64,000 bases of DNA from Ureibacillus massiliensis 4400831 = CIP 108448 = CCUG 49529 (lineage in GTDB: Bacteria > Bacillota > Bacilli > Bacillales_A > Planococcaceae), in contig NZ_JPVQ01000003.1 in assembly GCF_000772965.1 (NCBI RefSeq), forward strand, positions 1 through 64,000. The letters run 5' to 3'. Shown here in pieces: positions 1 to 64,000 of the stretch. Position numbers and translations under genes: made by a program. The number at the start of each line of letters is the position of its first letter. Within the stretch, counting starts at the first letter, position 1. The notes below the pieces were generated by a model. That model did not search any database. It worked only from the letters and a program-made list of their open reading frames with translations, and had not been told where the DNA came from.

Positions 1-75
1 TAGAAACGTTTAATTCATTAACGTTTTGTTGTTCAGTTTTCAAGGTTCAATGCGTCACCTCTTGGCGACTTAATT
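1..75 (-). other. rRNA operon leader with boxA-like antitermination element
   Basis: The minus strand at 31-49 reads TGAACCTTGAAAACTGAAC, the Bacillales rRNA leader motif that resembles boxA and precedes 16S rRNA. The 16S gene itself is not in the window. The call rests on this motif, the promoter just upstream of it, and the conserved position after gyrA. Confidence 0.65.
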
Positions 76-104
76 ATCTTATCAATTTCCAATTGAAATG
101 TCAA
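76..104 (-). promoter_or_regulatory. rRNA operon promoter (sigma-A), reading out of the left edge
   Basis: Read on the minus strand there is a perfect -35 TTGACA (99-104), a 17-base spacer and a -10 TAAGAT (76-81). A typical rRNA leader follows immediately. This is the position of rrnO beyond gyrA in B. subtilis, so I infer the P2-type promoter of an rRNA operon whose 16S gene starts beyond the window. Confidence 0.75.
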
Positions 105-172
105 CATATTTTTAAATAAAAATATTATTTTCTTCTTAATTATTTAAAAAGTTTTAAGATAATTTCTCGAAT

Positions 173-201
173 AAAAACCCAACAAATAGGCTGTTGGGTT
201 T
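173..201 (-). terminator. Terminator of the HD-GYP gene
   Basis: A 10-bp inverted repeat (175-184 with 192-201) has a 7-base loop. Read on the minus strand it is followed by a run of T, 40 bases past the stop codon of the HD-GYP gene. Confidence 0.8.
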
Positions 202-242
202 ATAATTCTATATTATATTTATATAAAAATCAATAACATTTT

Positions 243-1346
243 TCAATTTGTTAAGATTCTTTCTATATATATTCCTCTGTTTTGAGATAAATCAATGATA
301 TTACCGGTATTAAGTAATTTTACTAAAGGGCGCGTCGGTGAAAATTGATTCACAAACATTACCTCGCCACGCTCAAAATTAGATAACTCTACTTTTGTAC
401 CAATCGGTAAATCAACAACAATATTCATTAAAGCAGATACTACTTTAATATTGAACTTACCAAATTCACTTTCTTTAATCATCTCTACAACTTTAAATGG
501 TGATTCTTTTGAACGATATATACGTTCGCTTGTCATAGCGTGAAATGTATCTGCAATAGCAATTATTTGAGAATAAACTGATATATTATCTAATTTCAAT
601 CCTCTAGGATAACCACTTCCATCTAATCTTTCATGATGTTCTATAATCGCTTGCTTCATATCTTCTTTTAAAGCAGGTAAATCTTTTACTAATTGAAAGC
701 TATAAATTGGATGTTTACGTATTTCATTAAATTCAGCTTGGTTTAGAGCTTGTTTTTTATCTCGAATTCGGGCTGGTATTTTTGCCATACCGCAATCCGC
801 CAAAGACCCAGCTGTGGCCATTTGAAGAATTACTCCTTTATCAAATCCAAGCTTTTGAGCTATTACAGATGAAATTAGACCCGTTGCAACACAATGATGA
901 TACATATAATCTTTAGGATTTGAGTAACTATTTAAATCGAACATTATACTTCGATCAGCAAGTATTTTTTCGATTAATGGTAAAATAATTCCGCGAATTT
1001 TTACGATGTCAATTTTAGCACCAGATTCCCAATTCGAGAACTCCTTTTTATATTGAGAGACTGCTTCTTCATACTCTACTTGAAAAGCGTTCGTTTGAAC
1101 CTCAAAAGTTTGCTTTTCAATCTCCTCTTCTATATTCTTTTTTGTGTTCTCTATTGAAACTACTTTTTTTCCGAAATCTTTATAAAGGAGTACCCTTGAA
1201 ATTTGGAATACTTTTAATATATGAAAATGCTCTTCTGTTATAACAGTATCCTTTTTTAAAATTGGATATTGTGTATTGGCAAATATATCTTGGGCAACTG
1301 TTTTTCCTATATAACTCTCATCTATATTTACATATGTAGCTTCCAA
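243..1346 (-). CDS. HD-GYP domain protein with altered HD motif
   Basis: 367 residues. The N-terminal 130 residues form an unassigned helical region. The C-terminal half is an HD-GYP domain, the family of cyclic-di-GMP phosphodiesterases. The GYP signature is intact (HHERLDGSGYPRGL, about 237-250), as is the KHP histidine (212). The HD pair that should bind metal reads LADCGM (A183-D184) instead of HDxGK, so one metal-ligand histidine is replaced. The start is TTG at 1344-1346, chosen because AAGGGGG lies 8 bases upstream. A terminator on each side makes it monocistronic, between gyrA and the rRNA operon. It may be a c-di-GMP sensor or an enzyme with reduced or changed metal dependence; activity is unknown. 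Confidence 0.8.
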   Translation of the reverse strand: MEATYVNIDESYIGKTVAQDIFANTQYPILKKDTVITEEHFHILKVFQISRVLLYKDFGKKVVSIENTKKNIEEEIEKQTFEVQTNAFQVEYEEAVSQYKKEFSNWESGAKIDIVKIRGIILPLIEKILADRSIMFDLNSYSNPKDYMYHHCVATGLISSVIAQKLGFDKGVILQMATAGSLADCGMAKIPARIRDKKQALNQAEFNEIRKHPIYSFQLVKDLPALKEDMKQAIIEHHERLDGSGYPRGLKLDNISVYSQIIAIADTFHAMTSERIYRSKESPFKVVEMIKESEFGKFNIKVVSALMNIVVDLPIGTKVELSNFERGEVMFVNQFSPTRPLVKLLNTGNIIDLSQNRGIYIERILTN

Positions 1347-1504
1347 TTTATAAACCCCCTTCGATTATTTTTAATATCATGAATATGGAAATGTAAAATT
1401 TATACTTTATAGATAATTTTAAATTATGTTTTGTAAATATTAAATACAATTTAGTAAGTCTTTAGAAAATGATAACAAAGTAATAATAAAATTTCACTTT
1501 AAGC

Positions 1505-1539
1505 AAAAAATAGCACAAACCCTTTTTAGATTTGTGCTA
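1505..1539 (-). terminator. gyrA terminator
   Basis: TAGCACAAA (1511-1519) pairs with TTTGTGCTA (1531-1539). On the minus strand the stem is followed by six T residues, directly after the gyrA stop codon. Confidence 0.85.
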
Positions 1540-1549
1540 CTTTTATTAA

Positions 1550-4078
1550 TTATTCTTCATTATCTTGGTTTTCAGTTTCTAATTCTTGAATATTTTCTGA
1601 TGTTTCAATTGATTCACTTTCTTCATCTTCATCTAAGGAATCGTCTTGCTCATCCTTTTTCACTCTAGCAACTGTCGCTACAAATTCATCTTCACCTAAT
1701 CGAATTAATCTGACACCTTGTGTAGATCGGCCAATTACTGAAATATCATTAACATCCATACGAATGAGGATACCATTAATCGTAATCAACATGATGTCTT
1801 CAGTTCCATCAACTGTTTTCACAGCACATAATGGTCCATTTTTCTCAGTGATATGGATTGTTTTAAGACCTACGCCACCACGGCTTTGCAAACGGTACTC
1901 TGACTCTGGTGTACGTTTACCATATCCTTTTTCAGTGACAACTAAAATTTCTTGACCTTCTTCTATAATTTCCATACCCACTACATAATCGCCTTCACGG
2001 AGTTTAATACCGCGTACTCCTGCAGCTGTACGACCCATAGAACGAATATCTTCTTCTTTAAAACGAATAAGCATCCCTTCACGTGTACCAATAATAACAT
2101 CCTTATTGCCATCTGTTAGACGAACTGAAATTAACTCATCATCATCATGCAGACTAATAGCAATCAGACCATTTTTACGGATATTTGCAAATTGAGAAAG
2201 AGGTGTACGTTTTGTAATACCTGTTTTTGTAGTAAAGATGAAATAAGCATCTTCTTGATATAACTCTGAACGAATCATTGCAGTTACTTTTTCTTCTTTA
2301 TCTAAATTTAACAGGTTAACAATTGGTAGCCCTTTTGCTGTACGACCGTATTCAGGAATTTCATAACCTTTTGTTAAGAATACTTTTCCTTTAGAAGTAA
2401 AGAATAAAATAGCATCGTGCGTTGAAGTGAATAGTAAATGTTCTACGAAATCATCTTCATGTGTGCCCATACCTTGCACACCACGACCTCCACGTTTTTG
2501 GCTTCTATATGTATTAGAAGCTAGTCTCTTAATGTAACCATTATGGGTTAATGTTACAACAGAGTCTTCCCGTGGTATTAAATCTTCATCTTCAATCATT
2601 TCGAAACCGCCTGCAGCAATTTCTGTACGGCGCGTATCATTATATTTCTCTTTTATTTCATTCATTTCATCACGGATAATTTGAACTAACTTTCCTTCAT
2701 CCGCTAATATTGCTTTTAATTCACCAATTAATACTTGAAGCTCATTATATTCGTTTTCAATTTTTTCACGTTCTAGTCCACTTAAACGTACAAGGCGCAT
2801 ATCTAAAATCGCTTGCGCTTGTCTTTCTGATAAACTAAAGCGTTCCATTAATATCGGCTTTGCTTCTTCACCAGTTCTTGAAGAACGAATAATACTGATA
2901 ATCTCATCAATGTGATCAAGCGCAATACGTAAACCTTCTAAAATGTGCGCACGATCTTCAGCTTTTTTCAATTCAAATTGAGTACGACGAGTAATCACTA
3001 TTTTTTGGTGTTCTAAATAGTGATATAAAACTTGTTTTAAACCTAATACTTTCGGTTGCCCATCAACTAATGCAAGCATATTAACACCGAAGTTTGTTTG
3101 CATAGCTGTTTGTTTAAATAAGTTATTTAAAATAACATTTGCATTAGCATCTCTACGTACTTCAATTACAATTCGCATTCCTCGACGGTCAGATTCATCA
3201 CGTAACGCAGTGATTCCATCAATTCTTTTATCACGTACTAATTCAGCAATTTTCTCTATTAGTTTTGCTTTATTTACTTGATAAGGAAGTTCACTAACAA
3301 TAATTGTTTCTTTCCCATTAGATTGTGGTTCGATTTCCACTTTTGCACGAACAATAATAGATCCACGACCAGTTTCATAAGCACGACGAATACCACTGCG
3401 TCCTAAAATAACTCCCCCAGTAGGGAAGTCGGGACCAGGGATAATTTCCATTAATTCCTCTGTAGTAATATCAGGATTTTCTGATAATGCTATAACTGCA
3501 TCAATGGTTTCCCCTAATTGATGTGGGGGAATGTTTGTTGCCATACCTACCGCAATACCAGAAGCACCATTTAACAAAAGATTAGGAATACGTGCCGGTA
3601 GCACAAGTGGTTCTTTTTCATTGCCATCATAGTTTGGTTGATAGTCAATGGTATCTTTATTGATATCCCTTAACATTTCCATCGCAATTTTAGACATACG
3701 GGATTCCGTATAACGCATAGCAGCGGCTCCATCACCGTCTACAGAACCAAAGTTACCATGACCATCTACAAGCATATAACGATAACTAAAATCTTGAGCC
3801 ATACGTACCATCGCGTCATATATCGAAGAGTCACCATGAGGGTGATATTTCCCCATTACGTCCCCTACGATACGCGCACTCTTTTTGTATGGTTTATCAG
3901 AATAATTCCCAAGCTCATGCATTCCATATAAAATACGACGATGTACTGGTTTTAAACCGTCTCTTACATCTGGTAATGCACGGGAAACGATTACGCTCAT
4001 TGCATAACTTAAAAATGATTTTTGTACTTCATCACTAATTTTTATTCCTTTAACGCCTTGTTGTTCACTTTCAGCCAA
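1550..4078 (-). CDS. gyrA: DNA gyrase subunit A
   Basis: 842 residues, full length. This subunit of the A2B2 gyrase cuts and religates DNA to introduce negative supercoils. The winged-helix/tower domain carries the catalytic tyrosine Y123 in AAMRYTE. The quinolone-resistance region reads [12 protein letters not shown] with S84 and D88, the drug-susceptible residues of the family. The C-terminal pinwheel domain has the GyrA box (QKRGGRG, near 535), and the tail is very acidic. The start is TTG at 4076-4078 with AAGGGAGG 8 bases upstream. It lies 26 bases downstream of gyrB and is probably co-transcribed with it. Confidence 0.98.
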
Positions 4079-4104
4079 AATAGAAACCTCCCTTCATCAC
4101 ACGA

Positions 4105-6036
<1,932 letters not shown>

Positions 6037-6122
6037 CTACTCTTTCATAACTTCAGTATGTGTTAAATTTACAAAGCTTTATCAATATAACTAAAACTTT
6101 CTATTCTGAAATCAATCCCATT

Positions 6123-7235
6123 TTATTGTTCGATTGTCCCATGTTTCACATGGAACATTTTTGCATGTTTAATTGTATCGTGATGAATGCCATCGACGCT
6201 TGTTGTCGTAACAAATGTTTGTACTTCACCTTGAATGGTATTTAACAAATGAGATTGTCTATAATCATCCAATTCAGATAAAACATCATCCAAAAGTAAA
6301 ATGGGTGTTTCTTTTGTTTCTTGCTTGATTAATTCAATCTCAGCAAGTTTTAAAGAAAGTGCTGTTGTACGTTGTTGTCCTTGTGAGCCATATGTTTGAA
6401 CGTCGTAATCATTTACAAGAAATTGTAAATCGTCACGATGCGGTCCAACTAATGTTACGCCTCTTTCCAATTCCTTTTGTTTAACTTCACTTAGTTTTTT
6501 TTGCAAATATGTAGTCATTTCATCTTGAGTCCAATTAGAGTCTAGACCAGATATAGGTTGATACTTTATCTTCAATTTTTCAAGACCACGAGAAATACCC
6601 GAATGTATAGGTTCTGCCCATTCTTGCAAAAGTTCAACAAATTGAAACCTTTTACGAATAATTTGAACAGCTGCCTGAATATATTGCTCAGTATAAATAT
6701 CAAATAACATATCGTTCATATTTGATTTACCTTGATTCATCTTTAACAAATGATTTCTTTGTTTTAAAACTTTTTGAAAAGATAATAAATCATGTAAATA
6801 GACAGGCGAAATTTGACCAATTTCCATGTCAATAAAACGTCTTCTCACTTGAGGACTTCCTTTTACAACATTTAAATCCTCTGGTGCAAACATGACGACA
6901 TTCATTTGGCCAATATAATTACTTAATTTTGTTTGTTCGATATGGTTTACTTTTCCTTTTTTACCCTTTTTAGTAATTGTTAATTCCATTGGAAAATTTC
7001 CGTAACGATTTTGTACAACACCTTCTATTTTACCATAATCAGCAGTCCAACGTATTAATTCTTTATCATTGCTTGTGCGATGGGATTTTGCCATCGCTAA
7101 AACATAAATGGACTCCATTACATTTGTTTTTCCTTGTGCATTTTCACCAATGAACACATTTATTTTTGAAGAAAAATCAAGTGTTAACGACTCATAATTC
7201 CGATAATTCGTAAGGGATAAATTGTCAATGAACAT
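6123..7235 (-). CDS. recF: DNA replication/repair ATPase RecF
   Basis: 370 residues. An SMC-like ATPase that helps load RecA at single-strand gaps and acts with RecO and RecR. Walker A is GENAQGKTN (about 30-38), the signature is GSQGQQRTT and Walker B is [13 protein letters not shown]. The ATG at 7233-7235 overlaps the end of yaaA, so the two are translationally coupled. The last codons contain a parS-like palindrome. Confidence 0.97.
6142..6157 (-). other. parS-like site in the 3' end of recF
   Basis: On the minus strand the 16 bases are TGTTCCATGTGAAACA, 15 of 16 identical to the B. subtilis parS TGTTCCACGTGAAACA. parS is the loading site for Spo0J/ParB. The match and the origin-proximal place support the call, although the central CACGTG is imperfect. 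Confidence 0.55.
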
Positions 7236-7462
7236 CAGTTGTCACCGTTCGTATTTACAATAACGTATCGCCCAGTACCAGGAATATTGATAACGTCTCC
7301 ATGATATAATTTCCGTCCCCGTCGATTATCAATTTCCCCATTCACATATACATCATTTTCTTGTAAAAACCATTTGGCCATACCGCCTGAACTTATGGAA
7401 TCAGTTAGCTTTAATGCTTGACCTAATGTAATAAATTCAGTATCGATTACTAATTCATTCAA
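7235..7462 (-). CDS. yaaA: S4-domain RNA-binding protein YaaA
   Basis: 75 residues, nearly all S4 domain (the basic stretch [19 protein letters not shown] is the RNA-binding part). Conserved between dnaN and recF in Bacillales and linked to ribosome assembly. TTG start at 7460-7462 with GGAGGAG upstream. It begins a yaaA-recF-gyrB-gyrA run separated from dnaN by a terminator. Confidence 0.92.
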
Positions 7463-7604
7463 GGTTGTTTCTCCTCCGATTACAATACATCTATCTATAT
7501 ATGATACCTAATTTTATAAAAATTCGCCAAGATTAGCTTAAAACAAAAAAATCCTGCGTATTAGACTAAACTTTCTAAACGGCCTTCTTAAAAGGATTTT
7601 AACT

Positions 7605-7650
7605 AAAAAAGGTGTCCAGAAAATAATAATTTCCTGACACCCTTTTTAAC
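7605..7650 (-). terminator. dnaN terminator
   Basis: The inverted repeat GGTGTC...GACACC has flanking A/T runs. Read leftwards, the stem is followed by TTTTTT. It lies between dnaN and yaaA, so yaaA onwards probably has its own promoter. A second AAAATCCT/AGGATTTT pair with a long loop (7547-7600) may add to it. Confidence 0.75.
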
Positions 7651-7744
7651 GATTTATTCAATTGCACAAATATTATTCATTCACAGCTAAACGTGAATTT
7701 ATCACCATTGTTTATAACTTTATTTTTACTAATTTATCCACATG

Positions 7745-8881
7745 TTAATAAGTTCTAACTGGTAAGATCAATTGTAAAATTGCATCATCATGAACTGAAC
7801 GTAAAATAAATGGTCTCATTGCTCCAGTAAATTCAATTACAACATCTTGACCATCAATTGCTTTTAGTGCCTCCATCATATATTTTGCACTAAAGGAAAT
7901 TTTTATATTTTCACCAGTTAAAGATTCAACTTGAATTTGCTCTTCAACTTTACCAATTTCCGGTGAATTAGATGAAATTTCAACAATGTTACTTTCTAAT
8001 GTTTCAAATCGAACGACATTATTACGATCTTCGCGAGCAAGAAGTGATGCACGGTCGATCGCTTGTAATAATTGTTTACCGTTTATCGTAATATTTGTTT
8101 TAAATTCTTCAGGTATTAAACGTGAAGTGTCCGGATAATTGCCTTCTAATAAACGTGAGAAGAATAAGATATTTTCGGCTTTAAATAGCACTTGTTGACT
8201 TGTAATCACAATTTGAACAGGTTCAGTTGTTTCGCCAAGTACTTTGTTTAATTCATTTAAACTTTTACCAGGAATAACAACTGAATGTACATCTGTAGGA
8301 AGTTGTTCAAGTTTCGTTTTTCTTTGAGCTAAACGATGACTATCTGTTGCAACACAAATCAATTCTTCATCTTTAATTTGCCAATTAACACCTGTTAATA
8401 CTGGGCGACTTTCAGATGTTGCCACAGCAAATACGGTTTCACGGATAATCGATTTTAATAAATCTGCAGGAATAGCAAATTGACGGTCCATTGCAATTTC
8501 AGGTAATGATGGATATTCCGTTGGATCTAAACCAATTAAGTGGAATTCTGATTTTCCTGAACGAATATGAGTTTGGAAACCGTTAGATACTTCTATTTCA
8601 ACATCATTTGTAGGTAATTTACGAACGATTTCATTGAACATACGAGCTTGTAAAACGATAGATCCAGTTTCAGCAATATTTATAACTTGATCACCATTTT
8701 CTTCAATAGGGATAAATGTTTGAATCGTTATATCAGCATCGCTACCTGTTAAACGCATTCCTTCTTCAGTCACGTCAATTTTAATACCAGTTAAAATAGG
8801 AATAGTCGTTTTTGAACTTACTGCTTTCATGACATCATTTAACCCATCTAACAATCGGTCTCGCATAATATCAAATTTCAT
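7745..8881 (-). CDS. dnaN: DNA polymerase III sliding clamp (beta)
   Basis: 378 residues, usual clamp length. The three-fold clamp architecture is recognisable, from the N-terminus (MKFDIMRDRLLDGLNDVMKA) to the C-terminal LILPVRTY. It encircles DNA and tethers polymerase and other factors. The ATG start has GAGAGGT about 9 bases upstream. It is separated from dnaA by the 168-base unwinding region of oriC. Confidence 0.98.
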   Translation of the reverse strand: MKFDIMRDRLLDGLNDVMKAVSSKTTIPILTGIKIDVTEEGMRLTGSDADITIQTFIPIEENGDQVINIAETGSIVLQARMFNEIVRKLPTNDVEIEVSNGFQTHIRSGKSEFHLIGLDPTEYPSLPEIAMDRQFAIPADLLKSIIRETVFAVATSESRPVLTGVNWQIKDEELICVATDSHRLAQRKTKLEQLPTDVHSVVIPGKSLNELNKVLGETTEPVQIVITSQQVLFKAENILFFSRLLEGNYPDTSRLIPEEFKTNITINGKQLLQAIDRASLLAREDRNNVVRFETLESNIVEISSNSPEIGKVEEQIQVESLTGENIKISFSAKYMMEALKAIDGQDVVIEFTGAMRPFILRSVHDDAILQLILPVRTY

Positions 8882-8920
8882 TAATAATACCTCTCTTATT
8901 ATTATATTATTTTAAAAGAA

Positions 8921-9046
8921 TTTAATAGATATAGTAATAGGCGCTGTGGATTTGTGGATAAATGTATTTTTCTATTGATAAATCTATCTATCCACATGTT
9001 GATAAGCTGTGTGTAAACCTGTGCGAAATTTTCGCATTTATCCACA
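8921..9046. other. oriC unwinding region (DnaA boxes plus DnaA-trio tract)
   Basis: Between dnaA and dnaN. Perfect DnaA boxes lie at 8953-8961 and 9038-9046, with one-mismatch boxes at 8988-8996 and 8997-9005. Next to the 8953 box, read on the minus strand, comes an AATCCACA half box, the GC cluster GCGCC and a run of TAT/TAC/TAT triplets (8921-8940), then a long AT-rich stretch towards dnaN. This order (box, GC cluster, DnaA-trios, AT-rich) matches the basal unwinding system of B. subtilis, so strand opening probably starts here. Confidence 0.85.
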
Positions 9047-9049
9047 GTT

Positions 9050-10393
9050 TTATTTTCCTAACATACTACGTATTTGTTTAATATCTTGTTGCAATTGTTG
9101 ATCGTCTTTTAATAAAGAGGCGATTTTTTCATGTGCATGAATTACCGTTGTATGATCACGCCCACCAAATTCCTCTCCTATTTTCGGTAAAGAGAAGTCT
9201 GTAAGTTCTCTAGATAAATACATTGCAACTTGACGTGGGAACGCGATTTGCTTCGTTCGTCTTTTTGCCGAAAAGTCCTCAAGCTTAATATGATAATGTT
9301 CTCCAACAGCCTGCTTAATATCAAGAATTGTAATAATTCTCGGTTTTGAATTAGGAATGATATCTTTTAATGCTTCAGCTGCTAGTTCTGTTGTAATATC
9401 TTTATTTACCAATGAAGAATAAGCAACTACTCGAATCAATGCTCCCTCTAATTCACGTATATTTGTATCGATTTGATTAGCGATATAATGCATCACTTCA
9501 TTAGGGATATCAAGGCCATCTGCTTTTGCCTTTTTTCTTAAGATAGCAATTCGAGTTTCTAAATCAGGAGGAGTAATATCCGTGATTAGGCCCCATTCGA
9601 ATCGGGAACGAAGGCGATCTTCAAGAGTTGGAATTTCCTTAGGTGGTCGGTCACTTGAAATAACGATTTGTTTTGATTCTGTGTGTAATGTATTAAAAGT
9701 ATGGAAAAATTCTTCTTGTGTTGATTCTTTTCCGGCCAAAAATTGAATATCATCAATTAGTAGAACATCTACATTTCGATATTTATTACGAAAATCTACT
9801 GCTTTATTGTCTCGAATAGAATTTATAAACTCATTTGTAAATTTTTCAGATGATAAATAAACAACCTTTGCATCTGGATTATGCTCAAGAACATAATGAC
9901 CTATCGCATGCATTAAATGGGTTTTACCTAATCCAACTCCACCATATATAAAGAACGGATTATAGGCTTTAGCTGGAGCTTCAGCAACTGCTAGCGATGC
10001 AGCGTGGGCGAATCTGTTACCAGAACCAATTACAAATGTATCAAAGGTATACTTTGGGTTTAACATTCCTGCCGAATTATCATAATGCTGTGTATCTTTT
10101 GCTTGGATAATCGGTGCTGGTAATTCAAAATCATCATCGTCCTGATCCTTTTGAACAACAAATTTAATCATCAAGTCTTCGCCAGTTAACTCAGTTAAAA
10201 TGCCCGCTATTAAATGTACATAGTGGTTTTCTAACCAATCACGAGCAAATGAAGTCGGTGCGGCAATAATTACATTAGATCCTTTATAAGAAAGTAATTT
10301 TGTCGATTTTAGCCACGTTTCAAAGCTTGGTTTTGAAATTTTTTGTTCTACTTGAGCCAGGACATTGTTCCATAATTCTTCTAAATGTTCCAA
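9050..10393 (-). CDS. dnaA: Chromosomal replication initiator DnaA
   Basis: 447 residues, full length. Domain I spans about 1-80, with a short linker. Domain III is AAA+ with Walker [10 protein letters not shown] and Walker [11 protein letters not shown]. Domain IV is the DNA-binding region with [15 protein letters not shown]. It binds the DnaA boxes on both sides of its own gene. TTG start at 10391-10393 with AAGGAGAC 8 bases upstream. The boxes upstream imply autoregulation. Confidence 0.99.
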
Positions 10394-10478
10394 GCTTTAG
10401 TCTCCTTTACGTATTTTTATCTTCATTATTTTAATGATAGAAATTTAAAATTATTATATATTACACATAATCACAAGT

Positions 10479-10775
10479 TGTGGATAAATGTTATCCAACC
10501 ATAGTGTAAAACTTTGTCCACAGGTTATTAACATCTGTGGATAATTTTATTTCAAGTAAATAATTCCACAAGAGAAAACACATTAATCGTAACAAAAAAA
10601 TATTGTCATTTCAATAGCTCATGAAACTTATCCACACAATGTATATTTATACACTTTAAACTTTTCCACAGCAAGTGATTATGTGCAAAAGTTGTCGATA
10701 ACTGTTGTGGATAGAAAAAAATATTAATTTCATTATCCACAGTGAGTTTTAAAGTTGAAAAAAATTTGTGGATAA
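10479..10775. other. oriC DnaA-box cluster upstream of dnaA
   Basis: Five perfect TTATCCACA boxes in either orientation lie at 10479-10487, 10536-10544, 10628-10636, 10733-10741 and 10767-10775. One-mismatch boxes lie at 10514-10522, 10662-10670, 10693-10701 and 10706-10714. No gene lies between dnaA and rpmH. With the dnaA-dnaN spacer it forms a bipartite origin of the B. subtilis kind. Confidence 0.93.
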
Positions 10776-10813
10776 TTAGATTCGTAGCATTTTTCATGGA
10801 ATTAAATCAGTGA

Positions 10814-10843
10814 TTGACATTAGCAATAGAATTTATATATAAT
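10814..10843 (+). promoter_or_regulatory. rpmH promoter (sigma-A)
   Basis: A perfect -35 TTGACA (10814-10819) and a perfect -10 TATAAT (10838-10843) are spaced by 18 bases. They lie 55 bases before the rpmH start, which has its own GGAGGTG ribosome-binding site. Confidence 0.85.
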
Positions 10844-10897
10844 ATTTAGGTCTGTATGTTAAATAGAGATTAACTTTCATCTGGAGGTGTTATATAT

Positions 10898-11032
10898 ATG
10901 AAACGCACATATCAACCGAAAAAACGTAAACATAGTAAAGTACATGGTTTCCGTGCACGTATGAGTACTAAAAATGGTCGTAAAGTTTTAGCAGCTCGTC
11001 GTCGTAAAGGAAGAAAAGTATTATCAGCATAA
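10898..11032 (+). CDS. rpmH: 50S ribosomal protein L34
   Basis: 44 residues, very basic, starting [18 protein letters not shown] and ending in KGRKVLSA, the conserved L34 sequence. Ribosome-binding site CTGGAGGTG. Its position between oriC and rnpA is universal in this group. A terminator-like hairpin follows, so only part of the transcripts may continue into rnpA. Confidence 0.98.
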
Positions 11033-11034
11033 GT

Positions 11035-11063
11035 CCACTGAGCTTTATCAGTGGTCTTTTTTT
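11035..11063 (+). terminator. Hairpin after rpmH (terminator or attenuator)
   Basis: CCACTGA (11035-11041) pairs with TCAGTGG (11048-11054) and is followed by TCTTTTTTTC. It probably lowers rnpA expression relative to rpmH. Confidence 0.8.
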
Positions 11064-11132
11064 CTTTATTATGGTTTAACTTAGTAGAGAAAACGTTTTC
11101 AGTTTTACTTGAAGATTGAGTAGGGTGATCGA

Positions 11133-11474
11133 ATGAAAAAAAGTCAGCGTGTTAAGAAAAACGAGGATTTCCAAAAGATTTTTAAAAAGGGAAAATCCTT
11201 TGCGAATCGCCAATTTGTTGTTTATTTACTGCAAAAAGAGGGACAAGCTGAATTTCGTATCGGATTATCTGTAAGCAAAAAAATCGGTAAGGCGGTTACC
11301 CGAGTACAAATAAAACGATATATTAGGCAAGCGTTCCTTGAACTAAAGGATCAAATAAGACAAGATATGGATTATGTTATCATCGCCCGAAATCCGGCGG
11401 CCAATTTAGATTTTCATGAAACAAAAAAAAGTATAGAACATGTGTTGAAAATAGCAAAAGTGTTAAAAAAATAG
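11133..11474 (+). CDS. rnpA: Ribonuclease P protein component
   Basis: 113 residues. The basic protein cofactor of the RNase P ribozyme, which trims tRNA 5' leaders. The start [20 protein letters not shown] and the RNR-type motif ([20 protein letters not shown], about 51-70) are typical. ATG start preceded by TAGGGTG. Confidence 0.97.
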
Positions 11475-11584
11475 CTATTTTTAAGACTGAATAAAGAATC
11501 TATAGTAGAGTGAATTCCATTCACATGGTAAAATAGCTAAAATAAACAAACTGAAATTGAATAGTTGCTTTAGGAGGAAGAAGG

Positions 11585-12358
11585 TTGAGGAAAAATCTTT
11601 GGGTTATTCTGTCACTTGTATCAGTAGCACTGCTGCTATCTGGGTGTACAGAATTTAATAAGCCGATCTCGGCTGAAAGCACAGGATTTTGGAACGAATT
11701 TATCGTATGGCCATTAGTTTCAATTATTAAATACTTTGCGGATTTATTAGGATCTTATGGTTTGGGAATTATTGTTGTTACAATTATCATTCGATTAGCA
11801 ATACTTCCATTAACAATTAAACAAGTTAAAAGTTCTAAAAAAATGCAAGAAATACAACCTAAAATGAAAGAATTACAACAGAAATATGCATCGAAGGACG
11901 CTATTACACAGCAAAAGTATCAACAAGAAATGATGACTTTAATGCAAACAGCTGGTGTTAATCCACTTGCAGGTTGTTTACCAATTTTAATTCAAATGCC
12001 AATATTAATCGGTATCTACCACGCAATTAGCCGAATGGATGCTACAGGTCCAGAAGTGTTTAATTTAGGTACATTTATCATTTTCCCGTTAGCTGATACA
12101 AGTATTGTATTAGCGGTTATCGCTGGTTTAATGCAATATGTTGTATTAATGACAGGCCCAGCAATGGACAACCCACAAATGAAAGTGATGATGTATATTA
12201 TGCCGTTAATGATTGTTGGTTTTGGTGCAGTAGTGCCAGCAGCATTATCATTATATTGGGTAGTAGGAAATATTGTATCAGTAGTACAAAACCTTTTGAT
12301 TTACAAACCTTGGAATAGAAATAAAGAAGCTGCTACTATAGGAGGAGCGAAAAAGTGA
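11585..12358 (+). CDS. yidC: Membrane protein insertase YidC/SpoIIIJ (lipoprotein)
   Basis: 257 residues. An Oxa1/YidC-family insertase for membrane proteins; in B. subtilis the SpoIIIJ paralogue is also needed for forespore sigma-G activity. It has a signal peptide with lipobox LLSGC and a core of five membrane segments including ILIQMPILIGIYHAI. TTG start at 11585 behind TTAGGAGGAAG. Its stop overlaps the jag start by 4 bases. Confidence 0.96.
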   Translation: MRKNLWVILSLVSVALLLSGCTEFNKPISAESTGFWNEFIVWPLVSIIKYFADLLGSYGLGIIVVTIIIRLAILPLTIKQVKSSKKMQEIQPKMKELQQKYASKDAITQQKYQQEMMTLMQTAGVNPLAGCLPILIQMPILIGIYHAISRMDATGPEVFNLGTFIIFPLADTSIVLAVIAGLMQYVVLMTGPAMDNPQMKVMMYIMPLMIVGFGAVVPAALSLYWVVGNIVSVVQNLLIYKPWNRNKEAATIGGAKK

Positions 12359-13140
12359 AACAAATTACGCAAATAGGAGCGAGCGTTGATGAAGCGCTTC
12401 ACTTAGCGTTACAGAAACTTGGAGTTACTAGACAACAAGTAGAAGTTGAAGTTTTACAAGAAGGTAAAAAAGGATTTTTAGGTTTTGGAGCAAAACAAGC
12501 AGAAATACGCGTTACTTTAAAAGAAGAACAAGAGCAATCAAATACACCAAATGTTGAAGCAACTGAAGTAATAGAGTTAGTAGAAAATTTAGCGAATGCT
12601 TCAGACTTAAAAGAAGACAAAGAGTTCCAACAAGTTGAAGGTAATGACAATAATGAATTACTAGAAGATGTAAACGTCATTCAAAATGTCGATCCAATTG
12701 AAAAAGCGAAGGAATATGTAACAAATATTGCAAGAGAAATGGGTATACAAGATTTAAAAATAGAGGTTGAAAATAAAGGAAAACGTCTACTATTTAAGCT
12801 TGATAGTGAAAAAGCTGCTCTCTTAATAGGAAAACATGGGGCTACTTTAAATGCTTTACAGCAATTAACTCAACTTGTAGTAAATAATACAGCTAAAACC
12901 TTCATCTCAGTTACTCTGGATGTTGAAAATTATCGTGATCGTAGGCAAGCAACATTAGAACAACTAGCAGACCGTATGGCAGATAAAGCGGTGCGTACTG
13001 GACGAAAAGTTGTGCTTGAACCAATGCCATCCTACGAACGAAAAGTGATTCATAATGCGTTAGCCAATCGAATTGATATTGAAACATACTCAGAAGGAAC
13101 TGAGCCAAACCGCTATTTAGTGATTGAACCACTTAAGTAA
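12355..13140 (+). CDS. jag: RNA-binding protein Jag/KhpB
   Basis: 261 residues. Jag-N domain at the start (VDEALHLALQKLGV), an acidic linker at about 60-115, a KH domain with LLIGKHGATLNALQQL (about 157-172) and a C-terminal R3H domain. It binds RNA, partners KhpA, and affects cell-wall growth and sporulation in relatives. GTG start at 12355 overlapping the yidC stop, with GGAGGAGCG upstream, so translation is coupled. Confidence 0.95.
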   Translation: MKQITQIGASVDEALHLALQKLGVTRQQVEVEVLQEGKKGFLGFGAKQAEIRVTLKEEQEQSNTPNVEATEVIELVENLANASDLKEDKEFQQVEGNDNNELLEDVNVIQNVDPIEKAKEYVTNIAREMGIQDLKIEVENKGKRLLFKLDSEKAALLIGKHGATLNALQQLTQLVVNNTAKTFISVTLDVENYRDRRQATLEQLADRMADKAVRTGRKVVLEPMPSYERKVIHNALANRIDIETYSEGTEPNRYLVIEPLK

Positions 13141-13160
13141 AACATATAGCAACCATAAAA

Positions 13161-13197
13161 GGCAAAATTACTTGTTTTTAAGTAATTTTGCCTTTTT
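13161..13197 (+). terminator. Terminator of the rnpA-yidC-jag unit
   Basis: A 13-bp perfect stem (13161-13173 with 13180-13192), a 6-base loop and a TTTTTATTTT tail follow the jag stop by 20 bases. Confidence 0.9.
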
Positions 13198-13326
13198 ATT
13201 TTATAAAGAATGGCTAGTAATTCAATGGTTTTTCACTTTAAACAATATGAAAAATTAAATCCTAGTTCACATTAAAGTAAGTTCGTTTTCGATTGTGTAT
13301 AACAAAGTAAATAACAAAAAAAACTG

Positions 13327-13429
13327 TTATCCACATGTGAATAACTCAATTACTTTCGTATTTTATAAAAATATGGTACCCTAAATTGTTAGTAATTATT
13401 GTCCGATGAACTTATTCCGTTGTGGATAA
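13327..13429. promoter_or_regulatory. DnaA-box cluster upstream of mnmE
   Basis: The 330-base gap between jag and mnmE has no gene. It holds perfect DnaA boxes at 13327-13335 and 13421-13429. A one-mismatch box at 13336-13344 abuts the first in the opposite direction. A weaker TGTGGATTT lies near 13474. DnaA could regulate mnmE here, or the sites may titrate DnaA. Confidence 0.7.
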
Positions 13430-13528
13430 AAATGACGATGAAAATTAACAATAAAGAAAATGAAAATTCCTATTGTGGATTTTAATAGATACCGGATGTA
13501 GAGGAAGTAGATTTAGGAGGAGCAAATA

Positions 13529-14914
13529 ATGGATTACGATACAATTGCTGCGATCTCCACTCCGATGGGTGAAGGAGCCATTGCCATTGTACGATTAAGT
13601 GGTGATGAAGCGGTTCAAATAACGGATAAAATATTCCAGTCGCCAAATGGAAAAAAGCTAAGTGAAGTAAAAACCCATACAATACACTATGGTCATTTAA
13701 TCGATCCAAAATCTGATGAAGTGGTTGAGGAAGTAATGGTTTCATTAATGAGAGGACCGAAAACCTTCACTAGAGAAGATGTTGTTGAAATCAATTGTCA
13801 TGGTGGTATCGTATCAGTAAATCGAGTATTGCAGCTTGTATTAAGAAACGGTGCAAGGTTAGCAGAGCCAGGAGAATTTACAAAACGAGCATTTTTAAAC
13901 GGACGCATCGATTTATCTCAGGCTGAAGCAGTAATGGACTTAATTCGTGCGAAAACGGATAAGGCGATGAATGTTGCACTTGGTCAAATGGATGGGAAAT
14001 TATCGAAATTGATTGGCCAATTGCGACAAGCCTTAATTGAGACATTAGCACAAGTTGAAGTTAATATAGATTACCCGGAGTATGATGATGTAGAAGAAAT
14101 GACAATTCCTGTACTTTTAGAAAAATGTACATGGGTAAAGGAAGAAATAAAAAAACTATTACAGACTTCCTCACAGGGTAAAATTTTACGTGAAGGCTTA
14201 TCAACTGTAATACTAGGAAGACCAAATGTAGGGAAGTCTTCATTATTAAATAGCTTAGTTCACGAAAATAAAGCCATTGTAACTGATATAGCAGGGACAA
14301 CACGTGATATTATAGAAGAGTATGTCAATGTGCGCGGAGTACCATTAAGGTTAGTTGATACAGCTGGTATACGTGAAACGGAAGATATCGTTGAACGAAT
14401 TGGTGTAGAAAGGTCACGACAAGTATTAAAAGAAGCAGATTTAATTTTACTTGTGATAAATGCTTCAGAAGAATTGTCCGAGGAAGATGAAAGACTTTTT
14501 GAAACCATTCAAAATATGGATTTTATAGTTGTCGTTAATAAAACAGATTTACCTCAAAAAGTGGATCTAGAGAAAGTAAAAGAATTAGCAAATGGTCGAC
14601 GGGTCGTAACAACTTCCTTATTAAAAGAAGAAGGTGTTATTGAACTTGAAGAAGCAATTGCTGCATTATTCTTTGAAGGACAAATAGAAGCGGATGATTT
14701 GACGTATGTTTCAAATTCACGACATATTACATTGTTGCACCAAGCATTAGATACAATTAGTGATGCGATTGAAGGTGCTGAAAATGATGTGCCAGTCGAT
14801 ATCGTTCAAATTGATGTAACAAGAACGTGGGAAATACTAGGTGAAATCATCGGCGATACAGTTCAAGAAAGTTTAATTAACCAGTTATTCTCCCAATTCT
14901 GTTTAGGAAAATAA
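13529..14914 (+). CDS. mnmE: tRNA modification GTPase MnmE
   Basis: 461 residues. With MnmG it makes the cmnm5 group on wobble uridine 34 of several tRNAs. N-terminal tetrahydrofolate-binding domain, a helical domain interrupted by a G domain ([28 protein letters not shown]), and the C-terminal FCLGK with the conserved cysteine. Ribosome-binding site TTAGGAGGAGC. Confidence 0.98.
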
Positions 14915-14976
14915 CTTCCATATTTATTAGTGCGATAGATTGAAATGATAATGATAATTTAGAGAGGAAGATAGGC

Positions 14977-16875
14977 ATGACAACAACAACATATGAAGCT
15001 GGCACGTTTGATTGTGTAGTAATCGGTGCCGGTCATGCTGGTGTAGAAGCAGCGTATGCTTCCGCACAAATGGGTGCTAAAACCCTAATGTTAACAATAA
15101 GTCTTGATATGATCGCTTATATGCCATGTAACCCATCAGTTGGTGGTCCTGCGAAAGGGATAGTAGTACGTGAAATAGATGCATTGGGCGGATTAATGGG
15201 AAGAGTTATCGATAAAACACATATTCAAATGCGAATGTTAAACACAGGGAAAGGTCCTGCAGTACGTGCCCTAAGAGCACAAGCAGATAAAGTACTTTAC
15301 CAACGTGAGATGAAGCGCGTATTAGAAGAACAAGATAACTTAACCATTTATCAAGGAATGGTTGAAGAGTTAATCGTTGAAGATGGTATTGTAAGTGGCG
15401 TAATTACCCAAACGGGAGCAATATATCGTGCAAAAACAGTTATCGTAACAACTGGTACGTATTTGCGCGGTGAAATTATTATCGGAGACTTGAAATATTC
15501 AAGTGGTCCAAATAATCAAAGACCGTCCATTAAACTTGCTGATAATTTAAAGGACCTTGGTTTTGATTTAGTACGATTTAAAACAGGGACACCTCCACGG
15601 GTAAACAGTAAGTCAATCGACTATAGTAAAACAGAAATTCAACCTGGTGATGATGAGCCTCGTGCATTCAGTTTTGAAACAACGGAGTTTATTATGGATC
15701 AAATTCCGTGCTGGTTAACGTATACAAGTGCAGAAACACACCAAATTATTAATGATAATTTAGATAAAGCACCAATGTTTACAGGATTAATTACTGGTCC
15801 AGGACCGCGTTATTGTCCGTCTATTGAAACAAAAATTGTGCGCTTTAATGATAAGCCACGACATCAGCTGTTCTTAGAGCCAGAAGGTCGTGAAACAGAA
15901 GAAGTATATGTTCAAGGACTTTCTACAAGTTTACCTGAACATATCCAACGTGAAATGCTTCGTACAATTCCAGGCTTAGAAAATGCGGAAATGATGCGTG
16001 CGGGATATGCGATCGAATATGATGCAGTAGTACCTACACAACTTTGGCCAACTTTAGAAACAAAACGTATTAAAAACCTATATACTGCTGGTCAAATAAA
16101 CGGAACAAGCGGTTATGAAGAGGCGGCAGGGCAAGGAATCATGGCTGGTATTAATGCTGCTGCAAGAGCACTAGGAAAAGAAGAAGTAATATTAAAACGA
16201 TCTGAAGCGTATATCGGGGTTTTAATTGATGATTTAGTAACAAAAGGAACAAATGAACCATATCGATTATTAACTTCACGTGCAGAATATCGTTTATTAC
16301 TACGTCATGATAATGCTGATTTACGTTTAACTGAAATTGGCTATAAATTAGGTTTAATTTCAGAAGAACGTTATCAAAAATATTTAACGAAAAAAGAACA
16401 AATTGAAAATGAAATTGCCCGACTTCGTGAAGTGATTATTAAACCTAACGAAAAAACACAGGAAGTAATACGTTCTGTAGGTGGAACAGAATTAAAAGAT
16501 GGAATTCGTGGTGCTGATTTAGTTAAACGAACAGAAATGACGTATGATTTAGTTGCTTCGTTAACACCGCCAGGAATTGAATTAAGTGATGAAGTAAAAG
16601 AACAAATCGAAATTCAATTGAAATATGAAGGTTATATTCAAAAGGCATTAAGCCAAGTAGAGAAGCTTCATAAAATGGAAGATAAAAAAATTCCTGAGGA
16701 TATTGATTATGATGAAATTTCAAGCTTAGCTACCGAAGCTCGTGAAAAATTAAAAGAAGTTCGACCATTATCTATCGCACAGGCATCTCGTATATCTGGT
16801 GTAAATCCAGCAGATATATCAATACTACTTGTTTATATAGAGCAAGGTAAAATTGCACGTGTAAGCAACGATTAA
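14977..16875 (+). CDS. mnmG: tRNA modification FAD enzyme MnmG
   Basis: 632 residues, usual length. N-terminal FAD-binding fold ([17 protein letters not shown], about 17-33), the conserved [12 protein letters not shown], a NAD-binding insert and a C-terminal helical domain that docks MnmE and tRNA. It lies 62 bases after mnmE and forms a unit with it; a terminator follows. Confidence 0.98.
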
Positions 16876-16882
16876 AAATTGA

Positions 16883-16920
16883 GCGTTCGAGTGCTATTTC
16901 GTTACTCGGGCGCCTTTTTT
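16883..16920 (+). terminator. mnmEG terminator
   Basis: GCGTTCGAGT (16883-16892) pairs with ACTCGGGCGC (16904-16913), with two G-U pairs, followed by CTTTTTTTT. Confidence 0.8.
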
Positions 16921-16969
16921 TAATTATAGTAATAATAAGTAAATCTCTTATTAGTAAAAGGAGAATAAA

Positions 16970-17686
16970 ATGAACGAACAACAGTTTATCGAAGCTTTAA
17001 AAGAAAAAGGTATCGAACTATCGGAAACACAAATAGCACAATTCAAAACATATTTTGAGCTTCTTGTTGAATGGAATGAAAAAATGAACTTAACTGCAAT
17101 AACGGACTTAGAGGGAGTTTATTTAAAACATTTTTATGATTCCATCAGTGCTAGTTTTTATTTTGACTTTACGAAGGTTTCATCTGTTTGTGATGTAGGG
17201 GCAGGCGCTGGTTTCCCAAGCTTGCCAATTAAAATTTGCTTCCCAGATTTACATGTTACGATCGTGGACTCGTTAAACAAACGTATTACATTTTTAAATC
17301 ATCTTAGTGAGCAATTAAATTTAAAGAATGTTGAATTTGTTCATTCTCGCGCAGAGGAATTTGGTCAAAATGTAAAATATCGTGAAAAATTTGATGTAGC
17401 AACAGCGCGCGCGGTAGCCCGTTTATCTGTACTATCAGAATTTTGTCTTCCTTTAGTGAAAAAGGGAGGTAATTTTGTTGCATTAAAAGCAGCCGCAGGT
17501 CCAGAGGAGTTAAAGGAAGCAAATAAAGCAATTAACACTTTAGGTGGATCACTGAAAGAAGAGTTTGCTTATCAATTACCAATTGAAGATAGTGAGCGAA
17601 CAATTTACATTATTAATAAAATAAAGGAAACACCTAAGAAATATCCTAGAAAACCAGGAGTGCCAAATAAAAGTCCAATTCAATAA
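16970..17686 (+). CDS. rsmG: 16S rRNA (guanine-527-N7) methyltransferase
   Basis: 238 residues. A class I SAM-dependent methyltransferase that modifies G527 of 16S rRNA; loss gives low-level streptomycin resistance in relatives. The SAM site is visible as [20 protein letters not shown] start with AAAGGAG. Despite the terminator before it, it keeps the conserved mnmG-rsmG-noc order. Confidence 0.97.
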
Positions 17687-17708
17687 CGGATAAGCATGTC
17701 CTAGAAAT

Positions 17709-17724
17709 TGTTTCACGTGAAACA
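17709..17724. other. parS site (perfect 16-bp palindrome)
   Basis: TGTTTCACGTGAAACA, a perfect inverted repeat that fits the ParB/Spo0J parS consensus, between rsmG and noc. It is close to soj-spo0J and the origin. Confidence 0.9.
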
Positions 17725-17744
17725 TTAATTGAAAATTCAAAAAA

Positions 17745-17760
17745 CGTTTCGCGTGAAACT
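17745..17760. other. Degenerate parS-like site
   Basis: CGTTTCGCGTGAAACT, 13 of 16 matching the site 36 bases to its left. It may be a weak Spo0J or Noc contact, or a decayed copy. Confidence 0.4.
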
Positions 17761-17780
17761 TCATAATTATTCCCGATTAT

Positions 17781-17808
17781 ATAAAATGTTTCACATGAAA
17801 CATTTTAT
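17781..17808. other. parS-like site inside a 28-bp palindrome
   Basis: The core TGTTTCACATGAAACA (17787-17802) matches parS at 15 of 16. The inverted repeat continues outwards, so 13 bases on each side of the central CA pair perfectly. There is no T-tail, so it is not a typical terminator. It lies in the leader region of noc. Confidence 0.65.
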
Positions 17809-17969
17809 AGGAAAAAACATCAAATAAATTTGCTTTTCTTAACATACATATTTTATATTAAAAACAGTTTAGTAGATTTAATATTTAATAGAGTACTGTA
17901 CATTTTCTATTTTATATTTAATAATAGAATATAGTGAGCAAGAAAGTTTCAAAAAGGTGGTGCCATTGG

Positions 17970-18851
17970 ATGAAAAGTCCTTTTTCACGTTTTTTCGGAG
18001 GCGGGGATAAACTAGAATCTGAGGTTAAAAGCGATGTAGGTGTTGCAGAGAGTAGGGCAACGGAAGAAGTCGTAAAAATACCAATCGAAAAAATCGTTCC
18101 GAATCGTTACCAACCTCGAACTGTTTTTGATGAAGAAAAAATTGAAGAATTAGCTAGAACAATTCATACCCATGGTGTGATTCAACCAATTGTCGTTAGA
18201 AAGTTTGACGAAAATCAGTATGAGATCATTGCCGGAGAACGTCGATATAGAGCAATGAAAAAACTGAATTGGTCTGAAGTTCCTGCTATTGTGCGTAGTT
18301 TAAGTGATAAAGAGACTGCTTCAATTGCTTTAATTGAAAATCTTCAACGAGAAGAATTAACTGCAATAGAAGAAGCAATGGCTTATCAGCAATTATTAGA
18401 ACTCCATTCATTGACACAAGAAGCACTTGCTCAACGTCTAGGAAAAGGTCAGTCAACCATTGCAAATAAGATAAGATTATTAAAACTACCACAAAATGTA
18501 CAAGATGCTATATTAAATAGAGAAATATCTGAAAGACACGCACGTGCATTAATTACAGTAAAAGATGAGGCAACTCAAGGGAAGTTAGTTGAATTAATTA
18601 AAGAATATGATTGGAATGTTCGTCAGCTTGAAGATTATATTCAACAGTTATTAACTCCTAAAGAAGAAGAAAGTGTCAAAAAGGAAAAATCAAAACGTAA
18701 AGCAATTAGTAAAGATATCCGAATTGCTGTAAATACGATTCGTCAGTCTTTATCAATGGTTTCGAAAAGCGGTATTAACGTGAAAACAGAGGAAGAAGAT
18801 ACTGAAGATTTCTACCAAATCACTGTAAAAATACCTAAGAAAAAGAATTAA
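17970..18851 (+). CDS. noc: Nucleoid occlusion protein Noc
   Basis: 293 residues. A ParB-family CTP-switch protein that binds chromosomal sites and blocks Z-ring assembly over the nucleoid. I chose ATG 17970 because AAAGGTGGTG precedes it and the product then begins [12 protein letters not shown], the short amphipathic membrane-targeting peptide of Noc; an upstream GTG at 17934 is in frame but lacks such support. ParB/Sulfiredoxin motifs are present ([25 protein letters not shown]), as is a helix-turn-helix with [18 protein letters not shown]. Distinguished from Spo0J by position and N-terminus. Confidence 0.93.
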
Positions 18852-18856
18852 CAATG

Positions 18857-18896
18857 AAAATGGTTCCTTTTTTCAAAAATAGGAACCATTTTTTCT
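18857..18896 (+). terminator. noc terminator
   Basis: AATGGTTCCT pairs with AGGAACCATT (18881-18890) followed by TTTT, directly after the noc stop codon. Confidence 0.85.
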
Positions 18897-19022
18897 ATCA
18901 ATATTTTAACTTTATTTATTATTTTTTGTTAGAATAGTAGAAGTAGATGAAAAAATACAATCTCTTTTTATTTTAATGAAAATAATAGCTACGATGATGA
19001 TTGAAAGCAGGTGCAAAAAATC

Positions 19023-19784
19023 TTGGGAAGAATTATTGCTATTACTAACCAAAAAGGTGGTGTTGGTAAAACGACAACATCTGTTAATTTAAGCGCTTGT
19101 CTTGCATACTTAGGAAAAAAAGTATTATTAATAGATATTGATCCACAAGGTAATGCGACAAGTGGAATTGGTATAAACAAAGGGGAAACTCAACATTGTA
19201 TTTATGATGTGTTAATCGATGATGAGAGCCTTGAAAATGTTATACAACAAACAAAAGTTGAAAACTTAGATGCTGTGCCTGCAACAATCTCATTAGCAGG
19301 GGCAGAAGTAGAACTGGTTTCAACTATTTCACGTGAAGTCAGATTAAAGCATGCAATAGAAAATATTAAAGAAAAATATGATTACATTATTATTGATTGT
19401 CCGCCATCACTTGGGTTATTAACAATTAATGCATTAACGGCATCAGATGCGGTAATCATTCCTGTACAATGTGAATTTTATGCATTAGAAGGCTTAAGTC
19501 AGCTTTTATCAACAGTGCGATTAGTTCAAAAGCATTTAAATCAAGAATTATATATTGATGGTGTTGTATTAACAATGCTTGATGCAAGAACAAACTTAGG
19601 GATTCAAGTAATTGAGGAAGTAAAAAAATACTTCCAAGATAAAGTATTTAAATCAATTATTCCACGTAATGTTCGTCTGAGTGAGGCTCCAAGTCATGGA
19701 GAGCCTATTATTATTTATGATCCAAAATCAAGAGGTGCGGAAATCTATTTAGAGTTGGCAAGGGAAGTGATTAAAAATGGCTAA
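19023..19784 (+). CDS. soj: Chromosome partitioning ATPase Soj/ParA
   Basis: 253 residues from the TTG at 19023, the B. subtilis length. An in-frame GTG at 19011 overlaps the ribosome-binding site AGGTG, so I prefer the TTG. Deviant Walker A KGGVGKTTTSVNL and IDIDPQGNATSG show the ParA/MinD ATPase type. It works with Spo0J in origin segregation and regulates DnaA. Overlaps spo0J by 8 bases. Confidence 0.96.
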   Translation: MGRIIAITNQKGGVGKTTTSVNLSACLAYLGKKVLLIDIDPQGNATSGIGINKGETQHCIYDVLIDDESLENVIQQTKVENLDAVPATISLAGAEVELVSTISREVRLKHAIENIKEKYDYIIIDCPPSLGLLTINALTASDAVIIPVQCEFYALEGLSQLLSTVRLVQKHLNQELYIDGVVLTMLDARTNLGIQVIEEVKKYFQDKVFKSIIPRNVRLSEAPSHGEPIIIYDPKSRGAEIYLELAREVIKNG

Positions 19785-20625
19785 AGGATTAGGTAAAGGA
19801 ATAAGTGCATTGTTTCCAACTGAGCCGTTGAAAAATGATGATTCTATAGAAAAAATTTCTATCCAAAAACTAGTAGCCAACCCTTATCAACCACGTAAAT
19901 TATTTGATGATGAAGCAATTGAAGAATTAGCTCAATCTATAAAAGAACATGGAATTATCCAGCCAATAGTCGTCCGTAAAAAAGGCTCGAAATATGAAAT
20001 AGTTGTAGGTGAAAGACGCTATAGAGCCGCAAAACTAGCAAATCTTGAAGAAGTTCCAGCCATTGTAAAAGAAATGTCTGATGAACAAATGATGGAAGTA
20101 GCTATTTTAGAAAACTTACAGCGTGAAGATTTAACACCAATTGAAGAGGCTGAAGCATATCAAAGTTTAATTGAAAAATTAAATTTTACTCAAGAAGATT
20201 TAGCAAAAAGATTAGGGAAAAGTCGTCCTCATATTACAAATCATATTCGATTGCTACAATTACCAGAAGAAGTGAGAAAACTAGTAAACGATGGATCTCT
20301 TTCAATGGGACACGGAAGAACTTTGCTTGGTTTAAAAAATAAACGAAGAATACCAGAATTAGCAAATAAAGTGATTAAACATTCATTAAATGTTCGTCAA
20401 TTAGAAAATTTAATAAAAGAGTATAATTCAGAAGTTTCACGTGAAACATCAAAAAAAGTAAACAAAGATATATTTGTACAAGCAAAGGAAACTCAGTTAA
20501 GAGAGTACTTTGGTACAAATGTACAGATCAGAAAATCGAAAAACAAAGGTAAAATTGAAATTGAATTTTATTCTGAGGAAGATTTAGAAAGAATATTAGA
20601 AATATTAAAAGTTGAAGAGGAATAA
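19777..20625 (+). CDS. spo0J: Chromosome partitioning protein Spo0J/ParB
   Basis: 282 residues. A CTP-dependent DNA clamp that loads at parS and recruits condensin. ParB N-domain with NPYQPRKLFDD and the CTP motif GERRYRAAKL, a helix-turn-helix (AKRLGKSRPHITNHIRLL) and a C-terminal dimerisation domain. The gene carries a parS site at 20433-20448, as in B. subtilis. Confidence 0.97.
   Translation: MAKGLGKGISALFPTEPLKNDDSIEKISIQKLVANPYQPRKLFDDEAIEELAQSIKEHGIIQPIVVRKKGSKYEIVVGERRYRAAKLANLEEVPAIVKEMSDEQMMEVAILENLQREDLTPIEEAEAYQSLIEKLNFTQEDLAKRLGKSRPHITNHIRLLQLPEEVRKLVNDGSLSMGHGRTLLGLKNKRRIPELANKVIKHSLNVRQLENLIKEYNSEVSRETSKKVNKDIFVQAKETQLREYFGTNVQIRKSKNKGKIEIEFYSEEDLERILEILKVEEE
20433..20448. other. 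parS site inside spo0J
   Basis: AGTTTCACGTGAAACA, 15 of 16 identical to the perfect site at 17709, with an intact CACGTG core. A parS within spo0J is conserved across Bacillales. Confidence 0.85.
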
Positions 20626-20630
20626 TATAA

Positions 20631-20659
20631 CGAGCGCCATAACTTGGCGCTCGATTTTA
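20631..20659 (+). terminator. soj-spo0J terminator
   Basis: CGAGCGCCA (20631-20639) pairs with TGGCGCTCG (20645-20653); a short ATTTTAAT tail follows. The GC-rich stem stands out in this AT-rich region. Confidence 0.75.
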
Positions 20660-20847
20660 ATGAGTACGAAAAATAATGTGAAAAAAATAGGATGACCATT
20701 TGTATACAGTCTTGGATATTACATAGGAATTATCTTTCCTTCAATTGATTTAAGGAATATTTTCTGTGAATTAGTGGGTTAGAAAATGACTAAGTGTATA
20801 TATTGAAAACAGGTGGATTTGAGTTTAAAAGGGGTAGAATGGTGGCT

Positions 20848-21489
20848 TTAATTAAAATTTGAGTAATTTATTCTGTCACCAAAGTGATCGTAGCTGTTAT
20901 GATTGTTTGTATTATATTTTCCTTTCAATGAATAACGCTGCCAAGCTAATAATAATGCTCTAGCAATTTTATCACTCATTGAATATGTTGTTTTTAAACG
21001 AGTATTTTGTAAGACAAGCATTTCCATAAAACCGCCAACATTTACAATGCCCTTCACAGAAATATTTCCGATTGCTGGTAATTCCTTTTTTACTGCTTTT
21101 CCTGGTAAAAGGGGACCTTGATGAACAATAATTTGTCCAATATTATCTTCAGCCCCGAGACAAGCATCTATTGCTACTACAAAAGGAGCTGTTCTTGATT
21201 GTTGTAACTCTTCTACTGTTGATGGTAAATTGACAGCGTGAAGAGGGTTTTCTAAAGTTCCAATTACTCGAAACGGAAAAGAATGATAGCTGGCTAAAAA
21301 GCTTCCTGTCAATGGACCTAGGGAATCTCCAGTGGAACGATCTGTTCCGATACAACAAAAGATGATTTGTTCATGATCAAATGGAATATGGTTTAAAAAT
21401 ATATCGCTTAAACGCCAAACCGCACCAGATTGCTCATGATGAACAAATGATTTTTTTACAGTTTCATTAGTTTCATTAATATTTTGCAT
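20848..21489 (-). CDS. yyaC: Sporulation-associated protein YyaC (GPR-protease-like fold)
   Basis: 213 residues. Family of YyaC/DUF1256, related in fold to the germination protease GPR; exact role unknown. The family motif CIGTDRSTGDSLGPLTG (about 46-62) is clear, as is the ALDAC-like VAIDACLG. It is on the strand opposite to its neighbours, as in B. subtilis, where it is expressed during sporulation. Only a weak AGAGAG precedes the ATG. The last 15 or so residues are asparagine-rich and probably not part of the fold. Confidence 0.87.
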   Translation of the reverse strand: MQNINETNETVKKSFVHHEQSGAVWRLSDIFLNHIPFDHEQIIFCCIGTDRSTGDSLGPLTGSFLASYHSFPFRVIGTLENPLHAVNLPSTVEELQQSRTAPFVVAIDACLGAEDNIGQIIVHQGPLLPGKAVKKELPAIGNISVKGIVNVGGFMEMLVLQNTRLKTTYSMSDKIARALLLAWQRYSLKGKYNTNNHNSYDHFGDRINYSNFN

Positions 21490-21598
21490 ACGAAATCTCT
21501 CTTTCTTTTAGTTTAAAAAAATTTGAATAAGAAAAACTAAAGTTATATTTTTATGCAGTATATTCAAAATTTTAGATACTTATACAAGAGGTGGGAAA

Positions 21599-22519
21599 AT
21601 GACTGAAGAAAATATTGAAATTAATCCAGAATCAATAGCTAAAACTACTGGAAGGTTTTGGAGTTACTTTACAAGTGAAGAATTATGGGATTATGTCATT
21701 GCATCATCGATTAAGATTATTTCTATTCTTCTTATATCCTATTTAGTCATTTTTATAGGAAAAAAAATTATCACAAGATTATTTACTTTAAGGTTTAAAA
21801 CACCTTTAAAACAATCCGAGCGACGTCAAACGACACTCGTGAAGCTGCTTCATAGTGTGCTTACCTATGTAGTTTATTTTTCAGCTATTATAGCTGTCTT
21901 ATCTGCATTAAAAATAGAGGTAATGGGGTTATTAGCAGGAGCAGGAATTGCAGGGTTAGCCATCGGTTTTGGTGCACAAAGCTTAGTGAAGGATGTTATA
22001 ACAGGATTTTTCATTATATTGGAGGATCAATTTGCGGTAGGTGACTATGTGAAATTAACGACATCCAATGTTGCCGAAGGGACAGTTTCAGAAATTGGAT
22101 TAAGGACAACAAAATTAGTTGCCTTCACAGGAGAATTGTATATTATTCCAAATGGTCAAATTATGGATGTTGTGAACTATTCTATCAATAACTCAAAAGG
22201 TATTATTGATTTACAAGTAGGTATTGAAGCGGACATTGAGAAAATAGAGAGACTTGTAACGGATTACTTGCAAACATTACCTGCAAAGTATGAAGAATTA
22301 GTGAGTGTTCCTATTTTTGTGGGGGTACAAAATATTGTAGGAACCGAAGTAACCGTTCGAATTGTTGTCGAGACACAACCATACCAACATTTTGCAATCT
22401 CAAGAATTATTAAAAGGGATGTAAAAGATATTTTTGAGAAAAATGGTATACCTATGCCATATCAAAAAATGATGGTTTATAATCAAGATAGTAACAAAAA
22501 TGGGGGAGATGATGCATAG
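21599..22519 (+). CDS. Small-conductance mechanosensitive channel (MscS family)
   Basis: 306 residues. Releases solutes on hypo-osmotic shock. N-terminal membrane helices (about 35-60 and 80-105), then the pore helix and beta domain VMGLLAGAGIAGLAIGFGAQSLVKDVITGF (glycine/alanine-rich), followed by DQFAVGDYVKL. Ribosome-binding site GAGGTGGGAAA. Its stop overlaps the yyzM start, so they are coupled. Confidence 0.92.
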   Translation: MTEENIEINPESIAKTTGRFWSYFTSEELWDYVIASSIKIISILLISYLVIFIGKKIITRLFTLRFKTPLKQSERRQTTLVKLLHSVLTYVVYFSAIIAVLSALKIEVMGLLAGAGIAGLAIGFGAQSLVKDVITGFFIILEDQFAVGDYVKLTTSNVAEGTVSEIGLRTTKLVAFTGELYIIPNGQIMDVVNYSINNSKGIIDLQVGIEADIEKIERLVTDYLQTLPAKYEELVSVPIFVGVQNIVGTEVTVRIVVETQPYQHFAISRIIKRDVKDIFEKNGIPMPYQKMMVYNQDSNKNGGDDA

Positions 22520-22719
22520 TGGAATCTAAAACATTTCATTTAAATGATATCGTTGAGATGAAAAAACAACATCCTTGCGGGACAAACGCTTGGAAAATCA
22601 TAAGATTGGGTGCAGATATCCGCATTAAATGTGAAGGGTGCGGCCATAGTGTTCTAATTCCTCGAAGAGAATTTGAAAAGAAAATGAAAAAAATCATTGT
22701 AAAAGCAGAAGCAGAATAG
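22519..22719 (+). CDS. yyzM: DUF951 protein YyzM
   Basis: 66 residues. Family DUF951, function unknown. The motif MKKQHPCGTNAWKIIRLGAD with later CEGCGHSVLIPRREFEKK suggests a small zinc-binding or RNA-binding fold. GTG start overlapping the mscS stop codon. Conserved between an mscS gene and ychF in many Bacillales. Confidence 0.88.
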   Translation: MESKTFHLNDIVEMKKQHPCGTNAWKIIRLGADIRIKCEGCGHSVLIPRREFEKKMKKIIVKAEAE

Positions 22720-22831
22720 AAATGAACAATTTTAACATAGATAGACTTTTATATGACTTATCCATATAATAAACACGGGTCTAATATAAAGAAATAGTTT
22801 GAATTGAAAAAGAGAAAGGTCGTGTCAACCA

Positions 22832-23932
22832 ATGTCACTAACAGCTGGTATCGTAGGTTTACCGAATGTAGGGAAATCTACTTTATTTAATGCAATAACA
22901 AAAGCAGGCGCACTTGCAGCCAATTATCCATTCGCAACAATCGATCCAAATGTAGGTGTTGTAGAAGTACCAGATGCACGTTTAGCAAAATTAACAGAAT
23001 TAGTCGTACCAAAGAAAACAGTACCAACTGCATTTGAATTTACTGATATTGCAGGGATCGTTAAAGGCGCTTCAAAGGGTGAAGGATTAGGGAACAAATT
23101 CCTATCTCATATCCGTGAAGTAGATGCAATTTGCCAAGTAGTACGCTGTTTTGAAGATGAAAATATTACACACGTGTCAGGCTCTGTTAACCCAATTGAT
23201 GATATTGAAGTAATCAATTTAGAGTTAATTTTAGCTGATATGGAATCTGTGGAAAAACGTCTTCAACGAGTAAGTAAAATGGCGAAACAAAAGGATAAAG
23301 AAGCACTAATTGAAGAACCGGTTCTAATTAAAATTAAAGAAGCATTAGAAAATGAGAAACCAGCTCGTTCAGTCGATTTATCAGATGATGAATTAAAAGT
23401 AATTAAGGGCTTGCACTTATTGACAATTAAGCCAATGCTATACGTTGCAAATGTTTCGGAAGATGAAGTTGCCGATGCGGAAAATAACGAATATGTTAAA
23501 CAAGTAAAAGAATATGCAGCAAATGAGGGTGCACGAGTTATTACAGTTTGTGCAAAAATCGAAGAAGAAATTTCGGAGCTTGATGATGAAGAGAAAACAA
23601 TGTTCCTCCAAGAATTAGGTATTGAGGAATCTGGTTTAGATCAATTGATTAAAGCCTCATATGATTTATTAGGTTTGGCAACATACTTTACAGCAGGTGT
23701 TCAAGAAGTTCGTGCATGGACTTTCCGCAAAGGGATGAAAGCACCACAATGTGCTGGAATTATTCATACTGATTTTGAACGTGGTTTTATTCGTGCAGAA
23801 ACGGTTGCATACGATGATTTAGTGGAAGCCGGTTCAATGGCAGCTGCAAAAGAAGCTGGAAAAGTCCGATTAGAAGGTAAAGAATATATCGTACAAGACG
23901 GAGATGTTATGTTATTCCGTTTTAATGTATAA
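22832..23932 (+). CDS. ychF: Ribosome-binding ATPase YchF
   Basis: 366 residues. Obg-family P-loop NTPase that prefers ATP and binds ribosomes. G1 [13 protein letters not shown] at residues 8-20, [20 protein letters not shown], and a C-terminal TGS domain ([13 protein letters not shown] to [10 protein letters not shown]). The B. subtilis name is yyaF. A terminator follows. Confidence 0.97.
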
Positions 23933-23940
23933 ATAAGCGA

Positions 23941-23974
23941 AACTGCTATCATTTTTTTGGTAGCAGTTTTTTTG
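23941..23974 (+). terminator. ychF terminator
   Basis: AACTGCTA (23941-23948) pairs with TAGCAGTT (23961-23968) followed by TTTTTTG. Confidence 0.85.
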
Positions 23975-24027
23975 TTATTGATTTTATCTTTAAATTACGC
24001 AACTATATTTTAAAAGGGGGAATGGAA

Positions 24028-25062
24028 ATGTTTACAGAAAATGAAATGAAAAGAATAACTCAGTTGTCTAAACAGATGGAAGAGGCGCAAACTATCTTAC
24101 CTGAAATATTAGAAATTCTTTACGAGCATAAATTATTTAAAGTATTTGCACCGAATGCTTTAGGTGGATTAGAGCTTTCACTTATTGATGGATTAAAAAC
24201 ATTTCAACAAGCAGGTGTTATTGATGGAAATGTAGGATGGGCTGTGACAATTGGTTCTGGAGGGAATATGTTTATCCCACTTTTTAATGAAAAAGTTTGC
24301 GAGTCATATTTTATACATAAAGAAGCTGTCATAGCGGGAAGTGGTAAGTTTGGTGTTGCGAAAAAGGGGAATGGTGGCTATTTTATTGCTGGGCAATGGA
24401 AATATTGTAGTGGAGCCGATTATGCTACATTATTTACCATGAATTGTCGTGTCGAGGGAAATGATGAAATCGTGACTTGTAGTGTTCCACGTGAAATGGT
24501 AGAAGTTATTCCAGATTGGAATGCATTTGGCTTAAAAGCAACATCTAGTCACTCCATGAAGGTGGAAAATGTATTTGTAAAGGAAGAAGAGACATTTAAA
24601 TTTGGTAGCTTTCAAAATAAGTATGAATTACCTGTTCATAGCTTCCCATTTATGACTTTTTCAGAAGCATCTTTTTTCTCACTTTGTTTGGGATTAACAG
24701 AGAATCTCATGCATGAAGCAAAAACGACTCTAGAACGAAAAAAAGAACAATTAACTTTAGAACGATATAAAGTAGTAAAGGATAAGTGGACTTTCTTTTA
24801 CGAAAAAGAAAAGAATATTGAACAACAGTTTTATCCTTTGGTTTCTGATTTATGGGAAAAACATAAAAAGGGTAGCGAGCTTCAAGAAGATGAACTAACT
24901 CATTTTACTGCCTTTTGTAAAGAACAATCAGGTGAGTTATTACAGTCTGCCCATATCCTTATGCGTTATTTTGGTATGGAAGCAATTATGGAAAAGTCCC
25001 CATTAAATCGCGCATGGCGTAATTTATGTACGGCAAGTCAACATGCAATGTTAACACCTTAA
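24028..25062 (+). CDS. Acyl-CoA dehydrogenase-like flavoprotein
   Basis: 344 residues. The sequence resembles the acyl-CoA dehydrogenase superfamily, especially the short two-component flavin monooxygenase branch (HpaB/DszC type): an N-terminal helical domain (LPEILEILYEHKLFKVFAPNALGG), a central beta region (GYFIAGQWKYCSGADYATLF, WNAFGLKATSSHSMKVENVFV), and a C-terminal helical bundle. Substrate unknown. ATG 24028 is preferred because AAAAGGGGG is 7 bases upstream; an ATG at 24022 is too close to it. The gene has no obvious operon partner and contains a parS-like sequence. Confidence 0.8.
   Translation: MFTENEMKRITQLSKQMEEAQTILPEILEILYEHKLFKVFAPNALGGLELSLIDGLKTFQQAGVIDGNVGWAVTIGSGGNMFIPLFNEKVCESYFIHKEAVIAGSGKFGVAKKGNGGYFIAGQWKYCSGADYATLFTMNCRVEGNDEIVTCSVPREMVEVIPDWNAFGLKATSSHSMKVENVFVKEEETFKFGSFQNKYELPVHSFPFMTFSEASFFSLCLGLTENLMHEAKTTLERKKEQLTLERYKVVKDKWTFFYEKEKNIEQQFYPLVSDLWEKHKKGSELQEDELTHFTAFCKEQSGELLQSAHILMRYFGMEAIMEKSPLNRAWRNLCTASQHAMLTP
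24483..24498 (+). other. parS-like site
   Basis: TGTTCCACGTGAAATG, 14 of 16 identical to the B. subtilis parS with the CACGTG core intact. It lies inside the acyl-CoA-dehydrogenase-like gene, 14 kb from oriC. Confidence 0.5.
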
Positions 25063-25090
25063 TATAAAATACAATACTAGAACCTATTTA

Positions 25091-25137
25091 AAAACACCGT
25101 AAATGAAAGAAAAATGACTCTCATTTACGGTGTTTTT
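25091..25137. terminator. Bidirectional terminator between convergent genes
   Basis: AAAACACCGTAAATGA (25091-25106) pairs with TCATTTACGGTGTTTT (25121-25136), with A run on one side and T run on the other. It serves both the flavoprotein gene and the convergent DUF3267 gene. Confidence 0.9.
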
Positions 25138-25696
25138 ATTTATTTGTGTCAGTATAAACATATAGCCTAGGTAAATTAGGATCATCTTTTATAAGTGCAT
25201 TTTTAGGAAACTTTAAAAGCTCTTTGTACATATATATATCACCTGCTGCACCAGCAATAAGAAATGCGCCTAGAAGAACGACTAAATTTGAGTCTATGAT
25301 AATGCCTAAAATTGTTGGTAAAACACCAGTTGTCCATAAAGGTAATAATAAAGCTTTCTTCATCGCACTGTTTTTTAAAGGTTTAGTTGTTGTAGCATAA
25401 GCAACACCAAGCTTTAAATTTACACCATAATCAAGCTCTTTGATTTTTACTTTACCAAATATTACGAAACCAATCAGATGAAAAATTTCATGTAATACAA
25501 TTAAAAAAATGTAACCAATGATAAAGATAAGGAAACTCCAAAATGTAATGGTTATTGTTAAATGTTGATGAATAAGACCATTGGCAATGATGAAAAGTAC
25601 AGAAAGTAATAAAGTCGCCCATAAATTAACTTTTGCAATTTGTTTCATATTTAATTCGATAATGATTGGATTAGTATGATTTTCCAAAAAAATCAC
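25136..25696 (-). CDS. DUF3267 membrane protein with metalloprotease motif
   Basis: 186 residues with four predicted membrane segments. The HExxH motif lies in the second (LIVLHEIFHLIGFVIFG), with a later acidic residue, as in the DUF3267 family of membrane-embedded putative zinc proteases. Function unknown. The start is uncertain: GTG at 25696 has its AAAGGA only one base away, while TTG at 25687 would have it about 9 bases upstream. Confidence 0.8.
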   Translation of the reverse strand: MIFLENHTNPIIIELNMKQIAKVNLWATLLLSVLFIIANGLIHQHLTITITFWSFLIFIIGYIFLIVLHEIFHLIGFVIFGKVKIKELDYGVNLKLGVAYATTTKPLKNSAMKKALLLPLWTTGVLPTILGIIIDSNLVVLLGAFLIAGAAGDIYMYKELLKFPKNALIKDDPNLPRLYVYTDTNK

Positions 25697-25751
25697 GTCC
25701 TTTTTTCCATTATATCTGAGTTTATTAGGAAAGTGGAAGGGATATTCTTTG

Positions 25752-25780
25752 TTGCAAACATTATAGAATTATGATACAAT
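25752..25780 (+). promoter_or_regulatory. rpsF operon promoter
   Basis: -35 TTGCAA (25752-25757), 17-base spacer, -10 TACAAT (25775-25780), 80 bases ahead of rpsF. Confidence 0.7.
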
Positions 25781-25788
25781 TCAACGAT

Positions 25789-25833
25789 GTGAGTAATAGA
25801 ATTATTCACTCCTTGCTCGCTCATGAAGTGAGC
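25789..25833 (+). promoter_or_regulatory. Structured rpsF leader (possible S6:S18 autoregulatory RNA)
   Basis: Two consecutive hairpins lie in the 5' leader: GTGAGTAAT (25789-25797) with ATTATTCAC (25801-25809), and GCTCA with TGAGC near 25816-25833. The position fits the S6:S18-binding leader known for rpsF operons in Firmicutes, but I could not confirm the conserved bulge. Confidence 0.4.
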
Positions 25834-25861
25834 CAAAGTCCATAAGGAGGTGCAAAATTAG

Positions 25862-26149
25862 ATGAGAAAGTATGAATTAATGTACATCGTTCGCCCAAAC
25901 ATTGAAGAAGAAGCTAAAAAAGCTTTAGTTGAACGCTTCAACGAAGTATTAACTTCAAATGGTGCTGAAATCATCGAGTCAAAAGAATGGGGCAAACGCC
26001 GCCTTGCTTACGAAATCAACGACTTCCGCGAAGGTTACTACCAAATCGTGAAAGTAAACGCTGGTACAGTAGCAATCGATGAGTACACTCGTTTAGCTAA
26101 CATTAGTGAAGATATTATTCGTCACATCGCAGTTCGTGAAGAAGAATAA
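25862..26149 (+). CDS. rpsF: 30S ribosomal protein S6
   Basis: 95 residues, starting [17 protein letters not shown] with the conserved [10 protein letters not shown]. It binds S18 in the 30S platform. A strong AAGGAGGTG precedes the ATG. First gene of rpsF-ssb-rpsR. Confidence 0.98.
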
Positions 26150-26194
26150 TAATAAAAATTGAGATAAAAAAAGCTGAAAAGGAGGTTGTATTTG

Positions 26195-26734
26195 ATGATT
26201 AACCGTGTTGTATTAGTTGGAAGACTAACAAAGGATCCAGAGCTTCGCTATACACCAAGTGGCATTCCGATGACTCGTTTTACAGTAGCTGTAAATAGAG
26301 CATTTTCGAATCAGTCAGGTGAACGTGAAGCTGATTTCATAAGCTGTGTGGCATGGAGAAAACAGGCTGAGAACTTAGCAAACTTCATGAAAAAAGGAAG
26401 TTTGATTGGTGTTGATGGTCGTATTCAAACAGGCAGTTTTGAAGGGCAAGACGGCAAACGTGTCTATACAACAGATGTAGTAGCAGATTCTGTGCAGTTC
26501 TTAGAGCCGCGCAGTGGAGGAGCTTCTCAAAACCAACAGTTTGGAGCACAGCCATCATATGGAAATCAGCCTGCATACAGTACAAGCCAACCACAGTATG
26601 GAAATCAACAGCAGGATTCGTTTGGTTCTTATCAACAACCTCAAAATCAGCAAAATTATACACGTGTAGATGAGGATCCATTTGCATCAAGCAAAGGTCC
26701 AATAGAAGTCTCTGAGGATGACTTACCATTCTAA
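26195..26734 (+). CDS. ssb: Single-stranded DNA-binding protein
   Basis: 179 residues from ATG 26195, with AAAAGGAGG 9 bases upstream. OB-fold at about 1-105 ([23 protein letters not shown]), a glutamine/serine/tyrosine-rich flexible linker, and the acidic tip DDLPF that docks partner proteins. Equivalent to B. subtilis ssbA. Between rpsF and rpsR, as in all Bacillales. Confidence 0.97.
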
Positions 26735-26787
26735 AAAGCGTTAGAACGAAATAACGCTAAAAATAAACAAAAAGGAGGAGACTGTAA

Positions 26788-27024
26788 ATGGCACAACGTC
26801 GCGGAGGCCGCAAACGCCGTAAAGTTTGCTACTTCACTTCAAACAACATTACTACAATCGACTATAAAGATGTAGATTTACTTAAAAAGTTCATTTCAGA
26901 ACGCGGTAAAATTTTACCACGTCGTGTAACTGGTACAAGTGCAAAATATCAACGTAAATTAACTACAGCTATTAAACGTTCACGTATTATGGCATTATTA
27001 CCATTCGTAGCTGAAGATAAATAA
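26788..27024 (+). CDS. rpsR: 30S ribosomal protein S18
   Basis: 78 residues, basic, with [20 protein letters not shown] and the C-terminal half [20 protein letters not shown] typical of S18. AAAGGAGGAG precedes the ATG. Last gene of the operon. Confidence 0.98.
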
Positions 27025-27041
27025 GCTATTAAAATAAAGCG

Positions 27042-27076
27042 CAACAAGGGTTTAACGACCTTTGTTGTGTTTTTTT
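27042..27076 (+). terminator. rpsF-ssb-rpsR terminator
   Basis: CAACAAGGG pairs with CCTTTGTTG (27059-27067), one G-U pair, then TGTTTTTTT. The backbone ends here; insertion-sequence remnants follow. Confidence 0.8.
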
Positions 27077-27221
27077 ATTTTTGTGAAGTTTGTATAATTA
27101 CTTTAAAAATATTCAAAAAAGTTAGTGAATATTGCATATTAAAAACTTGGAATATATGTTCCTATCAGATACATTGACAGTAGAAAAACATCAGAGAAAG
27201 TTTCGCCAGCTACACTTATAG

Positions 27222-27650
27222 CTACCTTGCCATCAAAAGTTCATTTTTCAGACATTTAGAAGCTATTGGAGGATTTTTAGAAGAATCACCATTAGTTAAT
27301 GCCTTTGAAAATTTAGCTATTGCTATCGCTTTTGGTTGTGCTATGGATAGTCCTTCTAGTAACCAGCACAATTCTTGTTGTGTTAAGTTTTGAACTTTTA
27401 CTTCATTTTTCGGCCATTGTAGCTTCCCATTATCAATAAGTTTATAAAGTAATGCGAATCCATCACGATCAAAATATAAACACTTATAGCGATCACGACT
27501 CCATCCAGAGAAAAGAAAAACTGCATCGCTATATGGATCAAGTTGAAATGTATCCTGTACAAGTGTTGCTAGTCCATCAATGCCTTTTCTCATATCCGTT
27601 CGGCCACAAATGATGTAGATATTTTTTACCTTAGTAAAATCATGAATCAT
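27222..27650 (-). CDS. IS66 family accessory protein TnpB
   Basis: 142 residues. The IS66 TnpB signature is clear: YIICGRTDMRKGIDGLATLV near the start and DAVFLFSGWSRDRYKCLYFD after it. It is needed for IS66 transposition together with TnpA and TnpC. The last 20 or so residues look unlike the family and may read through a deletion end. Overlaps the upstream gene by 11 bases. Confidence 0.85.
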   Translation of the reverse strand: MIHDFTKVKNIYIICGRTDMRKGIDGLATLVQDTFQLDPYSDAVFLFSGWSRDRYKCLYFDRDGFALLYKLIDNGKLQWPKNEVKVQNLTQQELCWLLEGLSIAQPKAIAIAKFSKALTNGDSSKNPPIASKCLKNELLMAR

Positions 27651-27828
27651 GATTACGCAATTCCTTAATAACCGTTTGAATGACGTAATTCTTAACGTCA
27701 GGGTAGAAGGAGATTTTTAAATGATTTGCTTGAATAACGCAAATAGGTTTTGCTGGTGTACGACCAGAAGAAGTAGTTTGAATGGCTTCCAATTTGACTG
27801 GAACGATTGATACTTTGTCCGTTGACAT
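27640..27828 (-). CDS. IS66-associated small protein (TnpA-like)
   Basis: 62 residues from ATG 27826-27828 (a TTG directly before it is also possible). GGGAGG lies at 27838-27843. It contains a short beta-rich segment (ICVIQANHLKISFYPD) found in the first protein of Bacillales IS66-type elements. Assignment relies on its position before tnpB. Confidence 0.6.
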   Translation of the reverse strand: MSTDKVSIVPVKLEAIQTTSSGRTPAKPICVIQANHLKISFYPDVKNYVIQTVIKELRNHDS

Positions 27829-27850
27829 CAAAAAGCACCTCCCTTTAATT

Positions 27851-28369
27851 TGAACTGCACCCCGTCAAGTAGACAATGGAAATAATAAAAAGCTTTAGGC
27901 GGCTGGAGCTCTATATTCTAAAGGGCTTAAGCCGTTTAATGTTTCTTGATAACGTTCGTTATTATAGAACGTAATGTAGGTATTAACCGCTTCTTTTAAC
28001 GCTTCGTATGACTCGAATTTATGTAAATAATACTTCTCTACTTTCAAAGTACCCCAAAATGCCTCAATTGGTCCGTTATCAATGCAGCGGCACACTCTTG
28101 ACATACTATGACTCATTTTTGCTTCTTCCATGATTCGCTTAAACTGCTTTGATGTATATTGATAGCCACGATCACTATGTAAATTTTATTGTATCGCGAT
28201 GAACATTAAAAATTTCCGCTACTTCATTTAATGTATAGCGCCCCTCGTGGTAAAACTTAATAATCTCTAATTTCTCTTCTTTAGAGAAGAAAAACTTTGA
28301 CATAAAAAACTCCCCATTTGATAAACAGATTTTATTTTTTAATCTGTCTACCTAATAGGGAGCATATCA
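27851..28369 (-). mobile_element. IS3-family (IS150-like) element with internal deletion
   Basis: Terminal inverted repeats at 27851-27875 and 28345-28369 match at 18 of 25 positions and begin TGA. Both flanks carry ATT, consistent with a 3-bp target duplication. Full elements of this group are over 1 kb, so more than half is missing; only the start of orfA and the end of orfB remain. It cannot transpose on its own. Confidence 0.85.
27895..28303 (-). pseudogene. IS3 transposase, orfA-orfB deletion fusion
   Basis: From 28303 leftwards, about 39 codons of orfA (MSKFFFSKEEKLEIIKFYHEG, helix-turn-helix start) run to about 28190, then break. The rve/integrase end of orfB follows in another frame: LHSDRGYQYTSKQF with the second catalytic aspartate, then IDNGPIEAFWGTLKVEKYY with the catalytic glutamate, ending LNGLSPLEYR. 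The first catalytic aspartate is deleted. Confidence 0.85.
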
Positions 28370-28462
28370 ATTGATACCTTAATAGTACCGAGAGGTGCGA
28401 TTAGAAAATATGCGTTATTTGATTTCGGGCTTACCTCCGATTTTTTAGTTAAGTATTTTATA

Positions 28463-28627
28463 ATGTTATATAAATTTTGGAGGGTTATATTCTTTTCTTT
28501 AGTACTCTTTCCAATTGGAATCCCTTTACTAAAAAAAGATAGGAATATTGACGAGCCTATGAGGATTATATTTTTTACTATTAAGCGGCTATTAATTCGC
28601 TTTTTAAAAGATTCTTATTTCAACTAA
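28463..28627 (+). CDS. Possible small hydrophobic peptide or gene remnant
   Basis: 54 codons from ATG. The product has a hydrophobic segment (VIFFSLVLFPIGIPLL) then a basic helix. No ribosome-binding site lies before the ATG. The same frame is open upstream to the IS3 right end at 28369, so it may be the 3' remnant of a longer gene cut by the insertion. I do not recognise the family. Confidence 0.3.
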   Translation: MLYKFWRVIFFSLVLFPIGIPLLKKDRNIDEPMRIIFFTIKRLLIRFLKDSYFN

Positions 28628-28696
28628 TAACAATTTAGTTTAAAAACGAGTAACGTATAATGATATTTCACGTCAAATTGTAAAGGGGGATATTCA

Positions 28697-29122
28697 ATGA
28701 AAATAATCTTCTTGTTTTTCGGAATACTAATTTGTTCCTTACTAATGACTTCTTGTAATTCAGAAACAAATGAACAAAGAATCAGTGAAATAACAGCTAA
28801 CGAACGAATAATTATTAATGGGAACCCAACTCCTGAAGAAATATTAGCAAACGATAAGGACGCAGATATTTTTCTAATTGGTGATGTTGTATATAAAAAT
28901 GCAGAAGATATTGAGTGGGTTAGGGAACTCGATTTAACTTTAGGTGAGAAGTCGGGTGAAATTAGGGAAATTACAAATATTAGTAGTGAATTTGAGAGTT
29001 ATACTGCTACTAAACTTCCTATTGGTACAGTTATATATACACCAGTTGAATCAAAAGGTCCGATAAAGATAGTGTTTATTGATAATAAAGAAATTCGTTA
29101 TTTAGGAATGATAGAAGGATAA
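28697..29122 (+). CDS. Hypothetical lipoprotein
   Basis: 141 residues. Signal peptide with lipobox LMTSC (Cys20), then a mostly beta/acidic domain that I cannot assign. A strong AAAGGGGG precedes the ATG. It stands alone between the insertion-sequence remnants and a DUF5071-like gene and was probably brought in with this accessory patch. The domain start (NERIIINGNPTPEEILANDK) suggests a small secreted or membrane-anchored protein, function unknown. Confidence 0.6.
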   Translation: MKIIFLFFGILICSLLMTSCNSETNEQRISEITANERIIINGNPTPEEILANDKDADIFLIGDVVYKNAEDIEWVRELDLTLGEKSGEIREITNISSEFESYTATKLPIGTVIYTPVESKGPIKIVFIDNKEIRYLGMIEG

Positions 29123-29452
29123 TAATTTATTATTCAACAAACTGGACCTTTATCTGCTACGAACTTTCCCGACTCAAACAAGATGTGGTTAACACAATCT
29201 TGGTAAAGGCTAGGCAATTTATGATTTAAGGATATTATCAAGAAGTTGAATGAGGAGGTAACGCTATGAAGACCTCCCAATGGGGTGATGTAAATCATGG
29301 CACAAAAAAATGAAAAATAGGATAATTATAGAGTTATTAGAGAAGTGAATGTGGATTCTATTTATTCCACTTTCACAAATGTTTAGAAAAGTACTATGAT
29401 AATTTTAAGAAGAAGTCTATAAATGTCAAAGGCTATGTTTAAGGAGATACTA
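29123..29452. other. Gene-poor stretch with a mini-ORF and hairpin
   Basis: No gene that I can support. At 29254-29277 GGAGGT pairs with ACCTCC. The left arm is also the ribosome-binding site of a 15-codon frame starting ATG at 29266, so the hairpin would hide it. Open frames without starts at 29127-29220 may be decayed coding sequence, family unknown. Confidence 0.3.
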
Positions 29453-29923
29453 ATGACAAACTATACCCACCTAGAAGATGAAGAAATTATTTACTATGTA
29501 TTTAATCTCAATTGGTTCCTTCCTAAGGAAATCCAAGAAGAGTCTATAGCAATCCTTTCCCAACTACCACCTGATAAAGTAGATATGTTGATTCCAAAGT
29601 ATGGTAAAGAATGTTGGAAAAACGCAGTATCGATATTAATTAAAATGGGTTATCCAAGAAATAAAAGGGCTTTACCAAAGTTAGCACGTTTATTACAGGA
29701 TAGAAATTGGCCAGGCGCGTTAGAGGCAATAGAGATATTTAGGAGGATAGGCAAGGAAATAAGCACTCCTTATATTGAAAGGGAATGTAAAGAGGCATTA
29801 CGATGTAAGGATATTGATTGGCTAGAACATTTATCTTTTGCTTGCAATAGTTTGGGTTTAACGAAAGAGGACTTTAACAATGAGAGTATTTATGAACAGA
29901 TGGAAAAGGTAGTGGAAGAATAA
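29453..29923 (+). CDS. DUF5071-like HEAT-repeat-type protein
   Basis: 156 residues from ATG 29453, chosen because AAGGAGAT lies 6 bases upstream; an in-frame ATG at 29423 lacks a clear site. All-helical, with a segment (LLQDRNWPGALEAIEIFRRIG) resembling DUF5071/HEAT-like proteins, some of which are suspected immunity proteins of polymorphic toxins. No toxin gene is visible beside it. Function unknown. Confidence 0.55.
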   Translation: MTNYTHLEDEEIIYYVFNLNWFLPKEIQEESIAILSQLPPDKVDMLIPKYGKECWKNAVSILIKMGYPRNKRALPKLARLLQDRNWPGALEAIEIFRRIGKEISTPYIERECKEALRCKDIDWLEHLSFACNSLGLTKEDFNNESIYEQMEKVVEE

Positions 29924-30163
29924 TCTCATCTAAGGCATAGAAAAATGATTCCTCGTTACATAAATCGTAATAGTCAGCAAGCAAGTAATTAGCTTGTCTT
30001 AAAAATAGGGATTCATATTATAGGGTAATTACTATCAAAAGAAGAGATTGAATACAATTGTTAAAAAGTCGACAAAAACTAAAATAGGTTTGTCGGCTCT
30101 TTATCTTTTATTAACTTTTGAGTTTTTACATTAAAAATGCCCCTTTTATGTCTTACTGCTTTT
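29924..30163. other. Non-coding stretch before yybS
   Basis: No gene seen. It contains a hairpin, AGTCGACAAA (30067-30076) with TTTGTCGGCT (30089-30098), followed by CTTTATCTTTT, which I read as a terminator closing the accessory patch. Confidence 0.5.
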
Positions 30164-30192
30164 TTGTCCAATAGACCAAAAAATGATACAAT
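30164..30192 (+). promoter_or_regulatory. yybS-gdpP operon promoter
   Basis: -35 TTGTCC (30164-30169), 17-base spacer, -10 TACAAT (30187-30192), 46 bases before yybS. Confidence 0.65.
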
Positions 30193-30237
30193 AGACGAAT
30201 GAAAACATTTCTGAACTAGTATAAAGGAAGGTTACAG

Positions 30238-31185
30238 ATGCCGAATAATCAAACAAAAGCTCTTGCACATGGTGCAATGATGATAGCACTATTTGGAGTA
30301 ATCATGCTGATTATTTTATATGTACCACTGCTAAGCCTGATTGCAACAATATTTGCACCACTTCCAATTGCGTGGTATAGCGCTAATTATAATCGTACAA
30401 TGTCTATTTTCGTGGCATTACTGGCATGTGTGATAACATTCATTTTTGGCGGTTTACTTGTTATACCAGCTGCCTTAATATTTTCCGCAATGGGTTTAGT
30501 CATCGGGATTAATATACAGCTCAAGAAAAGCAAGTTGTTCTTATTAATGACAACTGGACTCACAATGCTATTAGCATTTGCTGTTCTGTATGTTGTATCA
30601 TTGCAGTTATTTGGAATAGATTTTATTAAAGATTCGATTGAATTCACAAGGACTAGTTACGATAGCTATTTGGAACTCACAAAAACTCTAACAGGGCAGA
30701 CGCCACCAGTAAAAATGGAAGATTTAGAATTAATGTTTGCTATGATAGAGTCAACAATTCCAGCGGCAGTGACGCTTGGAGCCTTTGGGTTTGCATTTCT
30801 CATCATTTCAGTAAACTTACCAATTTTAAAAAGACTTAAAGTAGACGTACCAAAGTTTAGTGCATTTAAGGATTTAAGAATGCCGAAATCCATTCTTTGG
30901 TATTATTTAATTGTATTAACGATTAATTTGTTTGTAAGACCTGAAATTGGTACGACATTATATGTTATTATTTTAAATTTCTCTATGATTTTATGGGTAT
31001 TATTAACAATACAAGGGTTATCGTTTATTCATTATTTCTTAGACAAAAAGTTTAAATTATCAAATTTTGTAAAAGTACTTGTCACAATTATGGCTATTCC
31101 GATATATTCCTTTGTAATTCTAATAGGAATATTTGATTTAGGATTTAATATTCGCTCACTAGTGAAGGATAAGATTCAGAAGTAA
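30238..31185 (+). CDS. yybS: DUF2232 membrane protein YybS
   Basis: 315 residues with about eight membrane segments; family YybS/DUF2232, function unknown, resembling small-solute transporter substrate-binding subunits. Always upstream of gdpP in Bacillales, and here 12 bases before it. AAAGGAAGG precedes the ATG. Confidence 0.88.
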   Translation: MPNNQTKALAHGAMMIALFGVIMLIILYVPLLSLIATIFAPLPIAWYSANYNRTMSIFVALLACVITFIFGGLLVIPAALIFSAMGLVIGINIQLKKSKLFLLMTTGLTMLLAFAVLYVVSLQLFGIDFIKDSIEFTRTSYDSYLELTKTLTGQTPPVKMEDLELMFAMIESTIPAAVTLGAFGFAFLIISVNLPILKRLKVDVPKFSAFKDLRMPKSILWYYLIVLTINLFVRPEIGTTLYVIILNFSMILWVLLTIQGLSFIHYFLDKKFKLSNFVKVLVTIMAIPIYSFVILIGIFDLGFNIRSLVKDKIQK

Positions 31186-31197
31186 GGGGCTGATAAT

Positions 31198-33171
31198 ATG
31201 GATACTTACAGGAAAAGACCAATACGACATCCACTTTTGTATCTATCGATTATTGGACTAGTGGGGATTTCACTATTATTCATTTGGAATATCTGGCTTG
31301 GTTTAGGCTTTGCACTAGTCATGATGATTGGACTCGTGTATGCGTGGAAAGTGGAAAGAGCCTCATATATCCAAATCGAAAAGTATATCGAAACACTCTC
31401 TTATCGTATGAAGCGAGTTGGCGAAGAAGCATTGCTGGAAATGCCTATAGGGATAATACTTATTAATGACAAATTTATCATTGAATGGGCCAATCCGTTT
31501 ATGTTACAAATTCTAGGTGTCGATAGTTTGTTAGGTGAGGAACTATTTGTTTTATCGGATGAGTTGTTTGAATTAACAAAATCGGATGAAAAAAGTGACC
31601 TAACCATTACAATTGGCGAGAAAAAATATCGTGTAATATTTAAACAAACTGAAAGACTTCTTTACTTTTTTGATGTAACTGAACAAGTCGAAATTAAAAC
31701 ACAATATTATGCTGATCGAACGGTTGTAGCCATCCTGTTTATTGACAATTACGATGAAATCACACAAGGTATGGACGACCAAACAAGGAGTTTAACGAAT
31801 ACACTTATCACTTCAATCATTAATGAATGGTCCGAAAATCATGGGATTTTTTCAAAACGTATATCCTCAGATAGGTTTTTATCTATTTTAAATGAATCGA
31901 TTTTAAGTGAACTTGAAAAAGGGAAATTCGCTATTTTAGATGATATCCGTGAAAAAACAGCTCAAAAAAATCTCTCTTTAACACTTAGTATTGGCGTAGG
32001 AGCAGGTTCCTCTTCACTTATTAAGCTTGGAGAACTGGCGCAATCCAGTCTAGATCTTGTTTTGGGACGTGGTGGAGATCAGGTTGCCATCAAACAACCT
32101 GATGGGAAACTGAAGTTCTATGGTGGTAAAACTAACCCTGTTGAGAAGCGTACTCGAGTAAGAGCGAGAGTTATTTCCCATGCATTACAAGATTTAATAC
32201 AAGAAAGTGATCAAGTCTTTATTATGGGACATAAAAACCCTGATATGGACGCTATTGGAGCCGGTATCGGTGTCCGTAAAATGGTTGAAAAAAACAAAAT
32301 TAAAGGCTACATCATTGTCGACTTTAACGAATTAAATGGTAGTGTAAGCCGCTTAATGCAAGAAATTGAGAAAAATTCTGATATCTATCAATATTTTATA
32401 ACGCCTGAAGAAGCGAAATTGAAAATGACAGAGAAATCATTACTTGTTATAGTGGATACACATAAACCATCCTTAGTCATTGACGAGCAACTATTAAATA
32501 TATGTGACAAAATTGTAGTAATCGACCATCATAGACGAGGTGAGGATTTTATATCGAATACAACGCTTGTCTATATGGAACCATATGCATCTTCAACCTC
32601 TGAGTTAGTAACAGAGTTAATAGAGTATCAGCCAGAAAATGATAAAATTTCGAAGCTAGAAGCAACAGCTCTTTTATCGGGTATTATCGTTGATACAAAA
32701 AGTTTTACATTGCGAACGGGAGCAAGAACCTTTGAGGCCGCTTCGTATCTGCGAACTTACGGTGCTGACACAATATTAGTTCAACGGTTATTAAAAGAAG
32801 ATATAAATACTTATATAGAGCGATCGAAAATTATTCAAACAGTGGAATTTGTACAACGCGGTATTGCTATTGCCCATGGTGAAGATCATCGACAATACGA
32901 TTCCGTCATCATTGCACAAACTGCTGACATCTTACTAGCAATGAAGGATGTTTCAGCTTCCTTCGTCATTGCACATCGTCCAGATGGTTTAATTGGAATT
33001 AGTGCAAGGTCTTTAGGCGAAATCAACGTTCAGTTGATAATGGAAAAACTAGGTGGTGGTGGGCATTTAACCAATGCAGCATGCCAAATAGAAGCTGATA
33101 CAATTTCAGAAGCTCAACAGATGTTGAAAAAAGCAATTATGGAAACGTTTGAAGGGAGTAATGAAGAATGA
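31198..33171 (+). CDS. gdpP: Cyclic-di-AMP phosphodiesterase GdpP
   Basis: 657 residues. Hydrolyses c-di-AMP to pApA and so controls potassium, osmotic balance and beta-lactam tolerance. Two N-terminal membrane helices (about 13-50), a PAS domain (about 75-155), a degenerate GGDEF domain (about 170-300), a DHH domain with [13 protein letters not shown] and VIDHHRRG, and a DHHA1 domain with [12 protein letters not shown] near the end. Coupled to rplI by a 4-base overlap. Confidence 0.96.
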
Positions 33172-33614
33172 AAGTAGTATTCTTAAAAGATGTTAAAGGT
33201 AAAGGCAAAAAAGGTGAAATAAAAAATGTCGCTGACGGATACGCGCAAAACTTTTTAATTAAAAATGGTTATGCAGTCGAAGCATCTAAACAGGCATTAA
33301 GTCAATTAGAAGGACAAAAGAAATTAGAAGAAAAAAATGCAGCAGCTGAATTACAAGCAGCAAAAGATTTAAAAGAAAAAATTGAACAATTAACAGTGGA
33401 AATTAAAGCTAAATCAGGTGAAGGTGGAAGATTATTCGGTTCTGTATCAACAAAGCAAATTGCAGAAGCTCTTCAAAAGGCTTATGGTATTAAAATCGAT
33501 AAGCGTAAAATGGAGAGTGAAGGAATTAGATCCTTAGGATATTCAAATATACCTGTTAAACTTCACAATGAAGTAAAGGCAACTTTAAAAGTACATGTTG
33601 TTGAAGAATCGTAA
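33168..33614 (+). CDS. rplI: 50S ribosomal protein L9
   Basis: 148 residues. N-terminal [20 protein letters not shown] is diagnostic; long central helix and C-terminal domain with [16 protein letters not shown]. The start overlaps the gdpP stop (ATGA); the ribosome-binding site is inside gdpP (GAAGGGAG). Confidence 0.98.
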
Positions 33615-33626
33615 GGAGAGAAGGCC

Positions 33627-34988
33627 ATGACTGATAACATCATGGACCGTGTCCCACCCCATAACCATGAAGCTGAGCAATCCGTTATTGGAGCCATATT
33701 CTTAGAACCAACTGCATTAATCACAGCTTCTGAAATATTATTACCAGATGATTTCTATCGTGTAAGTCATCAAAAGATATTTCAGACGATGCTTGATTTA
33801 AGTGATCAAGGAAAGCCAATTGATGTAGTAACCGTAACGGAAGAGCTATCGAGTAAAAAAGAGCTTGAGGATGTTGGGGGTCTATCCTATTTAACAGAAT
33901 TAGCGAATGCTGTGCCAACTGCTGCAAATATTGGCCACTATGCGAAAATCGTAGAAGAAAAAGCAATTTTAAGACGTTTAATCCGTGTAGCAACAGGTAT
34001 TGTTGAAGACGGATTTACAAGAGAAGATGAAGTCGAAGCTTTATTATCTGAAGCCGAGAAGAAAGTAATGGAAGTTTCCAATCGAAAAAACGCGGGAGAC
34101 TTCAAACATATTAAAGATGTCCTTGTTCATACCTATGATAATATTGAACAACTTCAAACTCGTAAAGGTGATGTAACAGGGATTCCAACAGGCTTTAGAG
34201 ATTTAGATAAAATGACTGCTGGTTTCCAACGAAACGATTTAATTATTGTAGCAGCCAGACCATCTGTAGGGAAAACAGCATTTGCATTAAATATTGCTCA
34301 AAATGTAGCGATAAAAGCACGAGAAAACGTAGCAATCTTTTCTCTTGAAATGGGTGCAGAACAGTTGGTAATGCGTATGCTTTGTGCGGAGGGTAATATT
34401 GATGCACAAGTATTACGTACAGGTGCTCTCACAACGGAAGACTGGGGTAAATTAACGATGGCGATGGGAAGTCTGTCCAATTCGGGTATTTATATTGATG
34501 ATACGCCAGGTGTTCGTATAAGTGAAATTCGGGCAAAATGCAGACGTTTAGCACAAGAAAATGGATTAGGAATGATTTTAATCGACTATTTACAGCTGAT
34601 CCAAGGTAATGGACGACCAGGAGAAAACCGTCAGCAGGAAGTATCTGAAATTTCCCGTTCCTTAAAAGCACTTGCTCGTGAATTAAAAGTTCCTGTTATT
34701 GCCTTATCACAGTTATCGCGCGGTGTAGAACAAAGACAAGATAAACGACCTATGATGAGTGATATTCGTGAATCAGGAAGTATTGAGCAAGATGCCGATA
34801 TCGTTGCCTTCCTATATCGTGATGATTACTACGATAAAGAAACAGAAAACAAGAATATGATCGAAATCATTATCGCAAAGCAACGTAATGGTCCAACAGG
34901 TACAGTGACGCTTGCATTTAAAAAAGAGTTTAATAAGTTTATAAATATTGATTGGTCACAGCAACCAATGGCACAGCCTCAAGCTTAA
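33627..34988 (+). CDS. dnaC: Replicative DNA helicase (DnaB-type; B. subtilis DnaC)
   Basis: 453 residues. Hexameric 5'-3' helicase of the replisome. N-terminal helical domain (PHNHEAEQSVIGAIF), then a RecA-like domain with Walker A ARPSVGKTAFALN, Walker B ILIDYLQLI and SQLSRGVEQRQDKRP. Follows rplI by 12 bases with AAGGAGAG. Called dnaC in B. subtilis and dnaB in E. coli. Confidence 0.97.
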   Translation: MTDNIMDRVPPHNHEAEQSVIGAIFLEPTALITASEILLPDDFYRVSHQKIFQTMLDLSDQGKPIDVVTVTEELSSKKELEDVGGLSYLTELANAVPTAANIGHYAKIVEEKAILRRLIRVATGIVEDGFTREDEVEALLSEAEKKVMEVSNRKNAGDFKHIKDVLVHTYDNIEQLQTRKGDVTGIPTGFRDLDKMTAGFQRNDLIIVAARPSVGKTAFALNIAQNVAIKARENVAIFSLEMGAEQLVMRMLCAEGNIDAQVLRTGALTTEDWGKLTMAMGSLSNSGIYIDDTPGVRISEIRAKCRRLAQENGLGMILIDYLQLIQGNGRPGENRQQEVSEISRSLKALARELKVPVIALSQLSRGVEQRQDKRPMMSDIRESGSIEQDADIVAFLYRDDYYDKETENKNMIEIIIAKQRNGPTGTVTLAFKKEFNKFINIDWSQQPMAQPQA

Positions 34989-34997
34989 AAATACAGA

Positions 34998-35044
34998 ACA
35001 CGAACATTTATTGGAAAATAACAATAATATGTTCGTGTTTTTTC
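34998..35044 (+). terminator. yybS-gdpP-rplI-dnaC terminator
   Basis: ACACGAACAT (34998-35007) pairs with ATGTTCGTGT (35029-35038), followed by TTTTTTC. Confidence 0.85.
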
Positions 35045-35054
35045 ATTTTCTTCA

Positions 35055-35083
35055 TTGACTATACTAGTAATCATTGTTACAAT
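35055..35083 (+). promoter_or_regulatory. purA promoter
   Basis: -35 TTGACT (35055-35060), 17-base spacer, -10 TACAAT (35078-35083). The 117-base leader to purA was checked for a PurBox; I see only a poor match. Confidence 0.7.
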
Positions 35084-35200
35084 AGTTCTGTTTGATAAAT
35101 GAACTGTACTTAAATGAACGGTTTAGCACATACTAAAATAAAATGACTGTTATTTAAAACGGGATAAAGGGCGCAGCAAGCGTCTAGCGGAGGTGCTGAT

Positions 35201-36487
35201 ATGACATCAGTTGTAGTTGTGGGGACACAATGGGGAGACGAAGGTAAAGGGAAAATTACGGACTTCTTATCTAAAAAAGCAGATGTAATCGCTCGTTTTT
35301 CTGGCGGAGATAACGCTGGTCATACAATTAAAATTGGCGACGAAACTTACAAATTACATTTAATTCCATCAGGTATTTTTTATACAGAAAAAACTTCAGT
35401 TATGGGTAACGGAATGGTTATCAATCCGAAATCTTTAGTAACTGAATTAAAAGGGTTACAAGAACGTGGTATTGATACTTCAAATCTACGTATTTCGAAT
35501 CGTGCACAAGTAATCCTTCCATATCATATCTACCAAGATAAAGTAGACGAAGCATCACGTGGAGATAAAAAAATCGGTACGACTTGTAAAGGTATTGGCC
35601 CATGCTACCAAGACAAAATTGCACGTATGGGTATCCGCATTGCGGATTTACTAGATCGCGAAGTATTCGAACAAAAACTACGTGAAAACCTAGAAAAGAA
35701 AAATCGTCTATTCGAAAAATATTACGAAGTAGAAGGATTAAAATTTGAAGATATCTTTGAAGAATATTACGCTTTCGGTCAAGAAATCGCAAAATACGTA
35801 ACAGATACTTCTAAGGTTTTAAACGATGTATTAGATGAAGGCGGCCGTGTACTATTCGAAGGTGCACAAGGGGTAATGTTAGACGTTGACCATGGTACTT
35901 ATCCATTTGTTACATCTTCAAACCCTGTTGCAGGCGGAGTAACAACTGGTACAGGTATCGGTCCATCTCACGTTTCTCGTGTTGTTGGTGTATGTAAAGC
36001 ATATACGTCTCGTGTTGGCGATGGTCCATTCCCAACGGAATTATTTGATGAAATTGGTCATCACATTCGTGAAGTAGGTCGTGAATACGGTACAACAACA
36101 GGTCGTCCGCGTCGAGTTGGTTGGTTTGATTCAGTAGTAGTACGCCATTCTCGTCGAGTAAGTGGTATTACAGATCTAGCATTAAATTCAATTGATGTAT
36201 TATCTGGACTTGAAACGGTAAAAATTTGTACAGCTTACGAATATAAAGGTGAAATCATTACTGAATATCCAGCAAGCTTACATGTTCTTGAAGAATGTAA
36301 ACCAGTTTATGAAGAGCTTCCAGGCTGGTCAGAAGACATTACGGCTGTTCGTACATTAGAAGAGCTACCAGAAAACGCTCGTAAATATGTTGAACGTGTT
36401 GTTGAACTAACGGGAATTGATTTAATGACATTCTCAGTAGGCCCTGCTCGTGAACAAACAAATGTAGTAAATGCAATTTGGGAATAA
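35201..36487 (+). CDS. purA: Adenylosuccinate synthase
   Basis: 428 residues. Makes adenylosuccinate from IMP, aspartate and GTP, the first step from IMP to AMP. GTP motif [14 protein letters not shown] at residues 8-21, GGDNAGHT with the catalytic histidine, and [20 protein letters not shown] precedes the ATG. Codon use is noticeably less A/T-biased, as in highly expressed genes. Confidence 0.98.
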
Positions 36488-36494
36488 GATTAAG

Positions 36495-36530
36495 CTCCTG
36501 AAGGATTGTCGTCCTTTAGGAGTTTTTTTA
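36495..36530 (+). terminator. purA terminator
   Basis: CTCCTGAAGGA (36495-36505) pairs with TCCTTTAGGAG (36512-36522), one G-U pair, followed by TTTTTTTA. Confidence 0.88.
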
Positions 36531-36836
36531 TTGATAAATATTACTAAATAATGTTTTTAATTTCCAATTTAAAACCAATTGTGAAGAAATTTTGAAAATT
36601 TGGGTATTTCATTTTCATAACAAATAAATTTATACTATAATAAATATAAATTTACTAGAAAAGTATTTTTACCTCTAAATTCTAATCTTTAGAAAACTCC
36701 CTATGGAAATAAAGCGCTTACATTTCCCTGTCACATTATTCAAAAGCCATTAAGTTATTCGCATACAAAATACGAATCACAATGTTAGGTGTATTATGTA
36801 TGTTTATATAAAAAATAAGGAAGGAAGGGTAATTAT
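36531..36836. other. Non-coding leader region of the DUF1538 operon
   Basis: No gene in this AT-rich gap. It contains a CcpA-type cre candidate at 36709-36722 and AT-only palindromic runs near 36620-36655. Promoter hexamers are not clear. Confidence 0.5.
36709..36722. promoter_or_regulatory. Putative cre site (CcpA)
   Basis: ATAAAGCGCTTACA matches the optimal cre TGAAAGCGCTTACA at 12 of 14 positions, with the central AAAGCGCTTACA intact. It lies 115 bases before the DUF1538 gene and suggests carbon catabolite control. Confidence 0.5.
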
Positions 36837-38324
36837 TTGAATGTATTAATAGAGAAAATAAAAGAGGTAGTTTACGCTGTTCTCCCCATTACCATCATTG
36901 TTTTAATATTAAATTTTACTATAACACCTTTGGAAACCCCATTAATCGTTCGGTTTATATTAGGAGCCATTTTAATCATAATTGGATTAGCCATCTTTTT
37001 AATAGGAGTAGACATAGGTATTACACCAATTGGACAAACGATGGGGAAAGCCATTGCAAAATCTAATAAACTATGGATTGTTGCAATTGCGGGCTTATTA
37101 TTAGGATTTTTCATCTCCATTGCAGAACCTGATCTACATATTTTAGCGGGCCAAATTGAATTAGTAACATCCGGTGTTATTTCGAAAACATTGATTGTTG
37201 TGGTCGTATCAATTGGGATCGCTGCACTTATTGCCATCGGATTAATAAGAATTGTTTACAATTTCCCACTATATAAATTATTATCTATTCTTTATTTTGT
37301 AATATTAATTCTTGCTATATTTACTTCACCAGAGTTTTTAGCTATCTCCTTTGATGCATCTGGAGCTACGACGGGGGCATTAACAGTACCGTTTATATTA
37401 GCACTTGCTTTGGGGGTTTCATTATTAAAGAAAGATTCTAAAGCTTCTGAGAAAGATAGTTTTGGATTGGTTGCTATTGCTTCAACAGGCGCTATCATCT
37501 CCGTCATGATCATGAATATTATTTCTGGGACAGATGAGATGTCAGGAAGCTTAGAACAACATGAAGTATCACAATCTATCATCTCTCCCTTCTTATATAA
37601 ATTACCAATCATAGCACAAGAAATATTTATTGCTTTAATGCCAATTTTGATTGCCTTTTTAATCTTTCAAAAGATTTCCTTTAAAATGTCAAAGAAATCT
37701 GTTAAAAAGATTTTAATGGGTTTATTATTTACATTTTTAGGTCTAGTACTGTTTTTAGTTGGAGTCAATGCTGGATTCATGGATGTTGGTGCTGCAGTAG
37801 GCTTTAATATCGCATCATTAGATAACAAAGCATATGTTATCATTGTAGGTTTTATTTTAGGATTAGTAACAATTTTGGCTGAGCCAGCAGTGCACGTGTT
37901 AACACACCAAATCGAGGATGTAACAAGTGGATATGTAAAGAGAAAAGTCGTGATATTCTCACTTTCCATTGGTGTAGGTCTAGCTATTGCTTTATCTGTT
38001 ATAAGGGTCCTTGTGCCTGAACTTCAATTATGGCATTATTTATTACCGGGTTATGTAATCGCAGTAGCAATGACTTATTTTGTACCTAAATTGTTTGTTG
38101 GGATTGCCTTTGATTCTGGAGGAGTGGCATCTGGACCGATGACTGCAACCTTTGTACTAGCATTTGTTCAAGGTGCAGCAGAAGCTGTGGAAGGTGCAAA
38201 CGTGTTAGTGGATGGATTTGGTATGATTGCTATGGTAGCCTTAACACCTTTAATCGCCTTACAGGTTTTAGGTTTAGTCTTTAAACTTAAATCGAAAAAG
38301 GAGGGATTAGAAAATGACTTCTAA
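36837..38324 (+). CDS. DUF1538 family polytopic membrane protein
   Basis: 495 residues with about 12 membrane segments in two homologous halves. Each half carries a GVxxGxxxxG motif (LIGVDIGITPIG; LVGVNAGFMDVG), a SIAEPDLHIL/ILAEPAVHVL motif and a small-residue motif (FDASGATTGALTVPF; FDSGGVASGPMTATF). The inverted or tandem repeat and acidic-proline motifs suggest a transporter, substrate unknown. Start TTG at 36837 with AAGGAAGG upstream. Overlaps the P-II gene by 11 bases. Confidence 0.85.
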   Translation: MNVLIEKIKEVVYAVLPITIIVLILNFTITPLETPLIVRFILGAILIIIGLAIFLIGVDIGITPIGQTMGKAIAKSNKLWIVAIAGLLLGFFISIAEPDLHILAGQIELVTSGVISKTLIVVVVSIGIAALIAIGLIRIVYNFPLYKLLSILYFVILILAIFTSPEFLAISFDASGATTGALTVPFILALALGVSLLKKDSKASEKDSFGLVAIASTGAIISVMIMNIISGTDEMSGSLEQHEVSQSIISPFLYKLPIIAQEIFIALMPILIAFLIFQKISFKMSKKSVKKILMGLLFTFLGLVLFLVGVNAGFMDVGAAVGFNIASLDNKAYVIIVGFILGLVTILAEPAVHVLTHQIEDVTSGYVKRKVVIFSLSIGVGLAIALSVIRVLVPELQLWHYLLPGYVIAVAMTYFVPKLFVGIAFDSGGVASGPMTATFVLAFVQGAAEAVEGANVLVDGFGMIAMVALTPLIALQVLGLVFKLKSKKEGLENDF

Positions 38325-38982
38325 TTCGAATATTCCTGATTTCGAACTAGCGTGTGTCATCGTAAACTTTGGATTAGGAAGTAAAATTTTAAGAGCAGCA
38401 AAAAAAGCAGGCATTTCAGGAGGAACTGTCCTTATAGGTAGGGGAACAGTAAAAAATCGACTTCTTGAATTATTATCATTAACAGATGTAAAAAAAGAAA
38501 TTGTTCTCATGGTTTCAAGTAAAGAGGTAGTTGAACATGTACTTGAAGAAATTAGTGAAAAATTTCATTTTGAAAAACCGAATAGTGGTATCGCCTATAC
38601 TACATCCGTTTTACAAGTTATAGGCGCTAGAAGTTGTAAGAGCGAGCAGGTAAATGAGGAAAGAGGTGCTGATAACTCAATGTACGAGGCGATTACAGTA
38701 ATTGTAGAACGTGGAAATGCTGAACTTGTAATAGATGCAGCAACTGAGGCAGGTTCTAAAGGTGGAACGATTATTAATGGGCGAGGTTCTGGCATTCACG
38801 AACGAAGTAAATTGTTTTCAATGGAAATAGAGCCTGAAAAGGAAATCGTATTAATTCTTTCACACAAAGACAGCACAGAGAATATTGTTTCAGCGATTAG
38901 AGAAAAAATAAAAATTGATGAACCTGGAAACGGGATTATCTTTATACAAGATGTAAGTAAAACATATGGATTATATAAATAA
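38314..38982 (+). CDS. Tandem P-II-type signal protein
   Basis: 222 residues made of two GlnB/P-II-like domains (about 10-105 and 118-218). Each has a ferredoxin-like fold with a GGTVLIGRG / GGTIINGRG T-loop region, and the second has the ligand-loop sequence GNGIIFIQDV. Single P-II proteins bind ATP, ADP or other ligands and gate transporters. The 11-base overlap with the DUF1538 gene and AAAGGAGGG inside it suggest that this protein senses a metabolite and controls that transporter. Confidence 0.82.
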   Translation: MTSNSNIPDFELACVIVNFGLGSKILRAAKKAGISGGTVLIGRGTVKNRLLELLSLTDVKKEIVLMVSSKEVVEHVLEEISEKFHFEKPNSGIAYTTSVLQVIGARSCKSEQVNEERGADNSMYEAITVIVERGNAELVIDAATEAGSKGGTIINGRGSGIHERSKLFSMEIEPEKEIVLILSHKDSTENIVSAIREKIKIDEPGNGIIFIQDVSKTYGLYK

Positions 38983-38993
38983 TAAGTAAATAA

Positions 38994-39033
38994 AAAGTGA
39001 TTGCAGGAATGTTAAACTGCAATCACTTTTGTT
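38994..39033. terminator. Bidirectional terminator (P-II gene / yitT)
   Basis: AAAGTGATTGCAG (38994-39006) pairs with CTGCAATCACTTT (39018-39030). T and A runs flank both sides, between convergent genes. Confidence 0.85.
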
Positions 39034-39045
39034 TTACATAATGGA

Positions 39046-39921
39046 TTAATGGATAGCTTTCTTTTTAAAGCGTCCACCCTTAACCTCACTAATATTCCCA
39101 ATAGCAAGAAAAGCTTGAGTATCTATACTTCTTACAATCTCCTTCATTTTCGACTCTTCCAGTCTTGTAATAATACAGAAAATCACTTTTTTATTATTTC
39201 CTGTATAAGCACCTTCTCCATGTAAATATGTAACACCACGACCAAGCCGATCCATGATAGCTTGTCCAATTTCCTCAATCTGCTCACTTATGATATAAAT
39301 CGATTTTGACTCCTCCATACCAAGCACAACAATATCAATTACCTTTGATGCAATATAATAGGCGACTACGGAATACATTGCCTGTTCCCAGGTGAAGACG
39401 AAGCCAGCAGCAGTAAAGATAATGACATTTATAAATAAAATAACTTCCCCTACTGAAAACGGCGTCTTTTTGTTAAATAGAATTGCCAAGACTTCTGTGC
39501 CATCAAGACAGCCCCCATAACGTATTACAATACCTACGCCAATACCGAGTAAAATTCCGCCGAAAATTGTAGCTAATAATAAGTCTTTTGTAAAAGGATG
39601 CAAATGGTGCATAAGAACAGTTGACACTGAAAGAATAGAAATTCCTAAAGTAGTTGTTAGGGCAAAAGTTTTCCCAATTTGTTTATAACCAATGAAGATA
39701 AAAGGAAGATTAATAATGAAGATAAATACACCAATTGGTAATCCGAGAAAATGTGAGAGGATAATGGATATCCCAACGATTCCACCATCCATAATGTTAT
39801 TTGGGACTAAGAATAACTCTAAGCCTGCACCGAATATCAATGCGCCAATAATGACCATGATAATTCGGAAACTTATTTGCCCAAAAGTAAGTTTTGAGGC
39901 TTTTACAGCACTTTGAACCAT
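39046..39921 (-). CDS. YitT family membrane protein
   Basis: 291 residues. DUF161 membrane domain with six helices (about 15-190; motif NNIMDGGIVGISIILSHFLG) and a C-terminal cytosolic DUF2179 domain (GRGVTYLHGEGAYTGNNKKV). Members are often annotated as membrane proteins of unknown role. Single gene, convergent with the P-II gene. ATG start with GGGGAGAC upstream. Confidence 0.88.
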   Translation of the reverse strand: MVQSAVKASKLTFGQISFRIIMVIIGALIFGAGLELFLVPNNIMDGGIVGISIILSHFLGLPIGVFIFIINLPFIFIGYKQIGKTFALTTTLGISILSVSTVLMHHLHPFTKDLLLATIFGGILLGIGVGIVIRYGGCLDGTEVLAILFNKKTPFSVGEVILFINVIIFTAAGFVFTWEQAMYSVVAYYIASKVIDIVVLGMEESKSIYIISEQIEEIGQAIMDRLGRGVTYLHGEGAYTGNNKKVIFCIITRLEESKMKEIVRSIDTQAFLAIGNISEVKGGRFKKKAIH

Positions 39922-40401
39922 ATAGTCTCCCCAATCTTGAAAATTTGTATTTCTATTTTAATTTTATATGATAGGTACTTGTATAACAAAAATTTTTACA
40001 TTTTATTTCAAAATATTCTTTCATTTTATTTACTATTTTATAAAATTTTCAATCCATGAATATACTTTTTAAGTGTAAAAAGCCCCTATAATAATGGTTT
40101 TCTTTATCAAAAAATATAAAAAAAGTACTATAAATAAAAACTAACTATTAAAAATAACAAGAAAAATGTATAAATATCTCAAAATTTGAATATTAATAAT
40201 AAAAATAGTTTCCATAATAAGGGTTAGTAGTATCTTTGATTCTCTCTTTTGTAACAAAAAATGTGCAAATAATACATTTTCATTACAAAAGACTCAAACT
40301 ATACCACTCAAATTAGTATTATGGTACATTGTTAAAGTGAGAAATTATACATGGTAAATTTAACTATTTATTTATAGCGGACTTTGGAAGGGGCTTTATT
40401 T
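39922..40401. other. AT-rich divergent intergenic region
   Basis: 480 bases between yitT and the M23 endopeptidase gene, both reading outwards. No gene seen. A WalR-like box lies at 40271-40287 on the minus strand (TGTAAT, 5 bases, TGTATT; one mismatch to TGTWAH-N5-TGTWAH). Confidence 0.45.
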
Positions 40402-41877
40402 ATGAGTTCGAATTGGAACAATAAAAAAGACTTTACAAAGCAAGAAACTTTTAGTCTTTTTCAACATCATAAAGGAATGTTAAAAACAGCTGCCGTATCA
40501 GCCATACTACTTTCAAGTGTAACATTCAATTTAGTATTTGCTACTGGCTCTGAGGATAGAAGCACGATCGATAAAATTTACCATATTTATGTAGGTAAGG
40601 ATTATGTTGGGGCAGTTTCAAATGTCGCTTCAGTACAAAAAATTGTTGAAGTGAAAGAAAAAGAAGCCAAAACACAATTTAAAGAATTGTCAGTTGACGC
40701 GGAATCAAGTATTTCATTGGTACCTGAACAAGTGTATTCTTACCAAACAAATGATACAGAAGTATTGTCGCTTCTCAATGAACAGTTAGTTGCAAAAGCA
40801 GATGCTTATGCTTTAAATGTTGATGGTCAGCCAGTTGTTTATTTAAAAAATAAAGAAGATTACGAAGAAACACTTCGTTTATTAAAGCTAGAATATGTAA
40901 CAGAAAAACAATTAGCAGAGTTAGAGGCTAATGAAATTACTAGTGGTTCGCTACCAGAATTAGAAGTTAATCAAACAAGAATATTAGAAATAAAGATAGA
41001 AGATGTTTCAGGTAAAGAAGCAAAAATTATCCCTTCTAAAATTTTAACTCCTGAAGATGCAGTTCAGTATTTACAAACTGGTACTTTAGAAAAAGAGTTA
41101 TATACAGTTAAAGCAGGCGATGTATTAGGTTCTATTGCAATGAATCATGATTTAACAACTAAAGAATTACTTGCTTTAAACCCAGATTTAACAGAAGAGT
41201 CGGTTTTACAAATCGGTCAAGAAATAAACGTAACAGTTGAAAAACCATTAGTTAATGTTCAAGTCGTTTTAGAAAAATTAAAACGTGAAAAAATTGATTA
41301 TGAGAAAATTATTGAACAAGACGAAAATATGTACAAAGGTGAGCAAGTCGTTAAGCAAGAGGGTTCTTTTGGTAAAAAAGAAGTTTCATATTTAATCACT
41401 GAAGTAAATGGCCAAGTGGAAGAAAAAGCTGTTACAAACGAAGTTATTCTTGAAGAGCCAGTTGATCATATTGTTAAGGTTGGTACAAAAGTTATCTCTT
41501 CCCGTGGTACAGGTGACTTTGCATGGCCAACTAATGGCGGTTATATTTCTAGTACGATGGGAACAAGATGGGGTGAATTCCATAGAGGAATTGATATCGC
41601 TCGTCCATCTAACTACAATATAAAAGCTGCTGATAATGGTGTTGTTACTGCTGCAGGTTGGGATGGTACATACGGTTATCGAATTATCATCAATCATAAT
41701 AATGGATATGAGACATTATATGCACATTTATCAAGAATAGACGTAAATATTGGACAAGTAATTCCAAAAGGTTCTGTTATTGGAATTATGGGGTCAACGG
41801 GTAATTCAACAGGAACACACCTACATTTTGAAGTTCATAAAAATGGAGCTATTGTTAATCCACTAGCATATTTTTAA
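40402..41877 (+). CDS. Secreted M23 endopeptidase with LysM and G5 domains
   Basis: 491 residues from ATG 40402 (GGAAGGGG 7 bases upstream; an in-frame TTG at 40384 overlaps that site). Membrane or signal segment at about 27-45 (LKTAAVSAILLSSVTFNLVFA). LysM peptidoglycan-binding domain (YTVKAGDVLGSIAMNHDL), G5 domain, then an M23 metallopeptidase with HRGIDIA and HLHFE, the zinc and catalytic residues, all present. It cuts peptidoglycan cross-links. It stands directly before walRK, the regulator of such enzymes. Confidence 0.92.
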   Translation: MSSNWNNKKDFTKQETFSLFQHHKGMLKTAAVSAILLSSVTFNLVFATGSEDRSTIDKIYHIYVGKDYVGAVSNVASVQKIVEVKEKEAKTQFKELSVDAESSISLVPEQVYSYQTNDTEVLSLLNEQLVAKADAYALNVDGQPVVYLKNKEDYEETLRLLKLEYVTEKQLAELEANEITSGSLPELEVNQTRILEIKIEDVSGKEAKIIPSKILTPEDAVQYLQTGTLEKELYTVKAGDVLGSIAMNHDLTTKELLALNPDLTEESVLQIGQEINVTVEKPLVNVQVVLEKLKREKIDYEKIIEQDENMYKGEQVVKQEGSFGKKEVSYLITEVNGQVEEKAVTNEVILEEPVDHIVKVGTKVISSRGTGDFAWPTNGGYISSTMGTRWGEFHRGIDIARPSNYNIKAADNGVVTAAGWDGTYGYRIIINHNNGYETLYAHLSRIDVNIGQVIPKGSVIGIMGSTGNSTGTHLHFEVHKNGAIVNPLAYF

Positions 41878-41914
41878 ACTCTGGTAGAATTTAATTGTTA
41901 AATTCTAAATTTGG

Positions 41915-41945
41915 GACAGTCCAATCTATGGGCTGTCTTTTTTCA
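41915..41945 (+). terminator. Terminator of the M23 gene
   Basis: GACAGTCC (41915-41922) pairs with GGGCTGTC (41930-41937), one G-U pair, followed by TTTTTTTC. Confidence 0.82.
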
Positions 41946-42091
41946 TCTGAAAAAATTATTCCTTAATTTCGGGAAATGAAAGAGGTTTTCATTTTATCTA
42001 CTGCGAATATAAATGATAAAATTAATAGAAGTTTCTTTTTTTCTAAAAGGTATTCGGGCAATTATTTCCCAGAAAATGATTTTCGTTAGTT

Positions 42092-42100
42092 TGTTATAAT
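42092..42100 (+). promoter_or_regulatory. Candidate walR promoter (extended -10)
   Basis: TGTTATAAT is an extended -10 element 99 bases before walR. No good -35 is visible at 17 bases. The rest of the 250-base gap upstream has no gene. Confidence 0.5.
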
Positions 42101-42198
42101 GATGTAAGTGATTTCTTTCATATATATTTTAAAAGGATAAAAAAATACGACTAGAAGAGTATAACGATATATAACTATATAAAAAGGAGAAATAGAAT

Positions 42199-42909
42199 AT
42201 GACAAAGACAATATTAGTTGTTGACGATGAGAAGCCAATTGCAGATATTTTGCAATTCAATTTAGTTAAAGAAGGATATCAAGTAATCTGTGCTTATGAT
42301 GGGGATGAGGCACTTCAAAAGGTGGAAGAATCTCAGCCAGATTTAATGCTATTAGATATTATGCTTCCAAAAAGAGATGGTATGGAAGTATGTCGAGAAA
42401 TTCGAAAAAAATATGATTTCCCAATTATAATGCTTACAGCAAAAGGCTCTGAAATTGATAAAGTTCTGGGGCTTGAAATGGGAGCTGACGATTATGTAAC
42501 AAAACCATTTAGTACACGTGAGTTAATTGCGCGAGTAAAAGCAAATATGCGACGCCTTCAAACAAATTCAAATGTAGAAGATGAAAAAGAAGAGTCAAAT
42601 GATATTGTTATTGGGTCATTAGTGATTCAACCAGATGCATATTTAGTTTTAAAACGTGGAGAAGCAATTGAATTAACTCATCGTGAATTTGAGTTAGTTC
42701 ATTATTTAGCGAAACATATTGGTCAAGTGATGACAAGGGAACATCTTCTTCAAACTGTATGGGGTTATGATTACTTTGGAGACGTACGTACAGTTGATGT
42801 GACAATTAGACGTTTACGCGAAAAGATAGAAGATAATCCAAGTCATCCGAATTGGATTGTGACTCGCCGAGGTGTAGGTTATTATTTGCGAAACCCTGAG
42901 CAGGAGTAA
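42199..42909 (+). CDS. walR: Cell-wall response regulator WalR (YycF)
   Basis: 236 residues. OmpR-type regulator that is essential in Firmicutes and controls autolysin genes. Receiver domain with VVDDEKP, phospho-acceptor in [11 protein letters not shown] and KPFSTREL; winged-helix effector at about 135-233 ([16 protein letters not shown]). AAAAAGGAGAAA precedes the ATG. First gene of walR-walK-yycH-yycI-walJ. Confidence 0.98.
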
Positions 42910-42914
42910 ATTAA

Positions 42915-44750
42915 ATGCATAGAGTTAACTTTTTCAAATCGATCCACGTTAAACTTGTATTAATATATGTCTTATTAATCATTATTGCACTGCAAATCAT
43001 TGGATTATATTTTTCACAGGAATTAGAGGAAAATCTAAAATACAATTTCCAAGAATCGATCAATCAAAGAATAGATTTAGTTCAGTATAGCATTCGAGAA
43101 GAAATGTTAAGAGAAAGAGATGAGCAATCGCCATCTCTTGAGCAAAGCTTGAGTTTAATTTTACGTGAATTTGCGACGGGAGATATTAATGCAATTCGAG
43201 TAATCGACAATCGTAATCGTGTCTTAGCAACTTCAGAAACAAATAACCAATCTATTATCGGTCAAAGAGCGAATTACGATATTGTAAATCAATCCATTGC
43301 AGCCCAAACATCTATCGATAAGATTGCCTTAAGTGCAGAAACACAAAGTCGAGTATGGGTTTTAGCGACACCGATTTTTAATTCACTTGGGCCAAATGGT
43401 GAAATCATTGGCACGATTTATATTGAGTCAAATATCGAAAATGTATTTGACCAGGTGAATGAAATCAATCAAATATTTGCTGTTGGTACGGCAATGTCAC
43501 TAGTTATTACCATTATCCTAGGGATATTAATTGCTCGAACGATTACCCGACCTATTTCAGATATGCGTAAACAAGCACAAGCAATGTCACGAGGTAATTT
43601 CTCGCGTAAAGTTCGTGTTTATGGGAACGATGAAATTGGTCAATTAGCTATTTCATTTAATCATCTAACAAATCGTCTTCAGGAAGCAACTGCTACAACA
43701 GAGGCAGAGCGAAGAAAACTATCCTCTGTTTTAACGAATATGACAGATGGCGTTATTGCAACTGATCGCAAGGGGAAAGTTATTTTGATTAATGACCCAG
43801 CCCTTAATTTCTTAAATACTTCAAGAGAGGCGACGCTCAACCGCCCCATCGCTTCTGTGTTAGGACTTGAACAGGATTATAGTTTTGAAGATTTATTAAA
43901 TATGAAGGATTCGGTCAACTTAGACTTTAGTTCGCCAGAAAATCGGTTAATTTTGCGTGCGAATTTTTCTGTCATTCAAAAGGAGACTGGCTTTGTAAAT
44001 GGTTTAATCACGGTGCTACATGATATTACTGAACAAGAAAAGATTGAAATGGAGCGACGTGAATTTGTCGCAAACGTATCTCATGAGCTACGTACACCTT
44101 TAACAACAATGCGCAGCTACCTAGAGGCACTAGCAGATGGTGCATGGAGAGATGAAGCTATTGCACCGACTTTCCTGAATGTAACGCAAACAGAAACAGA
44201 ACGAATGATTCGACTAGTAAATGATTTATTGCAATTATCGAAAATGGATAGTCGCGATTATAAGTTAAACAAGGAAATTGTTGAGTTTAATACATTCTTT
44301 AACCGAATTATCGATCGATTCGAAATGTCAAAATCCCAACATGTTGAGTTTAAAAGATACTTACCGGAATCTTCTTATTTTGTTGAGATTGACACAGATA
44401 AGCTAACGCAGGTAATTGATAATATCATTTCAAATGCATTGAAATATTCGCCTGATGGTGGAAATATTCGATTCGGTGTTACCGTTCAAGAAAGCGTATT
44501 AAAAGTAATGATTTCTGATGATGGTATGGGAATACCAAAAGAAAATGTCACAAAAATTTTCGATCGCTTTTATCGAGTGGATCGCGCAAGGTCGCGTGCG
44601 ATGGGCGGTACAGGTTTAGGACTAGCTATTGCTAAAGAGATGATTGAAGCACATGGCGGAAAAATTTGGGCGGAAAGTGAGGAAGGTGTTGGTACGACAA
44701 TTTTCTTCACATTACCGTATGAATTGGACGAGGCGGGTGAATGGGATTGA
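42915..44750 (+). CDS. walK: Cell-wall sensor histidine kinase WalK (YycG)
   Basis: 611 residues. Membrane helix at about 12-33, extracytoplasmic Cache-like domain, second helix at about 183-205, HAMP, PAS (about 260-370), HisKA with HELRTPLTTMRSYLEALADGAW and a full HATPase (NIISNALKYSPDGG, DDGMGIPK, GTGLGLAIAKEM). Phosphorylates WalR. Five bases separate it from walR; it overlaps yycH. Confidence 0.98.
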   Translation: MHRVNFFKSIHVKLVLIYVLLIIIALQIIGLYFSQELEENLKYNFQESINQRIDLVQYSIREEMLRERDEQSPSLEQSLSLILREFATGDINAIRVIDNRNRVLATSETNNQSIIGQRANYDIVNQSIAAQTSIDKIALSAETQSRVWVLATPIFNSLGPNGEIIGTIYIESNIENVFDQVNEINQIFAVGTAMSLVITIILGILIARTITRPISDMRKQAQAMSRGNFSRKVRVYGNDEIGQLAISFNHLTNRLQEATATTEAERRKLSSVLTNMTDGVIATDRKGKVILINDPALNFLNTSREATLNRPIASVLGLEQDYSFEDLLNMKDSVNLDFSSPENRLILRANFSVIQKETGFVNGLITVLHDITEQEKIEMERREFVANVSHELRTPLTTMRSYLEALADGAWRDEAIAPTFLNVTQTETERMIRLVNDLLQLSKMDSRDYKLNKEIVEFNTFFNRIIDRFEMSKSQHVEFKRYLPESSYFVEIDTDKLTQVIDNIISNALKYSPDGGNIRFGVTVQESVLKVMISDDGMGIPKENVTKIFDRFYRVDRARSRAMGGTGLGLAIAKEMIEAHGGKIWAESEEGVGTTIFFTLPYELDEAGEWD

Positions 44751-46072
44751 AATATATTGAACATATAAAATCAATTGCATTAACGATCCTAGTTTTATTA
44801 AGCCTTTTGTTGACTTTTTCAATATGGAGCTATACGCCAAATTTGCAAATTATTGAGGAAACACCTGTTAATCAAATTTCTGTGGGTTCTGAAAAAGTAA
44901 TAGAGGACGTGATTAAGCCTTATCGAATTCTTTTTCATGAAGGAGATAATTTTTTTGGAACTGTAACATCTACAGAAATCGATGAAATTATGGGAAAAAT
45001 ATCAAATTGGAAATCATCGGGTTTCCAATTTGTGCAAAGTAATCTAACCGATGAAAAATTAAATAACCTTTTAAAAAATGATAAGCGAATTACACTCTTT
45101 TATGAATCTGAAGTACCTTTAAATGCCATTAATTCGGTGATGTTTTTTTCTGAGCAAGAGATACCTAATATTTCGTTTAATCGATTAATCATCGACTGGA
45201 ATAAACTTTCCGTAAACAACACGATTACGATTTATTTAGCTAGTAGAGAGAATGGTACGTTGTATAGTACGGATATACATGTCAGTGAAGAGCAATTTGT
45301 GAATTCAATTGTTGTTCCATCACGAAATCTAGGAACGTATCAAGAAGTAGAACGCGCTAAAGGATTATCGCTATATGTACCTACTAATGAATTTGATTTG
45401 TTGAAATATACGTATTATATAGACGAGATTTCACCTGAAACATTTAAAAATATATTATTTGTGGAGCCAAGTATTGTACAACGAAATATAGAAAGCCCAA
45501 TATCCGAAAGATATATTGATAGTATGGCACTTATGACGGTTGATACAAATAGTAAGATTTTTAATTATGTATACCCAGCTTCTGAAAGCTATGAAGATAT
45601 TTCACCTTCCAAGTTATTAAAAAATAGCTTTGAATTTGTCAATGAGCATGGTGGATTTACAGGTGACTATCGATATAAAAATATGAATGCACCAAGACAT
45701 CTAGTTGAATATCAGCTTTATCTACAGGGGCTACCAGTATATAGCAATGTTACACTGACAAGGATTTCAATCACGTGGGGAGAAAAACAAATTTTCCGTT
45801 ACAGAAGACCGTATTACTTATTAGATATGGACATATCTTCAGAGAAATATTTAACAAGTTTACCTTCTGGGACTGAAATGATCGAAAGAATTAGCCAGTC
45901 ACAAAATATCCAATTGGCTAATATTGATGAGCTATATATCGGATATTACTTAACTCAAAATGATAATAAACTTTTATACACACTTGAACCAAGTTGGATT
46001 GCAATCATTAATGGGGTTTGGACACGATTGACACCGGAAGTATTAGGAGGCGATGAATATGGATTGGAGTAA
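44741..46072 (+). CDS. yycH: WalK regulatory protein YycH
   Basis: 443 residues. One N-terminal membrane helix (about 9-28) and a large extracytoplasmic domain; with YycI it restrains WalK. Little sequence conservation, so the call leans on topology, length and position. ATG 44741 overlaps walK; TTG 44747 has better spacing to GGCGGGTG, so the start may be two codons later. Confidence 0.9.
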   Translation: MGLKYIEHIKSIALTILVLLSLLLTFSIWSYTPNLQIIEETPVNQISVGSEKVIEDVIKPYRILFHEGDNFFGTVTSTEIDEIMGKISNWKSSGFQFVQSNLTDEKLNNLLKNDKRITLFYESEVPLNAINSVMFFSEQEIPNISFNRLIIDWNKLSVNNTITIYLASRENGTLYSTDIHVSEEQFVNSIVVPSRNLGTYQEVERAKGLSLYVPTNEFDLLKYTYYIDEISPETFKNILFVEPSIVQRNIESPISERYIDSMALMTVDTNSKIFNYVYPASESYEDISPSKLLKNSFEFVNEHGGFTGDYRYKNMNAPRHLVEYQLYLQGLPVYSNVTLTRISITWGEKQIFRYRRPYYLLDMDISSEKYLTSLPSGTEMIERISQSQNIQLANIDELYIGYYLTQNDNKLLYTLEPSWIAIINGVWTRLTPEVLGGDEYGLE

Positions 46073-46868
46073 ATCAAAATCGATATTCATCTTCGTGTTT
46101 CTAATATTGGATATATTTTTATACTCACTCTATTTAAATCGTCTAACAGAGGCTCAAAAGGTTGAAGTATTGGGAGAAAAGACAATTGAAGCACGATTAA
46201 ACGATGACAATATTACTTTTAATACATTGCCTATTGTAGAGACTGCCCCATACTTGTCTGGTAGTGTGAAAAAGTTTGAAGAAGACGATATTAACCTATT
46301 TAATGATCAAAGTGTTTCCGTCGAAAATGACTCGAAATTAGTTGTTACTTTGCAGGAGCCTATAGCTATCAAAAATATTAATAATCCAACAAGCTATGCA
46401 GAGTTTATTCAGGCATATGTGTTTGATGGAACGTCTTACACTCTTTGGGATATCGATGAAAATAATCGCACTGCTACATTTTTTCAGCGTGTCAATGACC
46501 GAACAATCTATTACAATATAAATGGAATGGTAAAAGTCTATTTAAATAGCGATAATGAAATCTATATGTACGAACAAACGCTGTTAGAAGATTTTGAAGT
46601 ATACGAAGAAGAAAATCTACTAACACCAATTCAAATTATACAAATCCTCTATTCAAGAGGTTTACTAAAGCCAGATTCACAAATTACACAAGTCAAACTG
46701 GGGTATTCAACTCTAGTTCAATTAACACAAACACAAGTATTCGTACCAACTTGGGAAATAAAAGTAACAACTGCTGATGACGAGGAAGAAGAATATTTTG
46801 CGAATGCAATTGAAGGACAAGTAATCGATGTAAAACTCGATCAAACAAATGTAGAAGTAGAAGAATAG
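46059..46868 (+). CDS. yycI: WalK regulatory protein YycI
   Basis: 269 residues from ATG 46059 ([20 protein letters not shown]), preferred over ATG 46053 because GGAGG is then 8 bases away and B. subtilis YycI begins similarly. One membrane helix and an extracytoplasmic domain that pairs with YycH. Overlaps yycH by 14 bases. Confidence 0.9.
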
Positions 46869-46879
46869 GGAGTAATAGT

Positions 46880-47668
46880 ATGCGATTTAGTGTTTTAGCA
46901 AGTGGCAGTACTGGAAATGCCGTATATGTAGAAAATGATGAACATGCATTTTTAGTAGACGTAGGTTTAAGTGGTAAAAAGATGGAGCAACTATTTGCTA
47001 AAATCGATCGTGATATGAGTAAATTATCAGGTATTCTTGTCACTCATGAGCACAGTGATCATATAAAAGGGCTTGGCGTGGTTGCTCGTAAATATAAAAT
47101 CCCCGTCTTTGCCAACGAAAAAACATGGCAAGCAATGGACGGTCATATTGGTAACATACCTACTGAGCAACGTTTTCATTTTGATATGGAAGCAGTTCAA
47201 TCCTTTGGGTCCCTAAGTATTGAATCCTTCGCAGTATCTCATGATGCTATTGATCCAATGTTTTACGTTTTCCACGAAGGTGATCGCAAGCTGGTCATCA
47301 TTACTGATACAGGATATGTTAGTGATCGCATGAAGGGGATAATACGTGGAGCAGATACCTTTGTGTTCGAAAGTAATCATGATATAGGCATGCTGCAAAT
47401 GGGACGCTATCCATGGTCGATTAAACGACGCATTCTAAGTGATGTTGGACATGTTTCCAATGAAGATGCCGCCATTGCCATGAGTGAAGTAGTTTTTGAA
47501 AAACCGACTCATATTTATTTATCACATTTAAGTAAAGATAATAATATGAAAGATTTAGCGCGGATGAGTGTAACTCAAACATTACAGTCAAATGGTATTA
47601 TTACAGGAGAATTTGTACACCTGCATGATACAGATGCAGAAGAACCAACTTTATTAGTAACTGTATAA
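46880..47668 (+). CDS. walJ: Metallo-beta-lactamase-fold exonuclease WalJ (YycJ)
   Basis: 262 residues. MBL fold with [11 protein letters not shown] (residues about 54-64) and further metal ligands at TDTGYV and LSHLSKDNN. WalJ is reported as a nuclease linked to mismatch repair and coordinates with cell-wall synthesis. Last gene before the terminator. Confidence 0.95.
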
Positions 47669-47685
47669 AATTTGATGAAATAACT

Positions 47686-47720
47686 AAGAACTTTGTTATC
47701 AAGCAAAGTTCTTTTTTTAT
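47686..47720 (+). terminator. walRK operon terminator
   Basis: AAGAACTTTG (47686-47695) pairs with CAAAGTTCTT (47704-47713), followed by TTTTTATTTT, so htrA is likely expressed from its own promoter too. Confidence 0.88.
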
Positions 47721-47800
47721 TTTTACTTTATTTCATTTTCATGTAATTTTAATGTTTGATTTGTATCATAATGACAAAAGAAAGGAAGGATGAGTGATTT

Positions 47801-49141
47801 ATGAGTTATTTTAACGATGATGAAAACAGACAAAATGAAATGAATACTCCAAATAATACTCCATATAATCCGAACAGTTCATATTCAAATGAACCGAATA
47901 CCATGAATACTCACTATTCTCCATTACAAGAGCGGCTTAAGAAGGAAGAAGAAGAGAATAAACGTAAGGCAAATCGTAAAGGTGGAAACAAAGGTGGCTA
48001 TTTTGTTAGTGCATTGGCAGGTGTGATTGCTGGTGCATTAATTATGTGGTTACTGCTTCCTTCACTAGTAGGACAGCTTCCTAGTAGCTCAGCCGCATCT
48101 GATGGAAATAACAAAATACAAACTTCCATTGATCAAACCGCTACAGAAGTAACAACAGATATTACCAAAGCAGTTGAGAAGGTATCGGATGCAGTTGTAG
48201 GAATTACGAATATACAGGAAGTAACAGATTTTTGGAATCAACAATCTATGGAGCAAGAAGCAGGTAGTGGGTCAGGAGTTATATACAAGGTGGAAGGAGA
48301 CAAAGCATTCGTTATTACGAACTATCATGTTGTGGAAAACGCAAAGCAACTAGAGGTTACATTAGCTGATGGGACGAAAGAAAAAGCTTCTCTTGTTGGT
48401 AGTGATATTTGGACAGATTTAGCCGTTGTATCAATTAGTAGTGAGCATGTAGATACAGTTGCAGAATTTGGTGATTCCGATGTTTTAAAACAAGGAGAGA
48501 CAGTAATTGCTATTGGGAACCCATTAGGCTTAGATTTCTACGGTTCAGTCACAACAGGTGTCATTTCTGGTAAGGATCGAGCAGTACCAGTGGATTTAAA
48601 CGCTGATGGCTATGAAGATTGGGAAACAGAGGTACTACAAACAGATGCTGCGATCAACCCTGGGAATAGTGGTGGTGCGCTAATTAATATTGCAGGAGAT
48701 TTAATAGGAATTAACTCTATGAAGATTGCAGAATCAACTATTGAAGGATTAGGCTTTGCAATTCCAATTAACACAGTAATTCCAATCATTGAAGAGCTTG
48801 AACGAAATGGTGAAGTACGCAGACCTACAATGGGTATCGGTTTATTAGACTTAACAGATGTTCCAGCATTTTATCAACAACAAACATTGCAATTACCTGA
48901 AGAAGTTACAACAGGTGTTGTCGTATCCGAAGTTGTTCAAGGATCACCTGCATACCGCGCGGGTGTAAAACAATATGATGTGGTCATTGAAATGGACGGT
49001 GTAAAAATCGAGAACTCCATTGATTTGCGACAACATTTATACAACGAAACGGAAATTGGCGATACAATCCAAATGAAAGTATATCGTCAGGGTAAAATCG
49101 TTGAATTGAATTTAAAATTAACAGAAGGTACAAATGTATAA
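47801..49141 (+). CDS. HtrA-like serine protease (HtrC/YyxA position)
   Basis: 446 residues. N-terminal cytosolic tail rich in Asn/Ser, membrane helix (about 68-90), trypsin-like domain with catalytic His in ITNYHVVE, Asp in DLAVV and Ser in NPGNSGGALIN, and one C-terminal PDZ domain. Degrades misfolded envelope proteins. It occupies the yyxA (htrC) place after walJ. AAAGGAAGGATGA precedes the ATG. Confidence 0.95.
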   Translation: MSYFNDDENRQNEMNTPNNTPYNPNSSYSNEPNTMNTHYSPLQERLKKEEEENKRKANRKGGNKGGYFVSALAGVIAGALIMWLLLPSLVGQLPSSSAASDGNNKIQTSIDQTATEVTTDITKAVEKVSDAVVGITNIQEVTDFWNQQSMEQEAGSGSGVIYKVEGDKAFVITNYHVVENAKQLEVTLADGTKEKASLVGSDIWTDLAVVSISSEHVDTVAEFGDSDVLKQGETVIAIGNPLGLDFYGSVTTGVISGKDRAVPVDLNADGYEDWETEVLQTDAAINPGNSGGALINIAGDLIGINSMKIAESTIEGLGFAIPINTVIPIIEELERNGEVRRPTMGIGLLDLTDVPAFYQQQTLQLPEEVTTGVVVSEVVQGSPAYRAGVKQYDVVIEMDGVKIENSIDLRQHLYNETEIGDTIQMKVYRQGKIVELNLKLTEGTNV

Positions 49142-49166
49142 TAAATAGTATAAATTTGATGATTAG

Positions 49167-49607
49167 TTATCGACAATAATCACAGATCAAATGTGGATAA
49201 CTATAGGTTATAAACAAAGTTTTTACACAGTGAGTAGTGGAAGAAAATCTATTTCTTTCCTACTCCTTTTTTGTTTGCTACAATGGTTTGTGGATAAAAT
49301 GAGAAAAATGTGAATAACTTTGTGGAAATTTTCAAACAAAAAGGAGTTATAGTAAATGGAGAAATATAGCTGTGAAACACATATAGATCACGCTTTAGAT
49401 ATGTTTGTAGCAGAAACAAAAGAGTTTCCTATTATGGATAAATTGAAAGAGGAAGAAAAGTTATCCACAAAATGTTCCTACTGTGATGCACCTGCAACAT
49501 ATATTGTATCAAGTAAATAACTTTACACAATATGTAGGTTGCATCTGTGAGTAGTGTGGATAACTTTGTGGATAAAATGTTTGTAAACAAAATGTAAATG
49601 TGTATAA
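49167..49607. promoter_or_regulatory. DnaA-box cluster upstream of rlmH
   Basis: Five perfect boxes lie at 49192-49200, 49289-49297, 49461-49469 (inside the small CxxH/CxxC gene), 49555-49563 and 49567-49575. One-mismatch boxes lie at 49167, 49309 and 49599, and another at 49740. B. subtilis is known to have a DnaA-box cluster at the same place (upstream of rlmH/yydA). Confidence 0.85.
49356..49520 (+). CDS. CxxH/CxxC small protein (BA_5709 family)
   Basis: 54 residues, starting MEKYSCETHIDHALDMFV, with CETH (6-9) near the N-terminus and CSYC (40-43) near the C-terminus, a likely structural zinc site. This matches the BA_5709 CxxH/CxxC family known just before rlmH in Bacillus. AAAGGAG precedes the ATG. 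A perfect DnaA box forms codons 35-38. Confidence 0.85.
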   Translation: MEKYSCETHIDHALDMFVAETKEFPIMDKLKEEEKLSTKCSYCDAPATYIVSSK

Positions 49608-49751
49608 ACTGTGTATAGCAACTTAAGTGGTAATGAAAATAGATAGAAATTCAAGTATCACGTGGTTTGAAAATAGAGTGGTAAAATATACCCTTTCTAT
49701 TTCCACTTTGTGGATTGTTTTTTGTGAAAGAATTGTAAAGGTGGATAAGCT

Positions 49752-50231
49752 GTGAATATCTCAATCATTTCGGTTGGTAAGTTAAAAGAGAAATATTTAA
49801 AAATGGGAATCGACGAATATGTGAAACGTCTAGGTGCCTATGCAAAGATAGATATCATCGAGGTGCCAGACGAAAAAGCACCTGAACAATTAAGTCAAGC
49901 CGAAATGGAAATCGTAAAGCAAAAAGAGGGAGAACGAATTTTAGCAAAGGTTAGCGATGGCATGCACGTCATCGCCCTAGCTATAGACGGTAAAATGAAA
50001 TCCTCGGAAGAACTAGCAGCAGGTTTAGAATCACTCATGACCTATGGAACGAGCAAAATCACTTTTGTCATCGGCGGATCTCTCGGCCTACATGAAGACG
50101 TATTAAAACGCGCGGACGAAAAACTAAGCTTCGGCCGCATGACATTACCCCACCAATTGATGAAGCTCGTATTAGTGGAGCAGATTTATAGGAGTTTTCG
50201 GATTATTAAGGGAGAACCATATCATAAGTAA
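49752..50231 (+). CDS. rlmH: 23S rRNA (pseudouridine-1915-N3) methyltransferase
   Basis: 159 residues. SPOUT-fold methyltransferase, with the trefoil-knot motif [14 protein letters not shown] and the C-terminal [17 protein letters not shown] start with AAAGGTGG. The 3' end is the known attachment site of staphylococcal SCC elements, and an accessory patch follows here too. Confidence 0.97.
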
Positions 50232-50236
50232 ATGAG
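50210..50236 (+). other. SCC-type attachment-site sequence at the rlmH 3' end
   Basis: The last codons of rlmH and the bases after them contain CATATCATAAGTAAATGAGG (50217-50236), close to the SCC attB of staphylococci (end of rlmH/orfX). No ccr recombinase is seen in the window, so this marks a potential site, not proof of integration by SCC. Confidence 0.45.
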
Positions 50237-50255
50237 GTTTAAATAGGAATTTAAG

Positions 50256-50295
50256 AACAGTCTAATTTTAAAATAGATTAGACTGTTTATTTTTC
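50256..50295 (+). terminator. rlmH terminator
   Basis: AACAGTCTAAT (50256-50266) pairs with ATTAGACTGTT (50277-50287), followed by TATTTTTC. Confidence 0.82.
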
Positions 50296-50343
50296 TTAAA
50301 ATATACTATTAATGGATGGAATGTTTATTAGGGGGATATACTA

Positions 50344-51234
50344 ATGAATCTAGATATTATAAGTATTGACGAGTTAAACTTAGAAGTAGAACGTGAAAAA
50401 ATATGTATCAAATATGAAGAAAAAGATAATCTTGATTTGCAGAAAGTTAGAATATTTAAATCTACTTTTTCGAATGTTGGTCTAAAAAAAGCTCAATTTA
50501 ACAGTTGTAGTATAAATAATTCATTGTTTGAAAATTGTTATTTAAGATATGCAATATTTAATAATGTGGATTTAACAGGTTCGACTTTTATAAATTGTGA
50601 CTTATCAAATGTGAAACTTAATTCCTGCAACATCAGATATGTTGAATTTAGAAATTGTCAAATAAATTTAAAAGAAGTATTGGGCTGTTTACCACAGGAA
50701 ACAAATTTAAAAATACAATTATTAAAAGAATTAAGATTAAATCAAATAAGTATTGGTGATAACAAGGGTGCGGACGATTTACTAATAAAAATTCTAGATG
50801 CTGAAAAGGCTTTATTAATGGAGCGTGTAAAATGTGAAACAAGTTATCATCAAGAGAGAGAAGATTTTGTTTCTAGAGTTAAAGCATACTTTAATTATAT
50901 TTTATTAAGTCTGAATGATTTAATATGGGGATATGGTGTAAAATTATCCAGACTTTTTAGAATAGCGCTTACTATAATTTTTATATTTGCTATTCTAATT
51001 TACTTATGTACTGATGCTGAATATATCTCTACAACTATAGCAGGTAATGTTTTAGAAGATTTGAGCTTTTGGGATTCTTTATACGTTAGTTATACTAATT
51101 TTATAACAATTGGATATGGAAATTATATTCCCAACTCTACAGTTACTAAAATTATTTTTGTTACTGAGAATACTCTAGGATATATATTTTTAGGCTTCCT
51201 AGTATCGGGAGTTTATAGGAGAATAGCAAAATGA
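50344..51234 (+). CDS. Pentapeptide-repeat protein fused to a two-helix potassium channel
   Basis: 296 residues. Residues about 35-110 are pentapeptide-like repeats (A/S-x-F/L-x-N/x; for example AIFNNVDLTGSTFINCDLS). A charged helical linker runs about 120-195. The channel module has helix 1 (FRIALTIIFIFAILIYLCT, 205-223), pore and filter TIGYG (255-259), and helix 2 (about 267-291). It is thus an ion channel, probably for K+, with a repeat sensor domain in the cytosol. GGGGGATATACTA precedes the ATG. Overlaps the next gene by 4 bases. Confidence 0.82.
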   Translation: MNLDIISIDELNLEVEREKICIKYEEKDNLDLQKVRIFKSTFSNVGLKKAQFNSCSINNSLFENCYLRYAIFNNVDLTGSTFINCDLSNVKLNSCNIRYVEFRNCQINLKEVLGCLPQETNLKIQLLKELRLNQISIGDNKGADDLLIKILDAEKALLMERVKCETSYHQEREDFVSRVKAYFNYILLSLNDLIWGYGVKLSRLFRIALTIIFIFAILIYLCTDAEYISTTIAGNVLEDLSFWDSLYVSYTNFITIGYGNYIPNSTVTKIIFVTENTLGYIFLGFLVSGVYRRIAK

Positions 51235-51953
51235 TTGAAGAATATAATTTTAATTATATAAAAGGCCTTGAGATTGTAATTATATATGGCTCAATGGCAA
51301 GAAATGAAGCTGATAATAATTCTGATATAGATATTTTTGCTTTAGTAGAAGATTCGCTTACAGAATTCGAGAAAGAAAAGGTAATTGATAAAATTTGTTC
51401 TCTAATTTCTAGTAAAGAAGTTAACGTCTCTTTATATACAAAAGAGGTATTCAACAAAATGTCTAAAGATGGATCTCTGTTTTTATGGCATTTAAAGAAG
51501 GAAGGTAAATATCTTTTTAATAAAAATAATGAAGATATTTTTATAAATCTTGCAAATTTTGATGCCTATCAAAAAAATATGGAATTGTATAGAGATTTAT
51601 TCAACAGTGTTCAGGAGAGCTTTGATGAAAATGGTATAAATAGTTATGACTTATCAATGTTATTTTTCTTATGTAGAAATATGAGTATATTAACTTGTTT
51701 TAGAATAGGTAAGCCTAATTTCGGACGTTATTCTGCATATGAAACCCTTATAAAATATTTAAATTATGAACCCATAAGTTATTTAGACTTCATCTATTTA
51801 TCTAAATGGAGAATCGATTATACTAGAGGTATTGAAGAAGAATTGGTTTATCCTACTAGAGATGAATTAATAAAGATTATAAAAAAAATATCTATATTAT
51901 TTGATGTATGTGAGAACATTATTAATAGTGAGGGTAAAAATGAAAAATATTGA
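51231..51953 (+). CDS. Nucleotidyltransferase-domain protein (MNT/aminoglycoside-NTase type)
   Basis: 240 residues. The polymerase-beta-like nucleotidyltransferase motif GSMARNEADNNSDIDIF (residues 20-36) holds two catalytic aspartates, D32 and D34. The strand expected to bring a third acidic residue reads EVNVSLYT, so activity is uncertain. The C-terminal half is helical, like the HEPN or substrate domain of such enzymes (LCRNMSILTCFRIGKPNFGRY). The ATG overlaps the channel stop (ATGA), and the gene overlaps the next by 14 bases, so the three are translationally coupled. It might modify a small molecule or a partner protein. Confidence 0.75.
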   Translation: MIEEYNFNYIKGLEIVIIYGSMARNEADNNSDIDIFALVEDSLTEFEKEKVIDKICSLISSKEVNVSLYTKEVFNKMSKDGSLFLWHLKKEGKYLFNKNNEDIFINLANFDAYQKNMELYRDLFNSVQESFDENGINSYDLSMLFFLCRNMSILTCFRIGKPNFGRYSAYETLIKYLNYEPISYLDFIYLSKWRIDYTRGIEEELVYPTRDELIKIIKKISILFDVCENIINSEGKNEKY

Positions 51954-52326
51954 CATTTTAAAATCTTTTTATGAAAAAATCAGTAATGATAAATCTATGA
52001 TTTTTAATTATTCAAAAGTTAGCGAATTTGAAAGAAATTTATTTATATCAATATCAAATTTTATCAATGATAAATATGGCTATCAATTGAAGGGATTAAC
52101 TAAATTACATTTTAGTCGATTAAAAAATGCTATTGATATAGAGAATGATGATAAAGCTTTAATACAAAACGCTTTTAAATTAAATTCAATGATAGCTAAA
52201 CGGACTGTTACTATGGGTTACGGTGGCTATGCTGAAAAGAAGATTATAAAAAATTACAAATTAGAGATATTTATTGAAGATTTGAAAGAGTATATAGAGG
52301 AATATGAAAGAAAAAACCTCACTTAG
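51940..52326 (+). CDS. Small unknown protein, third gene of the channel operon
   Basis: 128 residues from ATG 51940, with GTGAGGG close upstream. Mostly helical and lysine-rich, with a distinct motif (IAKRTVTMGYGGYAEKKIIKNYK, near 84-106). I do not recognise the family. The 14-base overlap with the nucleotidyltransferase gene says they work together; a target or antidote role for the NTase is one possibility. Confidence 0.6.
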   Translation: MKNIDILKSFYEKISNDKSMIFNYSKVSEFERNLFISISNFINDKYGYQLKGLTKLHFSRLKNAIDIENDDKALIQNAFKLNSMIAKRTVTMGYGGYAEKKIIKNYKLEIFIEDLKEYIEEYERKNLT

Positions 52327-52346
52327 ATACATTACGGTGAACCGTA
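52315..52346 (+). repeat. Decayed copy of a palindromic repeat
   Basis: 27 of 32 bases match the left arm and loop of the perfect palindrome at 53476-53507, including the 15-base TTACGGTGAACCGTA hairpin. The right arm beyond 52346 is unlike it. It overlaps the end of the operon. Confidence 0.6.
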
Positions 52347-52624
52347 TGGTCTACCCGTCATTACCTTCACCAGATACTGAAAAGAAAAGATAGCCATTCG
52401 TTGTGCGTACCGTAAAGGTGCGCTTATTTTTATATTTCGGGCGTGCTCATAAAGTAGGTGAAATTTCTTTGGTCGGTAGAAATAATTCCAAGACTTTTTT
52501 ATTTTCGGAATAAAGTCACAGAAGCAATGTTGAAGATATTGAAAAAAATTCCACAAAAAGTTAAAATAAGAACAAAAGTTCTGACTTTTGTTATTTATAA
52601 ATTTTGGAGGTGCATTGATAAGTA
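52347..52624. other. Non-coding stretch with hairpin
   Basis: No gene supported. A hairpin AACAAAAGT (52571-52579) with ACTTTTGTT (52584-52592) lies just before a GGAGGTG (52606-52612). Confidence 0.4.
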
Positions 52625-52762
52625 ATGAGCTTAAAATACCGAATAGGTAAGCTAAAACCGTTCTTCGAGTTTATTCAAAAGAATACTAATGAAATAATTG
52701 ATGAAAGTTCCACTGTTATTATAAAAACTGTAATTACTAGCTTTATTGGTTCTTCCAATTGA
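52625..52762 (+). CDS. Possible 45-residue peptide or gene remnant
   Basis: Frame from ATG to TGA, product ending IIKTVITSFIGSSN. The GGAGG is 14 bases away, too far. A TTG at 52615 in another frame has better spacing but gives only 11 codons. This could be the truncated start of a lost gene. No family recognised. Confidence 0.25.
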   Translation: MSLKYRIGKLKPFFEFIQKNTNEIIDESSTVIIKTVITSFIGSSN

Positions 52763-52831
52763 AAATTGGAATATATTCGTAGTTTTAAATAAATTACCAA
52801 ATAGAATTATTTAGATGAAATGAGGATAAAT

Positions 52832-53464
52832 ATGGAAATTATATATTTAGTAGTATTTTTTTTATTATTACCAATAATACTAATTGGATTAATTTATGTT
52901 GATAGTAAGAGTAGTTATAATGAAATATCGATTGAAATGTGGACTAAAGAGAGTGGGGAGTTCTATTTCTCAGTTCCTTGTTATATTTGGCAAGAAAGTA
53001 AAAAGAGAAGAGCTAAAGAAATTTATTCACAAAATACAATTCTAGATTTTGATGGGTATAAATATGGAATTACTAATTTAGGTGGGGTATTTCCTAGAAC
53101 AAATGGAGGTTTATTTTTTGAAAGAGAACTACGGTTTTGGGGGATTCCTTTACATGTATTACAGTCAGTTAGAAATACATATTTAACAATAAATCAGTAT
53201 GGATCAGGAATTATAAATATTGAAGTAAATAATAACGAAATTATTAATGAAATTATTAGTATTAAAGAGTATATTTCCAATGATACGCTTATTAATGGAA
53301 TCGATAAAGAAGTAATGAATAACTTTTTAAGCAAGATTTTAAGTGGAGAAAGAATGGAAAGGGGGGAAGCAAAGGCTGCTTATGATACTTTTTTAAAATA
53401 TGAACCTTTACTTAGTTTGTCAGTAAATATTATATCTATTATTAAGGATTTTTTTAGTAAATAA
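52832..53464 (+). CDS. Membrane-anchored protein of unknown function
   Basis: 210 residues from ATG 52832, chosen since AGGAT is 6 bases upstream; an in-frame ATG at 52820 would overlap that site. One N-terminal membrane helix (MEIIYLVVFFLLLPIILIGL), then a soluble beta-rich region (FPRTNGGLFFERELRFWGIP) and a helical end. No family recognised. AT-rich third positions and isolation suggest it is accessory. A strong palindromic terminator follows. Confidence 0.55.
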   Translation: MEIIYLVVFFLLLPIILIGLIYVDSKSSYNEISIEMWTKESGEFYFSVPCYIWQESKKRRAKEIYSQNTILDFDGYKYGITNLGGVFPRTNGGLFFERELRFWGIPLHVLQSVRNTYLTINQYGSGIINIEVNNNEIINEIISIKEYISNDTLINGIDKEVMNNFLSKILSGERMERGEAKAAYDTFLKYEPLLSLSVNIISIIKDFFSK

Positions 53465-53473
53465 ATTTCATTG

Positions 53474-53527
53474 AAAACCGCACTTACACAGGTTACGGTG
53501 AACCGTAACCTGTGTAAGTGCGGTTTT
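53474..53527. terminator. Perfect 25-bp palindrome, terminator-like
   Basis: 53474-53498 pairs without mismatch with 53503-53527 around a TGAA loop. A and T runs flank it on both sides. It is much longer than needed for termination, and a decayed copy lies 1.2 kb upstream, so it may also be a small repeat element. Confidence 0.8.
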
Positions 53528-53575
53528 CTCACTAATGATAATAATCTTTCAAATAGATAAACAGCATTCTATAGT

Positions 53576-53616
53576 AAACAGCGTAGTATATAAATTTAAA
53601 CTACGCTGTTTTTTAT
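53576..53616. terminator. Second hairpin, bidirectional terminator-like
   Basis: AAACAGCGTAGT (53576-53587) pairs with ACTACGCTGTTT (53600-53611), followed by TTTATT, 49 bases after the first palindrome. Confidence 0.7.
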
Positions 53617-53632
53617 TATAAGCAATTTAGTT

Positions 53633-53756
53633 AGTGACCATTTTGCGGATGTCAACAAAATGGTCTAGCTCGGCTCGGGTACAGAACGTGAAATTGAAGA
53701 TATTTTTCTTTCAAGATATCTTGTTATCTAATGGTGTAAAATGTGGATTCAATTAA
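53633..53756 (+). pseudogene. Remnant of a DinD-type gene
   Basis: One frame reads SDHFADVNKMV, a TAG stop, then LGSGTEREIEDIFLSRY. This matches the conserved DinD segment (HFxxVxKMVxLGSGxxREIEDxxLSRYACYLI). After SRY a one-base deletion shifts the frame: CYL is then readable in the next frame, so both a stop and a frameshift are present. The rest of the gene (about 270 residues in the family) is gone. A short ATG frame at 53649-53756 in another frame is not real. Confidence 0.65.
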
Positions 53757-53887
53757 AGAAGTAGTGGCTTAAGTCATCTCTAAAAAAACGTATATTACAT
53801 TACGCAATTCAAATTAAGTATAAAGATAAATTGAACATATCAAACAATGATGTTCTAAGATAAATAAGGATATAGGGAGGAAAACCA

Positions 53888-54193
53888 TTGAACAATGAAA
53901 CCAATATCTTGATTTATCAAACGGAGGAAGGCAATACAAAAATAGATGTTCGTTTAGAAAATGAGACAGTATGGATGACACAAAAGGCAATTGCCGAACT
54001 TTATCAAAAAGGTGTTAATACAATAAACGAACACATAAAGAATATCTATGCAGAAGGAGAACTACAGGAATCGGCAACTATTCGGAAAAACCGAATAGTT
54101 CAAACTGAGGGTAAACGTGAGATATCTTTTTACAACCTCGAAATGATTATCGCTATAGGCTATCGTAATTTACTGCCGAGTGGCGTGCTGTAA
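53888..54193 (+). pseudogene. RhuM-family gene, truncated
   Basis: The N-terminal 93 residues are a good match to the virulence-type RhuM family (VWMTQKAIAELYQKGVNTINEHIKNIYAEGEL, then NLEMIIAIGYR); full proteins exceed 300 residues. After GYR at about 54166 the sequence changes and stops in eight codons, at the joint with the nitroreductase stub. TTG start at 53888 with GGGAGG. Confidence 0.8.
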
Positions 54194-54215
54194 CTAGTTG
54201 TTGAAAGTCCATCAT
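54167..54215 (-). pseudogene. 5' stub of a nitroreductase gene (MhqN-like)
   Basis: On the minus strand, AAGGAGG (54221-54227) is followed by ATG ATG and the product start MMDFQQLVTARHSAVN, the N-terminus of the nitroreductase family. The similarity ends at about 54167, where the RhuM fragment begins; a stop follows in five codons. The upstream MhqR-type operator supports an mhqN-type gene. Confidence 0.7.
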
Positions 54216-54237
54216 GTATACCTCCTTAAAAACCATA

Positions 54238-54255
54238 TATCTCGAATTTGAGATA
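54238..54255 (-). promoter_or_regulatory. MhqR-type operator
   Basis: TATCTCGAATTTGAGATA is palindromic but for one central pair and almost identical to the B. subtilis MhqR operator TATCTCGAATTCGAGATA. It lies just downstream of a plausible minus-strand -10 TATACT (near 54266-54271), in front of the nitroreductase stub. MhqR represses quinone-detoxification genes. Confidence 0.75.
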
Positions 54256-54407
54256 TTAAATTTAGTATATACTATTTCCATATAAAAACAACTAAGTAAT
54301 ATCGACGTAAATAGATTTATATTTTAACTAGACTGCTTTTGTGTAGGAATTTTCATCTTTTATTTCATTTGAATGAACTCCCCCAATAATACTTCTTAAC
54401 CTTCCGT

Positions 54408-55409
54408 TTATAAAATTCGATGCCCAACTAGCTTTGATGCAGGAAGCATCCCAGCTTTGGCTTCACCAATCATATTGTTTCCATTTATAGAGACGTTAAA
54501 TTTTAAGTTAAGACGCATTGGTTTAGATACCTTCATGGACCACTTTAATTGATTACCTTCTATTATTAGATTGTCTAAAGTGACAATATCTCCTCCTTGC
54601 TTTGCAGTTCCTATTATTTGTCCATCTATATTTGTTAAGTTAATTAAAACAGAGAGTTTCCCAATAGGGGTGGAGATTGTAGTATCCCATTCTCCTTGAA
54701 AATCCTCTGTTTTATTGGTTTGAGAAGACTGATGACTTGTCTCCTCAGCTTGAGTTTCTTCTTGGTTTTCTTTTGGTGAATTTCCTTCTGCTTTCCAAAC
54801 TGTACCCCTGCGTTCGTACTCGAAAAGTTGCTCCACTGCATGTGCTATACGGGGACCCAATTCTCGCTCAACTAAGTAAAGGGCAACATCGAGCCCCGAA
54901 GTAACACCACCACCAGTAACAAGATTCCCGTCATCCACAATTCGTGCATTGACTGGAATAGCATTAGTAGCACCTAAAAGCCCCATTCCCATGTGGTGAG
55001 TAACAGCATGTCGGCCTTCTAATAAGCCACCCATTGCTAAAATGAGAGAACCGCCGCAAACTGTAGATAGCAAAATAGCTTGCTTTTGCATCGCTTCATT
55101 CAGTAAATTACCTAATTCAGTTTCTGCTGCTTGTCGTAATCTAACAGGTACTGAATCGGGTCCATTATCATGAACAGACCCAGATGCACCGGGGATAAGA
55201 ATAATTCCGTTGCTTGTTAAGTCGAGTTTACCATTTGCTTGAATTTGTAAATGATTTACTCCACTTGTCACCATTCGTTCGCCTTCAGCAGAAACGAGTT
55301 TAACGGTAATGTCTTCATTTGAGTACATCGCAGCAGCATTAAATACTTCATAAGGTGCGATAGCGTCTAACAGATCAAATCCATCAAACAACACAATTTG
55401 AATATGCAT
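54408..55409 (-). CDS. DJ-1/PfpI-family protein with C-terminal beta domain
   Basis: 333 residues. Residues 1-200 are a class I glutamine-amidotransferase-like DJ-1/PfpI domain, close to isonitrile hydratase-type proteins; the nucleophile is C118 in LLSTVCGGSLILA. A Glu/Gln/Ser/Thr-rich linker (about 203-235) leads to a domain of about 98 residues (GEWDTTISTPIGKLSVLINL) that repeats GxW..TPxG and looks like a small lipocalin-like barrel. The join is unusual. Divergent from the two-component system, near a SHOCT gene. Substrate unknown. Confidence 0.75.
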   Translation of the reverse strand: MHIQIVLFDGFDLLDAIAPYEVFNAAAMYSNEDITVKLVSAEGERMVTSGVNHLQIQANGKLDLTSNGIILIPGASGSVHDNGPDSVPVRLRQAAETELGNLLNEAMQKQAILLSTVCGGSLILAMGGLLEGRHAVTHHMGMGLLGATNAIPVNARIVDDGNLVTGGGVTSGLDVALYLVERELGPRIAHAVEQLFEYERRGTVWKAEGNSPKENQEETQAEETSHQSSQTNKTEDFQGEWDTTISTPIGKLSVLINLTNIDGQIIGTAKQGGDIVTLDNLIIEGNQLKWSMKVSKPMRLNLKFNVSINGNNMIGEAKAGMLPASKLVGHRIL

Positions 55410-55445
55410 TTATATTCACTCCATTCAAAATGATTTGATTATGTC

Positions 55446-55652
55446 TTATTTTGTAAGTAGATTTTTCAGTTTTTGATAATCCGCCTCGCTCAGTTCCCCG
55501 GTGATTACTAGATCTTTAAGACGGTCCATTTGCTTGGTATGCATATAACGAGAGCGTATTGCGTATATGCGAACCGCTACAAAACAAAATAATGTAAGGC
55601 AAAACAAAGCTCCGAATGGAAAGAATGAGAAAATTTTATCTTCAATACCCAT
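55446..55652 (-). CDS. Small SHOCT-type membrane protein
   Basis: 68 residues. One membrane helix (FFPFGALFCLTLFCFVAVRIYAI) and a C-terminal short SHOCT motif (DRLKDLVITGELSEADYQKLKNLL). 36 bases upstream of the DJ-1 gene on the same strand, so perhaps one transcript. ATG with AGGAGG upstream. Confidence 0.72.
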   Translation of the reverse strand: MGIEDKIFSFFPFGALFCLTLFCFVAVRIYAIRSRYMHTKQMDRLKDLVITGELSEADYQKLKNLLTK

Positions 55653-55878
55653 TTTTAAATCCTCCTGTAAAGTTGTTAATGTGTGAAGTAATATGATTGT
55701 TTCACAATTAAAGATTAATCTTTGAATATCTCAAAAGAGGCTATAAAACAATCACAAAATAATCACAATTCATCATAAAACTTATTTTTCATTGAAAAAA
55801 TGATAAACTAAATTTGAAATTTTATTGTTGTTAGGTTTGTATCTAGGGGTGTGTTACCTGAGGAAAGGTGGAATTTCC

Positions 55879-56586
55879 GTGAACAAAGGACAGAGAATTC
55901 TAGTCGTTGACGATGATAAAAATATAGTAGAACTACTGAGGGATTTCTTAGAAAATGAAGGTTTTTATGTGGAAACTGCTTATGAAACTGCTCAGGCACT
56001 TGTCATCTTGAAACAAAGTACAATTGAATGCATCATTTTGGATATAATGATGCCGGGACAAAACGGTTTTGAGTTATGTAGGCAGATTCGCATGGAAAGT
56101 AATATCCCAATTCTTTTTTTGAGTGCTCTTAGTGATGATGTAGATAAGATTCGCGGACTAGCCCTAGGAGGAGATGATTATATAGTCAAAACTGCTTCGC
56201 CGGGTGAGATTGTTGCAAGAGTGAAGGCTGTATTAAGGCGTTCGAGTTCTAAACAAACATCCAGGAAGGTTTTGGATTATGGGCGTCTATCGTTGGATTT
56301 ATCTACTAGGGAAGTATTTATAAAAGGGGAGCCCATTTCACTGACACCTAAAGAGTATGATTTGCTGCAATTGTTTGCGGAACATCCTAAATACATTTTT
56401 ACATATGACCAATTACTTGAAAGGTTTTGGGAAGGAATTGGTGATAAACATACTATTCGTGTGCATCTAAGCCGGCTCCGTGAGAAAATTGAGGCTGATC
56501 CGAATAATCCGCAATTTATTGTGAACGTATGGGGGATAGGCTATCGCTTTAAAGGAGAAGAAAATGAAAACCATTCGCATTCGTAA
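55879..56586 (+). CDS. OmpR-family response regulator
   Basis: 235 residues from GTG 55879, where AAAGGTGG sits 7 bases upstream; longer in-frame starts lack this. Receiver domain with ILVVDDDKN, phospho-aspartate in IILDIMMPGQNG, but KTASPGE where nearly all relatives have KPF; the conserved proline after the lysine is lost. Winged-helix domain at about 130-230 (RVHLSRLREKIEADP). It overlaps the kinase gene by 23 bases. Confidence 0.9.
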   Translation: MNKGQRILVVDDDKNIVELLRDFLENEGFYVETAYETAQALVILKQSTIECIILDIMMPGQNGFELCRQIRMESNIPILFLSALSDDVDKIRGLALGGDDYIVKTASPGEIVARVKAVLRRSSSKQTSRKVLDYGRLSLDLSTREVFIKGEPISLTPKEYDLLQLFAEHPKYIFTYDQLLERFWEGIGDKHTIRVHLSRLREKIEADPNNPQFIVNVWGIGYRFKGEENENHSHS

Positions 56587-57628
56587 ATTCACCATTTTTA
56601 GTTTATTTATTATACTTATTTTTCCGTGGATTTTTTATGTAGGTGCGCATTATTTTGAAACAAAGTCATTTAATCTTGGAATTTCAACTGATTCAAAAGT
56701 GACTCAAGTAGTGGCGGGAATTACTGGGCTACTATTATCTTTTTTGATTGTGGCTTATATAATGCGAAGATATATTCTTCTTCCTCTTGAGAAAATGAGT
56801 CTTTGTGCTCGGCAAATTGCAGAAGGAGATTTGGATACCAATATTCCTTCTTCGAGAATTTTTGAGATAGCTGAAGTCCATGATGGTTTTAACGTTATGG
56901 TAGATAGTTTAACAAGGTCTTTTCAGAAGCAGATTGAATTGGAAGAAGAACGGAGATTTGTAATTGCTGCTGTTGCCCATGACTTACGGACACCATTATT
57001 TGCCTTACGGGGTTATTTAGACGGCTTAGAGCAAGGTATTGCTAATTCGCCTGAAAAGAGAGCAAAGTATTTGGCTGTTTGTAAGGAGAAGTCGGCTCAG
57101 TTGGACCGACTTGTAGAGGATCTTTTCACGTTTGCGAAGACAGAGTACCAAGAAATGATACTAAGCGAAAATATTATTGACCTGAGTCTTGTTATCAAGA
57201 ACTCGATTGAAAGTTTAAGTCCACAGGCTGAGCAAAAGGATATCTCTATTATTACAGATAATTTGACAAGGGATTGCAATATAAAGGGCGATTCACACCT
57301 ATTAGAACGAGCCATGAATAACTTAATTGATAATGCGGTCAGACATACACCTAGGGGAGGCAAAATTATCATTAATTGCAATAAAGATGAAACCTATGTG
57401 ATTTTTACGATACAAGATACAGGAGGGGGATTCTCTGCGGAGGATATTCAAAAAGTATTTGAACCACTATACCGAGGGGAAGCATCAAGAAATCGCTCAA
57501 CTGGAGGAGCAGGTTTAGGGTTAACTATTTCAAGACGAATTTTTAGACAACATGGTGGAGATTTAGTTGTAGGCAATCACCCAGATGGTGGTGCATTCTT
57601 AAAAGGTTGGATACCCTTAATACTCTAA
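56564..57628 (+). CDS. Sensor histidine kinase
   Basis: 354 residues. Two membrane helices (about 9-27 and 48-68) with a very short outside loop, so it probably senses the membrane or a partner; HAMP; HisKA with AHDLRTPLFALRGYLDGL; HATPase with NLIDNAVRHTP, DTGGGFS and GGAGLGLTIS. AAAGGAGAAG precedes the ATG inside the regulator gene. The signal is unknown; the two-component pair lies beside the divergent SHOCT and DJ-1 genes. Confidence 0.93.
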   Translation: MKTIRIRKFTIFSLFIILIFPWIFYVGAHYFETKSFNLGISTDSKVTQVVAGITGLLLSFLIVAYIMRRYILLPLEKMSLCARQIAEGDLDTNIPSSRIFEIAEVHDGFNVMVDSLTRSFQKQIELEEERRFVIAAVAHDLRTPLFALRGYLDGLEQGIANSPEKRAKYLAVCKEKSAQLDRLVEDLFTFAKTEYQEMILSENIIDLSLVIKNSIESLSPQAEQKDISIITDNLTRDCNIKGDSHLLERAMNNLIDNAVRHTPRGGKIIINCNKDETYVIFTIQDTGGGFSAEDIQKVFEPLYRGEASRNRSTGGAGLGLTISRRIFRQHGGDLVVGNHPDGGAFLKGWIPLIL

Positions 57629-57687
57629 GAGGAATGCATGCATTTACTATACTTTAAGCTTAGTTACACTACCTGAAATAGGTTTTA

Positions 57688-57722
57688 AAAGAACACTCAG
57701 AAACACTATATTAATAGTATTT
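57688..57722. terminator. Bidirectional terminator (kinase / HAD gene)
   Basis: CAGAAACACTAT pairs with ATAGTATTTCTG with one mismatch, flanked by T/A runs, between convergent genes. Confidence 0.7.
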
Positions 57723-58460
57723 CTGGGTTTCTTTATGAAGAAATTTATTGCTTACTTCAAAAATAGTACTGGCAACATCTTTATTTGAAATCGTTAAAGA
57801 AGCAAATTTTTGTACATCGTTTTGCCCAACACATACGCTATAATATGCTTTTTCAAACAAGCACTGGTCATTACTGTCATTTCCAAAAGCAATGAAATCC
57901 TTTATATGAAGTTTTTCCAGTCCATAAACTTTATTAATACCTAATGGGCTAATATCAATGGCATCCTCACTTTTATAAGCTGTTACACAAACGGGCAAAG
58001 TGCTAAGTGCATGAATGGTAGCTTGAGTAGGCTTAAAAAGTACTAATTTACAAATTTTTTGTAGGGCAGTAATATCAACATTTTTTGCAGAGCTTTGGTT
58101 AATATTGTTGTAAATAGGGTGATCTTCACTTCCTGTATAAGCATAATCCCATTCACCATCTGCTAAATAAGTAAGCTGATGCTTTTCAATCATTGTATGT
58201 AGCTGTGTCACTAGCTGAGGTGTAAAAGAATTCGCTATAATTTGTTCATTATTTGAAATGAAACAACCATTTCCACCAACTAGTTTTCCTGTTTTAAATG
58301 GCTCAGGGAGTATAGGTACTAAATCTCGAATTGGCCGAGCAGAAGCAAAAATAACATCGTGTCCATCTTTAGAAAGCTTATCTAAAGCAACGACAATCGA
58401 ATGATCGATTGTTTTCCCATCAAAGCAAAGCGTGCCATCAATATCAAATACAAAATTCAT
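57711..58460 (-). CDS. HAD-superfamily (Cof-type) phosphatase
   Basis: 249 residues. Motif I FDIDGTLCFDG (residues 5-15), motif II SAR (60-62), a C2B cap and motif IV FGNDSNDQCLFEKA (about 199-212). The Cof/YkrA-like group removes phosphate from sugar phosphates or flavin precursors; substrate unknown. ATG with GGAGGGG upstream. Single gene. Confidence 0.88.
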   Translation of the reverse strand: MNFVFDIDGTLCFDGKTIDHSIVVALDKLSKDGHDVIFASARPIRDLVPILPEPFKTGKLVGGNGCFISNNEQIIANSFTPQLVTQLHTMIEKHQLTYLADGEWDYAYTGSEDHPIYNNINQSSAKNVDITALQKICKLVLFKPTQATIHALSTLPVCVTAYKSEDAIDISPLGINKVYGLEKLHIKDFIAFGNDSNDQCLFEKAYYSVCVGQNDVQKFASLTISNKDVASTIFEVSNKFLHKETQKYY

Positions 58461-58632
58461 TCGAATCCCCTCCTATAAACAGTATAATAGGTTCAGTTTT
58501 TAAATGGGGATAAATTTGCAGTTATTCTAATGGCTCACGATTCGAAAAATCATATAACCGAACTTATACAACCGTATTATTAAATATAATTTGGATGGTC
58601 GAACAATTAATGAAATGTTAAGATAGTTGGAG

Positions 58633-58667
58633 AGATACTGTTTATTAACGGTATCTTTATTTTTTTG
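58633..58667 (+). terminator. Terminator-like hairpin just before the TauE/SafE gene
   Basis: AGATACTGTT (58633-58642) pairs with AACGGTATCT (58647-58656), one G-U pair, followed by TTATTTTTTTG. It lies 33 bases before the next start codon, so it could act as an attenuator of that gene or end an upstream short RNA. Confidence 0.65.
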
Positions 58668-58688
58668 TTAAAGGGGAGTTGATATTTT

Positions 58689-59411
58689 ATGGAGATAATA
58701 GCATTTATTATAATCATTTTAGTCGCTTCCGTACTTCAAACAAGTACAGGATTCGGATTTTCGATTTTGGCAACTCCCTTTCTTCTTTTAATATTTGAAC
58801 CAATTGAAGCAATTCAAATAAATTTAATATTGTCTTTCATAATTTCTAGTGCATTAATAATGAAAATTAGAAAGGATGTTGACTTTGGCATCCTTCGAAG
58901 ATTTGTGGTAGGAAGTGCTGTAGGTCTGCCTATCGGAATTCTAATCTTCCTGTTAGTCGATATAAATAAATTAAAGTTGGGAGTGAGCCTTATTATTTTA
59001 GTATTAACAATAATGCTCATTCTTAAGTTTCGAATTAACCAAAATAAGAAGAGGGATTTAATTGTTGGTGGACTATCAGGTGCATTTACTACAAGTATAG
59101 GAATGCCCGGACCTGCTTTATTAATATACTTTTCAGGAACAGATACTCAAAAAGAAAAATTAAGAGGAACGACACTAGCCTTTTACTTATTTATATACAT
59201 TGTTAGTTTAATCATCCAAGTAATTTTTGCAGGAACAACTAAGACAGTCTGGGTTTCAAGTTTATGGGCTTTACCTTTGATATTTGTGGGATTGTACTTG
59301 GGACAACTATTATTTGAAAGGATTAATCAAAATGCTTTTCGAATTTTTACATATATAATTTTATTGTTTACAGGGATTTACTTGCTGATTGAAAGTTTGG
59401 GATTACTATAA
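58689..59411 (+). CDS. TauE/SafE-family membrane permease
   Basis: 240 residues, about eight membrane segments in two repeats (motif STGFGFSILATPFLLLIF and GAFTTSIGMPGPALLIYF). Family members export sulfite or organosulfonates. AAAGGGGAG before the ATG. Single gene. Confidence 0.88.
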   Translation: MEIIAFIIIILVASVLQTSTGFGFSILATPFLLLIFEPIEAIQINLILSFIISSALIMKIRKDVDFGILRRFVVGSAVGLPIGILIFLLVDINKLKLGVSLIILVLTIMLILKFRINQNKKRDLIVGGLSGAFTTSIGMPGPALLIYFSGTDTQKEKLRGTTLAFYLFIYIVSLIIQVIFAGTTKTVWVSSLWALPLIFVGLYLGQLLFERINQNAFRIFTYIILLFTGIYLLIESLGLL

Positions 59412-59490
59412 TTAATAAGTTTATCAATATATGTTTTACTACAACCTAGATTCCGAAACCGTCGTATAAGTAAGTACAGTTTATGAAAAG

Positions 59491-59537
59491 AACCACCTAA
59501 AACAATTAGATTAACAATGTTTTAGGTGGTTTTTATT
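59491..59537 (+). terminator. Terminator after the TauE/SafE gene
   Basis: AACCACCTAAAACA (59491-59504) pairs with TGTTTTAGGTGGTT (59518-59531), then TTTATTTA. The A run on the other side may serve RocB as well. Confidence 0.85.
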
Positions 59538-59571
59538 TATCTAATGCGATAATGTCTTTTTCAAAATATGT

Positions 59572-59649
59572 GCCTGTAGCTGTCTGTTTTTGAAAATCCA
59601 ACATTTCTCAGGAAATGACAGGCATTATTCCTGTCGATTAGCTACAGGC
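59572..59649 (-). other. Nested inverted repeats at the rocB 3' end
   Basis: The outer arms GCCTGTAGCT and AGCTACAGGC enclose an inner GACAGG/CCTGTC pair separated by 7 bases. The outer arm includes the last codons and stop of rocB. It could fold as a two-storey stem, perhaps a terminator or an mRNA-stability element. Confidence 0.45.
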
Positions 59650-61309
59650 TTTTCTCTTCGTTGGTAAATAGATTTTGAATAACAAGGTTTGTGATATTTG
59701 GTACTATTTCGAGTGAGTATTTCATTTCCATTCTTTCAAGCTTCTTGTGAGCATCCAAGCCATATGGGCCGATATTAATCACAGGTACATTTATATCTCG
59801 TATATCTTGAAACTCGACATAGTGTTTTGTGCCCCAACCAGGGTTATTTTTTGAAACAGCGTTGATGCCATCTTCATCATCACTTAAAGCCATAAAGCTC
59901 ATATCAGAAATATACGGGAAAAAATTCCGAGTAACAATCGGATATGGATATTCAGGCTGTATGGTCTCCACTGCTTCATCTAGCGCTCTAATTAAATTAA
60001 GCTCATCAGTTGTTTTCCCTGTCATTTCAATCCTTGGTGAGTAAAGGGAAGAGTAAAATAAAATAATAGCTGGAGCTTTATCCTTCATCCATTTCCAGGA
60101 TTCTTCGACAACTCGTGCAGCATACATCCGGGTATCTAAATCTAAATTTGTCAGTAGGTTTTGTTTAAACCCGTTCATGTGTGTGATGAATGAATCACCA
60201 TTTTCCTCGATTAATAGCAGCTCCATCTCTTCATATGTAAAAACTCTCGGCTTCCAAGAAGGGGAGACAAAGGGTTCACCACTAATTTCACTATATTTGC
60301 GATACCGCTCTTCAAAAGTAGCTAGCGCATTGGTAAAAGCAATCGTAGCTTGTTCCTTAAGCTTATCCAGTACATCTTTTGGAGACCAGGAATGAATAAA
60401 GAAATTATAATAAACATAAGCCGATAGTGCTGTTTGTACAGTATAAGACGGTTTTAAGTCTGTTTGTTTTAATGATACGGGCGGAACGGTCGTTTCTCCA
60501 TAAGCCTCGTTGCAAAGCTCGGGATTATAATTTATTTGTTTTGTCAGTTCAGCAGCGATAAAGTTAGGATCTAAACCTTCAAAGGCTGAACCAACATGTG
60601 TCTCTGCGCCTGTTATAAAGAATGACGGCAATAGTTTACCTACCGTACCTTTATAAATATAACGATTTTCATCCCCTTCAAAACGAGGTGAAACGAAATC
60701 AGAATTAATGGCAGCAATATATTCAAAACCATGTTCCTCTTTCCATTTCTTCAACGTTTTCAAAGAGGAAAGAACCCCGTGTGAGCTATCTTCCTCATCA
60801 CATTCTGCTAACAACAAAATGTTGCCGTCCAGTTCTTCAGGATGTTCGGAAAAGTACTTTAAGAGATAGAGATTACTTGCAACGCCGCTTTTCATATCAA
60901 GGACACCACGGCCAAATAACCAATCCCCAGATTCTAAATGTTCTTTGGCTGATGTAGGCAGTTTTTCCCTTTTCAATGCGTCCATCAGTTCATCTGGGAA
61001 ACAAGCATGTTCCTTCAATTGGTTAAAGTCCTCAATCCCAACTGTATCGATATGTCCCATTAAAATAATTGTGCGGTTGCTGTTTCCTTTCTTTCCTTTA
61101 ACAAATGCCATGACATTACATCTTTCTTGCTCATCGTTTATAGTCTTCTCTAAAGCTACTGAATTGGGATTTTGTAAAAAGTATGGTAATGAAGAGATGA
61201 TTTGGAATAGAGAACGGGCAATTGTCCCCTCACCAGTTGTATTTACGATACTTTCTATATTAACAAGCTGTTTCGTATAGGAAAGTATATCGTCACGACA
61301 ATTCAACAT
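59642..61309 (-). CDS. rocB: RocB-family M20 metallopeptidase-like protein
   Basis: 555 residues from ATG 61307-61309 (ATGGAGG 7 bases upstream; an in-frame start at 61345 lacks support). M20 metal-site motifs: GHIDTVG, GRGVLDMKSG, AECDEEDSSHG. Length and the central region fit RocB, an arginine-utilisation protein of unknown precise reaction. No other roc genes are nearby, so the link to arginine is by family only. Confidence 0.88.
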   Translation of the reverse strand: MLNCRDDILSYTKQLVNIESIVNTTGEGTIARSLFQIISSLPYFLQNPNSVALEKTINDEQERCNVMAFVKGKKGNSNRTIILMGHIDTVGIEDFNQLKEHACFPDELMDALKREKLPTSAKEHLESGDWLFGRGVLDMKSGVASNLYLLKYFSEHPEELDGNILLLAECDEEDSSHGVLSSLKTLKKWKEEHGFEYIAAINSDFVSPRFEGDENRYIYKGTVGKLLPSFFITGAETHVGSAFEGLDPNFIAAELTKQINYNPELCNEAYGETTVPPVSLKQTDLKPSYTVQTALSAYVYYNFFIHSWSPKDVLDKLKEQATIAFTNALATFEERYRKYSEISGEPFVSPSWKPRVFTYEEMELLLIEENGDSFITHMNGFKQNLLTNLDLDTRMYAARVVEESWKWMKDKAPAIILFYSSLYSPRIEMTGKTTDELNLIRALDEAVETIQPEYPYPIVTRNFFPYISDMSFMALSDDEDGINAVSKNNPGWGTKHYVEFQDIRDINVPVINIGPYGLDAHKKLERMEMKYSLEIVPNITNLVIQNLFTNEEKSL

Positions 61310-61613
61310 AAGACGGCCTCCATTTTTTGTATATGATTTTATCAAAATGTAACGAATGATATAAAACTAGTCAAGTATACAATCATACAAATAAACTAAA
61401 TTGCTAATGCTAAATTTCATATCAAAACCACAGCTTTTGTATTAGAAGGGTGAGAAGTCGCGATTTACCTGATGAATTCTCTCTCTTTTTCTATTAAGGT
61501 ATATCTTAAATGACATGCAAATCTATTTTTATAGAATTAATTTGTGAAAAAAAATTATCTATTGCACGAATCTTTGATGATGAATCGTATTATGAAGTGA
61601 AGGAGGCCTGAGT
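61310..61613. other. Divergent intergenic region rocB / sigma factor
   Basis: About 300 AT-rich bases without a gene. No clear promoter or operator motif was recognised; an ECF-type promoter for the sigma gene could lie near 61530-61580 but I cannot define it. Confidence 0.4.
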
Positions 61614-62093
61614 ATGAAAACGTTCGCCGGCTTACGTGTTCATGAAATAGTTCAAACTTATAGTGACACTTTAATACGAATTGCTGTGCAGCAGACAAAA
61701 AACATGTCTGAGGCTGAGGACATTGTGCAAGAGGTCTATATGACACTTATGAAACAGAAAAAGCCTTTTGATAATGAATCGCATTTAAAGGCTTGGCTTA
61801 TCAAAGTGACTTTTAATAAATGCAAGGATTACTTTAAGTCTTCTCGTGTTAGGAAGACAGTATCGATAACAGATGAGATGACGTTTATTGCAAAAGAGGA
61901 ACAAAGTGTTCTCCCTGAAATTTTTGAACTTGTTCAAGAAGATAGGGTCATTGTTTATTTACATTATTACGAAGGTTACACGACAGCGGAAATTGCCAAT
62001 CTATTAGAAATGAAAGTAAATACGGTAGGCTCAAAGCTGAGAAGGGTTCGAATGAAGCTAAAAACGATTTTAGAAGAAGGGAGTAAAGTGTGA
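61614..62093 (+). CDS. ECF-type RNA polymerase sigma factor
   Basis: 159 residues. Region 2 (TLIRIAVQQTKNMSEAEDIVQEVYMTL, about 22-48) and region 4 (VIVYLHYYEGYTTAEIANLLEMKVNTVGSKLRR, near 111-143). No region 3, as in ECF sigma factors. GAAGGAGG precedes the ATG. Overlaps the next gene by 4 bases, the usual sigma/anti-sigma arrangement. Confidence 0.93.
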   Translation: MKTFAGLRVHEIVQTYSDTLIRIAVQQTKNMSEAEDIVQEVYMTLMKQKKPFDNESHLKAWLIKVTFNKCKDYFKSSRVRKTVSITDEMTFIAKEEQSVLPEIFELVQEDRVIVYLHYYEGYTTAEIANLLEMKVNTVGSKLRRVRMKLKTILEEGSKV

Positions 62094-62620
62094 TGAGTGC
62101 TTATAAGAATGTGATGAAGCAGATTCATGCTTCCGAAGAATTTAAAAATAAAATGCAAAATGAAATGTTGGAATATGAAATAAAAGAAAAGAGGGGCTTT
62201 ATGAAAAACGTAAGATTAATGGTTGGAAGTTTTGTAGCTTGCATCGTAATCGCTGTAATTGCGGTTGTTACTTTAACAAACATAAACAACGATGTAGCGT
62301 CGTTAGATTTAACGGATAGAATTGTGGTGGATAATTCAGGTCCTGCTGCAAGTGTCATGCTTAATATTGAAGGAGTTATAACTGAAGTTGGAGAAGACGG
62401 GATGAGCTTTACGTTGGATAATGGAATGAAAGTTGTGGTTACAGATGAAACAGAATTGGGGATAGATGGCCCAACAGCCCCCCCTAAGGAAGAACAGTTA
62501 TTTGAACCTACGTTTAGAGTAGGGAATTTAATAGGCGGTTTTACGGAAGATACGTCGGCAGATCCAGTGACTGCTGCGGTAATCTATACTAACTGGAACT
62601 TTGAAAACCCAATTCGATAA
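62090..62620 (+). CDS. Probable anti-sigma factor or sigma-linked membrane protein
   Basis: 176 residues. A short cytosolic N-terminus (about 40 residues), one membrane helix (MVGSFVACIVIAVIAVVTL) and an outside beta domain (MLNIEGVITEVGEDGMSFTLDNGMKVVV). There is no zinc-type HxxxCxxC anti-sigma motif. The role is inferred from coupling to the ECF gene and from topology. GGGAG upstream; two adjacent ATG codons could start it. Confidence 0.7.
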   Translation: MMSAYKNVMKQIHASEEFKNKMQNEMLEYEIKEKRGFMKNVRLMVGSFVACIVIAVIAVVTLTNINNDVASLDLTDRIVVDNSGPAASVMLNIEGVITEVGEDGMSFTLDNGMKVVVTDETELGIDGPTAPPKEEQLFEPTFRVGNLIGGFTEDTSADPVTAAVIYTNWNFENPIR

Positions 62621-62747
62621 GAAGCTGTAAATTCCTTTAGGTTCTGATTTTTAATATAAAGACTATTATGCAATTGTTATAATATCAATTTAAAAATTAT
62701 AGATTAATATGATGCGCGGATAAAAAATTTCAGTTTATAGAGAAAAT

Positions 62748-62780
62748 AACAGCACCCTCTAATATGGAGAGGTGCTGTTT
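62748..62780. terminator. Bidirectional terminator
   Basis: AACAGCAC plus CTCT pairs with AGAG plus GTGCTGTT around a short loop, with one bulged C. A and T runs flank it, between the sigma operon and the convergent fragment. Confidence 0.8.
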
Positions 62781-62796
62781 AGTTCGGTTCCACCCT

Positions 62797-63009
62797 TTAT
62801 TTCCTCACAACAGGAATCCACATTTCACCAAAAACTAAGCCATTTCGCTCTCCCATTTCAACGGTTGTATTCGGTCCACCGACATAGGCGAAATCCTTTG
62901 CTGTTGGTAATACTTGACCAAAGGCAATACCAGTAAGCATATTACTCAACTCAAAAGCTGTATTCGCTTCACCTTTAACAACCAGGTATTCGCCCTTAGG
63001 AAGTATCAA
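62797..63009 (-). pseudogene. C-terminal fragment of a GyrI/AraC-effector-binding-type protein
   Basis: 70 residues. Looks like the end of the effector-binding fold (beta strand with YLVVKGEA, then RNGLVFGEMWIPVVRK). Family domains are about 150 residues, so the first half is missing. The ATG has no good ribosome-binding site. Beyond 63011 the bases belong to something read on the other strand. Confidence 0.55.
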
Positions 63010-63010
63010 T

Positions 63011-63142
63011 GTTAGTAATTCAGAAGAAATAACAGAGATAACAAATTGGCTACGTTGTCTTGGTAGTGATATTAAGATTAGGGAAGTGCCAATAGAAGTT
63101 TTAGAAGTTTTCCAAGAGAGAGTAGGATTTTATTGCCCATAA
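63011..63142 (+). pseudogene. Remnant of an unknown gene
   Basis: An open frame without start ends in TAA and reads NSEEITEITNWLRCLG, then DIKIREVPIEVLEVFQERVG. The amphipathic pattern and codon use look coding, like a C-terminal end. The family is not recognised. It abuts the opposite-strand effector-domain fragment, so both were cut at one junction. Confidence 0.35.
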
Positions 63143-63274
63143 TCGAAGCTAGTAAGAACTCAAAGTAAATGTTTTAAAGTAAATGAGGATAAATTCGCTT
63201 TATAAAAGAGAATTAATGAACTACTTATAGTGAAAAAGGAAACTGTAAGTAGTTACAAAAGGATGCTTAGAAAA

Positions 63275-63751
63275 CTATACATTAAGTCGTTTCCGAGCAT
63301 TATTTCTCTCTGCAGAAACTGGAATGTGGTTTACTGCATTTCCTAGACCATAATGAGGCATATTCACATAAACGGATTCATAGTTCCCTTTACTTAATTG
63401 ATAAGTTTCATGATAAATTCCAACAGCGTCGTTATTCCCTACTTTTTTATTAAAATTTTTCCACGCAGCTAAATGCTTTTCACTTTTGGCATATGCGAGT
63501 AGGTCGTCGATTGAACGCCAATATTGAATCATCGTAGTTGTACGAAGACCGAAATAACTTTCCATTGATAAAAATCCTAAGCTTTCCTTGTTCGTATAAA
63601 GCTCCTTAATCATCCCAGGCATCGCATTGAATACAGGCAACCACTTATGAATAGCTAGCCGCTTGTTAACTCTCATTCCAATAATAAAAACAACTATATC
63701 CTCTGTATTTTCAGTTGTAAAACGTCCTGTATAAACATGCTTAGCCATCAC
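63275..63751 (-). CDS. DUF4188 protein
   Basis: 158 residues. Family DUF4188, haem/antibiotic-monooxygenase-like alpha-beta fold (GRFTTENTEDIVVFIIGMRVNK; YWRSIDDLLAYAKSEKHLAAWKNFNK). Function unknown; often beside a PadR regulator, as here. Adjacent two ATG codons; AAGGAGGAG upstream within the PadR gene end. Confidence 0.85.
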   Translation of the reverse strand: MMAKHVYTGRFTTENTEDIVVFIIGMRVNKRLAIHKWLPVFNAMPGMIKELYTNKESLGFLSMESYFGLRTTTMIQYWRSIDDLLAYAKSEKHLAAWKNFNKKVGNNDAVGIYHETYQLSKGNYESVYVNMPHYGLGNAVNHIPVSAERNNARKRLNV

Positions 63752-64000
63752 TTACTCCTCCTTAATAAATAATTTATCTAAAGTATACTCACACCATTCC
63801 AATGCAGCTTTCGTTGTTCGTTTCCCATAATCCAATGTGAATAACCAATAAACAGCATCATCATCATTAGGATTAAAGTCCATAATGCTCTGCTCAATTG
63901 CTACATATGTCTGATAACGTTTTTCTAACTCTTGTTTGTAATTCTGTATTAGTGACACAGTTTTTTTGTGGGATTGATAGCGACCAAAAAACAATTTAAG
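63752..64000 (-). CDS. PadR-family transcriptional regulator, C-terminal part
   Basis: The last 82 codons; the gene runs off the right edge. The sequence LKLFFGRYQSHKKTVSLIQN and the helical tail ending LDKLFIKEE fit the dimerisation part of PadR proteins. It stops next to the DUF4188 start, so the pair is probably one operon, with PadR as repressor. Confidence 0.75.
   Translation of the reverse strand, partial: LKLFFGRYQSHKKTVSLIQNYKQELEKRYQTYVAIEQSIMDFNPNDDDAVYWLFTLDYGKRTTKAALEWCEYTLDKLFIKEE

Follow-up and report, generated by a model that had tools for sequence, protein, structure and literature searches.

A three-gene operon of Ureibacillus massiliensis in a sister branch of the Hailong system

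An operon of three overlapping genes in Ureibacillus massiliensis, here called A, B and C, is a distant three-gene relative of Hailong, the recently described two-gene phage-defence system HalA-HalB (NCBIfam models NF051894 and NF051895; PDB entries 9nyi, 9dbh, 9dbi and 9dbj), whose ion channel is kept closed by short DNA made by the partner enzyme. By sequence comparison, A is related to HalA and B to HalB; scored against the curated models they fall outside canonical Hailong, in a sister branch, and the third gene is an unexplained extra component that accompanies this same pair of genes in the relatives that we examined. We propose, at a probability of about 0.6, that this is a three-gene system sister to Hailong in which the product of B would keep channel A shut, phage would open the channel, and C would work with B. 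Judged by analogy, the operon probably works like Hailong with one extra recurrent component.

Results

The window, that is, the whole stretch of 64,000 nucleotides analysed (contig NZ_JPVQ01000003.1), carries on its plus strand gene A (50344..51234; 296 aa, ATG start), gene B (51231..51953; 240 aa, ATG start) and gene C (51940..52326; 128 aa). The three genes overlap as an earlier note on this DNA had described, A and B by 4 bases and B and C by 14 bases, with the start of C taken as the ATG at 51940 (the mechanical ORF list begins C at a TTG at 51901), and a purine-rich stretch lies immediately 5' of all three starts. Terminator-like hairpins on the plus strand, each a consensus match only, lie between rlmH and gene A (50255..50288; 14 pairs followed by a T-rich stretch) and 3' of gene C (52405..52423; 7 pairs); promoter-like matches were uninformative (25 found vs. 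24.3 in shuffles).

The immediate upstream neighbour of the operon is rlmH (49752-50231). The description of this position as a known island site stands insofar as the operons of two relatives, L051 and L052, likewise lie shortly downstream of rlmH; it does not extend to a second copy of the rlmH end, none of which stood out in the window. The rlmH-end sequence matches exactly only at 50214-50231 in the window, and there are four matches at up to 3 mismatches against 2.0 expected, the other three each with 3 mismatches. Within the window searched, a bounded SCC-type cassette is unsupported, and an SCC-type element at rlmH was rejected. Downstream of the operon are a 214-aa ORF at 52820-53464 that has no Pfam, PADLOC or NCBIfam match; an inverted repeat at 53473-53528 with perfectly matched 27-base arms 2 bases apart, terminator-like on both strands, one arm of which resembles (85%) a stretch at the 3' end of gene C (52313-52346); and, 1.6 kb from the operon, a 101-aa RhuM-type ORF at 53888-54193 (PDC-S05, 150 bits) that resembles the N-terminal part of RhuM/PDC-S05, is far shorter than most models and is probably a remnant.

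Gene A encodes a HalA-like channel protein in which a pentapeptide-repeat helix is joined by a helical linker to a two-helix pore. Pfam matches to Pentapeptide_4 (1.1e-16) and Ion_trans_2 (1.7e-9), together with the TIGYG motif, confirm the pentapeptide-repeat domain and potassium-channel-type pore that had been read from the sequence. HalA is reportedly built with a crown domain, in work by Tan et al. (Nature, 2025), and the Hailong combination of pentapeptide (crown) region and pore is present in the A protein of the window, as judged by Pfam and a structure model. The predicted model of A aligns with PDB 9nyi across 271 of 296 residues, a match that is not independent evidence because the alignment behind the model contains one HalA row. 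Against the NCBIfam HalA model, A scores 45 bits (8e-12) and the other A proteins of the sister branch 26.8-40 bits, where the curated cut-off is 250.

Gene B encodes a HalB-like nucleotidyltransferase of the Pol-beta type (Pfam Polbeta 2.7e-9, NTP_transf_2 3.1e-8). The nucleotidyltransferase motif GSMARNEADNNSDIDIF is present as claimed, and G20, S21, D32 and D34 of the GSX10DXD active site are invariant in the enzyme alignment. Against the NCBIfam HalB model, B scores 58 bits (8.1e-16) and the other B proteins of the branch 37-57 bits, below the curated cut-off of 190; the match to HalB lies mainly in the N-terminal 75-90 residues, and the branch enzymes, 202-258 aa in length, have a C-terminal helical part. 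With PADLOC, B matched candidate models only (best PDC-S09 and PDC-M05A), and no model matched A or C. A generic search with the HalB family matched 172 of 398 genomes of the phylum (second-best locus in G449, L009/L040) and was set aside, as all 172 fell short of the cut-off and matches also came from 5 of 14 control genomes. The operon resembles Hailong in having a channel gene followed by an overlapping nucleotidyltransferase gene, in the pentapeptide region and two-helix pore of A, in the GSX10DXD site of B and in its mobile or defence-rich surroundings. We assign it to a sister branch and not to canonical Hailong because the A and B scores are far below the curated HalA and HalB cut-offs.

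A tree of 24 B enzymes separates 17 sister-branch enzymes from seven HalB-type enzymes with support of 100/99, although the program warned of long branches (L055, a near copy of L053, was omitted from the tree and from the tyrosine count below, and L049 from the tree). The two sides also differ at the C-terminus. A tyrosine occupies one of the final two residues in 8/8 HalB-type enzymes (7/7 in the tree set, plus L049) and in 2/17 sister-branch enzymes, those of the window (Tyr240, the last residue) and L051; the contrast (Fisher p 1.0e-4) ignores relatedness and may represent one event per branch. In the alignment, the C-terminal extension of HalB that carries the tyrosine is missing from the sister-branch enzymes. 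This tyrosine is said, again in the work of Tan et al., to prime DNA synthesis, HalB serving as its own primer. The DNA-making chemistry of HalB may not carry over to the branch, because the terminal tyrosine is missing in 15 of 17 enzymes. The third catalytic carboxylate, Glu in the canonical HalB of L050 and Ser in most other enzymes, was dropped from consideration: HalB-like enzymes paired with WYL-domain proteins also lack the Glu.

These WYL-paired enzymes, on plasmids L042, L044, L045 and L046, belong to the same enzyme superfamily and have a partner gene directly upstream, which encodes a WYL-domain protein and not a channel. Unlike the sister-branch B enzymes, they retain a tyrosine among the final two residues and group within the HalB clade. 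Three of the four lack a third ORF close to the stop; the fourth, L042, has an 86-codon ORF with a TTG start. The L042 enzyme exceeds the curated HalB cut-off (221 vs. 190 bits). From these sequences, tyrosine-primed DNA-making enzymes may control effectors besides channels. A further HalB-like enzyme ending in tyrosine lies 3' of a DUF1883 gene on a 5459-bp Klebsiella plasmid (L043, 1855-2799), and the matches listed for this region include 10 Klebsiella records.

Examination of sister-branch loci shows a third ORF at the B stop in every one of 18 loci. The loci are the window, L005, L006, L007, L038, L039, L047, L048, L051-L057, L064, L073 and L075; near copies (L053-L055; L056-L057) reduce them to about 15 distinct loci. 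In each of them, the third ORF has at least 94 codons and a start between 50 bases before and 6 bases after the B stop. Retrieval was via C for L038 and L039, via B and C for L005 and via A or B for the other 14; the plasmid search with B gave 6 records, all six of which were examined. A is complete in 16 of the 18 loci, being broken by an IS30 insertion in L048 and cut by the contig start in L055. Hosts comprise Bacillota, Alpha-, Beta- and Gammaproteobacteria and viral contigs. The same examination of seven HalB-type loci found six without a third ORF, the exception being L042. For the HalB-type set, L041-L046 and L049 were taken from a HalB fragment search that gave 25 records, 20 of them listed. 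The A-B-C arrangement is more than chance, because the third ORF occurs in 18/18 loci of the branch vs. 1/7 HalB-type loci.

Canonical Hailong is represented here by two loci, L050 (HalA 435 bits, HalB 272 bits) and L049 (HalA 267 bits; HalB 185 bits, 5 below the cut-off of 190), and neither has the third gene: L050 has no ORF of at least 80 codons near the HalB stop, and on the plus strand of L049 the first ORF of at least 60 aa after the HalB stop begins about 210 bases past it. Conversely, the two-gene layout of canonical Hailong was not encountered among the 18 sister-branch loci. In the parts of the literature on Hailong or its domains that we consulted, no third Hailong gene is described; the founding paper may discuss one.

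Surveys of genomes agree with the loci. Of 261 genomes in the order to which the window belongs, three have A and those same three have C, so that the expectation that the three genes travel together is borne out by both counts. In the class sample, A occurs in 3 of 398 genomes, and the C profile recovers two of these; in the remaining one, G761, the third ORF is divergent and escapes both C profiles. A C-profile match in G948 (5.3e-4) was rejected as chance, the matched sequence having internal stop codons and no such operon being among the ORFs of that stretch.

The C protein falls in no known family, in keeping with its first description as unknown: nothing in Pfam exceeds the curated cut-off, and sub-threshold matches (HIN and alpha-amylase for C; DUF7660 and others for its relatives) were dropped. 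C is modelled with confidence as a helical protein, and its residues 93-95, GYG, fall in a predicted hairpin. A comparison of Bacillaceae-type with proteobacterial C proteins (hhalign) gave E 0.034 and a probability of 1.5%, with a score of 17.4 against a maximum of 16.0 over 60 column shuffles. With an E limit of 1, neither C profile detects the other group (the single hit at 0.22 is in another frame, in L052/L068), and both miss the third ORF of L075. Place, size and this weak score suggest that C is one family across the branch, a homology that is weakly supported and leans mostly on position.

C starts at or within the end of B, which suggests coupling to B, position being no proof of a complex. 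A rather unlikely alternative is that C is not a partner of B and is instead an operon regulator, for example a DNA-binding one, or an anti-toxin protein that would block A directly. Its faster divergence relative to A and B is in favour of this: pN/pS against L051 and L038 is 0.31 and 0.29 for C (dS about 0.5), 0.15 and 0.17 for A and 0.24 and 0.18 for B, so that C evolves as a protein, and pN/pS of C is 0.70 in the very close pair L051-L038 (dS 0.11). So is a weak Foldseek likeness of C to PadR-type regulators and to replication terminator protein (E values of 0.19 or poorer), but TM-scores are low and no match in PDB or the viral models reaches E 0.001 or better, and the position of the C start suggests coupling to B. 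PadR, HEPN and four-helix likenesses were dropped for lack of a significant structural match, and a fold missing from the match lists was not counted as evidence either.

A second alternative is that B acts like MntA, adenylylating a protein (A or C) without an oligonucleotide ligand, in a toxin-antitoxin module with a channel toxin. The operon and MntA-HepT, a type VII toxin-antitoxin system, are both small modules in which a GSX10DXD nucleotidyltransferase adjoins a small helical protein. MntA, in passages of PMC7641770, adds AMPs to a tyrosine of the neighbouring HepT, and MntA-HepT is therefore a precedent for a GSX10DXD enzyme that uses a hydroxyl of its partner. The differences are that B has 202-258 aa with a C-terminal helical part, that a HalA-like channel precedes B and that the HepT motif RX4HXY is missing from C: R-x(4-6)-H is absent from 17 of 18 C proteins, and the sole match, in L006, has no XY context. 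We regard MntA-like action of B as unlikely, and because C lacks the HepT motif, a toxin-antitoxin system of the HEPN/MNT type is not supported. Of the toxin-antitoxin or abortive-infection logic suggested in the earlier note, what fits is a channel under a nucleotidyltransferase, with A and B related to HalA and HalB.

Defence genes adjoin the operons of some relatives. In L051, rlmH and the operon are separated by a Hachiman pair (HamA 418 bits, HamB 856 bits), the L038 operon directly follows a type IV restriction gene (1026 bits), and an LmuA-like gene (165 bits) lies upstream in L047; the neighbours tested in L052 and L005 gave weak candidate matches or none. Sister-branch operons also occur on plasmids and viral contigs. 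In L007, an annotated exonuclease gene (1207-1770) lies just upstream of the Janthinobacterium operon, and is of interest because Hailong is reportedly triggered by a phage exonuclease.

It is very improbable that the operon serves ordinary ion transport or signalling and has no part in defence. Six A proteins, the window's included, do have a potassium-type GYG filter, but the operon is rare in the order (3/261 genomes), is found on plasmids and viral contigs and beside defence genes, and its A and B proteins are homologous to a published phage-defence pair. Among 14 sister-branch A proteins checked, the six with GYG are all Bacillaceae-type; GYG is absent from the pore in the other eight (L006, L007, L047, L053, L056, L073, L075 and L064), and the canonical HalA of L050 has FGYTN at the filter. 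From these filter sequences, ion selectivity may differ across the branch.

Discussion

Because A and B are homologous to HalA and HalB, the operon is best read as following the guard logic of Hailong. In Hailong, according to portions of PMC12657230 and PMC13275509, single-stranded DNA in the form of poly-dA adducts of HalB blocks HalA, and a phage exonuclease relieves the block; these citing papers ascribe toxin-antitoxin-like logic to the system. By the mechanism we infer for the sister branch, B would polymerise nucleotides at its GSX10DXD site, perhaps, on the analogy of HalB, into a short oligodeoxyadenylate, and this product would bind the cytoplasmic pentapeptide region of A and close the channel. 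Removal of the product by a phage nuclease, or a stop in B activity, would open A, and the resulting ion flow would arrest growth and limit the phage; the defence role guessed at in the earlier note is, by this analogy, plausible. C, translated with B, would most likely be a subunit or acceptor that initiates the product, retains it or passes it on. We propose such a role because the B enzymes of the branch have no HalB C-terminal extension.

A more specific version, which we hold to be distinctly unlikely, is that C is a dedicated protein primer (a "terminal protein"), B growing an oligonucleotide in trans on a C hydroxyl and the C-DNA adduct plugging A. In Bacillaceae-type C proteins the acceptor would then be the GYG-hairpin Tyr, and in the others the Ser of [ASG][NDG][KDRS]S, both patterns having been defined post hoc, after inspection of the sequences and with no chance control. 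A nuclease, or anything that strips C, would trigger immunity, and the guard would have a detachable, protein-tagged DNA decoy.

Under the broader reading, in which the product of B would hold A shut and C would work with B, the operon bears on how nucleotides restrain immunity. Hailong is a recent example of immunity restrained by an inhibitory nucleotide, and its sister branch raises testable questions about the product of B, the way its synthesis begins and the identity of the channel plug. The present HalA and HalB cut-offs miss this branch, which, in the loci examined, spans Bacillota and three classes of Pseudomonadota.
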